NCBI RefSeq assembly: GCF_000337615.1 | Contig: NZ_AOII01000020.1 | Span: 75,847-115,099, forward strand | DNA: 39,253 nucleotides | From: Natrinema pallidum DSM 3751 | Lineage (GTDB): Archaea; Halobacteriota; Halobacteria; Halobacteriales; Natrialbaceae | Direction of reading: 5' to 3' | Shown: piece after piece, positions 1 to 39,253 of the stretch | How the letters are laid out: every line of letters begins with the position of its first letter | Position numbering within the stretch: position 1 is the stretch's first letter | Translations under genes and position numbers: made by a program | The notes under the pieces: generated by a model | Database searches by the model: none | What the model was told of the DNA's origin: nothing | The model's input: only the letters and a program-made list of their open reading frames with translations

Positions 1-10
1 GTTGCAGGTG

Positions 11-83
11 GCCCGGGTGGTGTAGTGGCCCATCATACAACCCTGTCACGGTTGTGACGCGGGTTCAAATCCCGCCTCGGGCG
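11..83 (+). tRNA. tRNA-Asp (anticodon GTC)
   Basis: A full cloverleaf can be folded. The 7-bp acceptor stem pairs 11-17 with 76-82 (one G-T pair), with discriminator G83. The anticodon stem pairs 38-42 with 50-54 around a 7-nt loop, giving anticodon GTC at 45-47. The T arm is 59-63/71-75 with loop TTCAAAT. CCA is not encoded, so it must be added after transcription. No intron is present. A decayed second copy of the 3' end lies 138 bp downstream, which suggests this tRNA served as an integration site. Confidence 0.97.
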
Positions 84-109
84 CTTCTTCCGCGATCAAC
101 TTCGACAAG
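62..109 (+). repeat. Direct repeat copy 1: tRNA-Asp 3' end plus flank (att-like)
   Basis: This 48-nt segment runs from the T arm of the tRNA-Asp gene into its 3' flank. It matches 200-247 at 42 of 48 positions with no gap, at an offset of exactly 138 bp. Haloarchaeal tyrosine-integrase elements usually recombine within tRNA 3' ends and leave such a duplicate, so this copy is read as the attachment site that retains the functional tRNA. Confidence 0.75.
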
Positions 110-151
110 TGCCGCGTAGCGCGTTCTCCGTGAGCGGACCCGACACACTGA

Positions 152-211
152 GGGATTCGAACCAGGGAGTGAAGCGAACGTAGTGAGCGACACGACCGTG
201 GTTCAAATCCC
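152..211. repeat. Imperfect inverted repeat derived from a tRNA T arm
   Basis: Positions 152-164 (GGGATTCGAACCA) and 199-211 (TGGTTCAAATCCC) are inverted copies with one mismatch over 13 nt. The left arm is the reverse complement of a generic tRNA T arm; the right arm is part of the decayed tRNA-Asp end. The spacer is 34 nt and rich in GAAGCGAACG/GTGAGCGA-type words. Confidence 0.6.
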
Positions 212-247
212 GACTCGGGCGCTTCTTTCACGACTAACTTCGACGAG
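200..247 (+). repeat. Direct repeat copy 2: decayed tRNA-Asp 3' end (att scar)
   Basis: This copy of 62-109 has six substitutions and contains the T loop, the 3' acceptor strand and about 27 nt of flank. The DNA before it does not fold into the 5' half of a tRNA, so it is not a second tRNA gene. No integrase lies between the copies. The 138-bp interval looks like the remnant left after loss of an element, or an old boundary of one. Confidence 0.7.
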
Positions 248-468
248 CACTGCGTCACGTGTCCCCGTCACCAGTGTAGCACCCCCGTACCGGGGTCGAG
301 TCTCGTGGCTCGTCACCGCACACACGATCGTCCGACGGTCGTGCGATCAGTCTGTAACTCGTATTTGGCTATTATGGTCGGTCGTTCGACATGGAGCAGT
401 GTGAATGCTAATCGTTTAGTATCTCGTTACGCATCCTCCGGAGAACGGGATTTTCTGGGGCGGAACAA

Positions 469-2595
469 ATGACTGGTCAAATTACTGTACTCATCGTCGA
501 TACCGACCCTCGAGTTGCCGACCTCGCCGGGGAAATGCTCGAGCGCGAGCACGACTCGATCGTCACTGAAGCGGCGACGAACGGCGCGGACGCGCTCGAG
601 TCACTCGAGCGCTACAGCGTCGACTGTATCGTCAGCGACTACGAGCTGCCGGCGATGACCGGACTCGAGTTATTAGAGCGCGTCCGCGAGGACGATCCCA
701 CCCTCCCGTTTATTCTCTTTACCGGGCGGGGACCGGAAGAGATCGCCAGTGAGGCGATCGCTGCGGGCGTAACACAGTATCTCCAGAAGGAGTCGGGCAA
801 GAAGCAGTACGCGCTGTTGGCGAATCAGATCACGAACGCCGTCGACCAGTACCGCACGCGAACGGAGCTTCGGGAGAGCGAACGACGCTACGAGCGGACG
901 CTGACGACGTTACACGAGACGACGCGGGACCTGATGCGGGCCGAAACGAAAGACGACATCTACCGGTCGGCCGTCGAAACGGCACGCGAAATTCTCGACA
1001 TCGCGGTCGCCGTGGCCTACTCGTTCGAGCCGACGGCCGGCGTTCTCGAGCACGTGGCGTCGGCGCGGAAGTCGCCCGAGTTGGGCGAGCCCGCGCCGAC
1101 GATCGAGCAGGGCGACGGGCTGGTCTGGGACGTCTTTTCGGAGGGTGAAAGTACCTACTACGAGGACGTGACACGCGAGGGGAGCGTCGAACCGGGGGAG
1201 GCGGTGAGCCGAAGCGAACTGATCGTTCCGCTCGGCACCCACGGTGTCCTGGTCGCGGGCTGTGAGGACATCGACGGGTTCGACGAGACGATGATGGAAC
1301 TGCTTCACATTCTGGCGGCCAACACCGAGGCCGCGCTGGATCGGGCCGAGCGCGAGCAGTTGCTGCGGGACCACGATCGAACGCTGACTCGGCAAAACGA
1401 AGAGCTGACACGGCTCAACCACACGAACGAGATCGTCCGCGAGATCAACCACGGCATTGCGCAGGCGTCGACGCGTGCCGCGATCGAGGAACGGGTGTGC
1501 GATCGCCTCGCCGAAACGGACCGCTACCGGTTCGCCTGGATCGCCGCGAGCGACGACGAGCCGCCCACGCCGACAACGTGGGCCGGAATCGATGCGACCT
1601 ACATCGACCGGATTCGCGACGACGGCGAGCGAGCACCCGAACTCGCGCTCGTCCGCGACACCCTCGAGGCCGGGCAGGAACGACTGGTACACGACGTGCT
1701 CGATGACGAGACGTGGCAATCGCGACGCAAGGAGGCGCTGACGTACGGCTATCAGACGGTCCTCGGCGTGCCACTGATCGCCGACGAGCGCCGGTACGGC
1801 GTGCTCGTGGTCCACGTCTCGGGGGCCGATTCGGTCGGCCAGCGCGAGCGGGCGGTACTGGCCGAACTCGGGGAAACGATCGGACACGCGATCCAATCGG
1901 TCGAGCGGACGCGGGCGATGGTGACCGACAGCCGACTCGAACTCGAACTCGACGTGGCTGATTCGCGGTTGCTGCTCAATCGGCTGTCGTCACACGTCGA
2001 CGCGGCAACCCCGATAACGCTCGAGGGCGTCGTCGACCGCGGCGAGGACGGGGTCGTCCTGTTCGTCAGCGCGCCGGCGACGGCGTCGCTCACCGGGCTC
2101 GAGGACGACTGGGCGTCGATCGAGACGTTTTCGGTCGTGTCCGAAGGCGAGGAAACGACGCTGTACGAACTGACGGTCGCGTCGACGCCGTTTCTCGACG
2201 TCCTGCGGACGTACGACGTACAGGTACGGACGGCGACGGCCGAGCGTCGAGGCTCGACGCTCGTACTCGAGGTACCACGGAGCGTCGAAACGCGGTCGGT
2301 GGTCGAGGCGATCGGCGACGAGTATCCCGAAACGGAGCTGCGGGCCAAACGGGAGACGACGCACACGCGGTCGGCGCGACGGCTCGATACCGATCTCGCG
2401 GAGCGGCTCACGGACAAGCAGTTCGAAGCGTTGCAGGCGGCTCACTACAGTGGCTTCTTCGAGTGGCCCCGCGGGAGTACGGGAGAGGACCTCGCGGACG
2501 CCCTCGGCGTATCGTCGCCGACGTACCACTATCACTTGCGAGCGGCCGAACGGAAACTCGTCGCGTTGGCGTTCGACGGCGCGTCCACGTCGTGA
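469..2595 (+). CDS. Receiver-GAF-GAF-HTH regulator, bacterioopsin-activator type
   Basis: This 708-aa protein starts with a CheY-like receiver domain (about residues 5-125) that has the acidic pair D11/D13, phospho-acceptor D57, T85 and K107. Two GAF-type sensor modules follow (about 145-290 and 320-470), with a helical linker near 300-330. A Bat-like region (about 490-640) leads to a C-terminal HTH_10 helix-turn-helix near 650-702 (TYHYHLRAAERK). The family couples a phosphorylation or ligand signal directly to transcription in haloarchaea. The start at 469 is the first ATG ahead of the receiver beta strand. No histidine kinase is adjacent, so its partner is unknown. The signal and the target genes cannot be read from the sequence. 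Confidence 0.9.
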   Translation: MTGQITVLIVDTDPRVADLAGEMLEREHDSIVTEAATNGADALESLERYSVDCIVSDYELPAMTGLELLERVREDDPTLPFILFTGRGPEEIASEAIAAGVTQYLQKESGKKQYALLANQITNAVDQYRTRTELRESERRYERTLTTLHETTRDLMRAETKDDIYRSAVETAREILDIAVAVAYSFEPTAGVLEHVASARKSPELGEPAPTIEQGDGLVWDVFSEGESTYYEDVTREGSVEPGEAVSRSELIVPLGTHGVLVAGCEDIDGFDETMMELLHILAANTEAALDRAEREQLLRDHDRTLTRQNEELTRLNHTNEIVREINHGIAQASTRAAIEERVCDRLAETDRYRFAWIAASDDEPPTPTTWAGIDATYIDRIRDDGERAPELALVRDTLEAGQERLVHDVLDDETWQSRRKEALTYGYQTVLGVPLIADERRYGVLVVHVSGADSVGQRERAVLAELGETIGHAIQSVERTRAMVTDSRLELELDVADSRLLLNRLSSHVDAATPITLEGVVDRGEDGVVLFVSAPATASLTGLEDDWASIETFSVVSEGEETTLYELTVASTPFLDVLRTYDVQVRTATAERRGSTLVLEVPRSVETRSVVEAIGDEYPETELRAKRETTHTRSARRLDTDLAERLTDKQFEALQAAHYSGFFEWPRGSTGEDLADALGVSSPTYHYHLRAAERKLVALAFDGASTS

Positions 2596-2964
2596 GACCG
2601 ACCATGGACCCCCACGGTCACGTGGACCGAGGCCCACCCGTTTCTCGACATCACGGAGACGTTCGGTCGTCCGTCGATTCCCGAGGTACACGGTCCGCTC
2701 AGCCTGCAAAAACGGACGGAACCACGACCGCTGGATTCGCCGACTCGCCGGCCCGTACTAAGTAATTAGTAGTCGTCCGTTCGTACCCACTTACTACCTA
2801 GAAGCCATATTTAACCCCCTCCAGCGTGTACCCGTAACTGGCGATCTGAGACAGACTGTCGCCACCCCCCCACCCTTTACCCACCCTTTCGACGTCCCAC
2901 TTCCCGCGAGGCACGGCCTCGTGTCTCGAGCGGGACGACTCACACCCACCGGACAGTCGAGAAG
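2596..2964. other. Intergenic region between convergent genes; no gene seen
   Basis: These 369 bp separate the 3' ends of two convergent genes. No ORF with coding character was found. An AT-rich patch at about 2758-2815 contains a TATA-like word (CATATTTAA, 2807-2815) that on the minus strand reads TTAAATATG. It has no obvious gene to serve, and C-rich runs follow near 2860-2890. Confidence 0.6.
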
Positions 2965-3735
2965 CTACTGCGAACGCGGCCGTCGAGACGGCTGCTCGAC
3001 CGTCTCCTCCCATTCGATCCAGTCGTGTTCCCAGCCGCGACGGGATTCGGCGCGTCGCTGTGCCCGTTCGCGATCCTCACGGGCCGTTCGGTCGCGCTCG
3101 ACGGCCCCCGACTGTTCGCCCTCGACTAGCAACGGAGCGAACGAAACGGGTCCGAGTCGATCGATGTCGCCGTCGGCCGAGACGGCTTCGAGTCGCTGTT
3201 GGCGGGTCCCGCGCGGGAAGACCAGTCGGCCCGCATCGGTTCGCTGATCGAGTAGCGCACGCGGCGGATCGACGGCCGCGGCCTCGAGCAGGATGCGGTC
3301 GAAGGGCGCGTACTCGGGGAGACCGTTCGCCCCATCCCGGCAGTCGACGAGGACGCCGTCGTAGCCCGCGTCGGCGAGGTTGGCCCGCGCTTCGGCGACC
3401 AGCGGCCGGGAGATGTCGACGGCGTGGACGTTCGTCTCGCCGACGAGTTCGGCCGCGACGGCCGCCGTGTACCCGACGCCGGCACCGACGATCAACACGG
3501 TCTCGTCGCCCTCGAGCGCCAGTGCCTGGAGCAAGCGAGCGACGGTACTCGGCGCGAGAACGCGAGTTCCGAGGACCTCGTGTTCGCGATCGGCATAGGC
3601 CGTTCGCTCGTCGTCGACGAACGCGTGCCGCGGGACTTCGCGCATCGCGACGGCAACGTCCTCGTCGGCGAGAACGTCCCTGGGCGGGGACTCGAGGCCG
3701 TCGACCATATCCGCTCGCAGTACCGCGGGTTCCAT
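2965..3735 (-). CDS. Protein-L-isoaspartate methyltransferase paralogue (divergent)
   Basis: This 256-aa protein has the PCMT fold order: the PRHAFVDD motif (residues 35-42), a SAM-binding glycine-rich loop (VLIVGAGVGYT), an acidic strand (HAVDIS) and the LLEAAA strand. It differs from the adjacent canonical copy in two ways. The TISAP-type motif that bears a conserved Ser/Thr in PCMT is replaced by RVLAPS, and a charged C-terminal tail of about 50 residues rich in Arg and Glu is added. It lies 54 bp after the canonical copy on the same strand and is probably cotranscribed. It may repair isoaspartate in different substrates, or it may have lost that reaction. The methyltransferase fold is clear; the activity is not. 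Confidence 0.82.
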   Translation of the reverse strand: MEPAVLRADMVDGLESPPRDVLADEDVAVAMREVPRHAFVDDERTAYADREHEVLGTRVLAPSTVARLLQALALEGDETVLIVGAGVGYTAAVAAELVGETNVHAVDISRPLVAEARANLADAGYDGVLVDCRDGANGLPEYAPFDRILLEAAAVDPPRALLDQRTDAGRLVFPRGTRQQRLEAVSADGDIDRLGPVSFAPLLVEGEQSGAVERDRTAREDRERAQRRAESRRGWEHDWIEWEETVEQPSRRPRSQ

Positions 3736-3789
3736 ACGCCAGCTATCGGGGCGGGCGTAATCAATGGCCCGCTTGCGCGGTCCGCCGGT

Positions 3790-4419
3790 CTACCCGCGCA
3801 TCCGAACGAACTGAACGCTGCCGCGGTCGGTCCGGTCGAGCGAGCCGTCCGGTCGTTTGGTCGCGTCGACGAGCGTCTGGCGGCCGACACCGATCGGCCC
3901 GAGCAACTGCCCGCCGGCACGGACCTGCTCGACGATCGGTTCGGGAACCGAAGCTACCGCGCAGGTGAAGTACGCCGCGTCGGAGGGTGCGTGCTCGGGC
4001 CATCCCTTCCGGCCATCACCGACGCGCACCGAGACATCGTCGTAGCCGAGCGCCGCGAGTCGGTCGCGCGCCTGCTCGGCCAGTTCGTCGCTGTATTCGA
4101 CGGTGTAGACGTGCGCATCGCCGACCAGTTCGGCTGTGACGGCGGCGTGATAGCCACACCCGGTGCCGATCTCGAGGACGTCGTCGCCGGGGGCGACCGC
4201 GAGCAGATCGGCCATGATCGCAACCATGTGCGGCGCGCTGATCGTCTGGCCGTCGCCGATCGGCAGCGGCCGGTCGGCGTAGGCCCTGTCCCGACGATCG
4301 GGCGGGACGAACTCGTGGCGCGGGACCGATGCCAGGGCCTCGAGAACCCGATCATCGTCGACGCGCGGCGCGACCGTCTCGACCATCCGCCGGCGCAGCG
4401 CCTCGTAGCTGTCGGACAT
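3790..4419 (-). CDS. pcm: Protein-L-isoaspartate O-methyltransferase
   Basis: This 209-aa protein matches the usual PCMT length. It shows VPRHEFVPP, the substrate/catalytic motif TISAPHM, the SAM loop LEIGTGCGYH and the acidic adenosine-binding VEYS. The enzyme transfers a methyl group from SAM to L-isoaspartyl or D-aspartyl residues of damaged proteins, starting their repair in the cytoplasm. The start at 4419 gives MSDSYEALRRRMV, the usual N-terminal helix. It is the first of two tandem paralogues on the minus strand, downstream of the zinc-finger gene with a 92-bp gap. Confidence 0.93.
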   Translation of the reverse strand: MSDSYEALRRRMVETVAPRVDDDRVLEALASVPRHEFVPPDRRDRAYADRPLPIGDGQTISAPHMVAIMADLLAVAPGDDVLEIGTGCGYHAAVTAELVGDAHVYTVEYSDELAEQARDRLAALGYDDVSVRVGDGRKGWPEHAPSDAAYFTCAVASVPEPIVEQVRAGGQLLGPIGVGRQTLVDATKRPDGSLDRTDRGSVQFVRMRG

Positions 4420-4511
4420 GGCTCGGGGGCGACTACGCGCTCGAGAACGGTAGGGTTCCGGGTGGCGCGTCCCGGGTCTCGGGGACGGTGCGGGTCGAAT
4501 GCAGGAACGGA

Positions 4512-5165
4512 TTACCAGGCCGACCAGGCGCTGCTCTGCTCGTCGTAGGCGTAGACGCGCTTGATGTCTTTCGCCAGGGCGGTGTCGCCCTCCATCTCGA
4601 ACCGGTCGCGCCGGTAGCCATCGGCGTCGCTGCGGACGACGAAGGCGTCGATCTCGAACTCGTCGTCGCCGAAGGACTCGACCGCGCCGACCTCGAACTC
4701 GTAGTCGCCGGGGACGTGGACCGTGATGCTCCGGCTGTCGTCCCGCGAGCCGTCCTGCGGGTGGACGGTGACGTTGACGCCGACGTTGTCGACCTCGCGG
4801 GTCCAGACGGTCTCGACCTGCTCCGCGGTGGCCTCCTCGACACGCTTCTGGCCGTCGAGTTCGACGCTGGTCACGCGGACCGTCGAGAGCACTTCCTCAG
4901 TCTCGAGGATGAACTCGTCGCCGACTTCGATGGTCTCGTCTTCGGCCGTGGTGACGTTCGCCGTGAAGGATTCGCCGCCCTGGGAGACGACCACGTCGAG
5001 GGTGACTTCGGGCGTGCGCTCGGGTCGCACCTTGTGGACGTGACTACACTCGCTACACCGAACGGTGAGGGTTCCGCCGCCGTCCGTCAGTACTTCGTGG
5101 ACCGTCTCGAGGTCCGGCGAGCACGACGGACAGGCCGTCGGAACGCGCTCCGGGAGATCGCTCAT
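4512..5165 (-). CDS. HVO_0476-family zinc finger protein
   Basis: This 217-aa acidic protein has an N-terminal zinc ribbon with two CxxC pairs (CPSC at residues 12-15 and CSEC at 37-40). A beta-rich body follows, with repeated short strands such as VTLDVVVSQGG and DEFILETEEVLSTVRV. I recognise it as the haloarchaeal HVO_0476 family, whose biochemical function is not known. The zinc ribbon suggests contact with nucleic acid or protein. It precedes the pcm pair on the same strand and begins with ATG at 5165, 60 bp from the end of the next gene upstream. Confidence 0.85.
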   Translation of the reverse strand: MSDLPERVPTACPSCSPDLETVHEVLTDGGGTLTVRCSECSHVHKVRPERTPEVTLDVVVSQGGESFTANVTTAEDETIEVGDEFILETEEVLSTVRVTSVELDGQKRVEEATAEQVETVWTREVDNVGVNVTVHPQDGSRDDSRSITVHVPGDYEFEVGAVESFGDDEFEIDAFVVRSDADGYRRDRFEMEGDTALAKDIKRVYAYDEQSSAWSAW

Positions 5166-5225
5166 AATCCACTGTAACGGCTACGTACCTAAAAGCCGAT
5201 TGAACCGGTCGTCGTCCCCCGCCGG

Positions 5226-5807
5226 CTAGTTCCCCTGGATCGCGTCGATGACCATCGCCGCGGCGATGATGGGTTCTTTCGGGACGGTACTGGCGTCGTC
5301 GATGACGATCTCGTAGCGGTCGCGCAGCGAGAACTGTCCCTCGATGGAGCCGACGTGACTGCCCGTCTGGTCCGTAATCTCGTACTTATGGGGGATCCAG
5401 CCGCCGAACGGAACGACGTTCCGGGCCACCGTCACCATCGCGCCACGGGAGTTGATCTCGGCCAACTTCGCTTCGGTGGTCGCGTCGCGGATTTTCCACG
5501 TGTCCTGAAGCAGCGAGTAGTCGTTGTCCAGGATCACGATGTCCTCGCCGGTCTGTGCATCCGAGAGCACGTAGTCGTTCGCGATGTCGATGATCCCGCC
5601 GGCCTTCACGGTGAATACCTCGTTGCCGTCGGCGTCGACGAAGGGGAACTTCTCTTTCACCTTCAACAGCTTCTGTTTTCCCCGTAAAACGACGTTCCCG
5701 TCGACATCGAGTGCCTTGTACTTGTTCCGAACGAACCCCTGTTCGACCGTATAGCGGTCGTCAGTGAGCTCGATCCCCTGAATGTCGTATCCCCGAGTAC
5801 CGCTCAT
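5226..5807 (-). CDS. LURP-one-related (tubby-like) protein
   Basis: The protein is 193 aa from the ATG at 5807 (MSGTRGYDIQGIELTD). An upstream TTG at 5837 would add ten residues that look non-coding (MKCYYREFGP), so the ATG is preferred. The sequence is a chain of beta-hairpins with LURP-one features: LRGKQKLLKVKEKFPFVD, then DIANDYVLSDAQTGE, WKIRDA and a hydrophobic C-terminal helix (EPIIAAAMVIDAIQG). The fold resembles phospholipid scramblases and tubby proteins. In archaea the role is unknown. There is no signal peptide. Confidence 0.83.
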   Translation of the reverse strand: MSGTRGYDIQGIELTDDRYTVEQGFVRNKYKALDVDGNVVLRGKQKLLKVKEKFPFVDADGNEVFTVKAGGIIDIANDYVLSDAQTGEDIVILDNDYSLLQDTWKIRDATTEAKLAEINSRGAMVTVARNVVPFGGWIPHKYEITDQTGSHVGSIEGQFSLRDRYEIVIDDASTVPKEPIIAAAMVIDAIQGN

Positions 5808-5926
5808 CGGTCCGAACTCACGGTAGTAACACTTCAAACCACTAGGTTATCACACAACAACGACCGATGCCGTTCCGCCAGCAACCCACGCAACGGCTCG
5901 AGAGCCCGGACCGACCGGGGCCGACA

Positions 5927-6883
5927 TCAGGCGTCGTCCGCCGTCGGCAGTTCGATAGGGGTCCCGTCGGCGACGACCGTCGGCTCGCGAAGGATGCCGT
6001 CGAGGTGGATCGGCGCTTCCGTCTCGCCCCCGATGCCCGCGTTGTCGCCGATGGCGATGTGGACGGTCCCCCCTGCCTTCTCGTCGAGGAGAACCGAGCC
6101 GACGAGATCGGTGACGGCGACGTTCGTGCCGATGCCGAGTTCCGCGAGGTTGTACGCGGCGTCGCCCACGTCTTCGGCCGCGTCCTCGACCGTCGCTCGA
6201 ATCTCGTCGTCAGAAATGGTCGTGACGAGGCCGTCCTCGACCTCGAAGGTGAGCTGCTGGTCGGACTCGAGCAGCCCGTGCGGGCGCATCGTCCCGTCGA
6301 CGACGAAGGTACCGTCGGCGGTCTCGGGACTGATGAAGACCTCCCCCGCAGGAAGGTTCGACATCTCGCCGGGGTCGTGAACGATGCCGGTGTCCGAGAG
6401 CCATTCCCGCTCGCCGATACCGAACGTGATGTCGGTTCCGGCATCGGTCGTCACGCGGATCTCGTCGGCTCCGTCGACCTGATCGCGGACCGCCGCGCAG
6501 TGGGCCGCGATCGACTCGTAATCCGCTGCCAGCCCGGTCGTGAAGACGTCCTCGGTGATCCCCGGGAGCGTCGCGACCCGCGCGCCGGCCTCGTTGGCCT
6601 CGGTGCGGGCGCGCGTGTGACTCAGGCTTTTGGTCGTCGGCGCGAGCACCACGTCGGCCCCGGCCATCGCCGCCGCCACCGGTGCCGGCGGTTCGCTGCC
6701 GTGAGTCTCGCCCGGCGGATATCGAACGATCACGGCATCGTCGGTGATCTCGCTCGCTACGTCGTAGATCGCCGTCCCGATCGGTTCGCGTTTGTCGTCG
6801 GTGACGACTGCACACGACTCTCCCGACTCGAGGCCCAGACACTGGCGGACCGCCGTCTCCGCCGCGGCTCGAAGTGGTGCCAT
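5927..6883 (-). CDS. Aminopeptidase, M29 (AmpS/thermophilic) family-like
   Basis: The ATG at 6883 gives 318 aa and begins with an amphipathic helix (MAPLRAAAETAVRQCLGL). The longer reading frame to 6967 adds a basic, non-haloarchaeal-looking stretch and was rejected. M29 metal ligands can be matched: E181 in NLPAGEVFISP, E248 in AELGIG, H275 in HIAIGD, and H293 with D295 in IHLD. These enzymes remove N-terminal residues from peptides using two divalent metals in the cytoplasm. At 318 aa the protein is shorter than bacterial AmpS (about 410 aa), with the N-terminal domain reduced. The tyrosine expected near H275+7 is not evident, so catalysis should not be assumed. Confidence 0.82.
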   Translation of the reverse strand: MAPLRAAAETAVRQCLGLESGESCAVVTDDKREPIGTAIYDVASEITDDAVIVRYPPGETHGSEPPAPVAAAMAGADVVLAPTTKSLSHTRARTEANEAGARVATLPGITEDVFTTGLAADYESIAAHCAAVRDQVDGADEIRVTTDAGTDITFGIGEREWLSDTGIVHDPGEMSNLPAGEVFISPETADGTFVVDGTMRPHGLLESDQQLTFEVEDGLVTTISDDEIRATVEDAAEDVGDAAYNLAELGIGTNVAVTDLVGSVLLDEKAGGTVHIAIGDNAGIGGETEAPIHLDGILREPTVVADGTPIELPTADDA

Positions 6884-7118
6884 ACCGTAACGTCGGGCAA
6901 GCGGGCCGATATGTCTTCCCTTCGACCGCGCCCGCAAGCGTTCCGAACTGGAACGCGGGGCCACCATCGCGGTTCCGCACCACGGGACCGTCGGCGAGGT
7001 AGGTTCGAGGGTGTCCCCCGAAACCGCCCTCGAGAGCGATCGAAAACTCCGATCCGAGTAAACATCGGCTGACAGGGCTCGAAACGATTATCCCGCTCGG
7101 TGGTCCACTCCCGAGCAT

Positions 7119-8132
7119 ATGCAACAGGTCGCCATCAACGGCTACGGCACGATCGGCAAGCGCGTCGCGGACGCGGTCCGGCAACAGCCCGACATGGAAG
7201 TACTGGGCGTCGCCAAGACGCGTCCGAACTTCGAGGCCGAGACGGCTATCGACAAGGGGTTCCCGCTCTACGCCGCCGTCGAAGAGCGCGAGGAATTGTT
7301 CGCCGAGGCCGGCCTCGAGATTGCAGGCCCGGTCGAGGACCTCGTGGCCGAGGCCGACGTCGTCGTCGACGCCACGCCGTCGGGGATCGGCGCGCAGAAC
7401 AAGGCCCTCTACGAGGAGTACGACACGCCCGCGCTCTATCAGGGCGGCGAGGACGCCGACCTCGTCGACGTGAGTTTCAACGCGCGCTCGAACTTCGAAG
7501 ACGCCGTCGACGCCGACCACGTGCGCGTCGTCTCCTGTAACACGACCGGACTCTCGCGGGTCATCGCCCCCCTGCGCGAGGAGTACGGCGTCGAGAAAGT
7601 CCGTGCGACGCTCGTCCGTCGTGGCGGCGACCCCGGGCAGTCCGATCGCGGCCCGATCAATGACATCCTCCCGAACCCGGTGACGATCCCGTCTCACCAC
7701 GGCCCGGACGTCGAGACCATCTTCCCCGACCTGGACATCGACACGCTCGGGATGAAGGTGCCCGCGACGCTGATGCACATGCACAGTCTGAACGTCACCC
7801 TGGAGGAAGACGTCGACGCTGCGGAGGTCCGTGACCTGTTCGCCGACGAGTCGCGCCTGTTCTTGATCCCCGAGCGCATGAACATCGACGGCAGCGGGAC
7901 ACTCAAAGAGTACGCGCTGGACGCCGGCCGCCCCCGTGGCGACCTCTGGGAGAACTGTCTCTGGGCGGAGTCCATCTCGACCGAGGGCCGGGACTTCTAC
8001 TGCTTCCAGGGCATCCACCAGGAGAGCGACGTCGTGCCGGAGAACGTCGACGCCATCCGCGCCGTGACCGGCGCTGCCGACGCCGAGGAGAGCATCGCAA
8101 CGACCGACGAGGCGCTCGGTATCGGACTCTGA
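7119..8132 (+). CDS. gap: Glyceraldehyde-3-phosphate dehydrogenase, archaeal type II
   Basis: This 337-aa protein has the type II archaeal GAPDH layout. The Rossmann loop GYGTIG is at residues 8-13, the catalytic Cys140 lies in [11 protein letters not shown], and [12 protein letters not shown] holds conserved histidines. It interconverts glyceraldehyde-3-phosphate and 1,3-bisphosphoglycerate with NAD(P). In haloarchaea the archaeal-type enzyme is generally linked to gluconeogenesis, with a bacterial-type enzyme used for glycolysis. The length is normal and the start at ATG 7119 is clear. A TATA-like GATTATCC about 30 nt upstream (7086-7093) fits a leaderless or nearly leaderless mRNA. Confidence 0.95.
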
Positions 8133-8279
8133 CAGCGGTCCGCCGATCGGGACCGATCCGTTTCACGCCGTTCGAGGCACCGCTCCGCCGTCGTTCGGTT
8201 TCGACGCGAACCGGCGACGCGATCCGGATCGTATAGCGACGACAGAAAGTTTTTGCCACGGGATACCCTAGGGACCTCC

Positions 8280-8681
8280 ATGCGCCGAGACGACCGCGAC
8301 GAACCCTTCGACGACCTGTTCCGCGAGATCGAGCGAATGATGAACGAGATGATGAACGGTGCGGACGGGAACGTAAACTTCGACTCTTCGAACAACGTCG
8401 ATAACGGATTCGGCATGGACACGCACGTCGATATCCACGAAACCGACGAGGAGGTCCGCGTCGTCGCCGACATCCCCGGCGTCGAGAAGAACAACATCGA
8501 ACTCGAGTGCGACGGGAAGACCCTGACGATCTCCGCGGAAAGCGATCACCGCCAGTACGACGAGCGCGTCTCCCTGCCGACCCGCGTCAACGAACACACC
8601 GCCGCCGCGACCTACAACAACGGCGTCCTCGAAGTCGTCTTCGACCGCGCCGAACAGTCCTCGGACATCAGCCTCGAGTAA
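8280..8681 (+). CDS. Hsp20/alpha-crystallin small heat-shock protein
   Basis: The protein is 133 aa from the ATG at 8280 (MRRDDRDEPFDDLFREIERMM). An upstream in-frame start at 8253 lies in the promoter and was rejected. The Met/Glu-rich N-terminal helix is typical. The alpha-crystallin domain spans about residues 48-128 with VRVVADIPGVEKNNIEL, LTISAES and the conserved A.Y.NGVLEV segment. It is an ATP-independent holdase that binds unfolding proteins. The terminal I-x-I/V motif is weak (SDISLE). A T-rich element (GAAAGTTTTT, 8245-8254) about 30 nt upstream probably serves as the promoter. A hairpin with a T run follows the stop codon. Confidence 0.92.
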   Translation: MRRDDRDEPFDDLFREIERMMNEMMNGADGNVNFDSSNNVDNGFGMDTHVDIHETDEEVRVVADIPGVEKNNIELECDGKTLTISAESDHRQYDERVSLPTRVNEHTAAATYNNGVLEVVFDRAEQSSDISLE

Positions 8682-8684
8682 GCG

Positions 8685-8706
8685 GACCGTCGCGGTCGTG
8701 GTTTTT
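8685..8706 (+). terminator. Hairpin plus T run after the Hsp20 gene
   Basis: GACCG (8685-8689) pairs with CGGTC (8693-8697) around a TCG loop. A T5 run follows at 8702-8706. It starts 3 nt after the stop codon and sits between convergent genes. The ATP-grasp gene ends at 8711 on the other strand, so the hairpin may end transcription mainly from the plus strand. Confidence 0.55.
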
Positions 8707-8710
8707 CCGG

Positions 8711-9580
8711 TTACTCCTGTGCAGCGGTGCGTATCGCGGCCGCGAGTCGATCGTAGAAGTTCGGGTCGTACTTCGTTTCCTCATCGATCGTCGGCCGGGC
8801 GTTCGTCTCGTTGACCACCAGTCGGTCGTCGGTCTCGAGCAGGTCCACGCCGAGGAAGGGTATCTCGAGTTCGGTCGCAACCGACTCCGCGAGGGCACGC
8901 CACGCATCGGGGAGGTCAACGCCGGTCGCGTCCGCGCCGCGGTGGACGTTGTGTTTCCACTGCCCCTCGCTGACCGCCTCGTCGGGCAGCCGTCGCTCGA
9001 CCGCGCCGACGTACTCCCCCTCGAGCACCATCACCCGATAGTCGGTCGCGTTCGGGAGATACTCCTGGACGAGAAATGACTGGTCGCCGGTCGCTCGGTA
9101 GTCGTGGACCAACGAGAGGTAGTCGCAGATGCCGAGGAACGAATCGAGGTCGTGGGCCTTCGCGACGCCGACGCCGCGCGTCGTCGAGTTCGGCTTGACC
9201 ACGACCGGCGGCTCGAACTGCTCGAAGACGGCGGCCAGTTCAGCCTCCGAGACATCGTTCGAAACGTAGACCGAGTTCGGAACCGGTAATTCGGCCCGCC
9301 CGAGTCGCGCCAGTACCTCGGCCTTGTTTCGCGAGGTTAACACCGTTTCGTGATCGTTGAGCCACGGGAGCTCGAGCAGGGCGTCGGCGACCCCGCCCTC
9401 CATGAGCCGCCCCGGATAGACGAACCCCACATCGTAGTCGTCGGGCCCCCACGGCGGGTCCGCGAGCGCGACCGTACGCTCGCGCACGGGCACGTGATGA
9501 ACGCGTATCCCCCGTTCGGCCAGTGGCTCCCGCATCCGCTCGAACGTCTCCTGCTCGTTCGCGACCGCGAGGTCGATCAT
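8711..9580 (-). CDS. RimK-like ATP-grasp ligase
   Basis: The protein is 289 aa from the ATG at 9580 (MIDLAVANEQETFERM). It has the pre-ATP-grasp domain (about residues 1-95) with GFVYPGRLMEGG, then the ATP-grasp lysine loop PPVVVKPNSTTRGVGV, VQEYLPN..DYRVMVL, and the metal-binding end LVVNETNARPTID. RimK-type enzymes join an amino acid, often glutamate, to a protein or small-molecule carboxylate with ATP hydrolysis. In haloarchaea such enzymes may act on cofactors or proteins, but the substrate cannot be read here. It converges on the Hsp20 gene and has no operon partner. Confidence 0.87.
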   Translation of the reverse strand: MIDLAVANEQETFERMREPLAERGIRVHHVPVRERTVALADPPWGPDDYDVGFVYPGRLMEGGVADALLELPWLNDHETVLTSRNKAEVLARLGRAELPVPNSVYVSNDVSEAELAAVFEQFEPPVVVKPNSTTRGVGVAKAHDLDSFLGICDYLSLVHDYRATGDQSFLVQEYLPNATDYRVMVLEGEYVGAVERRLPDEAVSEGQWKHNVHRGADATGVDLPDAWRALAESVATELEIPFLGVDLLETDDRLVVNETNARPTIDEETKYDPNFYDRLAAAIRTAAQE

Positions 9581-9669
9581 ACCCGGTACTCGGGAGGAGA
9601 TGAGCAAAAAGGTGTCTCGTGGTTCGATCGGGACGGCCGGAACGAAACGAGAGGTGTTCGGTCACCGCG

Positions 9670-10284
9670 CTACTCGTCGGCAGCCTCCGCCTGCACGTCG
9701 TACGCTTCCCGGACGAACGGCCCCTCGAACGAGACGGTCTCGGTCGCGTCCGCGTCCAGTTCGAGCGTCCGTCGGTCGGCCGTCGTTTCGCCGTCCGGGG
9801 AGGTGAGCGCGATCTCGACGGGACCGTCCTCGCCCTCGTTTCGGACATCCGCCTCGACGCTTCCGATCTGCGCCTCGAGGAAGTAGGCGTCGTACCCCTC
9901 GGACGAAACGCCGTCGATGGTGACGGCACGCCGTTCGCCCGCCGCGAAGTGGACGAAGGTCACGCGAGCGGGAACGCTAGCCGTGAGGACATCCCCGTCG
10001 GTATCGTCCGCCTCGAGGAGGTACAGCGAAATCGCGGCATCGCCGGCGTCGCCGGCGTTTTCGAACGTCCCGGTGAATCCGCGGTCCGAGTCCGAGCCCG
10101 CATCGATCGACTCGACTGGCGGAACGCCGTCGGCGTCAACGTGTTCGACTACCGGGACCCGAACCTCTTCGACGACCGGGTTCGGTGGGTCTTTCTCATC
10201 GGATTCGGGTTCGAACGCGGCACATCCTGCAGCTGAAATCGCGGGCAGACTTCCCGCAGCGGCGAGGATTCCCCGGCGGTTCAT
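9670..10284 (-). CDS. Tat-type secreted lipoprotein of unknown function
   Basis: This 204-aa protein starts with an RR pair (residues 3-4), a hydrophobic stretch and the lipobox SAAGC (C21), typical of haloarchaeal lipoproteins exported by Tat and anchored outside the membrane. The mature part is very acidic and beta-rich. It has a short Ig-like or transglutaminase-accessory appearance (FTGTFENAGDAGDAAISLYLL, RVTFVHFAAGERRAVTIDG, TSPDGETTADRRTLELDADATETV), resembling domains that carry extracellular beta sandwiches. No catalytic motif is visible. It lies 89 bp upstream of the ATP-grasp gene on the same strand. Confidence 0.78.
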   Translation of the reverse strand: MNRRGILAAAGSLPAISAAGCAAFEPESDEKDPPNPVVEEVRVPVVEHVDADGVPPVESIDAGSDSDRGFTGTFENAGDAGDAAISLYLLEADDTDGDVLTASVPARVTFVHFAAGERRAVTIDGVSSEGYDAYFLEAQIGSVEADVRNEGEDGPVEIALTSPDGETTADRRTLELDADATETVSFEGPFVREAYDVQAEAADE

Positions 10285-10657
10285 ACACCGTACGCTACAG
10301 CGACTCCACGTTATTCTTTCGCCTGATCGACTGTCGAACCAACGGATGGGAGACCCGCGTGATCGCGGCGTGCAGGACGGAGACGAGCGAACCGCTCGAG
10401 CACCCGAATTCGCCGCGGCCGGGAGTGCGTCTCGAGCAGACGCGAGAGACGCACGACCCGGGGGAGGGTAGGCGGGTCACCGAATCGACCGCGAGTGAGT
10501 GCCGAAGGCACGAACGAGCGGGCCGACGACTGATGTGAGTGAGGACTGGAGGGACGAACGAACGGAAGGAGGAGTGCTTTTGATCGAAATTTTACCGAGG
10601 GACATCGCAGTCGCGGCGGTTTGCGACCGCGATAGACCGCAGAGTAAAATTTCGTTC
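10285..10657. other. 373-bp intergenic region with no gene
   Basis: No ORF with haloarchaeal codon character was seen. The part near the lipoprotein start (about 10300-10320) is AT-richer and probably holds its promoter. The part 10490-10580 is rich in purine words (GAGTGCCGAAGGCACGAACGAGCGGG, then GGAGGGACGAACGAACGGAAGG). The end next to the L10e stop codon contains an 11-bp perfect inverted repeat, listed separately. Confidence 0.55.
10585..10654 (-). repeat. Nested hairpin in the 3' UTR of the L10e gene
   Basis: GTAAAATTTCG (10644-10654) and CGAAATTTTAC (10585-10595) form a perfect 11-bp inverted repeat. It begins 3 nt after the L10e stop codon, reading on the minus strand. The 48-nt interior holds a second GC-rich stem (TCGCGG/CCGCGA). 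The outer stem is AT-rich and the inner one GC-rich. No long T run follows, so it may be a processing or stability element rather than a simple terminator. Confidence 0.6.
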
Positions 10658-11188
10658 TTAGGCGATCAGCTGTTCCTCGCCACGCTCGACGACGACGCGA
10701 CACGGCGGCGAAATCTTGTTGTAGGAGCGCCGCAGGGCGTCCTTGGCGAACTCGGCGTCGTCGACGTCACACCAGATGGTGAAGATGCGCTCGCCGGCGT
10801 CGATGCGCGCGGCGGTACCGACGATCTTCCCGAAAGCCTGGCGCATCCCGTCCGAGACACGGTCTGCCCCTGCACCCGTCGCCTGCTTGTTCTCCCGAAT
10901 GACGTGGTGGGGGAACTTGCGCAGGACCATCTTGTAGTTGTTCTCGCCCGCGTTTTTCAGCATGTGGCGGTTCGCCGAGAGGCGCGAGGCCTCGAGGCTC
11001 CCGTGGCGGATCTGAACCTCTTCTTCCGTGATGAGGCTGATCTGGACGGGGTAGTCCTCGGCGTTTGCCTGGGCGTCGCCCATCTTGTGCTGTGCGATCT
11101 TCGAACCCGGGATGCCGGTAATGTATTCGCGGCGCGTGTAGGCCGGCTTACTGATCTCCCGGTACATGGAGGCAGGTTTGTCGGACAT
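10658..11188 (-). CDS. rpl10e: 50S ribosomal protein L10e (L16 family)
   Basis: The protein is 176 aa, the normal archaeal length. Conserved L10e/L16 sequences include [41 protein letters not shown] and [16 protein letters not shown]10e sits near the peptidyl transferase centre and the tRNA binding site of the large subunit. The start is ATG at 11188. It appears monocistronic. The nested hairpin after the stop codon is unusual for this window and may matter for mRNA stability. Confidence 0.97.
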
Positions 11189-11291
11189 GGTGGTTACTTA
11201 CGAAAACGGAAGCCCACCGAGCGGATAAAGGCTTCGAAGCGCCGCGTCGAGTCGATGGCGGGGCCGACGGCCCGGTTCCCGGGGCGAGCGT

Positions 11292-11525
11292 TCAGTTCGC
11301 CGGGACGTACGCGGACCCGGTCCGCTCGATCAGCCCCGCGCTCGAGAGCGAGGAGAGGATGCTCAGGATAGCGAGTTTCCGCATGTTCAGACCGTCGCTC
11401 AGGTCCGTGACCGTGGCACCGCCGGTCGCCTCGAGGGTGAGGTAGACGAGCTTGCTCTGTGCGGAGTCGAGTTCGGTCGGGAGGTGGTCGATTCGGTCGG
11501 TCGTCTGTGCGGTTTCCGTCAGCAT
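11292..11525 (-). CDS. Small winged-helix DNA-binding protein
   Basis: The protein is 77 aa from the ATG at 11525 (MLTETAQTTDRIDHLP). The body fits one winged helix: SAQSKLVYLTLEATGGATVTDLSDGLNMRKLAILSILSSLSSAGLIERTG, where the second part is the recognition helix and wing. Such single-domain TrmB/MarR-like proteins act as small haloarchaeal transcription regulators. A TATA element (about 11550-11560) lies 25-30 nt upstream. It is divergent from the site-2 protease gene and shares the AT-rich region 11545-11610 with it. The target is unknown. Confidence 0.8.
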   Translation of the reverse strand: MLTETAQTTDRIDHLPTELDSAQSKLVYLTLEATGGATVTDLSDGLNMRKLAILSILSSLSSAGLIERTGSAYVPAN

Positions 11526-11544
11526 ATCTCCACGGTCCACGAAC

Positions 11545-11612
11545 TATCGTATAACTATATGGTGGAGAGGGAATATAGACGCTAGTATATAGTATTGTGT
11601 TAAAATTCCATA
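11545..11612. promoter_or_regulatory. AT-rich divergent promoter region with several TATA-like words
   Basis: Four TATA-like words fall within about 60 bp: GTATAACTATATGG (11549-11562), GAATATAG (11570-11577), AGTATATAGTATTG (11583-11596) and TTAAAATTCC. The first fits the start of the winged-helix gene on the minus strand. The site-2 protease gene has its own TATTTAA at 11747-11753, so the other words are unexplained. Confidence 0.5.
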
Positions 11613-11772
11613 GTGGGCGACTCGGGACCGTCATCACAGCCTGGCACGGATCGCGATCGAATCGAACGCCGCCGGAGACGACATCGGAGCTGCCGACACG
11701 CGGTTCCGGCCGCCGAACGGCCGGCCGCTCGGCGGACCCGGCGGCGTATTTAAGGTTCCGCCGCCGAAACCA

Positions 11773-12954
11773 ATGTCCATGAGGAGCTTTCGGATCGGAT
11801 CCCTGTTCGGGATTCCGATCAAACTCGATCTGACGTTCCTACTGGTGCTCCCGTTGTTCGCGTACCTCATCGGGACACAGATCGAGGACGTCGCGGGGAT
11901 ACTGAACGACGGGCTAGCGGCGGGGATCGATATCGGGTCGATTAGCAGCGGGATGACGCCGCTGTTACTCGGGTTGGCTGCGGCGGTCGGCCTGTTCGTC
12001 GGCGTCGTCCTCCACGAATTGGGTCACTCACTGACCGCCCAACGATACGGCTTCCCGATCGACTCGATCACGCTCTGGCTGTTCGGCGGCATCGCCGCCT
12101 TCTCCGAGATGCCCGAGGACTGGCGACAGGAACTCAACATCGCCGTCGCCGGCCCGATCGTCAGCATTCTGGTCGGCGTCGGGGTCTACGCGCTCTTCAT
12201 CGTCACCCCCGAGAGCCTCAGTGGCATACGGTTCGTCCTCGGCTACCTTGCTGTCCTGAACATCGCGCTCGCGTTCTTCAATATGCTTCCCGCGTTCCCG
12301 ATGGACGGCGGCCGAGTGCTGCGGGCATTGCTTGCTCGCAATCAACCCTACGCGAAGGCGACTCAGCAGGCCGCCAGCATCGGGAAGTTGTTCGCGGTCC
12401 TGATGGGACTGTTCGGACTGTTCTCGCTCAACATCATCCTCATCGGCGTCGCCTTCTTCGTCTACATTGCCGCCTCGAGCGAGGCCCAGCAGGTGACGAT
12501 GAAGGCGGCCTTTCAGGACGTCACCGTCGGCGACATCATGACGCCCGCGAGCGATCTCCATATCGTCGATCCGGAGACGACGGTCGCGGAGTTGATCCGG
12601 CGGATGTTCACCGAACGCCACACCGGATATCCGGTCGTCGACGCCGATGCGTTCGAGGGCGAACGACTCATCGGCCTCGTGACGCTGACCGACGCCCGCG
12701 AGGTCGAGCCGGTCGAACGTGAGGCCTACACCGTCGAAGACGTGATGACGACCGACCTGCAGACGATCTCGCCCGACTCCGATGCGATGACCGCCATCGA
12801 GCGGATGCGGGACCACGATATCGGCCGCCTGCTCGTGGTCGACGACGATGACCTCGTGGGACTGATCTCGCGGACCGACGTGATGACCGCCTTCGACATT
12901 GTCCAGCAAAGCGGTGCGGTTGCCCCCACCAGCCAACCGCGAGCCGCGGACTGA
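11773..12954 (+). CDS. Site-2 protease (M50) with C-terminal CBS pair
   Basis: This 393-aa intramembrane zinc protease has about six membrane segments. The catalytic HELGH is at residues 81-85 (H81, H85) and the third ligand D178 lies in FPMDGGR. Two CBS domains fill about 250-390 (DVTVGDIMTP and VEDVMTTDLQTISPD), the usual place for adenine-nucleotide sensing. S2P enzymes cut transmembrane segments of regulators, and the CBS pair probably sets activity by cellular energy. TATTTAA at 11747-11753 is 20-26 nt upstream. Starts at 11773 and 11779 (MRSFRIG) are both possible, and the second fits a leaderless mRNA better. Confidence 0.93.
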   Translation: MSMRSFRIGSLFGIPIKLDLTFLLVLPLFAYLIGTQIEDVAGILNDGLAAGIDIGSISSGMTPLLLGLAAAVGLFVGVVLHELGHSLTAQRYGFPIDSITLWLFGGIAAFSEMPEDWRQELNIAVAGPIVSILVGVGVYALFIVTPESLSGIRFVLGYLAVLNIALAFFNMLPAFPMDGGRVLRALLARNQPYAKATQQAASIGKLFAVLMGLFGLFSLNIILIGVAFFVYIAASSEAQQVTMKAAFQDVTVGDIMTPASDLHIVDPETTVAELIRRMFTERHTGYPVVDADAFEGERLIGLVTLTDAREVEPVEREAYTVEDVMTTDLQTISPDSDAMTAIERMRDHDIGRLLVVDDDDLVGLISRTDVMTAFDIVQQSGAVAPTSQPRAAD

Positions 12955-13035
12955 GAGCTCACTCGCGAGCACGTCTTGGGGCGGAAAGTTCTGCGAACAA
13001 ACGGTTTAACCGTAGTCGGGGCCGATACTGCATCG

Positions 13036-14049
13036 ATGCCACCGGCCATCGAGACCGTCGATCTCGTGAAGGAGTACGGCGATCTGCGCGCCCTGCAGGA
13101 ACTTTCGCTGACCGTCGAGAAAGGCGAGTTCTTCGGCCTGCTCGGGCCCAACGGCGCGGGAAAGACGACCTTTATCAACACGCTGGTCGGGCTGGTCCGC
13201 AAGTCCGGCGGCGAGGCGCGGGTCTTCGGCCACGACGTCGAGGACGACTACCAACAGGCCCGCGACGCGATCGGGCTCGCACCCCAGGAGTTCAACGTGG
13301 ACCGCTTTTTCCCGATCAAGGAGGTGCTGACACACAAGGCCGGCTACCACGGAATCCCGGCGTCCGAAGCCGCCGAACGGGCCGACGACGTCCTCAAGCG
13401 AGTCGGCATCTACGACAAACGCGACGAGCGCTTCGACTGGCTCTCCGGCGGGATGAAACGCCGCCTGCTGCTCGCTCGAGCCCTCGTCACCGAACCCGAT
13501 CTGCTCATTTTAGACGAGCCGACCGCCGGCGTCGACGTCCAGTTGCGCCACGACCTCTGGGACCTCGTCACCGAACTCAACGAGGAAGGGACGACGATCC
13601 TGCTGACGACGCACTACATCGAGGAGGCCGAACGCCTCTGTGACCGGGTCGCGATCATGAACGAGGGGCGGAAGGTGACCGTCGCGACCCCCGACGAACT
13701 GAAAGAGCGGGGCAGCGACACCATCGCCGTGCGCCTCGCGTCCGCGCCGACCGCCACACCGGACCTCGGGCCCTACGCACACGAAACGACGGTCTCCGGC
13801 GACCGCCTCGAGGTACGGGTCGACGACGGTGGGGCGACCGCGCCGCGGCTCCTCAACGATCTCGAGGCGATGGGTCACGAGATCGCCGACCTCGAGATCA
13901 CGCGGACGTCGCTCGAGGAGATCTTCGTGGATCTCACTCGGAGCGAGGATCGGACGGTGACGCGGTCCTCGGCGGAGAGCGCGGGCGATGACGAGCCGCC
14001 GGCGAACGGCAAACGGGAGGGCGAACGAGAGCAGGAGGGGGTCGCCTGA
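13036..14049 (+). CDS. ABC-2 exporter ATP-binding subunit
   Basis: The protein is 337 aa from the ATG at 13036 (MPPAIETVDLVKEYG). The ORF to 12976 adds 20 residues of non-coding appearance. Walker A is GPNGAGKTT (37-45), the signature LSGG is at 136-139, Walker B/glutamate is LILDEP (157-162) and the switch His is in TTHYIEEAE. The residues after 200 carry the DUF4162-like tail of drug- and polysaccharide-type exporters, ending in a charged, low-complexity stretch of about 30 residues. The stop codon overlaps the start of the permease (TGATG), so the two are translationally coupled. The transported compound is unknown. Confidence 0.93.
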   Translation: MPPAIETVDLVKEYGDLRALQELSLTVEKGEFFGLLGPNGAGKTTFINTLVGLVRKSGGEARVFGHDVEDDYQQARDAIGLAPQEFNVDRFFPIKEVLTHKAGYHGIPASEAAERADDVLKRVGIYDKRDERFDWLSGGMKRRLLLARALVTEPDLLILDEPTAGVDVQLRHDLWDLVTELNEEGTTILLTTHYIEEAERLCDRVAIMNEGRKVTVATPDELKERGSDTIAVRLASAPTATPDLGPYAHETTVSGDRLEVRVDDGGATAPRLLNDLEAMGHEIADLEITRTSLEEIFVDLTRSEDRTVTRSSAESAGDDEPPANGKREGEREQEGVA

Positions 14050-14852
14050 TGCTCTCGGTCGGCTTCCGCGCGCTCTTTCGCCGCGAGATACTGCGGTTCG
14101 TCCGCCGGCCGAAGAACACGTTCATGCCGCCGGCGATTACGAACGTGCTCTACTTCGCCGTCTTCGGCGTCATTCTCGGCGGCCGGATCGACGAAATCGC
14201 CGGCTATCCCTACATCCTGTTTATCGTGCCGGGGCTCGTCGTTCTGGGCGCGATCTCGAACGCGTTCGAGAACGCCTCGTTCTCGATCTTCCACGGCAGA
14301 TGGAACGAATACATTCACGAGACGTTGACCTCGCCGCTGTCGTACGTCGAGATGGTCGTCGCATACGTCGGTGCCAGCGCGGTTCGGGGCCTCGTCGTCG
14401 GCGTCATCATCGCCGCCGTCGGCCGGGCGTTCGTCCCGATCGGGATCGAACACGGCCTGTTTCTCGTCGCAACGATGATCGTCATCACGGCGCTGTTCGC
14501 CGGCCTCGGTATCATCGGCGGACTCGTCGCACGGGACTTCGACGATCTGACCGTGATGAACCAGTTTATCCTCCGTCCCCTGGTCTTCTTCGGCGCGGTC
14601 TTCTACTCCCTCGAGACGTTCGAGCAGACCTGGCAGATCAATCTCTCCTTGCTGAACCCGATGGTCTACATGGTCGACAGCGTCCGGTTCGGACTGCTGG
14701 GCCACTCGGATTTGATCGGGGTCGGCATCCTCCCCGGTCCCTACGCCGACTTCGCGCCGCTGGTCTCGCTGGGCGTGCTCACGACAGGGACGCTCCTCGT
14801 CATGGCGGTCGACGTCTACCTGTTCAAGATCGGCTACGGATTGACCGACTGA
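14049..14852 (+). CDS. ABC-2 type permease
   Basis: This 267-aa integral membrane protein has six predicted membrane segments, with the first after an amphipathic N-terminus (FRREILRFVRRPKNTF). ABC-2 permease hallmarks include PGLVVLGAISNAFENASFSIFHGRWNEYIHETLTSPLSY and the terminal ..LNPMVYMVDSVRF. It forms the membrane channel for the ATPase encoded just upstream, probably as a dimer with two ATPases. The start at 14049 overlaps the preceding stop codon by one base. The substrate is not evident. Confidence 0.92.
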   Translation: MLSVGFRALFRREILRFVRRPKNTFMPPAITNVLYFAVFGVILGGRIDEIAGYPYILFIVPGLVVLGAISNAFENASFSIFHGRWNEYIHETLTSPLSYVEMVVAYVGASAVRGLVVGVIIAAVGRAFVPIGIEHGLFLVATMIVITALFAGLGIIGGLVARDFDDLTVMNQFILRPLVFFGAVFYSLETFEQTWQINLSLLNPMVYMVDSVRFGLLGHSDLIGVGILPGPYADFAPLVSLGVLTTGTLLVMAVDVYLFKIGYGLTD

Positions 14853-14923
14853 GGAGGCCGACCATCACGCTCAGTGGCGACGAGACCCTCGTACCCATCG
14901 GCGGCCGCGGTCCCTCGGTTCGA

Positions 14924-15730
14924 TTACTCGGCCAGCCCGACGACCTCGTCGCGGACCGAACACAGGGTCCCCAGGTGATCGTCGTCGATCTCGCGAAGGG
15001 TGACGGACGGTCGGTCCTCGTAGACAGTTCGAACCGGGTCGATCGGGGCGTTTTCGTCGTCGACCCCGTGCCATACCGTCACGTCGCCGTCGGGGAACGA
15101 CGGCGACCACTCCGTCGCAAGCGCGCGACTCTCGCGGACTGCGCCGGACGGACCGGCCGACAGTCCGACGCGGAAATCGCGTCCGACGATGCGGGCGGTC
15201 TCGTCGTCGACGGACCGTTCGGTCAATTGGTCGACGACGGCTCGATCGCCCCGGAGTCGGGCGACGACCGCGCCGAACCGGAACGCGAGGCCAAGCAGAC
15301 GGGGGAACCGAACGAGCGGGCCGAACGGCCCGCCTCCGTGTGCCGGAACCGGTGCACCGACCACGCCGACATCGGCGATCCGGTCGGCGTGGCGTGTGGC
15401 CACGGCCAGCGCGTAGGGACCACCGCCGGAAAATCCGGCGACCGCGACCGACTCGAGTCCCAGGGCGTCGATGAGCGCTCGACAGTCCCCGGCCCACGTT
15501 TCGAACGTCCCGTCCGGGTTCGGATCGGACCGCCCGTATCCGGGCCGACTCGGCGCGATCACGCGAACACCGCGAGCGCGGGCGGGGTCCGAAAGCAACG
15601 CTCCGAGGTGTGACGAGCCGGGCGTTCCGTGATGGAAAACCAGCGGCCTGCCGTCCGGATCGCCGTACGTCGCGAACGCCAGCGTCCGACCGTCGGGGAG
15701 CGAGATCGACTCCGGCTCGGAAACGACCAT
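14924..15730 (-). CDS. Alpha/beta hydrolase
   Basis: This 268-aa cytoplasmic protein has an alpha/beta hydrolase fold: the oxyanion motif HHGTPGSS, nucleophile S101 in GFSGGG, a probable acid in WHGVDDENAP, and a histidine in DDDHLG near residue 253. No signal peptide or lid is obvious. It might act as an esterase or a haloalkane-type hydrolase, but its substrate cannot be assigned. It lies alone, convergent to the ABC-2 permease, with 71 bp between the stops. Confidence 0.88.
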   Translation of the reverse strand: MVVSEPESISLPDGRTLAFATYGDPDGRPLVFHHGTPGSSHLGALLSDPARARGVRVIAPSRPGYGRSDPNPDGTFETWAGDCRALIDALGLESVAVAGFSGGGPYALAVATRHADRIADVGVVGAPVPAHGGGPFGPLVRFPRLLGLAFRFGAVVARLRGDRAVVDQLTERSVDDETARIVGRDFRVGLSAGPSGAVRESRALATEWSPSFPDGDVTVWHGVDDENAPIDPVRTVYEDRPSVTLREIDDDHLGTLCSVRDEVVGLAE

Positions 15731-15852
15731 ACGAGCCGGTCACTCGGCACAACGGATTGCCGTTACGATCGCGATACCAGCGTCCGAGACGTCGCTCGGC
15801 CGGCCGCGACGGGAGCCACCCGCGGCTCTCGGCGGCCTCGAGTCACGTTGCG

Positions 15853-16869
15853 CTACTCGTCGTGGTCGGCGACCTTGACCAGTTGCTTCCCGATGTTGTC
15901 GCCCTCGAACAGTCCGAGGAACGCGTCGGGGGCGTTCTCGAACCCGTCGACGACGTTCTCGCGGTACTGTACGTCGCCGTTCCGAACGAACGTCGAGAGT
16001 CGCTCGAGCGCCTCACCCCACCGGGGCTGGTAGTCGCTGACGAGCAGACCCTCGACCGTCGCGCGGGACTCGATGAGTTTGGCGAGCTTTCGCGGCCCGG
16101 TCGGCACGTCGGTCTCGTTGTAGAGTGCGATCTGGCCGCAGACGGCGACGCGAGCGTCGACGTTCAGCCGGGGCCAGACGGCGTCGGTGATGGGGCCGCC
16201 GACGTTGTCGAAGTAGACATCGACGCCGTCCGGACAGGCCTCGTCGACCGCGGCGGCGAGGTCGTCGGTGTCCTTGTAGTTGATCGCGGCGTCGAAGCCG
16301 AGGTCGTCGGTGAGCCAGTCGATCTTCGCCTCGCTCCCGGCGGTACCGACCACTCGCGCACCCGACAGGCGGGCGAGTTGGCCGACGACGGAGCCGACCG
16401 CGCCCGCGGCCGCGGAGACGAAGACGGTGTCGCCGGGTTTCGGGTCACCGACATCGTTCAGGCCCCAGTAGGCCGTCACGCCGGGCATCCCGAGGACGCC
16501 CAGCGCCGTCGAGATCGGTCCGTGATCGGGGTTGACCCGCTGGAGTTCGTTCGCGTCCGCGACGGCGTGTTCCGCCCAGAGGAGTTCGCCGGTGACGATG
16601 TCCCCCGCGGAAAACTGGCCGGCGTTCGACTCGAGGACTTCGCCGACGACGCTGGCTTTCATCGGGTCGCCGACGTCCCAGGGCTCGGCGTACGATTCCG
16701 CATCCCGCATGCGCCCGCGCATGTACGGATCGACCGACTGATACAGCGTCTTGACGAGGACCTCCCCGTTGTCCGGTTCGGGGCGCTCGACGGTGACGAG
16801 TTCGAAGTTCTCTGCGGTCGGTTCACCGACTGGACGGCTGGCGAGTCGCCACTGTCTGGTTTCTGCCAT
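15853..16869 (-). CDS. NADPH-dependent oxidoreductase, zinc-free MDR (CurA/PTGR) type
   Basis: The protein is 338 aa from ATG 16869 (MAETRQWRLASRP). It begins with the MDR fold (substrate domain 1-125). YMRGRMRD is conserved in the prostaglandin reductase/CurA branch, the nucleotide-binding motif is VFVSAAAGAVGSVVGQLARLSGARVVG (AAxGxxG), and YFDNVGG and the EGLLVSDY end motif follow. These zinc-free enzymes reduce alpha,beta-unsaturated ketones or quinones with NADPH. A TATA element (TATATTT, 16897-16903) is about 31 nt upstream of the ATG, so the mRNA has almost no leader. Confidence 0.92.
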   Translation of the reverse strand: MAETRQWRLASRPVGEPTAENFELVTVERPEPDNGEVLVKTLYQSVDPYMRGRMRDAESYAEPWDVGDPMKASVVGEVLESNAGQFSAGDIVTGELLWAEHAVADANELQRVNPDHGPISTALGVLGMPGVTAYWGLNDVGDPKPGDTVFVSAAAGAVGSVVGQLARLSGARVVGTAGSEAKIDWLTDDLGFDAAINYKDTDDLAAAVDEACPDGVDVYFDNVGGPITDAVWPRLNVDARVAVCGQIALYNETDVPTGPRKLAKLIESRATVEGLLVSDYQPRWGEALERLSTFVRNGDVQYRENVVDGFENAPDAFLGLFEGDNIGKQLVKVADHDE

Positions 16870-17002
16870 ATGATGACATTGTCGCGCCCACACGAGTATA
16901 TTTGGCTCGCGGAACTTCGCGTCGTCGAGGAGGTTGAACGTCATCAGCCGGGCGGCCTCGGCGGGCTCGAACCTTTTTGATCACCGTTCGTGTAGATCCC
17001 GT

Positions 17003-17722
17003 ATGGGAACCGACCGCGGGATCCTCGAGCGGCTGCTCGCCGGGAACCGCCGCCACGTCGAGTCGCTGCCGGACGGCTACTTCGCCGACGTCCAGACGGG
17101 CCAGCACCCGAGCGTCGTCGCGGTCTGCTGTTCGGACTCGCGGGTCGCACACGAGGGGATGTGGGGTGTCGATCGGCCGGGGACGGTCTTTACGCCCAGC
17201 AACATCGGCAATCAGGTCTGGGACGACGACGGCGGGAATCGGATCATCGACGGCGGCGTCCTCTATCCGATCCACCACACCGGCACCGACGCCGTCGCCG
17301 TCGTCGGGCACACCGGCTGCGGTGCCGTTACTGCCGCCTACCAGGTCGCGACCGGCGCGGACCCGCCCGGGCCGCGGGGCGTCGATAAGTGGGTCGATAT
17401 GCTCATCCCCGTCGTCGAGGCAGCCCTCGAGAGCGACCGGATCGATCGCGAGGCAGCCGACGACACCGTGATCAACCAGCTCGTCGAGTACAACGTCGGC
17501 TATCAGGTCCGATCGCTCGGCGACGCCGACGCCGTTCCGGACCGCGTCGACACCTACGGATTCGTCTACGACTTTCAGGGCGTCTACGGCGACCGACCCG
17601 GGCGAACCTACCTCGTCACCGTCGACGGCGAGACTGCGCCCGACGCGCTCGCCGAACTGGTGCCGAACGGCTACGAGTCGGCGGTCGAGAGCCTGTTGTA
17701 CGGCGACGGGGCGGACGACTGA
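17003..17722 (+). CDS. Beta-carbonic anhydrase
   Basis: The protein is 239 aa from the ATG at 17003 (MGTDRGILERLLAGN). Beta-class zinc ligands are complete: C43, D45 and R47 in CCSDSR, then H103 and C106 in HTGC. It interconverts CO2 and bicarbonate in the cytoplasm. It converges on the dabBA operon with 21 bp between the stops, so both carbon-related units sit together. A T-rich TATA-like word (CCTTTTTGA) lies about 30 nt before the start. Some beta enzymes use D45 as a fourth zinc ligand at low pH, but nothing in the sequence decides this. Confidence 0.94.
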   Translation: MGTDRGILERLLAGNRRHVESLPDGYFADVQTGQHPSVVAVCCSDSRVAHEGMWGVDRPGTVFTPSNIGNQVWDDDGGNRIIDGGVLYPIHHTGTDAVAVVGHTGCGAVTAAYQVATGADPPGPRGVDKWVDMLIPVVEAALESDRIDREAADDTVINQLVEYNVGYQVRSLGDADAVPDRVDTYGFVYDFQGVYGDRPGRTYLVTVDGETAPDALAELVPNGYESAVESLLYGDGADD

Positions 17723-17743
17723 CCGCGACGGCCGGGCTCAGGC

Positions 17744-20194
17744 TCAGTCGTCGGCGGTCGACACCGCGACCGGCGTCGTCCGCTCCGGACCCGTCGCCCG
17801 TGCCCTCTCGCGGGTCCACTCGAGGTCGCCCGCGTAGTGGAACGGCTCGTTGTCTTGCTCGGGATCGACGACGGTCAGATCACCGATCCACCCGTTGTCG
17901 AGAAGCACCCGGACGTCCTCGTGGTCGCGGAGGATCTCGGTCACGCGCTCGAGCGGCGCGTGGATCACCGCGGTCAGGCGCAGCGGCTGGTGGAACGGGC
18001 GCTCGTCGTCGCGCTTGAGCGACTGCAGCGGAAGGCCGGTCAGCAGATCCCCGCCGTTACCCTGAACGACGCCGACATTACCCACCGGGTTCTGGGTGAC
18101 CTTCGAGCCGCTCCCGTAGGCGGCGTTGTCGACCGTCGCAAAGTAGTACTGGTTGTTGATCCACTGGGTGACCACGAGCGGGCCCGTCAGGATCGCCTCG
18201 AGGGCGTCGCCGTCCGGATCGACGGTCCAGTCGTAGGAGTGGAGGAACGCGCGGCCGTCGAGGTCTTGGTCGGCGGTCAGCTCGCGCGGGCCGATGACGA
18301 ACGAGGCGTTGCCGGCCAGTCCCCACTCGGGGCGGGTCTCGGCCCAGTCGGCCGCCTTGCGCTCGACTTCGTCGACGGCCGCCTCGCCGTCGGCCGACGC
18401 GGTGCGCTCGGCGGCGGCCCCGGCGCGGGCGCTGTCGAGGTCCGCACGGAGCGACGCGAGGTCCTCGCGGTGGCTCTCGGGGACGTCGTCGTCGAACAGC
18501 GTGATCTCGTCGGTCGTCGTGTTGTGTTCGCCCGCGAGGAAGACGGTATCCTCGGGGATGTCGATCCCGTGTTCGCGCAGCGCCGCCTTGACGTCCGGGT
18601 CGTTACAGATCGCCGCGAGGACGCGGGCGTTTGGTCCGCCGGGGTTGCCGGCGCAGGCCCCGCAGTCGAGGCTCGAGCCGAAGGGGTTGTTCGTCGTCTC
18701 GCTGGCGTGACCCGCGAAGACGACCAGCCGGGCGAACTCGGTCCAGCCCATGAGTTCGAAGGCGTTCCGAGCGTACTCGACTTTCGCCTCGTGGCTCAGC
18801 CCGTGCGGGAGGTCGCCGTCGGCGTGGTCGTGATCGTCGTAGGCGTCGTAGTCGACGGCGGGTGCGGTGACTTCCGGGACGCTCGGGACGCGGTCCGCGA
18901 TAGCGGACTCGAGCGTCGCGATCGCCGACGGTGACAGCGTCCGGGCGGTCATCGCCGACCCGTAGGCGCTGCCGGCTCCCTCGACGAAGGTGAAGGCGGC
19001 GACGAGGTTGGATTTGAGCGTCGTGAAGTGGTTGCGGGCGGCCGTAGCGAGCCCGGTCCAGCGATCGCGGGCGGCGGCCGGCTCGGCATCGGCGGCCCGA
19101 TCGACGATCCGATGTTCGGGGTCGACGATCGGCGGGCAGGCGTCGGTGTCGGCCGCGGCCTCGTAGCCGCGATGGCGCATCGGCACGCCGAAAAAGCCCG
19201 CGTAGCCGTGGGTCTCGTAGGGCCCCTGTGCCTCGATGTGGCGGCGAATCACTTCCGATCGGGTGTCGATACAGAACACGAGTTGGGCGGCCGGCCGATC
19301 GCCGCTGTCGGCGTTCGCGGGATCGGTCACGGCGTCGTCGATCCCGTCGAGGAGCCGCTCGCGGTAGCTCTTTTCCCAGGCAGTTAGCCAGATTTCGGGC
19401 AGCGGAACCTCGTCGGCGTCGTCACCGTCGGTCTCGCGGCCGGCGTCGAGTTCGATCGGCGCGTCGAGCAGGTCCGCGAGCGTTAGCCGCACCGCGAGGT
19501 ACTGGGCCAGTGTGATCGGATACTCCGCCTGCCACGGATCGGCACCGTCGTCGGTCCGCTGTTTGACGAACCCGCTCCAGCCCGGCAGCGCCGCGAGGTG
19601 GGCCTCGAGAATCTCGACCCAGCGCCCTTCGGGGTAGTCGTCGAGGACCGACTCGAGCGCGTCGACGGCCGTCTCGGGGAGGTCGTCGGCGTCGGCGGGG
19701 CCGGGCACGTCGGCGTCGTGGGGGGCCACCGCGCGCCAGGCCTGATAGAACCCGTCCTCGCGGTTGGGCATCGGCCACTTGGCTCGGCCCTCGTCGAGGA
19801 AGGCCGCAAGCCACTTCGAGAGAACCCGATCGACGGTCTCGGTCGCGTCGTCGGGGTCGGCGGCCGTATGCTCCGCTTCGGTCTCGGCCAGTTCCTCGAG
19901 CAGCGTCTCGGGGTCGCGATCGATTCCGTGGGCCGCCAGTTCCGCCCGGAGCGTCTCGGCGTCGATCCGGCCCGACTCCCAGGCGCGGCGGAAGACCGAC
20001 GGGTGTGGGTAGCCCCGGCCGCCGAACAGCTCCTCGGCCTCCGCGACGGCCCGGTGGAACGGTTCGTCCTCGAACCCCGAGAGGGGGTTGGCCGTGACGA
20101 ACGAGTGCAGCGGCCAGACCGAACCGATGCGGTCGGCGGCGCGGTCGATGTGCTCCTCGATGCGACGGTCGTCGTGTGATTCCTTACGCGTCAT
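17744..20194 (-). CDS. dabA: DabA: inorganic carbon uptake subunit (DUF2309/UPF0753)
   Basis: This 816-aa soluble protein has beta-CA-like active-site residues. C308 and D310 lie in CIDTRSE, and H496 and C511 lie in GHASETTNNPFGSSLDCGACAG. The 15-residue H-to-C spacing equals that of the characterised DabA. DabA with DabB converts CO2 to bicarbonate unidirectionally at the inner membrane face, driven by ion flow, and so accumulates inorganic carbon. The start ATG is at 20194, with the Shine-Dalgarno GGAGG at 20201-20205 (minus) 6 nt upstream. It overlaps the dabB stop codon by 11 bp, consistent with translational coupling. Confidence 0.93.
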   Translation of the reverse strand: MTRKESHDDRRIEEHIDRAADRIGSVWPLHSFVTANPLSGFEDEPFHRAVAEAEELFGGRGYPHPSVFRRAWESGRIDAETLRAELAAHGIDRDPETLLEELAETEAEHTAADPDDATETVDRVLSKWLAAFLDEGRAKWPMPNREDGFYQAWRAVAPHDADVPGPADADDLPETAVDALESVLDDYPEGRWVEILEAHLAALPGWSGFVKQRTDDGADPWQAEYPITLAQYLAVRLTLADLLDAPIELDAGRETDGDDADEVPLPEIWLTAWEKSYRERLLDGIDDAVTDPANADSGDRPAAQLVFCIDTRSEVIRRHIEAQGPYETHGYAGFFGVPMRHRGYEAAADTDACPPIVDPEHRIVDRAADAEPAAARDRWTGLATAARNHFTTLKSNLVAAFTFVEGAGSAYGSAMTARTLSPSAIATLESAIADRVPSVPEVTAPAVDYDAYDDHDHADGDLPHGLSHEAKVEYARNAFELMGWTEFARLVVFAGHASETTNNPFGSSLDCGACAGNPGGPNARVLAAICNDPDVKAALREHGIDIPEDTVFLAGEHNTTTDEITLFDDDVPESHREDLASLRADLDSARAGAAAERTASADGEAAVDEVERKAADWAETRPEWGLAGNASFVIGPRELTADQDLDGRAFLHSYDWTVDPDGDALEAILTGPLVVTQWINNQYYFATVDNAAYGSGSKVTQNPVGNVGVVQGNGGDLLTGLPLQSLKRDDERPFHQPLRLTAVIHAPLERVTEILRDHEDVRVLLDNGWIGDLTVVDPEQDNEPFHYAGDLEWTRERARATGPERTTPVAVSTADD

Positions 20195-21680
20195 TGTACT
20201 CCTCCTTGGCGGTGAGGACGGTCGACGGATCGGGTTGGGAGACGTTCAGCAAGGCGACGTAGAGGCGTTCGCTGGAGCGGTACCAGCCCAGTTCCGCGAT
20301 GAGGTAGGCCCCGGCGAAGAGGGCGACGACGAGGTAGTGGACGGGGGTCATCTCGGTCGAGACGTGGGTCATCGGGACGCCGGACAGCATCGACGAGACG
20401 GCGTTGAACAGCACGGCGTAGCCGCCGATGGCGGTCAGGACGACCAGCGGGACGCTGACGAACCGGACCGCCGTCGGCAGGGTCGAGCGCCGGAGGATGT
20501 CCCGAGCCGCGGTTAGCGTCGTCAGGACTACGACAAGCGTCAGGATCATCCCGCTGTTCAGCGTCAGGCTCGTCGCCTTCCCGGTGAGGACGCCAAAGAG
20601 CGCGCCGCCGCCGACGGCCGTCACGAGGCTGACGGCGATCCCGGAGAAGCCGAGTTCGGTATCCCCCGCGTCTTTGGGAGCCGCACGCTCGACGCCCGCC
20701 CCGGACGAGAGGAAGAGATACGCCTTGTAGAAGCCATGCAGGATGAGGTGGGCGATGGCCGCGGCGAAAAAGCCGAGCCCACATTGCAGTATCATAAAGC
20801 CCATCTGAGCGATCGTCGAGCACCCGAGTTTGCGCTTGACATCCGTCTGGACCAGGATCATCGCCTGTCCGAGCAGGGCGCTGCCCGCGCCGACGAGGGC
20901 GATCGCCGACATCACGACGAGTCGATCGCCGACCAACGGTGCGAATCGGGTCAACAGAATCCCGCCCGCGTTGACGAACCCGGCGTGCATCAGGGCGGAC
21001 GCGGGCGTGGGGGCCGTCATCGACGACAGCAGCCAGTTGTGGAAGGGAAAGAGCGCCGACTGGATGACGGCCGCGAGGACGATCCCCGCGGCGGCGACGA
21101 GTCCGACCGGCCGCGAGACCCCCGACACCCCCTCGAGAACGCCGGTGAGCCTTGTCGCACCGGTCGCCCAGACCAGCACCGCGACGGAGCCGGCCAGCAA
21201 TGCGCTGCTGGCGAGGAAGTACCGGCGGGCGACGCGGCCGGCGGCCCGGGCCTGGGACCAGTCGCGAACGTGGCCGATCAGCGAGGCCATCAGCAGGCCC
21301 ATCGCCAGCCACGCGGCCACGAACAGCGCGACGTGGTTCGCCGCGGTCATCGTCATGACGGCGACGGTGAACCCGAGGACGCGGGCGAAGAAGCGATCGA
21401 TATCGCTGTCGCCGGCCATGTAGCGCCGCGAGTAGCTGTGGACGATCCCGCTGAAGAAGGTCACTACGACCCACATGACCGCGGTCAGTCCGTCGATCCG
21501 CAGGAACGGCGAGAGTTCCCAGCCGGCCCCCCCTCGAACCGTCAGCGCGAGAACCACGAAGCTGGCCAGAAAGAGCGTCCAGACCGCCCAAGTCGACGCT
21601 CGCGGCACGGCCGAACGCGGCGGCGTCGGTTCGGGGCGCTGTGCGATATCGTCGTCGATCGTTGCTGTGTCCTCAGTCAT
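20184..21680 (-). CDS. dabB: DabB: proton- or cation-conducting membrane subunit (NuoL-like)
   Basis: The ATG at 21680 (MTEDTATIDDDIAQRP) gives 498 aa. The longer ORF upstream runs through the leader and was rejected. At least 12 hydrophobic segments are visible, with the NuoL/MrpA signatures VTFFSGIVHSYSRRYM, ALMHAGFVNAGG and a conserved Lys-rich segment VQTDVKRKLGCSTIAQMGF. In DAB systems this subunit conducts the cation that powers DabA. It overlaps dabA. A TATA-like element at about 21781-21790 leaves a leader of about 77 nt. A 6-bp stem lies within that leader. Confidence 0.92.
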   Translation of the reverse strand: MTEDTATIDDDIAQRPEPTPPRSAVPRASTWAVWTLFLASFVVLALTVRGGAGWELSPFLRIDGLTAVMWVVVTFFSGIVHSYSRRYMAGDSDIDRFFARVLGFTVAVMTMTAANHVALFVAAWLAMGLLMASLIGHVRDWSQARAAGRVARRYFLASSALLAGSVAVLVWATGATRLTGVLEGVSGVSRPVGLVAAAGIVLAAVIQSALFPFHNWLLSSMTAPTPASALMHAGFVNAGGILLTRFAPLVGDRLVVMSAIALVGAGSALLGQAMILVQTDVKRKLGCSTIAQMGFMILQCGLGFFAAAIAHLILHGFYKAYLFLSSGAGVERAAPKDAGDTELGFSGIAVSLVTAVGGGALFGVLTGKATSLTLNSGMILTLVVVLTTLTAARDILRRSTLPTAVRFVSVPLVVLTAIGGYAVLFNAVSSMLSGVPMTHVSTEMTPVHYLVVALFAGAYLIAELGWYRSSERLYVALLNVSQPDPSTVLTAKEEYNDA

Positions 21681-21698
21681 GTCTCGGAGTCGACCAGC

Positions 21699-21714
21699 AC
21701 GGGATCGGTCCCGT
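21699..21714 (-). promoter_or_regulatory. Short hairpin in the dabB mRNA leader
   Basis: ACGGGA (21699-21704) and TCCCGT (21709-21714) form a perfect 6-bp stem with a 4-nt loop. It sits 19-34 nt before the dabB start codon. The leader is predicted to be about 77 nt, from the TATA-like word at 21781-21790. An 8-bp palindrome GTTCGAAC (21797-21804) lies just upstream of that TATA word. A regulatory role is possible but not shown. Confidence 0.45.
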
Positions 21715-21780
21715 CGCGACGTGTCGTTCTCGGCAACACTTGCGCAACCGGTCGCATCTAACCCATATGTGAACAGAGCG

Positions 21781-21790
21781 ATTATTATAG
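21781..21790 (-). promoter_or_regulatory. TATA box proposed for dabBA
   Basis: ATTATTATAG on the plus strand reads CTATAATAAT on the minus strand. It lies about 100 nt before the dabB start, so transcription would begin near 21757 and the mRNA would have a real 5' leader, unlike most genes here. Confidence 0.55.
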
Positions 21791-21974
21791 CCTTCGGTTC
21801 GAACAAATCGTTCGCCGTTCGGCGAGGCAGAACGTCACGACGTTCGTAGCCGCCCGTTCGAGCGCCGAGCCGGCGGCTTTCGGGTGACACGCATGCGGCG
21901 TCCTCCGGCTGTCGATACGAGGACCGCGAGTCCGGACTCGAGTCGTTCGTCGGGGTCGGCTTCCCCAAGTCGCG

Positions 21975-22436
21975 TTAGGAAGAGAACTCGTCGAACGAGG
22001 TCGATCGGTGGCTGCGTACGAGTACTTCGTCGGTGATCGTCAGCCCCATGTCCGCGAGCTGCTGTGCGATCGGCGTGACATCTCTGTCGTTCTCGACGAC
22101 CACGGTCACGAGGAGGTTCTGCTCGCCCGTGATCAGTTCCTGCACCGAGACGACGCCCGCAACCTCGAGCAGATCGTCGATGTACGCCCCTCGATCGGGG
22201 ATCGGTGCCGTACAGAACAGCAGCATCCGGATCGGATAGCCGGATTTCGTGTAGTCAATGTTCGCGCTGTAGCCCTTGATGACGCCCTCGGACTCCAGTC
22301 GCTGAATGCGCTTGCGGACCGTGCTCGAGGAGGCGTCGGTCCGATCGGCGATCTCGCTCGAGGAGAGGTTCCGCGCTTCCTCCTGTAATGCATAGAGGAT
22401 CTCCCGGTCGACCGCGTCGAGCTCGTACTCCGCCAT
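21975..22436 (-). CDS. Lrp/AsnC-family transcription regulator
   Basis: This 153-aa protein has an N-terminal helix-turn-helix (about residues 6-55; SSSEIADRTDASSSTVRKRIQRLESEGVIKGY) and a C-terminal RAM/AsnC effector domain with the hinge YPIRMLLFCTAP. The family forms octamers that sense amino acids or related metabolites. The start is ATG at 22436. TATA word CTTATAG (22459-22465, minus) is about 26 nt upstream, so the mRNA is leaderless. It lies on the same strand 294 bp before dabB and divergent from the small membrane protein. An inverted repeat in that divergent interval may be its own operator. Confidence 0.93.
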   Translation of the reverse strand: MAEYELDAVDREILYALQEEARNLSSSEIADRTDASSSTVRKRIQRLESEGVIKGYSANIDYTKSGYPIRMLLFCTAPIPDRGAYIDDLLEVAGVVSVQELITGEQNLLVTVVVENDRDVTPIAQQLADMGLTITDEVLVRSHRSTSFDEFSS

Positions 22437-22468
22437 ACGCGTTCGTTGCCGCGGCCGCTATAAGGTAC

Positions 22469-22509
22469 TTCGGCTCCCGAGGCTTCGAATACTTATACTG
22501 GGAGCCGAA
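22469..22509. promoter_or_regulatory. 10-bp perfect inverted repeat spanning the divergent promoters
   Basis: TTCGGCTCCC (22469-22478) and GGGAGCCGAA (22500-22509) are perfect inverted copies, with centres 31 bp apart. The right half lies just past the TATA word of the small membrane gene (ACTTATACTG, 22491-22500). The left half lies just upstream of the TATA word of the lrp gene. This placement suits a regulator, most simply the Lrp protein itself. Confidence 0.7.
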
Positions 22510-22519
22510 AGGGACAGGC

Positions 22520-22738
22520 ATGCGCGAACGACTCGAGTCGGATATCGGCTTCTACTACGCCGTCGGCGGCTTCATCATCGCCGTGTTCGTCGTCGGGCTG
22601 GCGGCCTTTGCCGCGCTCAACCCCGACGGCGTGGGAACGGTGGAGTTGGTCGGACTCACCGGCGGCTTCTTCCTGTTCATGCTCGTGTACTTCATCGCTA
22701 TTTCGGTCCAGCGACTCGAGGACGGCGACAGCATCTGA
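22520..22738 (+). CDS. Small two-segment membrane protein
   Basis: The 72-aa protein starts at ATG 22520 (MRERLESDIGFYYAVGG). The reading frame extends further upstream, but TATA word ACTTATACT (22491-22499) lies about 25 nt before this ATG and fits leaderless translation. Two hydrophobic segments (about residues 12-32 and 42-62) are joined by a short acidic loop and followed by a charged tail. No family is recognised. It is divergent to lrp and shares its promoter interval, so the two may be co-regulated. Confidence 0.78.
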   Translation: MRERLESDIGFYYAVGGFIIAVFVVGLAAFAALNPDGVGTVELVGLTGGFFLFMLVYFIAISVQRLEDGDSI

Positions 22739-22823
22739 GGTCGTACGAGCCGAATGCGGACGATCGGCGCGGTCACAACGAGTCGCAGGCTTTATATCTA
22801 CCGGGGCGTTCTCTTTAGAAGCA

Positions 22824-23018
22824 ATGGCGCAAGGAACCGTTGATTTCTTCAACGACACTGGCGGCTACGGATTCATCGAGACTGAGGACGCGGACGACGA
22901 CGTGTTCTTCCACATGGAAGACATCGGCGGCCCGGACCTTGAGGAAGGACAGGAGCTCGAGTTCGACATCGAGCAGGCCCCCAAGGGCCCGCGCGCGACG
23001 AACGTCGAGCGCCTGTAA
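22824..23018 (+). CDS. cspA: Cold-shock protein (CspA family)
   Basis: The 64-aa protein has a single cold-shock domain. RNP-1-like GYGFIE and RNP-2-like DVFFHMEDI are present, with an acidic surface suited to high salt. It binds single-stranded RNA or DNA and acts as an RNA chaperone. ATG at 22824 lies about 29 nt after a TATA box (TTTATATC, 22791-22798). The gene is followed at once by a nested hairpin (23028-23087), probably in its 3' UTR. Confidence 0.95.
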   Translation: MAQGTVDFFNDTGGYGFIETEDADDDVFFHMEDIGGPDLEEGQELEFDIEQAPKGPRATNVERL

Positions 23019-23027
23019 GGCTGGTGG

Positions 23028-23087
23028 CAACTGAAACCACTGTACACCGCTCACACAACCGTGCGAGCGGAGGAAGCGTTTCAGTTG
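23028..23087 (+). ncRNA. Nested hairpin in the cspA 3' UTR (possible structured RNA)
   Basis: The outer stem pairs CAACTGAAAC (23028-23037) with GTTTCAGTTG (23078-23087), 10 bp perfect. The inner stem pairs CCGCTC (23047-23052) with GAGCGG (23065-23070) around a 12-nt loop. The element begins 9 nt past the stop codon. There is no T run directly after it. It could be a processing or stability element, a thermosensor or a small RNA. The identity as RNA is inferred from structure only. Confidence 0.55.
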
Positions 23088-23199
23088 GAGCCATCGATTC
23101 GTAACGGTATCGGCACTTGACTGCAGTATTTTAGCTCCCTGAGCGACGGCACTGACGGTGGAACAGCACTTTTAGGAGCCGCGGCGTTCACTCTCAGAT

Positions 23200-23565
23200 A
23201 TGACCGAGCCGCTGCTCCGGCGTGGCGACGAAATCGAATACGAGACGGTCGCCGCCGCCGATGGCCTCGAGAAGGGCGTCCTGCTCGCCGACGACCACGG
23301 CGCACCGAACTTCGCGATGCGCCGGTTCGTTCTCGAACCCGGTGCCGAGGTACCGAAACACACCAACGAGGTCGAACACGAGCAGTACGTCCTCGCGGGC
23401 GAGTACACGGTCGGAATCGAGGACGAGGAGTACGAGGTCGAACCGGGCGATTCGCTGTTGCTCCCCGCAGGGACGGTCCACTGGTACCGAAACGAGGGCG
23501 ACGACCCGGGCGCGTTCATCTGTGCGGTTCCACACGGCGACGACGAAATCGATCTACTCGAGTGA
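23200..23565 (+). CDS. Cupin domain protein
   Basis: This 121-aa single-cupin protein has motif 1 (EVPKHTNEVEHEQYVLAGEY, with H, H, E and E/Q metal ligands) and motif 2 (PGDSLLLPAGTVHWYRNEG, with H). Such proteins bind a metal and act as dioxygenases, isomerases or sensors. The partner cannot be named. The start at 23200 has a short upstream T-rich stretch (CTTTTAGG). No operon partner is seen; the iron importer starts 121 bp downstream. Confidence 0.88.
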   Translation: MTEPLLRRGDEIEYETVAAADGLEKGVLLADDHGAPNFAMRRFVLEPGAEVPKHTNEVEHEQYVLAGEYTVGIEDEEYEVEPGDSLLLPAGTVHWYRNEGDDPGAFICAVPHGDDEIDLLE

Positions 23566-23665
23566 GGGCTCGGCGGGCGAGCGCCGACCGGAATCGGTCC
23601 GAGACCGCGGTCGTGTCCCGCGGGCCACTAGCATAGCGTCACTGGACCGCAACTACTATACGGCT

Positions 23666-23681
23666 TTTAGGTATACCTAAA
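23666..23681. promoter_or_regulatory. 16-bp palindrome, DtxR/IdeR-like iron box, for the permease gene
   Basis: TTTAGGTATACCTAAA is a perfect palindrome. It ends 5 nt before the permease start codon (23687), at the expected transcription start, with a TATA-like CTACTATAC at 23653-23661. It matches the TTAGGnnnnCCTAA form of the DtxR/MntR-family operators. A bound repressor would block initiation, so expression should rise when iron is scarce. Confidence 0.78.
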
Positions 23682-23686
23682 GAAAG

Positions 23687-24796
23687 ATGGCAGGAGCGGA
23701 GTCGGTCGGTGCGAACGCGGTGACTGAACAGCGGGACAGTTGGATAACGGGAACGCTCGTCCTCTTTTGTCTGATGAGTATGGTTGTCACGGTCGTTGCA
23801 GGCCTGATACAGGTAAGTTTCGGAGAGTACTCGATGACGGTTCTCGAGGCCTGGAAGGCAGTGTTCAACCCCGCGGTGATTTTTGACCTCAATGCCTGGG
23901 TATCGTTCCTGTTCGGCACCGAGCGGCCGGACATGAGCACCAACAGTATCGTCGTCTGGAACCTCCGGCTCCCGCGAGTATTCGTCGGGATCATTACCGG
24001 TGCGACGCTCGCGGTCTCGGGTGCAATCTTCCAGGCGGTGACACGAAACGAACTGGCGAGTCCGTTTATTCTGGGAGTCAGTTCCGGTGCCGGGTTCGCC
24101 GTACTGGCGACCCTCGTCGTGTTCAGCGGTTTCGCACCCTTCCTCCCGCTGATCGCGACTCTAGGGGGAACTCTCGCGTTCGGACTCGTCTACTCGATCG
24201 CGTGGAAAGGCGGAACGAGTCCCGTTCGACTCGTCCTCGCGGGCGTGATCGTCAACATGGTCTTCCAGTCGCTCCAGCAAGGGCTGTTTTTCTTCGCGGA
24301 CGATCTGGGCGTCGTCCAGACGGCGATCGCTTGGATCACGGGCTCGCTGACGGGTACCGGATGGGAGGAAGTCAGAATCGCGATCCTGCCGGCAATTATC
24401 GCGATCGCGATCGCGCTCGCCGGTGCGCGCCAGTTGAACGTTCTGATGCTCGGCGAGAACACCGCCCGATCACTCGGTATGCGCGTCGAACGGGTGCGCT
24501 TTTTCCTCTCTGGCGTCGCCATTCTGGCTGCCAGTGTCGCCATTGCCGTCGCCGGCGTCGTCAGTTTCTTCGGCCTCGTCGTTCCCCACATCGTCAGGAA
24601 CACGGTCGGCGGCGACTACCGACGGCTGATGGTCGGCTGCGTCTTCGCCGGCCCCGCACTGATGGTTACCGCCGACGTTGGTGCCCGGCTCGCGATGGGC
24701 GGAACACAGATGCCCGTCGGCGTCGTAACGGGCCTGATCGGCGGCCCGTACTTCCTCTATCTGATGCGGAAACAGCAATCGATGGGTGAACTATAA
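23687..24796 (+). CDS. FecCD-type iron/siderophore ABC permease
   Basis: This 369-aa integral membrane protein has about nine hydrophobic segments. The FecCD signatures are NLRLPRVFVGIITGATLAVSGAIFQAVTRN(E)LASP and GAVSFFGLVVPH-like VVSFFGLVVPHIVRN, with the TQMPVGVVTGLIGGPYFLYLM end. It forms the homodimeric channel for Fe(III)-siderophore, haem or cobalamin. The operator and the neighbouring binding protein make iron most likely. The stop codon overlaps the ATPase start by one base. Confidence 0.93.
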   Translation: MAGAESVGANAVTEQRDSWITGTLVLFCLMSMVVTVVAGLIQVSFGEYSMTVLEAWKAVFNPAVIFDLNAWVSFLFGTERPDMSTNSIVVWNLRLPRVFVGIITGATLAVSGAIFQAVTRNELASPFILGVSSGAGFAVLATLVVFSGFAPFLPLIATLGGTLAFGLVYSIAWKGGTSPVRLVLAGVIVNMVFQSLQQGLFFFADDLGVVQTAIAWITGSLTGTGWEEVRIAILPAIIAIAIALAGARQLNVLMLGENTARSLGMRVERVRFFLSGVAILAASVAIAVAGVVSFFGLVVPHIVRNTVGGDYRRLMVGCVFAGPALMVTADVGARLAMGGTQMPVGVVTGLIGGPYFLYLMRKQQSMGEL

Positions 24797-25653
24797 TGGC
24801 ACGCACACAGCGGAATACGGACCGGGAACGAACGCAAATCACCGACGACAACGGCATCGCAATCGAGAGCGCCCTGGTCGGCGACGGACTGGAACTCAGC
24901 TATCCGTCGAGCGACGGAACCGTCGTGGAATGCACTCGTCTCGACATCCCCGAGGAAGCGGTCACTGCACTCGTCGGACCGAACGGCAGCGGAAAGAGTA
25001 CGCTCCTCAAGGCGCTCTCGAACCACCTCAAGCCGGACACCGGAACGGTACGGATACACGGCGAGGACCTCGACTCGTTCAGTCAGAAGGAGTTGGCCCG
25101 CGAACTGGGGGTCCTCTCGCAGGAAAACGATTCGCTGGGTTCGATCTCCGTCGAAGACCTCGTCTATCACGGTCGCTACCCGCACCGGGGGTTCTTCGAC
25201 GGAGCCGATGAGGCGGATCATCGGGCCGTCGAACGAGCGATCGAGCTAGCCGGAATCGACGAGATCCGCGACACCGAACTCGGCCAGTTGAGTGGCGGGC
25301 AGAAACAGTTGGCCTGGATCGCGATGGTTCTGGCACAGGACACCGACGTCCTCCTGCTCGACGAACCGACGACGTTTCTCGATGTCCACCACCAGTTCCG
25401 CGTCCTCGAGACGATCCGCCAGTTGAACGAGGAGAAGGGCGTCACCGTCGCAGTCATCCTCCACGACATCGCACAGGCGGCCCGCTTCGCGGACTACCTG
25501 GTCGCCATGCACGACGGAAAATTGTACGACTGGGGACCGCCGGAGGAGGTGGTCACCGAACAGTTGCTCGCCGACGTATTCGCCATCGAAGCCACGGTCG
25601 AATACGAACCGGAACTGCAGGTCCTCCCCAAGCGAGCGCTCCCCGATCGGTGA
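24796..25653 (+). CDS. FecE-type iron/siderophore ABC ATPase
   Basis: This 285-aa protein has Walker A GPNGSGKST (61-69), signature LSGGQKQ (165-171), Walker B LLLLDEP and switch H in ILHDIAQA. It powers the FecCD permease encoded just upstream, which it overlaps by one base. The N-terminal 25 residues are charged and poorly conserved, a common feature of haloarchaeal copies. The start at 24796 is set by that overlap and by good codon use. Confidence 0.93.
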   Translation: MARTQRNTDRERTQITDDNGIAIESALVGDGLELSYPSSDGTVVECTRLDIPEEAVTALVGPNGSGKSTLLKALSNHLKPDTGTVRIHGEDLDSFSQKELARELGVLSQENDSLGSISVEDLVYHGRYPHRGFFDGADEADHRAVERAIELAGIDEIRDTELGQLSGGQKQLAWIAMVLAQDTDVLLLDEPTTFLDVHHQFRVLETIRQLNEEKGVTVAVILHDIAQAARFADYLVAMHDGKLYDWGPPEEVVTEQLLADVFAIEATVEYEPELQVLPKRALPDR

Positions 25654-25686
25654 CCGGGCCGTCGGCAGTCGGAACAGTTTTGTATT

Positions 25687-25702
25687 TTTAGGCTAGCCTA
25701 AA
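25687..25702. promoter_or_regulatory. 16-bp palindrome, DtxR/IdeR-like iron box, for the binding-protein gene
   Basis: TTTAGGCTAGCCTAAA is a perfect palindrome that ends 5 nt before the ATG at 25708, the same spacing as at the permease gene. The half-site TTTAGG is identical in the two boxes; only the central four bases differ. The overlapping TATA-like TGTATTTTTA (25681-25690) is partly covered by the box. Confidence 0.8.
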
Positions 25703-25707
25703 CAACA

Positions 25708-26817
25708 ATGAGTGACGAACGCAGCGTAACGAGGCGTCACGTGCTTCGGACGGGAGGAGCGATCGCCGGTGTCGGCACGATGGCCGGCTGTCTCGATTCC
25801 CTCGGATCGTCCGGTGACGAGATCGAATACACGGTATCGATGCCGCCGGTCGGCGAAGTCGGGTTCCCGGAGGTCCCGGAAACGTGGGTCGCCAACAACG
25901 GGAGTTGGGCCGACATGGGGATCGCACTGGGACAGGATCCGCCCGAAGGTGTCTGGCTGCCGTCCCGATACCACACGCAGTATTACGACGAGATTCCCGA
26001 CGTCAGCGTCGATAAAGAAGGGATGACGCGGATCTCCGACGACGGCGTCGATCCGGAGACGTTCTACGAAATGGACGGAGACGTCCACGTCATCGATCCC
26101 AACTTCCTGACGAACCGGTTCGGCGACGACGTCAGCGAAAGCGACGTCGAAGACATCGAAAACGATATCGGGCCGTTCTTCGGGAACAGCATCTTCTCGA
26201 CCGGCTACCCGTGGCACGACGAGTATCGCTACCTGTCGCTGTACGATGCGTTCGGGAAACTCGCCGAGGTGTTCCAGGAAACCGAACGCTACGAGGCGTT
26301 CGTCGAGGTCTACGACGGGTTCCAGTCGAACGTCGAGGAGATCGTCCCGTCCGAGGGCGACCGACCGGAGGTCGCGATCATGTGGGCCGGCGAGAACGAG
26401 ATGGAATCGTTTTCCCCATACCTGATCGGTGACGGGACGAGCTTCAAGCAGTGGCGTGACCTCCAGGTCAAGGACGCGTTCGCCAACACGGACGTGCGCG
26501 ATTTCCACAGCACGCGCGGGAAGGTCGACTACGAAACGCTCCTCGAGATCGATCCCGAAATCATCCTGTTCCGCGGACAGGAGGACAAGACCGCCACGGA
26601 GTTCCAGGAGGCGGTCGTCTCACGGATGGAAAACGACGACACCGCACGCGAGTTGACGGCCGTCCAGAACGGTGATGTCTACCGTGGTGGCCCCCTCTAT
26701 CAGGGCCCGATTACGACCCTCGTCGTCACGGAACGAGCGGCCAAACAGGTCTACGGCGTCGAGAACGAACTGTTCGACCGGCAGCGGGTCGGCGACATCG
26801 TCAACGGCGACTTCTGA
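25708..26817 (+). CDS. Tat-exported iron/siderophore ABC substrate-binding lipoprotein
   Basis: This 369-aa protein has a Tat signal (TRRHVLRTGG, residues 8-17) and the lipobox MAGC (C28), so it should be anchored outside the membrane. The mature part has the periplasmic-binding-protein (TroA/FecB-like) layout: YLSLYDAFGKLAEVF and DPEIILFRGQED are typical. Its own iron box suggests expression separate from, but co-regulated with, the permease and ATPase genes, which end 54 bp upstream. Confidence 0.92.
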   Translation: MSDERSVTRRHVLRTGGAIAGVGTMAGCLDSLGSSGDEIEYTVSMPPVGEVGFPEVPETWVANNGSWADMGIALGQDPPEGVWLPSRYHTQYYDEIPDVSVDKEGMTRISDDGVDPETFYEMDGDVHVIDPNFLTNRFGDDVSESDVEDIENDIGPFFGNSIFSTGYPWHDEYRYLSLYDAFGKLAEVFQETERYEAFVEVYDGFQSNVEEIVPSEGDRPEVAIMWAGENEMESFSPYLIGDGTSFKQWRDLQVKDAFANTDVRDFHSTRGKVDYETLLEIDPEIILFRGQEDKTATEFQEAVVSRMENDDTARELTAVQNGDVYRGGPLYQGPITTLVVTERAAKQVYGVENELFDRQRVGDIVNGDF

Positions 26818-26832
26818 CCGACCGCTGGCTAT

Positions 26833-29169
26833 CTACTGCGGTTCCGGCCGGTCGCCCGCTCGCCCCTCCGACGACTCTGCCGTGCTGTCGACCGCACCCG
26901 AATCGACCGCGTACTCGTCGTCCACAGGTGACTCGCGCTCGGTTTCCCCCGCGTCGGTCGGCTCGGTGGTGACCTCGAACGCCGACAGCGCGTCGGACAG
27001 TTCTCGTGCCCGATCGGACAGCGACGTGGCGGTGTGAGAGACCGCGACGAGCGAGGAGGTCTGTTCCTCCGCGGCCGCCGCGACCGTCTCCGCCTCCGCG
27101 CTGGTCTCCTCGCTGATCGCCGTCACGTCGTCGGTCATCGAGACGAGTTCCTGTGTCGCGCCGGCCTGTTGCTGGGTCGCCGCCGAAATCTCCTGAACGC
27201 CGTCGTTCGTCTCCTCGGCATACGCCGAAATCTCCTCGAGCGCCCCGACCGATGACGCGACCGCCGCCCGATGATCGGCGATCCGCTCGTTCGTCTCGCG
27301 GACCACGGTCGCCACCTGCGCTGTCTGATCGCTGACCCGCTCGAGGCGCTGCTCGATGTCTTCGGCCGCCGTCTGGGTGTCCGCTGCGAGGGACTTGACC
27401 TGATCGGCGACCGCGGTGAACTCCGCGTCCGTCGAACGCGAGCGTGCGGCCTCGATGCTCGCGTTGAGCGCGAGCATGTTCGTCTCGTTGGTGACGTCGC
27501 CGATGAACTCGAGCAGGTCGTCGATCGCTTCGATCTCCGCCTCGAGCTGGGTGACTTCCGCGACCGCGTCGTCGGCCTCCCGTTCGATGGCGTTCATCCC
27601 CTCGATCGCACGCCGGGCGGACTCGCGGGCGTCCGCGCTCGCGGTTGCGGTCTGCTCCGCAAGGGTCGCGACCTGCGACGAGGTCGCGGCGATCTCCGAC
27701 GTTGTCATCGAGAGGTCGTCGATCTCGTCGCTGATCGCGGCGAGTTGGTCGCTCTGTTGCTCGGCCCCGTCGGCGATCTGTTGAACGGATGCCGTCACCT
27801 GCTCGGATGCGGATCGGACTTCCACGACGCCGTCCGCCGTCGATTCGGCCGCGTCGTCGACCGCATCGGCGAACGACCGCGTCGCGGCCACCGTCTCCTC
27901 GATGTCGTCCACCATCGCGTTGAACGCCGCCGCGACCGTTTGCATGGCCTCGCTGTCGGTGTCCGCCTCGAGTCGCCGAGTCAGGTCGCCGTCCGCGCAG
28001 GCCCGCATCGTCTCGCCGTACTCGTCGGCCGTCCGCTCGAGTTGCCGCGAGAATCGCTCGGACTCGGCGCGAGCCTGCTCGGCCTCGGCGCGTGCGGTTT
28101 CGGCCTCCTCGAGACGCTGGCGCAGGGAGCGCCGCATCCGGTCGATCGACCGGTGGAGATCGCCGAGTTCGTCGTGCCGGCTCGACTCGACCGGCTCGTC
28201 GAGTTCGCCGTCCTCGATCGCCGCCGCGCGGTCGGACAGGGCCCGCAACTCCCCGGCGGTGTTCCGGCCGACGGTCAGGCCGAGGACGACCATCCCCCCG
28301 AAAGTGACGGCGAGCATCGCGAGAATCCAGTTCGAGATCGTCGACTGGAGGGAGTACGCCTGTGATGCGGGGACCCGGGTCGTCAGCGTCCAGCCCTTGT
28401 CCCCGACCGCCGCGTAGCCGACGACGGTCTCGTCGCCTCCCTCCTCGGGCGATATCGTCCCCGTTTCGTTCCCGACGACCGCCGACTCCATCACATCGTC
28501 CTCGAGGAGCAGCGACCGATCCTCGGCGAGGACGACCGTTCCGTTCCCGTCAGCGACGATCACCTCGTCGGTTTCGTCGGCGCCGATCATGTACCGGGAC
28601 AGCGACTCGAGGTCGACAACCCCGACGACGCGAGCCGACTCGCCGGGGACCCGGCTGACGGCGAGCATCGCTGGGCGGCCGTCGGCGGTTTCGAACGCCT
28701 CCGAAAAGACGACCTGTGACCCGTCCTCGCTCGCGGTCGAGAGTCGGTCGGCGACCGCGTCGCTCAGCCGGCCGTCATCGGTCAGGACCGTGTTCGTGCC
28801 GGCGTTAGCCTGCACCTCGCCCGTCTCGGTATCGACGTAATACGCGCCGTCGAACGCGGAGCGATCGGTCATTCGGTGTAACGCGTCCGTAATCGCGACC
28901 CGATCGTCGTTGCGAAAGGCGACCGAACGGGGCAGCGATCCGAGATACCGTTCGGTCGACCGAAACCAGATCTCGAGGCGGTCGGCGTCCCGTTGTGCGT
29001 CGGTGACGAGTTGCGATTCGACATCCGACTGAAGTTCCGCGCCGGTCCGTGCGTAGATACTCCCGCCGAACAGCCCCACGATGAGGACGATGACGACGAG
29101 CGCGGCGAGAAATCGCAACGCGTAGCTGCGACGAACGACCGGAATACCCTCCCATGGATTCGGATCCAT
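26833..29169 (-). CDS. Methyl-accepting chemotaxis-type transducer
   Basis: The protein is 778 aa from the ATG at 29169 (MDPNPWEGIPVVRRS); a GTG at 29181 could add four residues. It has one membrane segment near residues 18-38, an extracellular dCache-like sensor (about 45-275; VTDAQRDADRLEIWF, VAVSRVPGESARVVGVVDL-type strands), a second segment near 283-303, HAMP (305-360) and a long cytoplasmic coiled-coil signalling domain. The tip EFTAVADQVKSLA binds CheA/CheW. The acidic Ala/Thr/Glu-rich arms carry methylation sites. The ligand is unknown. Confidence 0.93.
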   Translation of the reverse strand: MDPNPWEGIPVVRRSYALRFLAALVVIVLIVGLFGGSIYARTGAELQSDVESQLVTDAQRDADRLEIWFRSTERYLGSLPRSVAFRNDDRVAITDALHRMTDRSAFDGAYYVDTETGEVQANAGTNTVLTDDGRLSDAVADRLSTASEDGSQVVFSEAFETADGRPAMLAVSRVPGESARVVGVVDLESLSRYMIGADETDEVIVADGNGTVVLAEDRSLLLEDDVMESAVVGNETGTISPEEGGDETVVGYAAVGDKGWTLTTRVPASQAYSLQSTISNWILAMLAVTFGGMVVLGLTVGRNTAGELRALSDRAAAIEDGELDEPVESSRHDELGDLHRSIDRMRRSLRQRLEEAETARAEAEQARAESERFSRQLERTADEYGETMRACADGDLTRRLEADTDSEAMQTVAAAFNAMVDDIEETVAATRSFADAVDDAAESTADGVVEVRSASEQVTASVQQIADGAEQQSDQLAAISDEIDDLSMTTSEIAATSSQVATLAEQTATASADARESARRAIEGMNAIEREADDAVAEVTQLEAEIEAIDDLLEFIGDVTNETNMLALNASIEAARSRSTDAEFTAVADQVKSLAADTQTAAEDIEQRLERVSDQTAQVATVVRETNERIADHRAAVASSVGALEEISAYAEETNDGVQEISAATQQQAGATQELVSMTDDVTAISEETSAEAETVAAAAEEQTSSLVAVSHTATSLSDRARELSDALSAFEVTTEPTDAGETERESPVDDEYAVDSGAVDSTAESSEGRAGDRPEPQ

Positions 29170-29235
29170 CGAGTGGGACACTCGACGGGACCTGTATGTA
29201 AGTCGCTAAGAGTGTTATATACGCCTATAAATCAC

Positions 29236-31413
29236 ATGGGCTCGACCAGGGGGCGGTCCGCCGCGACCGACGAGACGGCCGCGAGCGGTCGAGACGAATC
29301 GCCCCAGTCCGAACCGCTGAAATACCGCCCCATCATAGAGGTGGTCGTGTCGAAGCAGGTCCAGCAGGTCGAAACGATCTTTTGTCACGAGACGGGCGAC
29401 GACTATCTCGTCGTCGTCGAACGTGACGGCAAACGGCTGTTCCGCGCGAAACTCGGACTTTCGGAGACCTCCGCCGGCCCCCGGCCCGCGAAGTTCCGGC
29501 TCAAGGAGGGCTCGAGCGAAGAGCCCCGCCAACCCGACGAGTTCGTCGAACTCGCCCGCCGAGCCAAGCGGCTGCGCATCTCCGAACAGACCTCCGCCGA
29601 CGGTCGTCGCGACCTCCGAGAGATGTTCGCGGGCTACCAACTCGAGGACAAACTCAAGACCGTCCGGACCTGTCGGTACTGTGCCGGCGCGGGCCGATAC
29701 TCCCCGATCACGACCGATACCGCGGTCAAGGACGACAACGACTGGATCTGCCGGGACTGCGCTCGACAGGAACTCGAGCGCCAGCTCTCCTTTTCGGGCG
29801 GCGGAGCGGTATCGGGCGCCGCCAAGGACCGCTTAGAGGACCTCATGATGGAGGTCCAGGACCTCGAGCGGATCGTCAATCTGCTCAAGGGCCAGCTCGA
29901 TCCGGACCTGACGAAGTTCGATACCATCTCGGCGACGACCGACGAGGTCGATCCCGTTCGGACGGACTCGCTGAACCTCCACCCCGGCCTGCAGGACCTG
30001 CTCGAGGACCGGTTCGATACCCTGCTGCCGGTCCAGAGCCTCTCGGTCGAGCACGGCCTGTTCGACGGCGACGACCAGCTCGTGGTGTCGGCGACGGCGA
30101 CCGGGAAGACGCTCGTCGGCGAACTGGCGGGGATCAACCGCGTGTTGAACGACAAGGGGACGATGCTCTTTCTCGTCCCCCTGGTCGCGCTGGCCAACCA
30201 GAAGTACGAGGACTTTCAGGACGAGTACGGCCACCTCGTCGACGTCTCGATTCGCGTGGGCGCGAGCCGCGTCGCCGACGAGGGCGAACGGTTCGACCCC
30301 AACGCCGATGTCATCGTCGGCACCTACGAAGGGATCGACCACGCCCTGCGGACGGGCAAGAACATGGGCGACATCGGAACCGTCGTCATCGACGAGGTCC
30401 ACACCCTCAAGGAAGAGGATCGGGGCCACCGGCTCGACGGCCTCATCTCCCGGTTGAAGTACACCTGCGAACAGCGCACCAAGCGACGGGACGACTACGG
30501 CGGCGCACAGTGGGTTTACCTCTCGGCAACCGTCGGCAACCCCGAACAGCTCACCGAAGCGCTCGAGGCGACGCTCATCGAGTTCGAAGAACGGCCGGTG
30601 CCGATCGAGCGCCACGTCACCTTCGCCGACGGGCAGGAGAAGGTCCGCGTCGAGAACAAACTCGTCAGACGCGAGTTCGACAGCGAATCCTCCAAGGGGT
30701 ATCGCGGGCAGACGATCGTTTTCACGAACTCCCGCCGGCGCTGTCACGAGATTTCACGGAAACTCGACTACTCGGCCGCGCCGTACCACGCCGGACTCGA
30801 TTACAAACGCCGGAAGGAAGTCGAACGTAAATTCGGCGACCAGGAACTCTCCGCAGTCGTCACGACCGCCGCGCTCGCGGCCGGGGTCGACTTCCCCGCC
30901 TCGCAGGTCATCTTCGACTCGCTGGCCATGGGCATCGAGTGGCTCTCCGTCCAGGAGTTCCACCAGATGCTCGGCCGCGCAGGGCGGCCCGACTACCACG
31001 ACAAGGGCAAAGTGTACGTCCTCGTCGAACCCGAGACGGTCTATCACAACTCGATGGAGATGACCGAGGACGAAGTCGCGTTCAAACTGCTCAAAGGGGA
31101 GATGGAGTCGGTCATGACCCACTACGACGAGGCCGCCGCCGTCGAGGAGACGCTGGCGAACATCACCGTCGGCGGGAAAGCCACAAAGGCGCTCAACGAC
31201 CGCATGCTCGGCGAGATCCCAACCAAACACGCCGTCGGGAAACTCCTCGAGTACGATTTCATCGACGGCTTCGAACCCACACCGCTGGGACGGGTCGTCA
31301 CCGAACACTTCCTGGAGCCCGGTCAGGCGTTCATGCTCATCGACGGCATCCGAAAGGACGCCCATCCTTACGAGCTCGTCGCGGACCTCGAGCTACGCGA
31401 AACCGAACTGTAG
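29236..31413 (+). CDS. SF2 DEAD/DEAH-box helicase with N-terminal zinc finger
   Basis: This 725-aa protein has a domain of about 240 residues before the helicase core. It holds a four-cysteine finger (C146, C149, C172, C175) and a predicted coiled coil (about 200-222). The core has motif I SATATGKT (285-292, with S instead of the usual A/G in Walker position 1), motif II DEVH (386-389), motif III SAT and motif VI QMLGRAGRP (577-585). It is Ski2-like and probably moves along nucleic acid with ATP. The start is uncertain: a TATA word at 29215-29221 is only 18 nt from ATG 29236. A GTG at about 29343 is an alternative. Confidence 0.88.
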   Translation: MGSTRGRSAATDETAASGRDESPQSEPLKYRPIIEVVVSKQVQQVETIFCHETGDDYLVVVERDGKRLFRAKLGLSETSAGPRPAKFRLKEGSSEEPRQPDEFVELARRAKRLRISEQTSADGRRDLREMFAGYQLEDKLKTVRTCRYCAGAGRYSPITTDTAVKDDNDWICRDCARQELERQLSFSGGGAVSGAAKDRLEDLMMEVQDLERIVNLLKGQLDPDLTKFDTISATTDEVDPVRTDSLNLHPGLQDLLEDRFDTLLPVQSLSVEHGLFDGDDQLVVSATATGKTLVGELAGINRVLNDKGTMLFLVPLVALANQKYEDFQDEYGHLVDVSIRVGASRVADEGERFDPNADVIVGTYEGIDHALRTGKNMGDIGTVVIDEVHTLKEEDRGHRLDGLISRLKYTCEQRTKRRDDYGGAQWVYLSATVGNPEQLTEALEATLIEFEERPVPIERHVTFADGQEKVRVENKLVRREFDSESSKGYRGQTIVFTNSRRRCHEISRKLDYSAAPYHAGLDYKRRKEVERKFGDQELSAVVTTAALAAGVDFPASQVIFDSLAMGIEWLSVQEFHQMLGRAGRPDYHDKGKVYVLVEPETVYHNSMEMTEDEVAFKLLKGEMESVMTHYDEAAAVEETLANITVGGKATKALNDRMLGEIPTKHAVGKLLEYDFIDGFEPTPLGRVVTEHFLEPGQAFMLIDGIRKDAHPYELVADLELRETEL

Positions 31414-31781
31414 CGGTCCGGGGTCCGATCCGGATCGGCCGCGATCCGTCGGCCGCAGCCTCCGCTGGTTTCACGGCTCCGCCGCCGGCCGGAACGCTCG
31501 GAACGGACGGCACCGATCGACGGCCGGCGACGGGGAGCCTACACTGTCATCGTGGCGCGAGTACGCCACCCGTGGGCGAAGCGGCGGCGAACGTCCCGCT
31601 CGATCACCCGAAGCGCGAGGAGCCAGACACCCGGACGCGGCGGTCATCACAGTATCCTCGCCGTCGAACCGGCCCGACCGGCGACGATCTGAGTCGGGAC
31701 CGAACCGGAGCGGGGCACCGACGCTACTGATACGGAGATCGTACACACTTCGGACAGCAGTGGCCCAGCCTCGAGCGCCTC
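31414..31781. other. 368-bp intergenic region with no gene
   Basis: The region lies between the stop codon of the helicase and the stop codon of the BofA-like gene. A minus-strand ORF (31471-31785) has no haloarchaeal amino-acid bias or recognisable motif, so it was not called. Nothing else was seen. Confidence 0.55.
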
Positions 31782-32036
31782 TCAAAGCACGAAGGCAACC
31801 TCGAGCAGCGAGCAGCCGATGACGAGTATCGAACCCGGAACACCACCGATCGCGACGATCGCGATGACGACCGGCGTCACTGCGATCGCGAGACCGAAGG
31901 CGGCCTGTGCGACGTACAATACCACGAGTCCAACCACCGCATTGACGATGAACGGACTAACCGCACGGACGAATCGCGCTGCAGCCAGGACGGCGACGAG
32001 CACGAGACTCAAAAGCAGTATCTCGAGGCCGGTCAT
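31782..32036 (-). CDS. BofA-like small membrane protein
   Basis: This 84-aa protein has three hydrophobic stretches and the segments FIVNAVVGLVVLYVAQ and GGVPGSILVIG, which match the pro-sigmaK processing inhibitor BofA family (Pfam). Archaea have no sigmaK pathway, so the name is only a family label. A membrane role, possibly linked to intramembrane proteolysis, is a guess. The start is ATG at 32036. Confidence 0.8.
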   Translation of the reverse strand: MTGLEILLLSLVLVAVLAAARFVRAVSPFIVNAVVGLVVLYVAQAAFGLAIAVTPVVIAIVAIGGVPGSILVIGCSLLEVAFVL

Positions 32037-32162
32037 ACCGGCGCTACCACGGTCGCAGTGAAAACCGTTCGGTCCGTTCCTATCAACTATCAGTCAGCGA
32101 CGGGATTCGACCGATCCCGATGACGACTCCACGGACAGGTACCGTCGCGGGATAACGAAACC

Positions 32163-32170
32163 CTTTATCA
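32163..32170 (+). promoter_or_regulatory. TATA-like box of the tRNA-Pro gene
   Basis: CTTTATCA lies about 28 nt before the 5' end of the mature tRNA at 32195. This fits an archaeal TATA box whose transcript starts at or just before the tRNA. Confidence 0.6.
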
Positions 32171-32194
32171 TGTGCGACCGGTATGGAGTGATAC

Positions 32195-32267
32195 GGGATC
32201 GTGGGTTAGCTTGGTATACTTCGGGCCTTGGGTGCCCGTGACCCCGGTTCAAATCCGGGCGATCCCA
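32195..32267 (+). tRNA. tRNA-Pro (anticodon TGG)
   Basis: The acceptor stem pairs 32195-32201 (GGGATCG) with 32260-32266 (CGATCCC), with discriminator A32267. The anticodon stem pairs CGGGC with GCCCG around the loop CTTGGGT, giving anticodon TGG (32229-32231) with G37 as expected for proline. The T loop is TTCAAAT. CCA is not encoded and there is no intron. The DNA after it is less GC-rich. Confidence 0.96.
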
Positions 32268-32688
32268 TATTTCTGCTGCGAGCAAGTTCGCGAGCAACTG
32301 AAATCCGATAGTGTCCGGACTTGCGGGAGACCGTGGTTCCGTGCACACCGCAGGTTCTCGAGCGGCAGTCAAATCGGGACGACTCGATCATGACCCTGCC
32401 TATTACGAGAGGTTCTCCCTGTCCACGTTCATAACAGATACGTCACATCATCAAAGACATTTGGAGACGTTTCTTCATGGCGGTAAAGAATCCCCAGCGA
32501 CGGCACTGCGGTCCGTCCTACTCCCACTTTCTTTTGGGCCGGTGCCGATGACGAGAGTCGCGGACATAGTGTCCTGACCACCGATCCCCACCGTCTTGCT
32601 ACGCGTCGTGCCGAAAGACGGTCGTTCCCCTGCTATTGGCGGTCGCAATCGGAAAGGTCAAATTGATCGAATATACAATCAGAACCAC
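32268..32688. other. 421-bp intergenic region after tRNA-Pro
   Basis: No gene was recognised. The stretch is less GC-rich than its surroundings, and a 13-nt imperfect direct repeat (32308-32320 and 32566-32578, 12 of 13 equal) is present. No second copy of the tRNA-Pro 3' end was found. A TATA-like GAATATACAATC (32669-32680) lies just before the lipoprotein gene. Confidence 0.5.
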
Positions 32689-33030
32689 ATGAAAGCTAAG
32701 CGACGGACTATTATCAAAAGCATGGGAACACTTCCAATAGCTGCACTTGCCGGGTGTCTCGGTGGCGGACTGGAGGTCGAAAGCGTGACTTCACGGGATA
32801 CCGTGGCTGGAAACGTGATCGTGACCGCCCGGGTGACGAACGACAGTAGTTCCCCGGAATCGGGAACGCTCCTTGCAGAAGTCGATGTCCAGAACGGAGA
32901 AATGTATACCCACCGGAAGGACATTACCGTCGACGGTGATGGGTCGGAGACGTTCGAAATCAAGTTCGATATCCCGATGGGCGACTCCCTGTCGGGCTTT
33001 CAGTACGACTACGATGCGAAAATAGAATAA
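32689..33030 (+). CDS. Small Tat-type lipoprotein with FxLYD-like beta domain
   Basis: The 113-aa protein starts at ATG 32689 (MKAKRRTIIKSMG). It has an RR pair (5-6) and the lipobox LAGC (C23) followed by GGG. The mature domain is an Ig-like beta sandwich (GNVIVTARVTNDSSSPESGTLLAEVDVQNGEMYT, ETFEIKFDIP). Such domains are found on the outside of haloarchaeal cells, but no function is known. Codon use is less GC-rich than in its neighbours, and the gene lies beyond a tRNA, so recent gain is possible. Confidence 0.75.
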   Translation: MKAKRRTIIKSMGTLPIAALAGCLGGGLEVESVTSRDTVAGNVIVTARVTNDSSSPESGTLLAEVDVQNGEMYTHRKDITVDGDGSETFEIKFDIPMGDSLSGFQYDYDAKIE

Positions 33031-33301
33031 CGACCCGAAGCCGGTTCGATCACTCGTCGAACCTGAAGCCGAACTGGCACCCTTTCCCTTCCTTTCTCGA
33101 CCGGAAACCGATGGTCGGCTGTTTCCGGGTCGGGGGCCACTATCATTCCGTCCGTTCCGTGGCTTCGTTCCCGCACAGCGAGCGGGACGAACAGCCAGCG
33201 AGACGTCGGAAGCCCAGCCCTTTATTTCACTCGAGAGACGGTCCCGGCGGTTCCTGGGACCGCCCTCACTACACGACCGGTCAGTGGCCAGCCGCAGCGG
33301 A

Positions 33302-33457
33302 TTACTCGATTCGAGTGAAGGTTCCGTCACCGCAGACGCAGTCTACGCTCGTACCGAGCGGCCGAACGGAGCCGTCCCGTTCGATTTCGGCGACGAGGAT
33401 CGCATCGCAGTTCTCGCATCGGACCGCGGCCCGTGTCCGTTCGGAGTGGGTCGACAT
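33302..33457 (-). CDS. 51-aa zinc-binding microprotein
   Basis: The likely start is ATG 33457 (MSTHSERTRAAVRC); the longer ORF upstream has no coding look. The protein has four cysteines in CxxC (C14, C17) and CxC (C40, C42) arrangement, which may hold one zinc. Such small haloarchaeal zinc proteins occur widely and some affect biofilm or metabolic traits, but this one is not assigned. It is convergent to the preceding lipoprotein gene and about 310 bp before mcm. Confidence 0.6.
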   Translation of the reverse strand: MSTHSERTRAAVRCENCDAILVAEIERDGSVRPLGTSVDCVCGDGTFTRIE

Positions 33458-33723
33458 GGATCTCAATGACGAGTCTACGTGGCTATCACTGTCATTCCAA
33501 AATGTGAATGGCGGTCGGTACGGACTGAGCCGCCGAATCGGTCCGTCCCAGCGCCGTCCCCCCTCATGCAGCGCCGACGCGTCACGGAGGTATTTTGGCC
33601 GATCGAAGCGCTCGGCGTCGCCCACGGTCTCGTCGACGGGCGCAACGGTGAGGGTGAGTCACGGACGCGCCAGCGCAGCCGTCTCGAGTTGCTGTGTGAA
33701 CGGGACACGAGATCAGTTCCGCC

Positions 33724-33747
33724 CCGGTATACGACCATTTATACCGG
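33724..33747. promoter_or_regulatory. 8-bp inverted repeat over the mcm TATA box
   Basis: CCGGTATA (33724-33731) and TATACCGG (33740-33747) are perfect inverted copies with an 8-bp spacer, so their centres are 16 bp apart. The right half overlaps the TATA word (TTTATACC, 33738-33745). The placement is that expected for a dimeric regulator or for strong TBP/TFB contact in both directions. Confidence 0.65.
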
Positions 33748-33760
33748 ATGGCAGCCCTAG

Positions 33761-33767
33761 GGAGGTG
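33761..33767 (+). promoter_or_regulatory. Shine-Dalgarno-like site of mcm
   Basis: GGAGGTG ends 2 nt before the ATG at 33770. This close spacing, with a TATA word about 30 nt upstream, indicates a short leader with a ribosome binding site that supports the chosen start. Confidence 0.65.
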
Positions 33768-33769
33768 CA

Positions 33770-35872
33770 ATGGCGCAAGCGGGAAATTCCGAACTCGTCG
33801 ACTCTTTCGAGCAGTTCTTCCGCAACTATTACGACAACGAGATCAAGCAGCTTGCGCAGCAGTATCCCAACGAACAGCGCTCGCTCCACGTCGATTGGCA
33901 GGACCTCTATCGGTTCGATCCCGACCTCGCGGACGACTTCATCAATCAGCCCGAACAGCTCCAGCGCTACGCCGAAGAGGCGCTGCGGCTCTACGACCTC
34001 CCGATCGACGTCAGCCTCGGCCAGGCACACGTCCGGGTCCGGAACCTCCCCGAGACGGAGTCACCCGAGATCCGGGAGATCCGCGCCCGGGATATGAACT
34101 CCCTCGTTCAGGTCCACGGCATCGTCAGGAAAGCGACCGACGTCCGCCCGAAAATAGAGGAAGCCGCCTTCGAGTGCCAGCTCTGTGGCACCCTCACGCG
34201 GGTCCCCCAGTCCAGCGGCGACTTTCAGGAACCCCACGAGTGTCAGGGCTGTGAACGGCAGGGCCCCTTCCGCGTCAATTTCGACCAGTCCGAGTTCGTC
34301 GACTCACAGAAGCTCCGGGTCCAGGAGAGTCCCGAAGGACTGCGGGGCGGGGAAACCCCACAGGCCCTCGACATCAACATCGAAGACGACATCACCGGCG
34401 AGGTCACGCCCGGCGACCACGTCTCCGCGACCGGCGTCCTCCGCCTCGAGCAACAGGGCGACCAACAGGAGAAGTCGCCCGTCTTCGACTTCTACATGGA
34501 GGGCATGTCCGTCGAGATCGACGAAGAGCAGTTCGAGGACATGGACATCACCGGCGAGGACAAAGCGGAGATCGTCCGACTCTCGAGTTCCGAGGGAATC
34601 TACGAGAAGATGGTCGCCTCCATCGCCCCCTCGATCTACGGCTACGATCAGGAGAAGCTCTCGATGATCCTCCAGTTGTTCTCGGGCGTCACGAAGCAGT
34701 TGCCCGACGGCTCGCGGATCCGGGGCGACCTGCACATGCTTCTGATCGGGGACCCCGGTACTGGCAAATCGCAGATGCTGGCATATATCGAGAACATCGC
34801 GCCGCGGGCCGTCTACACCTCCGGGAAAGGGTCGTCCTCGGCGGGTCTCACCGCCGCCGCCGTTCGCGACGACTTCGGCGACGGCCAGCAGTGGAGCCTC
34901 GAGGCCGGTGCGCTCGTCCTCGCCGATCAGGGGATCGCGGCGATCGACGAACTCGATAAAATGAGAAGCGAGGATCGGAGTGCCATGCACGAGGCCCTCG
35001 AGCAACAGAAGATTTCGGTCTCGAAGGCGGGGATCAACGCTACGCTCAAGTCCCGCTGTTCGCTGCTGGGCGCGGCAAACCCGAAGTACGGCCGCTTCGA
35101 CCAGTACGAACCGATCAGCGAGCAGATCGACCTCGAGCCGGCGTTGATCTCGCGGTTCGACCTGATCTTTACCGTGACGGATACGCCCGACGAGGAGAAA
35201 GACCGCAACCTCGCGGAACACATCATCACGACCAACTACGCCGGCGAGTTGACGACCCAACGCGAGGAGATGAACCAACTCGAGGTCAGTCAGGGCGAGA
35301 TCGACGAGATGACCGAGCAGGTCGATCCGGAGATCGACGCGGAACTCCTGCGCAAGTACATCGCGTACGCGAAACAGAACTGCCACCCGCGGATGACCGA
35401 GGAAGCCCGCAACGCGATCCGCGATTTCTACGTCGATCTCCGGTCGAAGGGGACCGACGAGGACGCGGCGGTCCCCGTCACGGCCCGCAAACTCGAGGCG
35501 CTGGTGCGGTTGTCGGAGGCCAGCGCCCGCGTTCGACTGTCGGATACGGTTGAGCAAAGCGACGCCGAACGGGTCATCGAAATCGTTCGCTCGTGTCTAC
35601 AGGACGTGGGGGTCGACCCCGAGACCGGCGAGTTCGACGCGGACATCGTCGAGGCGGGGACCTCGAAGTCCCAGCGCGACCGGATCAAGAACCTCAAACA
35701 GCTCATCAGCGACATCGAAGAGGAGTACGACGACGGCGCACCGGTCGATATCGTCATGGAACGGGCCGACGAGATCGGGATGGACCAGTCCAAGGCCGAA
35801 CACGAGATCGACAAACTCAAACAGAAAGGCGAGGTCTACGAGCCGAGTACGGACACGCTCCGGACGACGTAG
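33770..35872 (+). CDS. mcm: MCM replicative helicase
   Basis: The 700-aa protein is the single archaeal minichromosome maintenance helicase that unwinds DNA ahead of the replication fork. The N-terminal domain has a C4 zinc site (C136, C139, C158, C161). The AAA+ core has Walker A GDPGTGKS (327-334), Walker B AAIDELDKM (390-398) and the arginine finger SRFD (461-464). The C-terminal winged helix fills about 625-700. No intein interrupts it, although haloarchaeal MCM genes often carry one. It converges on the TFB gene with 160 bp between the stops. Confidence 0.97.
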   Translation: MAQAGNSELVDSFEQFFRNYYDNEIKQLAQQYPNEQRSLHVDWQDLYRFDPDLADDFINQPEQLQRYAEEALRLYDLPIDVSLGQAHVRVRNLPETESPEIREIRARDMNSLVQVHGIVRKATDVRPKIEEAAFECQLCGTLTRVPQSSGDFQEPHECQGCERQGPFRVNFDQSEFVDSQKLRVQESPEGLRGGETPQALDINIEDDITGEVTPGDHVSATGVLRLEQQGDQQEKSPVFDFYMEGMSVEIDEEQFEDMDITGEDKAEIVRLSSSEGIYEKMVASIAPSIYGYDQEKLSMILQLFSGVTKQLPDGSRIRGDLHMLLIGDPGTGKSQMLAYIENIAPRAVYTSGKGSSSAGLTAAAVRDDFGDGQQWSLEAGALVLADQGIAAIDELDKMRSEDRSAMHEALEQQKISVSKAGINATLKSRCSLLGAANPKYGRFDQYEPISEQIDLEPALISRFDLIFTVTDTPDEEKDRNLAEHIITTNYAGELTTQREEMNQLEVSQGEIDEMTEQVDPEIDAELLRKYIAYAKQNCHPRMTEEARNAIRDFYVDLRSKGTDEDAAVPVTARKLEALVRLSEASARVRLSDTVEQSDAERVIEIVRSCLQDVGVDPETGEFDADIVEAGTSKSQRDRIKNLKQLISDIEEEYDDGAPVDIVMERADEIGMDQSKAEHEIDKLKQKGEVYEPSTDTLRTT

Positions 35873-36032
35873 CTACCGACCGTCCGCACAGACGCAGTCC
35901 AGACTCCGTCGCTTTCCGGCCGTGAGCGATCGGCGGCGGGTATCGGGATCGGAGCGACTAACGGATGTCCGTCGGCCCACGGGTCGAGAGCGACCCGTCC
36001 GTCCCGGTCAGAGACGGCTCGAGGCAGCGTAG

Positions 36033-36932
36033 TCAGAGTTCGTTGATGTTCGTCACGGTCGACCGAATCGTTACCGCTGCGACGTCGGCGACCTCCGCCG
36101 CGGCGGTCTGGGTGAGTGATGGCCACTCATCCCGTTCGCCGGCGGCCTTGTAGAGACAACCCGCGGCGACCCCGCTGGGATTGCGGCCGCCGATCAACCC
36201 CGCCTCGAGCAGGGCGTCGACGTGTTCGCGGGCGCGGCGCTCGACGGCCGAGCCGAGGTCGAGTTTCGAGGCGTACCGCGGCAGGTACTGCGTGGGATCG
36301 ATCGGACCCGTCGGCAGCCCGAGTTCGCGGTTCAGCGCATCGTAGGCGACCTCGAGTTCGTCGCCGTCGGCGCGAGCCACGTCGGCGATTTCGTCGATGG
36401 TCCGTGGGACCGAACGCGTCCGACAGATCGCGTAGATCGCGGCGGCAGCAAAGCCCTCGAGCGACCGGCCCTGAAAGAGCCCGTCGGACTGAGCGGACTC
36501 GAAGAGGACACAGGCCTGTTCTCTCGTGGAGTCGGGCAGGGAGAGCAACGCGGTGATCCGCCTGATTTCGGCGAACCCGTAGACCTGATTTCGCTCCGCT
36601 TTCGAAGAGATCCGTGCACGATTGTGCTCGCGGCGGAGCCGGGCGATCTGTCGGCGTTTGCGACCGGTGAGCCGAGAACGGTACCCCGAATCCGAGCCGG
36701 ACCCGTACCCGATCTCCGTCGAGAGACCCCGGTCGTGTCTCGAGCGAGTGAGCGGCGCGCCGGTTCGACGCCGATCGGTGTCGTCGTCCTCGAACGACCG
36801 CCATTCGGGTCCGCGGTCGATCGCGTCTTCCGCGGAGACCAACCCGCACTGTTCACAGACGATTTCAGTACCCTCCCTCCGTAATCTGCCGTCACACTCG
36901 GGGCAGATCGCAGCCGAATCGGAATCTGCCAT
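36033..36932 (-). CDS. tfb: Transcription initiation factor TFB (paralogue)
   Basis: This 299-aa protein has a zinc ribbon (C10, C13, C26, C29), a B-finger/linker rich in Arg and Ser (about 45-100), and two cyclin-like repeats (about 110-195 and 205-295). TFB recruits RNA polymerase to TBP-bound promoters by reading the BRE. Haloarchaea have several TFBs with different promoter sets; this one has a long, unusual Ser/Gly/Arg linker (LSTEIGYGSGSDSGYRSRLTGRKRR). TATA-like CTTTAAATATG at about 36970-36980 (minus) gives a leader near 15 nt. Confidence 0.93.
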   Translation of the reverse strand: MADSDSAAICPECDGRLRREGTEIVCEQCGLVSAEDAIDRGPEWRSFEDDDTDRRRTGAPLTRSRHDRGLSTEIGYGSGSDSGYRSRLTGRKRRQIARLRREHNRARISSKAERNQVYGFAEIRRITALLSLPDSTREQACVLFESAQSDGLFQGRSLEGFAAAAIYAICRTRSVPRTIDEIADVARADGDELEVAYDALNRELGLPTGPIDPTQYLPRYASKLDLGSAVERRAREHVDALLEAGLIGGRNPSGVAAGCLYKAAGERDEWPSLTQTAAAEVADVAAVTIRSTVTNINEL

Positions 36933-37036
36933 TGGTTATTACCTTCTACATTCGGTTCTCCTGGCTTCATATTTAAAGTATTGGAATAGATAAATGATTC
37001 GTGGAGAGCCGGCGAGCGCAGGCCGAACGGGGGCGG

Positions 37037-37375
37037 TTATCGGTTGATAAGTCGTGAGAGCAGGGTCTGTGAGTTCGACGACGACCGCGACGACTCCGCC
37101 CGCTCGGCCAACAGGCGTTCGTACTGATCGATCACGGCCTGTCGGCGGCTTTCGCTCGTTTCCAACGCGTCCTCGAGCGCGGCGATCCGAGCGTGGAGTC
37201 GGGTCCGTTCGATCTCGTAGGACAGCGGTCGTTCACGACGGCCCGAATCGAGGGGGGCGTGACGCGACGGGCCATCATCGACGCGGTTCGACTCGAGGGT
37301 CGAACGCGAGCGATCGATTCGAATCCGTTGATCGGCGGGGATGGGAAAACCGGAGCCTCGTCGTTCGGCGGACAT
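37037..37375 (-). CDS. Coiled-coil protein of unknown function
   Basis: This 112-aa protein has a disordered, Arg-rich N-terminal half and a heptad-like helix at about 50-95 (SYEIERTRLHARIAALEDALETSESRRQAVIDQYERLLAERAE), ending in a Ser-rich tail. No family is recognised. It lies between threonine synthase and TFB on the minus strand and ends 104 bp before the TFB start. It may be cotranscribed with thrC (91-bp gap). Confidence 0.68.
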   Translation of the reverse strand: MSAERRGSGFPIPADQRIRIDRSRSTLESNRVDDGPSRHAPLDSGRRERPLSYEIERTRLHARIAALEDALETSESRRQAVIDQYERLLAERAESSRSSSNSQTLLSRLINR

Positions 37376-37465
37376 GGGACGCGTTCGGTTTCGGTCCCGA
37401 CCCGGAAAAAGCTCAGTCAGTCGGGTGTCAGACGCGTCCGACGCGGGTCGTGCGTCCGACCGACG

Positions 37466-38725
37466 TTACTCCGCGAGTTGCTCGAGCACGCCGTCGGTAT
37501 CGGCCGGGACGGGTTCGGGCTCGCGACCGGCGGCGGCCGCGGCGTCGGGGTCCTTGAGCAGGTGGCCGGTCGTGAGACAGGCGACGCGTTCGTCGTCGTC
37601 GACGACGCCCTCGGCTCGGAGCTTTCGGAGGCCGGCGACGGAGGCGGCGGAGGCGGGCTCGACGCCGATCCCTTCCCCGGCGATGTCGCGCTGGGCCGCG
37701 GTGATCTCCGCGTCGGAGACCGCGACGGCGGTGCCGCCGGTCTCGCGAATCCCGGGCAGTGCCTTCGGCGCGTTGACCGGGTTGCCGATCCGGATCGCGG
37801 TCGCACGAGTCTCGACGTCCTCCCAGCGGCGGACCTCGTCGGCCCCGTTCTCGATCGCCTCGACCATCGGGGCCGCACCCTCGGCCTGGACGCCGGTCAG
37901 TTTCGGCACGTCGGCCTCGTCGAGTGCGCCGGCCTGGACGAGTTCGCGGAAGGCCTTGTACAGCGCCGACGTGTTGCCCGCATTGCCGACGGGTAACACG
38001 ATTCGATCCGGAACGGTGTCGTAGTCCGCGAGGAACCCCTCGAGAATTTCGAGGCCGATCGTCTTCTGGCCCTCGAGCCGGAACGGGTTCAGCGAGTTCA
38101 GCAGGTAGGCCTCGCCCTGGCCCGCGAGGTCCTGAACGATGTCGAGACAGGTATCGAAGTTGCCGTCGACCTCGAGAATGCGCGCACCGTGGAGACTCGC
38201 CTGGGCGATCTTCCCGGCGGCGACCTTGCCGGCGGGGAGGAGCACGAGCGTCTGCATCCCGCCTCGGGAGCCGTACGCGGCGAGGGCCGCACTGGTGTTC
38301 CCCGTCGATGCGCACGCGAGCCGACCGACGCCGAGTTCCTTCGCGACCCGCACGCCGACGGTCATGCCGCGATCCTTGAACGAGCCCGTCGGGTTCATCC
38401 CCTCGTGTTTGATCCGCAGGGCTTCGATACCGATCTCGTCTTCGAGACGGGGGACCTCGTACAGCGGCGTCGCGCCCTCCTGAATCGAGACGCCGGCCTC
38501 GAAGGGTAAGGCGTCGGCGTAGCGCCAGACGCCGCGTCCATCGAAGTCGTCGAAGGTCGGAAGATCGGCGTATCGGACCTCGAGCAGTCCGTCACACTCG
38601 TCGCAGGTGTATCGAACGTCGTCGAACGGAGCGAACGTCTCGCCGCACTCGATACACTCGAGCCAGACGCCGTCGTCGGCGTCGTCGGGTCGTTCCGGCC
38701 GCTCGGCCGAGAGATTGAGACTCAT
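37466..38725 (-). CDS. thrC: Threonine synthase
   Basis: The ATG at 38725 (MSLNLSAERPERPDD) gives 419 aa. The N-terminal zinc-ribbon-like C24, C27, C41, C44 is typical of archaeal copies. The PLP lysine is K117 in NPTGSFKDRG. SAMT-type STGNTSAALAAYG and GNAGNTSALYKAF bind cofactor and substrate phosphate. It converts O-phosphohomoserine to threonine and phosphate in the cytoplasm. It is the longest clear biosynthetic gene at this end and probably starts the minus-strand unit with the coiled-coil gene. Confidence 0.93.
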   Translation of the reverse strand: MSLNLSAERPERPDDADDGVWLECIECGETFAPFDDVRYTCDECDGLLEVRYADLPTFDDFDGRGVWRYADALPFEAGVSIQEGATPLYEVPRLEDEIGIEALRIKHEGMNPTGSFKDRGMTVGVRVAKELGVGRLACASTGNTSAALAAYGSRGGMQTLVLLPAGKVAAGKIAQASLHGARILEVDGNFDTCLDIVQDLAGQGEAYLLNSLNPFRLEGQKTIGLEILEGFLADYDTVPDRIVLPVGNAGNTSALYKAFRELVQAGALDEADVPKLTGVQAEGAAPMVEAIENGADEVRRWEDVETRATAIRIGNPVNAPKALPGIRETGGTAVAVSDAEITAAQRDIAGEGIGVEPASAASVAGLRKLRAEGVVDDDERVACLTTGHLLKDPDAAAAAGREPEPVPADTDGVLEQLAE

Positions 38726-38968
38726 TGTCGGGCAGAGGGAGGCGACGTGCAAAAAGCAAGTGGATTCGGCAGTACACCCGGTCACCGGACGGCAGTCCCA
38801 CGTGTCGTCGACTTCCGCGCCGGCCACATAGTCGCCATCGAATCGTGGTCCGGCCGCCGTTCGACAAGCAGCGGCGTGTTCGTCGCCGGCCCCGACCACG
38901 ACTGACGCACGAGCGGCGATCGGAGTCGCCGCATGCCGTTCCCATCATATGGAAACGTTACTAGAGGT

Positions 38969-38980
38969 ATATTCGAATAT
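38969..38980. promoter_or_regulatory. 12-bp palindrome in the promoter of the truncated membrane gene
   Basis: ATATTCGAATAT is a perfect palindrome centred about 24 nt before the ATG at 38998. It overlaps the TATA position expected for a leaderless mRNA (GGTATATTC, 38966-38974), so it may be only a TATA element or also an operator. Confidence 0.45.
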
Positions 38981-38997
38981 CGTACCACGCACCACGT

Positions 38998-39234
38998 ATG
39001 GCCACCGAACGCAGTCAACACGTCGATCGATCGCTCGTCGTCTACTCGTACTGGCCGTACGCGATCCTCCTCGGCGGGATTGTGGGGGCCATCAGACCGA
39101 TGTTGACCATACTCGGTGACGTGGGGCCGACCGCGGGCGTCCTCACGACGCTGCCCGAGTTTCAGCTATGGTGGGTGATCCATATCGGCTACAGCGCCGT
39201 CTTCGGTGCCGGGTACGGCCTCATCGCGTACCAC
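38998..39234 (+). CDS. Partial membrane protein, cut by the contig end
   Basis: From the ATG at 38998 79 codons are genomic (MATERSQHVDRSLVVYSYWP start). At least two hydrophobic segments are visible (YAILLGGIVGAI and WWVIHIGYSAVFGAGYGLI). The protein continues beyond the window. The codons after 39234 are adapter and not part of the gene. No family is recognised. Confidence 0.7.
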
Positions 39235-39253
39235 CTGTCTCTTATACACATCT
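39235..39253 (+). other. Tn5/Nextera mosaic-end adapter sequence (artefact)
   Basis: The last 19 bases are CTGTCTCTTATACACATCT, exactly the Tn5 mosaic end used in transposase-based library kits. It ends exactly at the window end and interrupts an open reading frame. It is almost certainly untrimmed adapter at a contig end, not haloarchaeal DNA. Confidence 0.95.

Follow-up and report, generated by a model that had tools for sequence, protein, structure and literature searches.

The closest described system to the locus analysed here is DAB2 of Halothiobacillus neapolitanus (9rd0), a two-subunit complex whose zinc site, membrane finger and proton channel have been characterised by mutation (PMC13144422). 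A comparable, heterotrophic supply of bicarbonate is provided by MpsAB(C) of Staphylococcus and the YbcC-type operons of Bacillus, and carbonic anhydrase (CA) and MpsAB were found able to replace each other (PMC6689103). In archaea, YbcC/NuoL operons were reported in 2017 from haloarchaea only (PMC5700660), and in 2021, HVO_2410 and HVO_2411 of Haloferax volcanii were predicted from homology to be DabA and DabB (PMC8305020). A haloarchaeal DAB has, thus, been predicted before; the passages of the 2021 source on this prediction make no mention of an adjoining CA or of an Lrp gene.

According to a published argument, a free CA would drain a bicarbonate pump, so that the two should not coexist; MpsAB and CA were reported to occur together only rarely in Firmicutes, and staphylococci drew no benefit from their co-expression (PMC8552792). 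Combining DAB with CA did no harm or was of help in E. coli and Cupriavidus; co-expression of DAB2 and CA improved E. coli growth, and futile cycling was predicted at extreme levels only (PMC9894237). The leak puzzle, which an earlier note had raised for the present locus, had already been published in the first of these studies, with a partial answer in the second. In the literature searched, to which the original 2019 DAB paper did not belong, no description of a CA or Lrp linkage in haloarchaea was found.

The dab locus of Natrinema pallidum

The window, i.e., the whole stretch of DNA analysed, comprises 39,253 nucleotides of Natrinema pallidum DSM 3751 (NCBI RefSeq assembly GCF_000337615.1, contig NZ_AOII01000020.1, positions 75,847 to 115,099). 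The host genome has 3.9 Mb, and the closest named DabA relatives are Natrinema species at ~90% identity. The following features were assigned:

15853–16944, minus strand: curcumin-reductase-like oxidoreductase, divergent to the CA gene (NF058644, E=9e-124, under its cut-off; synteny)
17003–17722, plus strand: beta-CA, 239 aa (ATG 17003, TGA to 17722; PF00484, E=2.1e-23)
17744–20194, minus strand: dabA, 816 aa (stop at 17744, ATG at 20194; PF10070, E=1.7e-269; 9rd0_A, E=1.7e-112)
20184–21680, minus strand: dabB, 498 aa (stop at 20184, ATG at 21680; PF00361, E=2.2e-39; best PDB match 9rd0_B, E=1.6e-36)
21780–21789, minus strand: TATA-like element TATAATAATC adjoining the palindrome, candidate dabB promoter judged by conservation in alignment A1
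21800–21814, no strand: palindrome CGAAC-N5-GTTCG between lrp and dabB, candidate operator, conserved in the six-sequence Natrinema alignment A1
21975–22436, minus strand: Lrp/AsnC-type regulator gene (lrp), 5' of dabB on the same strand (HTH_AsnC-type, E=6.3e-10)
22388–22738, plus strand: small membrane-protein gene, right-hand flank of the cassette (synteny)

The earlier note had recognised a DAB system and a beta-CA in a haloarchaeon, and this identification was upheld by the Pfam and PDB matches, as were its coordinates for dabA, dabB and the CA gene, the 11-bp overlap of dabB and dabA (20184–20194) and the 21 bases (17723–17743) separating the stops of the convergent CA and dabA genes. 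Its interval, ending at 21680, was correct for these three genes and omitted the conserved Lrp/AsnC gene. The PF10070 match of DabA is full-length (profile 1–747 of 747), and the best PDB matches of DabA and DabB are the DabA2 and DabB2 subunits of the Halothiobacillus complex. DabB does not lie in a complex I gene cluster, its neighbour being dabA. On sequence grounds, DAB family membership is secure and the predicted fold is settled by comparison with the solved DAB2 complex; the mechanism outlined below is transferred from DAB2. Searching the cassette and the flanking genes scanned for MpsC (PF10057) gave no match, which sets the window apart from MpsAB(C), where a Bacillus locus matches MpsC. 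Family profile searches with the small membrane-protein gene likewise gave no match, and synteny showed the oxidoreductase gene to mark this flank in dab-bearing and dab-less relatives alike.

The window shares with DAB2 the two subunits in the same order, the zinc site, the D/R dyad, the finger glutamate and the channel residues. Residue mapping revealed DabA C308, D310, H496 and C511 to correspond to C351, D353, H524 and C539 of DabA2, and R312, E405 and L626 to correspond to R355, E444 and L658. Accordingly named, C308, H496 and C511 are the Cys/His/Cys zinc ligands, D310 and R312 form the dyad, E405 is the membrane-finger glutamate, and L626 is the residue replacing the usual transition-state stabiliser. 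All seven are invariant in haloarchaea wherever readable, with 127 of 128 rows scorable and the rows lacking readable positions being two halves of one locus split at a contig end. The earlier note would have taken alteration of C308, D310, H496 or C511 in relatives as evidence against its reading; no variation was found there in the scorable rows. In DabB, the channel residues S228, H232, K282, S288, H311, H315 and K319 are kept in 127/127 haloarchaeal loci. The residues of the zinc site, finger and channel that impair DAB2 function when mutated are, hence, all invariant in haloarchaea, which supports the DAB reading.

The window differs from DAB2 in the DabB ion pair, where K235/D185 and R182 of DabB2 are replaced by Q207/S159 and L156. 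Across haloarchaea, Gln takes the place of the complex-I-like lysine in 126/127 loci, Ser, Thr or Gly mostly that of the aspartate, and a hydrophobic residue that of the arginine. The complex-I-like Lys/Asp pair, including that defined by NuoL K229/D178, is absent from haloarchaeal DabB, a pair reported to be common among DabB2 homologues and not strictly defining. A loss unique to haloarchaea was rejected: bacteria have K, R, A or P in place of this lysine, a Bacillus DabB lacks the ion-pair lysine as well, and the loss, therefore, does not exclude DAB membership. Judged from the aligned residues, it is a feature of the haloarchaeal clade but not unprecedented. Alanine mutants of DAB2 at K235/D185 showed a growth yield reduced by 30–60%, with function not abolished (PMC13144422). 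By analogy with this lowered yield, energy coupling of haloarchaeal DabB, which lacks the pair, may differ from that of DAB2.

The missing charged pair, in haloarchaea and in a Bacillus DabB, would also suit a complex that mainly handles ions or pH, sodium-coupled as argued for MpsAB, and yields bicarbonate as a side product, and brines provide a large sodium gradient. We regard this as very improbable, since none of the loci read departs from the conserved proton-channel residues or DabA zinc site, and DAB2 is sodium-independent (PMC13144422).

The CA of the window meets the C-x-D-x-R and H-x-x-C motifs, with zinc ligands C43, H103 and C106 and a catalytic dyad D45/R47, residues that are conserved in canonical haloarchaeal CAs. 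Inactivation of this CA was, therefore, rejected; by its motifs, the protein is an ordinary beta-CA, predicted to be active. It shows no signal peptide by eye and is presumably cytosolic. Such a free beta-CA next door distinguishes the window from DAB2, whose CA is carboxysomal.

A further difference from DAB2 is the Lrp/AsnC-type gene beside dabB. In 121/126 haloarchaeal dab loci, dabB is preceded by an Lrp/AsnC gene of the same orientation, and among the five loci without this arrangement, at least one (L164) starts at a contig end. It is, thus, a conserved third member of the dab cassette that the earlier note had overlooked. The palindrome at 21800–21814 is the sole exact copy in the window, with none at the CA gene; an exact copy near dabB was found in 29/127 loci, mostly of one family, versus 3% of random windows. 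It may be the operator of the dab-linked Lrp protein, by which dab would be controlled. With 62 copies genome-wide, it need not be specific to this protein. An amidohydrolase-like gene between lrp and dabB was observed in L080, L095, L106, L258, L259 and probably other loci. This ~1-kb gene, present in many genomes, was considered as another CA and dismissed, the readable frames inspected and the annotation pointing to an amidohydrolase.

Co-occurrence of DAB and CA and the proposed bicarbonate supply

The earlier note had suggested surveying which haloarchaea keep dab together with CA. In 194 haloarchaeal genomes with a completeness of at least 90%, DabA was found in 125 and a beta-CA in 175, unlinked CAs being less well sampled outside Natrialbaceae; 108 genomes have both, 17 DabA alone, 67 CA alone and two neither. 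DAB with CA is the rule among haloarchaeal DabA carriers (108/125) and not the peculiarity of a single genome, in contrast to Firmicutes, where MpsAB and CA are reportedly seldom together (PMC8552792). CA is missing from 17/125 genomes with DabA versus 2/69 without (Fisher p=0.02, ignoring shared ancestry). CA absence is, thus, concentrated in DabA carriers (17/19 genomes without CA), which is what a DAB able to replace CA would lead one to expect.

We consider it probable that a regulated DAB pump and a basal CA jointly sustain bicarbonate for carboxylases. According to this proposal, lrp-dabB-dabA (17744–22436) would encode a regulated DAB complex in which protons flow through DabB down the proton-motive force, and DabA, via its membrane finger (E405), would use this flow to hydrate CO2 at the buried zinc site, releasing HCO3- into the cytoplasm. 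The adjoining beta-CA would act as the basal equilibrating enzyme and the dab cassette as an accessory supply gained or lost beside it; together, they would hold a cytosolic CO2/HCO3- pool feeding bicarbonate-using carboxylases when CO2 is scarce, with loss through CA being affordable at modest expression. Pumping by haloarchaeal DAB and a benefit of the CA pairing are assumed by analogy with studied systems: the helpful co-expression of DAB2 and CA in E. coli (PMC9894237) counts for the partnership and the absent benefit of MpsAB plus CA in staphylococci (PMC8552792) against it.

An anaplerotic supply of carboxylases, as put forward in the earlier note, is plausible insofar as the host genome has a PEP carboxylase and two acyl-CoA-type carboxyltransferase carboxylases; the DAB activity in this proposal is a prediction. 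The low CO2 solubility of brine, named there as the cause, may be the reason. PEP carboxylase is present in 171/194 haloarchaea and associated with DabA at p of about 0.02, ignoring shared ancestry. RuBisCO (69/194 genomes) shows no DabA association (47/125 with DabA, 22/69 without; p=0.44) and was rejected as a general reason for the pump.

Two gene placements were observed besides. A RuBisCO-family gene lies ~10–24 kb from dabA in five genomes (G075, G112, G077, G157 and G125). In a single case (L146, G033:C1:262489-269825), a PEP carboxylase gene ends ~2.4 kb from the dabA start, which is in line with an anaplerotic role.

Most haloarchaea with DabA, thus, have both the pump and the CA that was argued to drain it, in many cases as neighbours and as the outcome of more than one pairing event, which makes genetically tractable haloarchaea a direct test bed for that argument. 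All four genotypes (both, either, neither) already exist naturally.

Linkage of dab and CA and gain or loss of the cassette

In 38/126 haloarchaeal loci, dab has a canonical CA gene no more than 3 kb away, versus ~0.6 loci expected by chance, an expectation that treats all 126 loci as independent draws; another six loci have a CA at 3–7 kb. The majority of the 38 show the convergent Natrialbaceae arrangement, so that these loci do not stand for as many separate events. The DabA tree requires 12 changes (gains or losses) of the linked/unlinked label, and the CA tree five changes of the convergent label, at least four of the latter forced by well-supported branches; both trees were quick or FastTree reconstructions with weak deep branches. 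Convergent CAs of L179 and L186 (another family) and of L153 fall outside the Natrialbaceae CA clade. Four arrangements were found: CA and dab convergent, CA and dab divergent, and CA on the dab strand, either directly downstream or upstream. In L103, L123 and L124, the CA gene follows dabA directly on the same strand at 80–91 bp; these and the upstream cases suggest joint transcription there. We conclude that the DAB–CA pairing is genuine, that it is general among haloarchaea, and that it evolved repeatedly.

A bacterial parallel was found on the Mycolicibacterium plasmid NZ_CP122998.1, where DAB genes and a canonical beta-CA with intact motifs share one neighbourhood; it differs in being a same-strand row (dabB-dabA-regulator-CA) with a different small regulator gene. 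As a separate observation, L014, a MAG labelled uncultured proteobacterium, holds dabBA near the haloarchaeal type (53% identity), representing either a transfer or a mislabelled contig.

The Natrialbaceae locus runs from ABC genes through the reductase, CA and small membrane genes to the cupin gene; lrp-dabB-dabA is inserted beside CA and read from the other strand. Of 20 relatives without DabA that were read, 19 have the orthologous CA (59–76% identity to the window CA) and one a CA of another lineage (43%). In most of them, the flanking genes are recognisable around CA while lrp, dabB and dabA are all absent, the small membrane gene commonly being the next recognised CA neighbour. In some dab-bearing relatives, this gene lies between CA and dabA and not after lrp, indicating either repeated placement of the cassette or a rearrangement of genes. 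The set lrp-dabB-dabA, thus, behaves as a gain/loss cassette, gained or lost as a block. Since relatives lacking dab retain CA at this position, the CA gene of the window does not belong to the dab transcription unit.

Such behaviour could reflect passive linkage, with the CA neighbourhood serving as a tolerant landing site for lrp-dabBA and nothing shared beyond dispensability; gain or loss as a block and the derivation of the Natrialbaceae pairings mostly from one or few events fit this reading. It is, nevertheless, improbable, considering that CAs of different lineages have become paired with dab, in different orientations and in different families, that the actinobacterial row exists, and that linkage far exceeds the chance expectation.

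Another reading treats DAB and CA as alternatives, CA working at plentiful CO2 and an Lrp-controlled DAB at scarce CO2, never both high together, with linkage only easing coordinate control or joint transfer. The facing, separate transcription units of the window, the dedicated regulator gene beside dabB, a candidate operator not found at CA, the prevalence of DabA among CA-less genomes, and G185 of the Natrialbaceae, which has the dab cassette at the locus and no beta-CA found anywhere in its genome, agree with it; the same-strand CAs downstream of dabA or upstream of dab speak against it, and we regard it as rather unlikely. Joint maintenance of bicarbonate by pump and basal CA is kept as the preferred reading.

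Degenerate CA-like proteins at dab loci

At seven dab loci, CA-like matches were found that are just 25–36% identical to the window CA. Their ligand positions C, H and C are kept and the C-x-D-x-R dyad is gone, the L096 copy being truncated. A profile search revealed such degenerate CA genes in 13/391 haloarchaea from 11 genera (L101:11437-12132; L112:11285-11989; L098:4697-5401; L164:203-904; L192:5379-6095; L159:4515-5282; L096; L248, L249, L251 and L255–L257). Each of the 13 precedes dabB in the same orientation, and at least one is separated from it by a wider interval that contains another gene; the window has no such degenerate gene. A PDB search with the profile gave zero matches at E 0.001. 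In G021, G325 and G062, a stop falls inside the matched stretch, for which decay, an error of assembly or the choice of start site may be responsible.

In Bacillus sp. MUM 116, a small protein encoded after dabA and MpsC (L036:9143-9637) has lost the zinc ligands and is related (pairwise E=4e-17) to a canonical beta-CA encoded 1.6 kb further on. Taken together, these relationships suggest that CA-family proteins, active or not, were repeatedly recruited to DAB loci. A tentative extension is that selection acts jointly on DAB and a partner from the beta-CA family, the partner in some lineages being a zinc-binding, catalytically dead CA that senses bicarbonate/CO2 or tunes DAB, and that of the window still being an active enzyme. 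The degenerate CA beside dabB in several families would, then, be a concrete candidate for a regulatory subunit. The copy of Halorussus pelagicus (WP_128478739.1) is annotated plainly as carbonic anhydrase.
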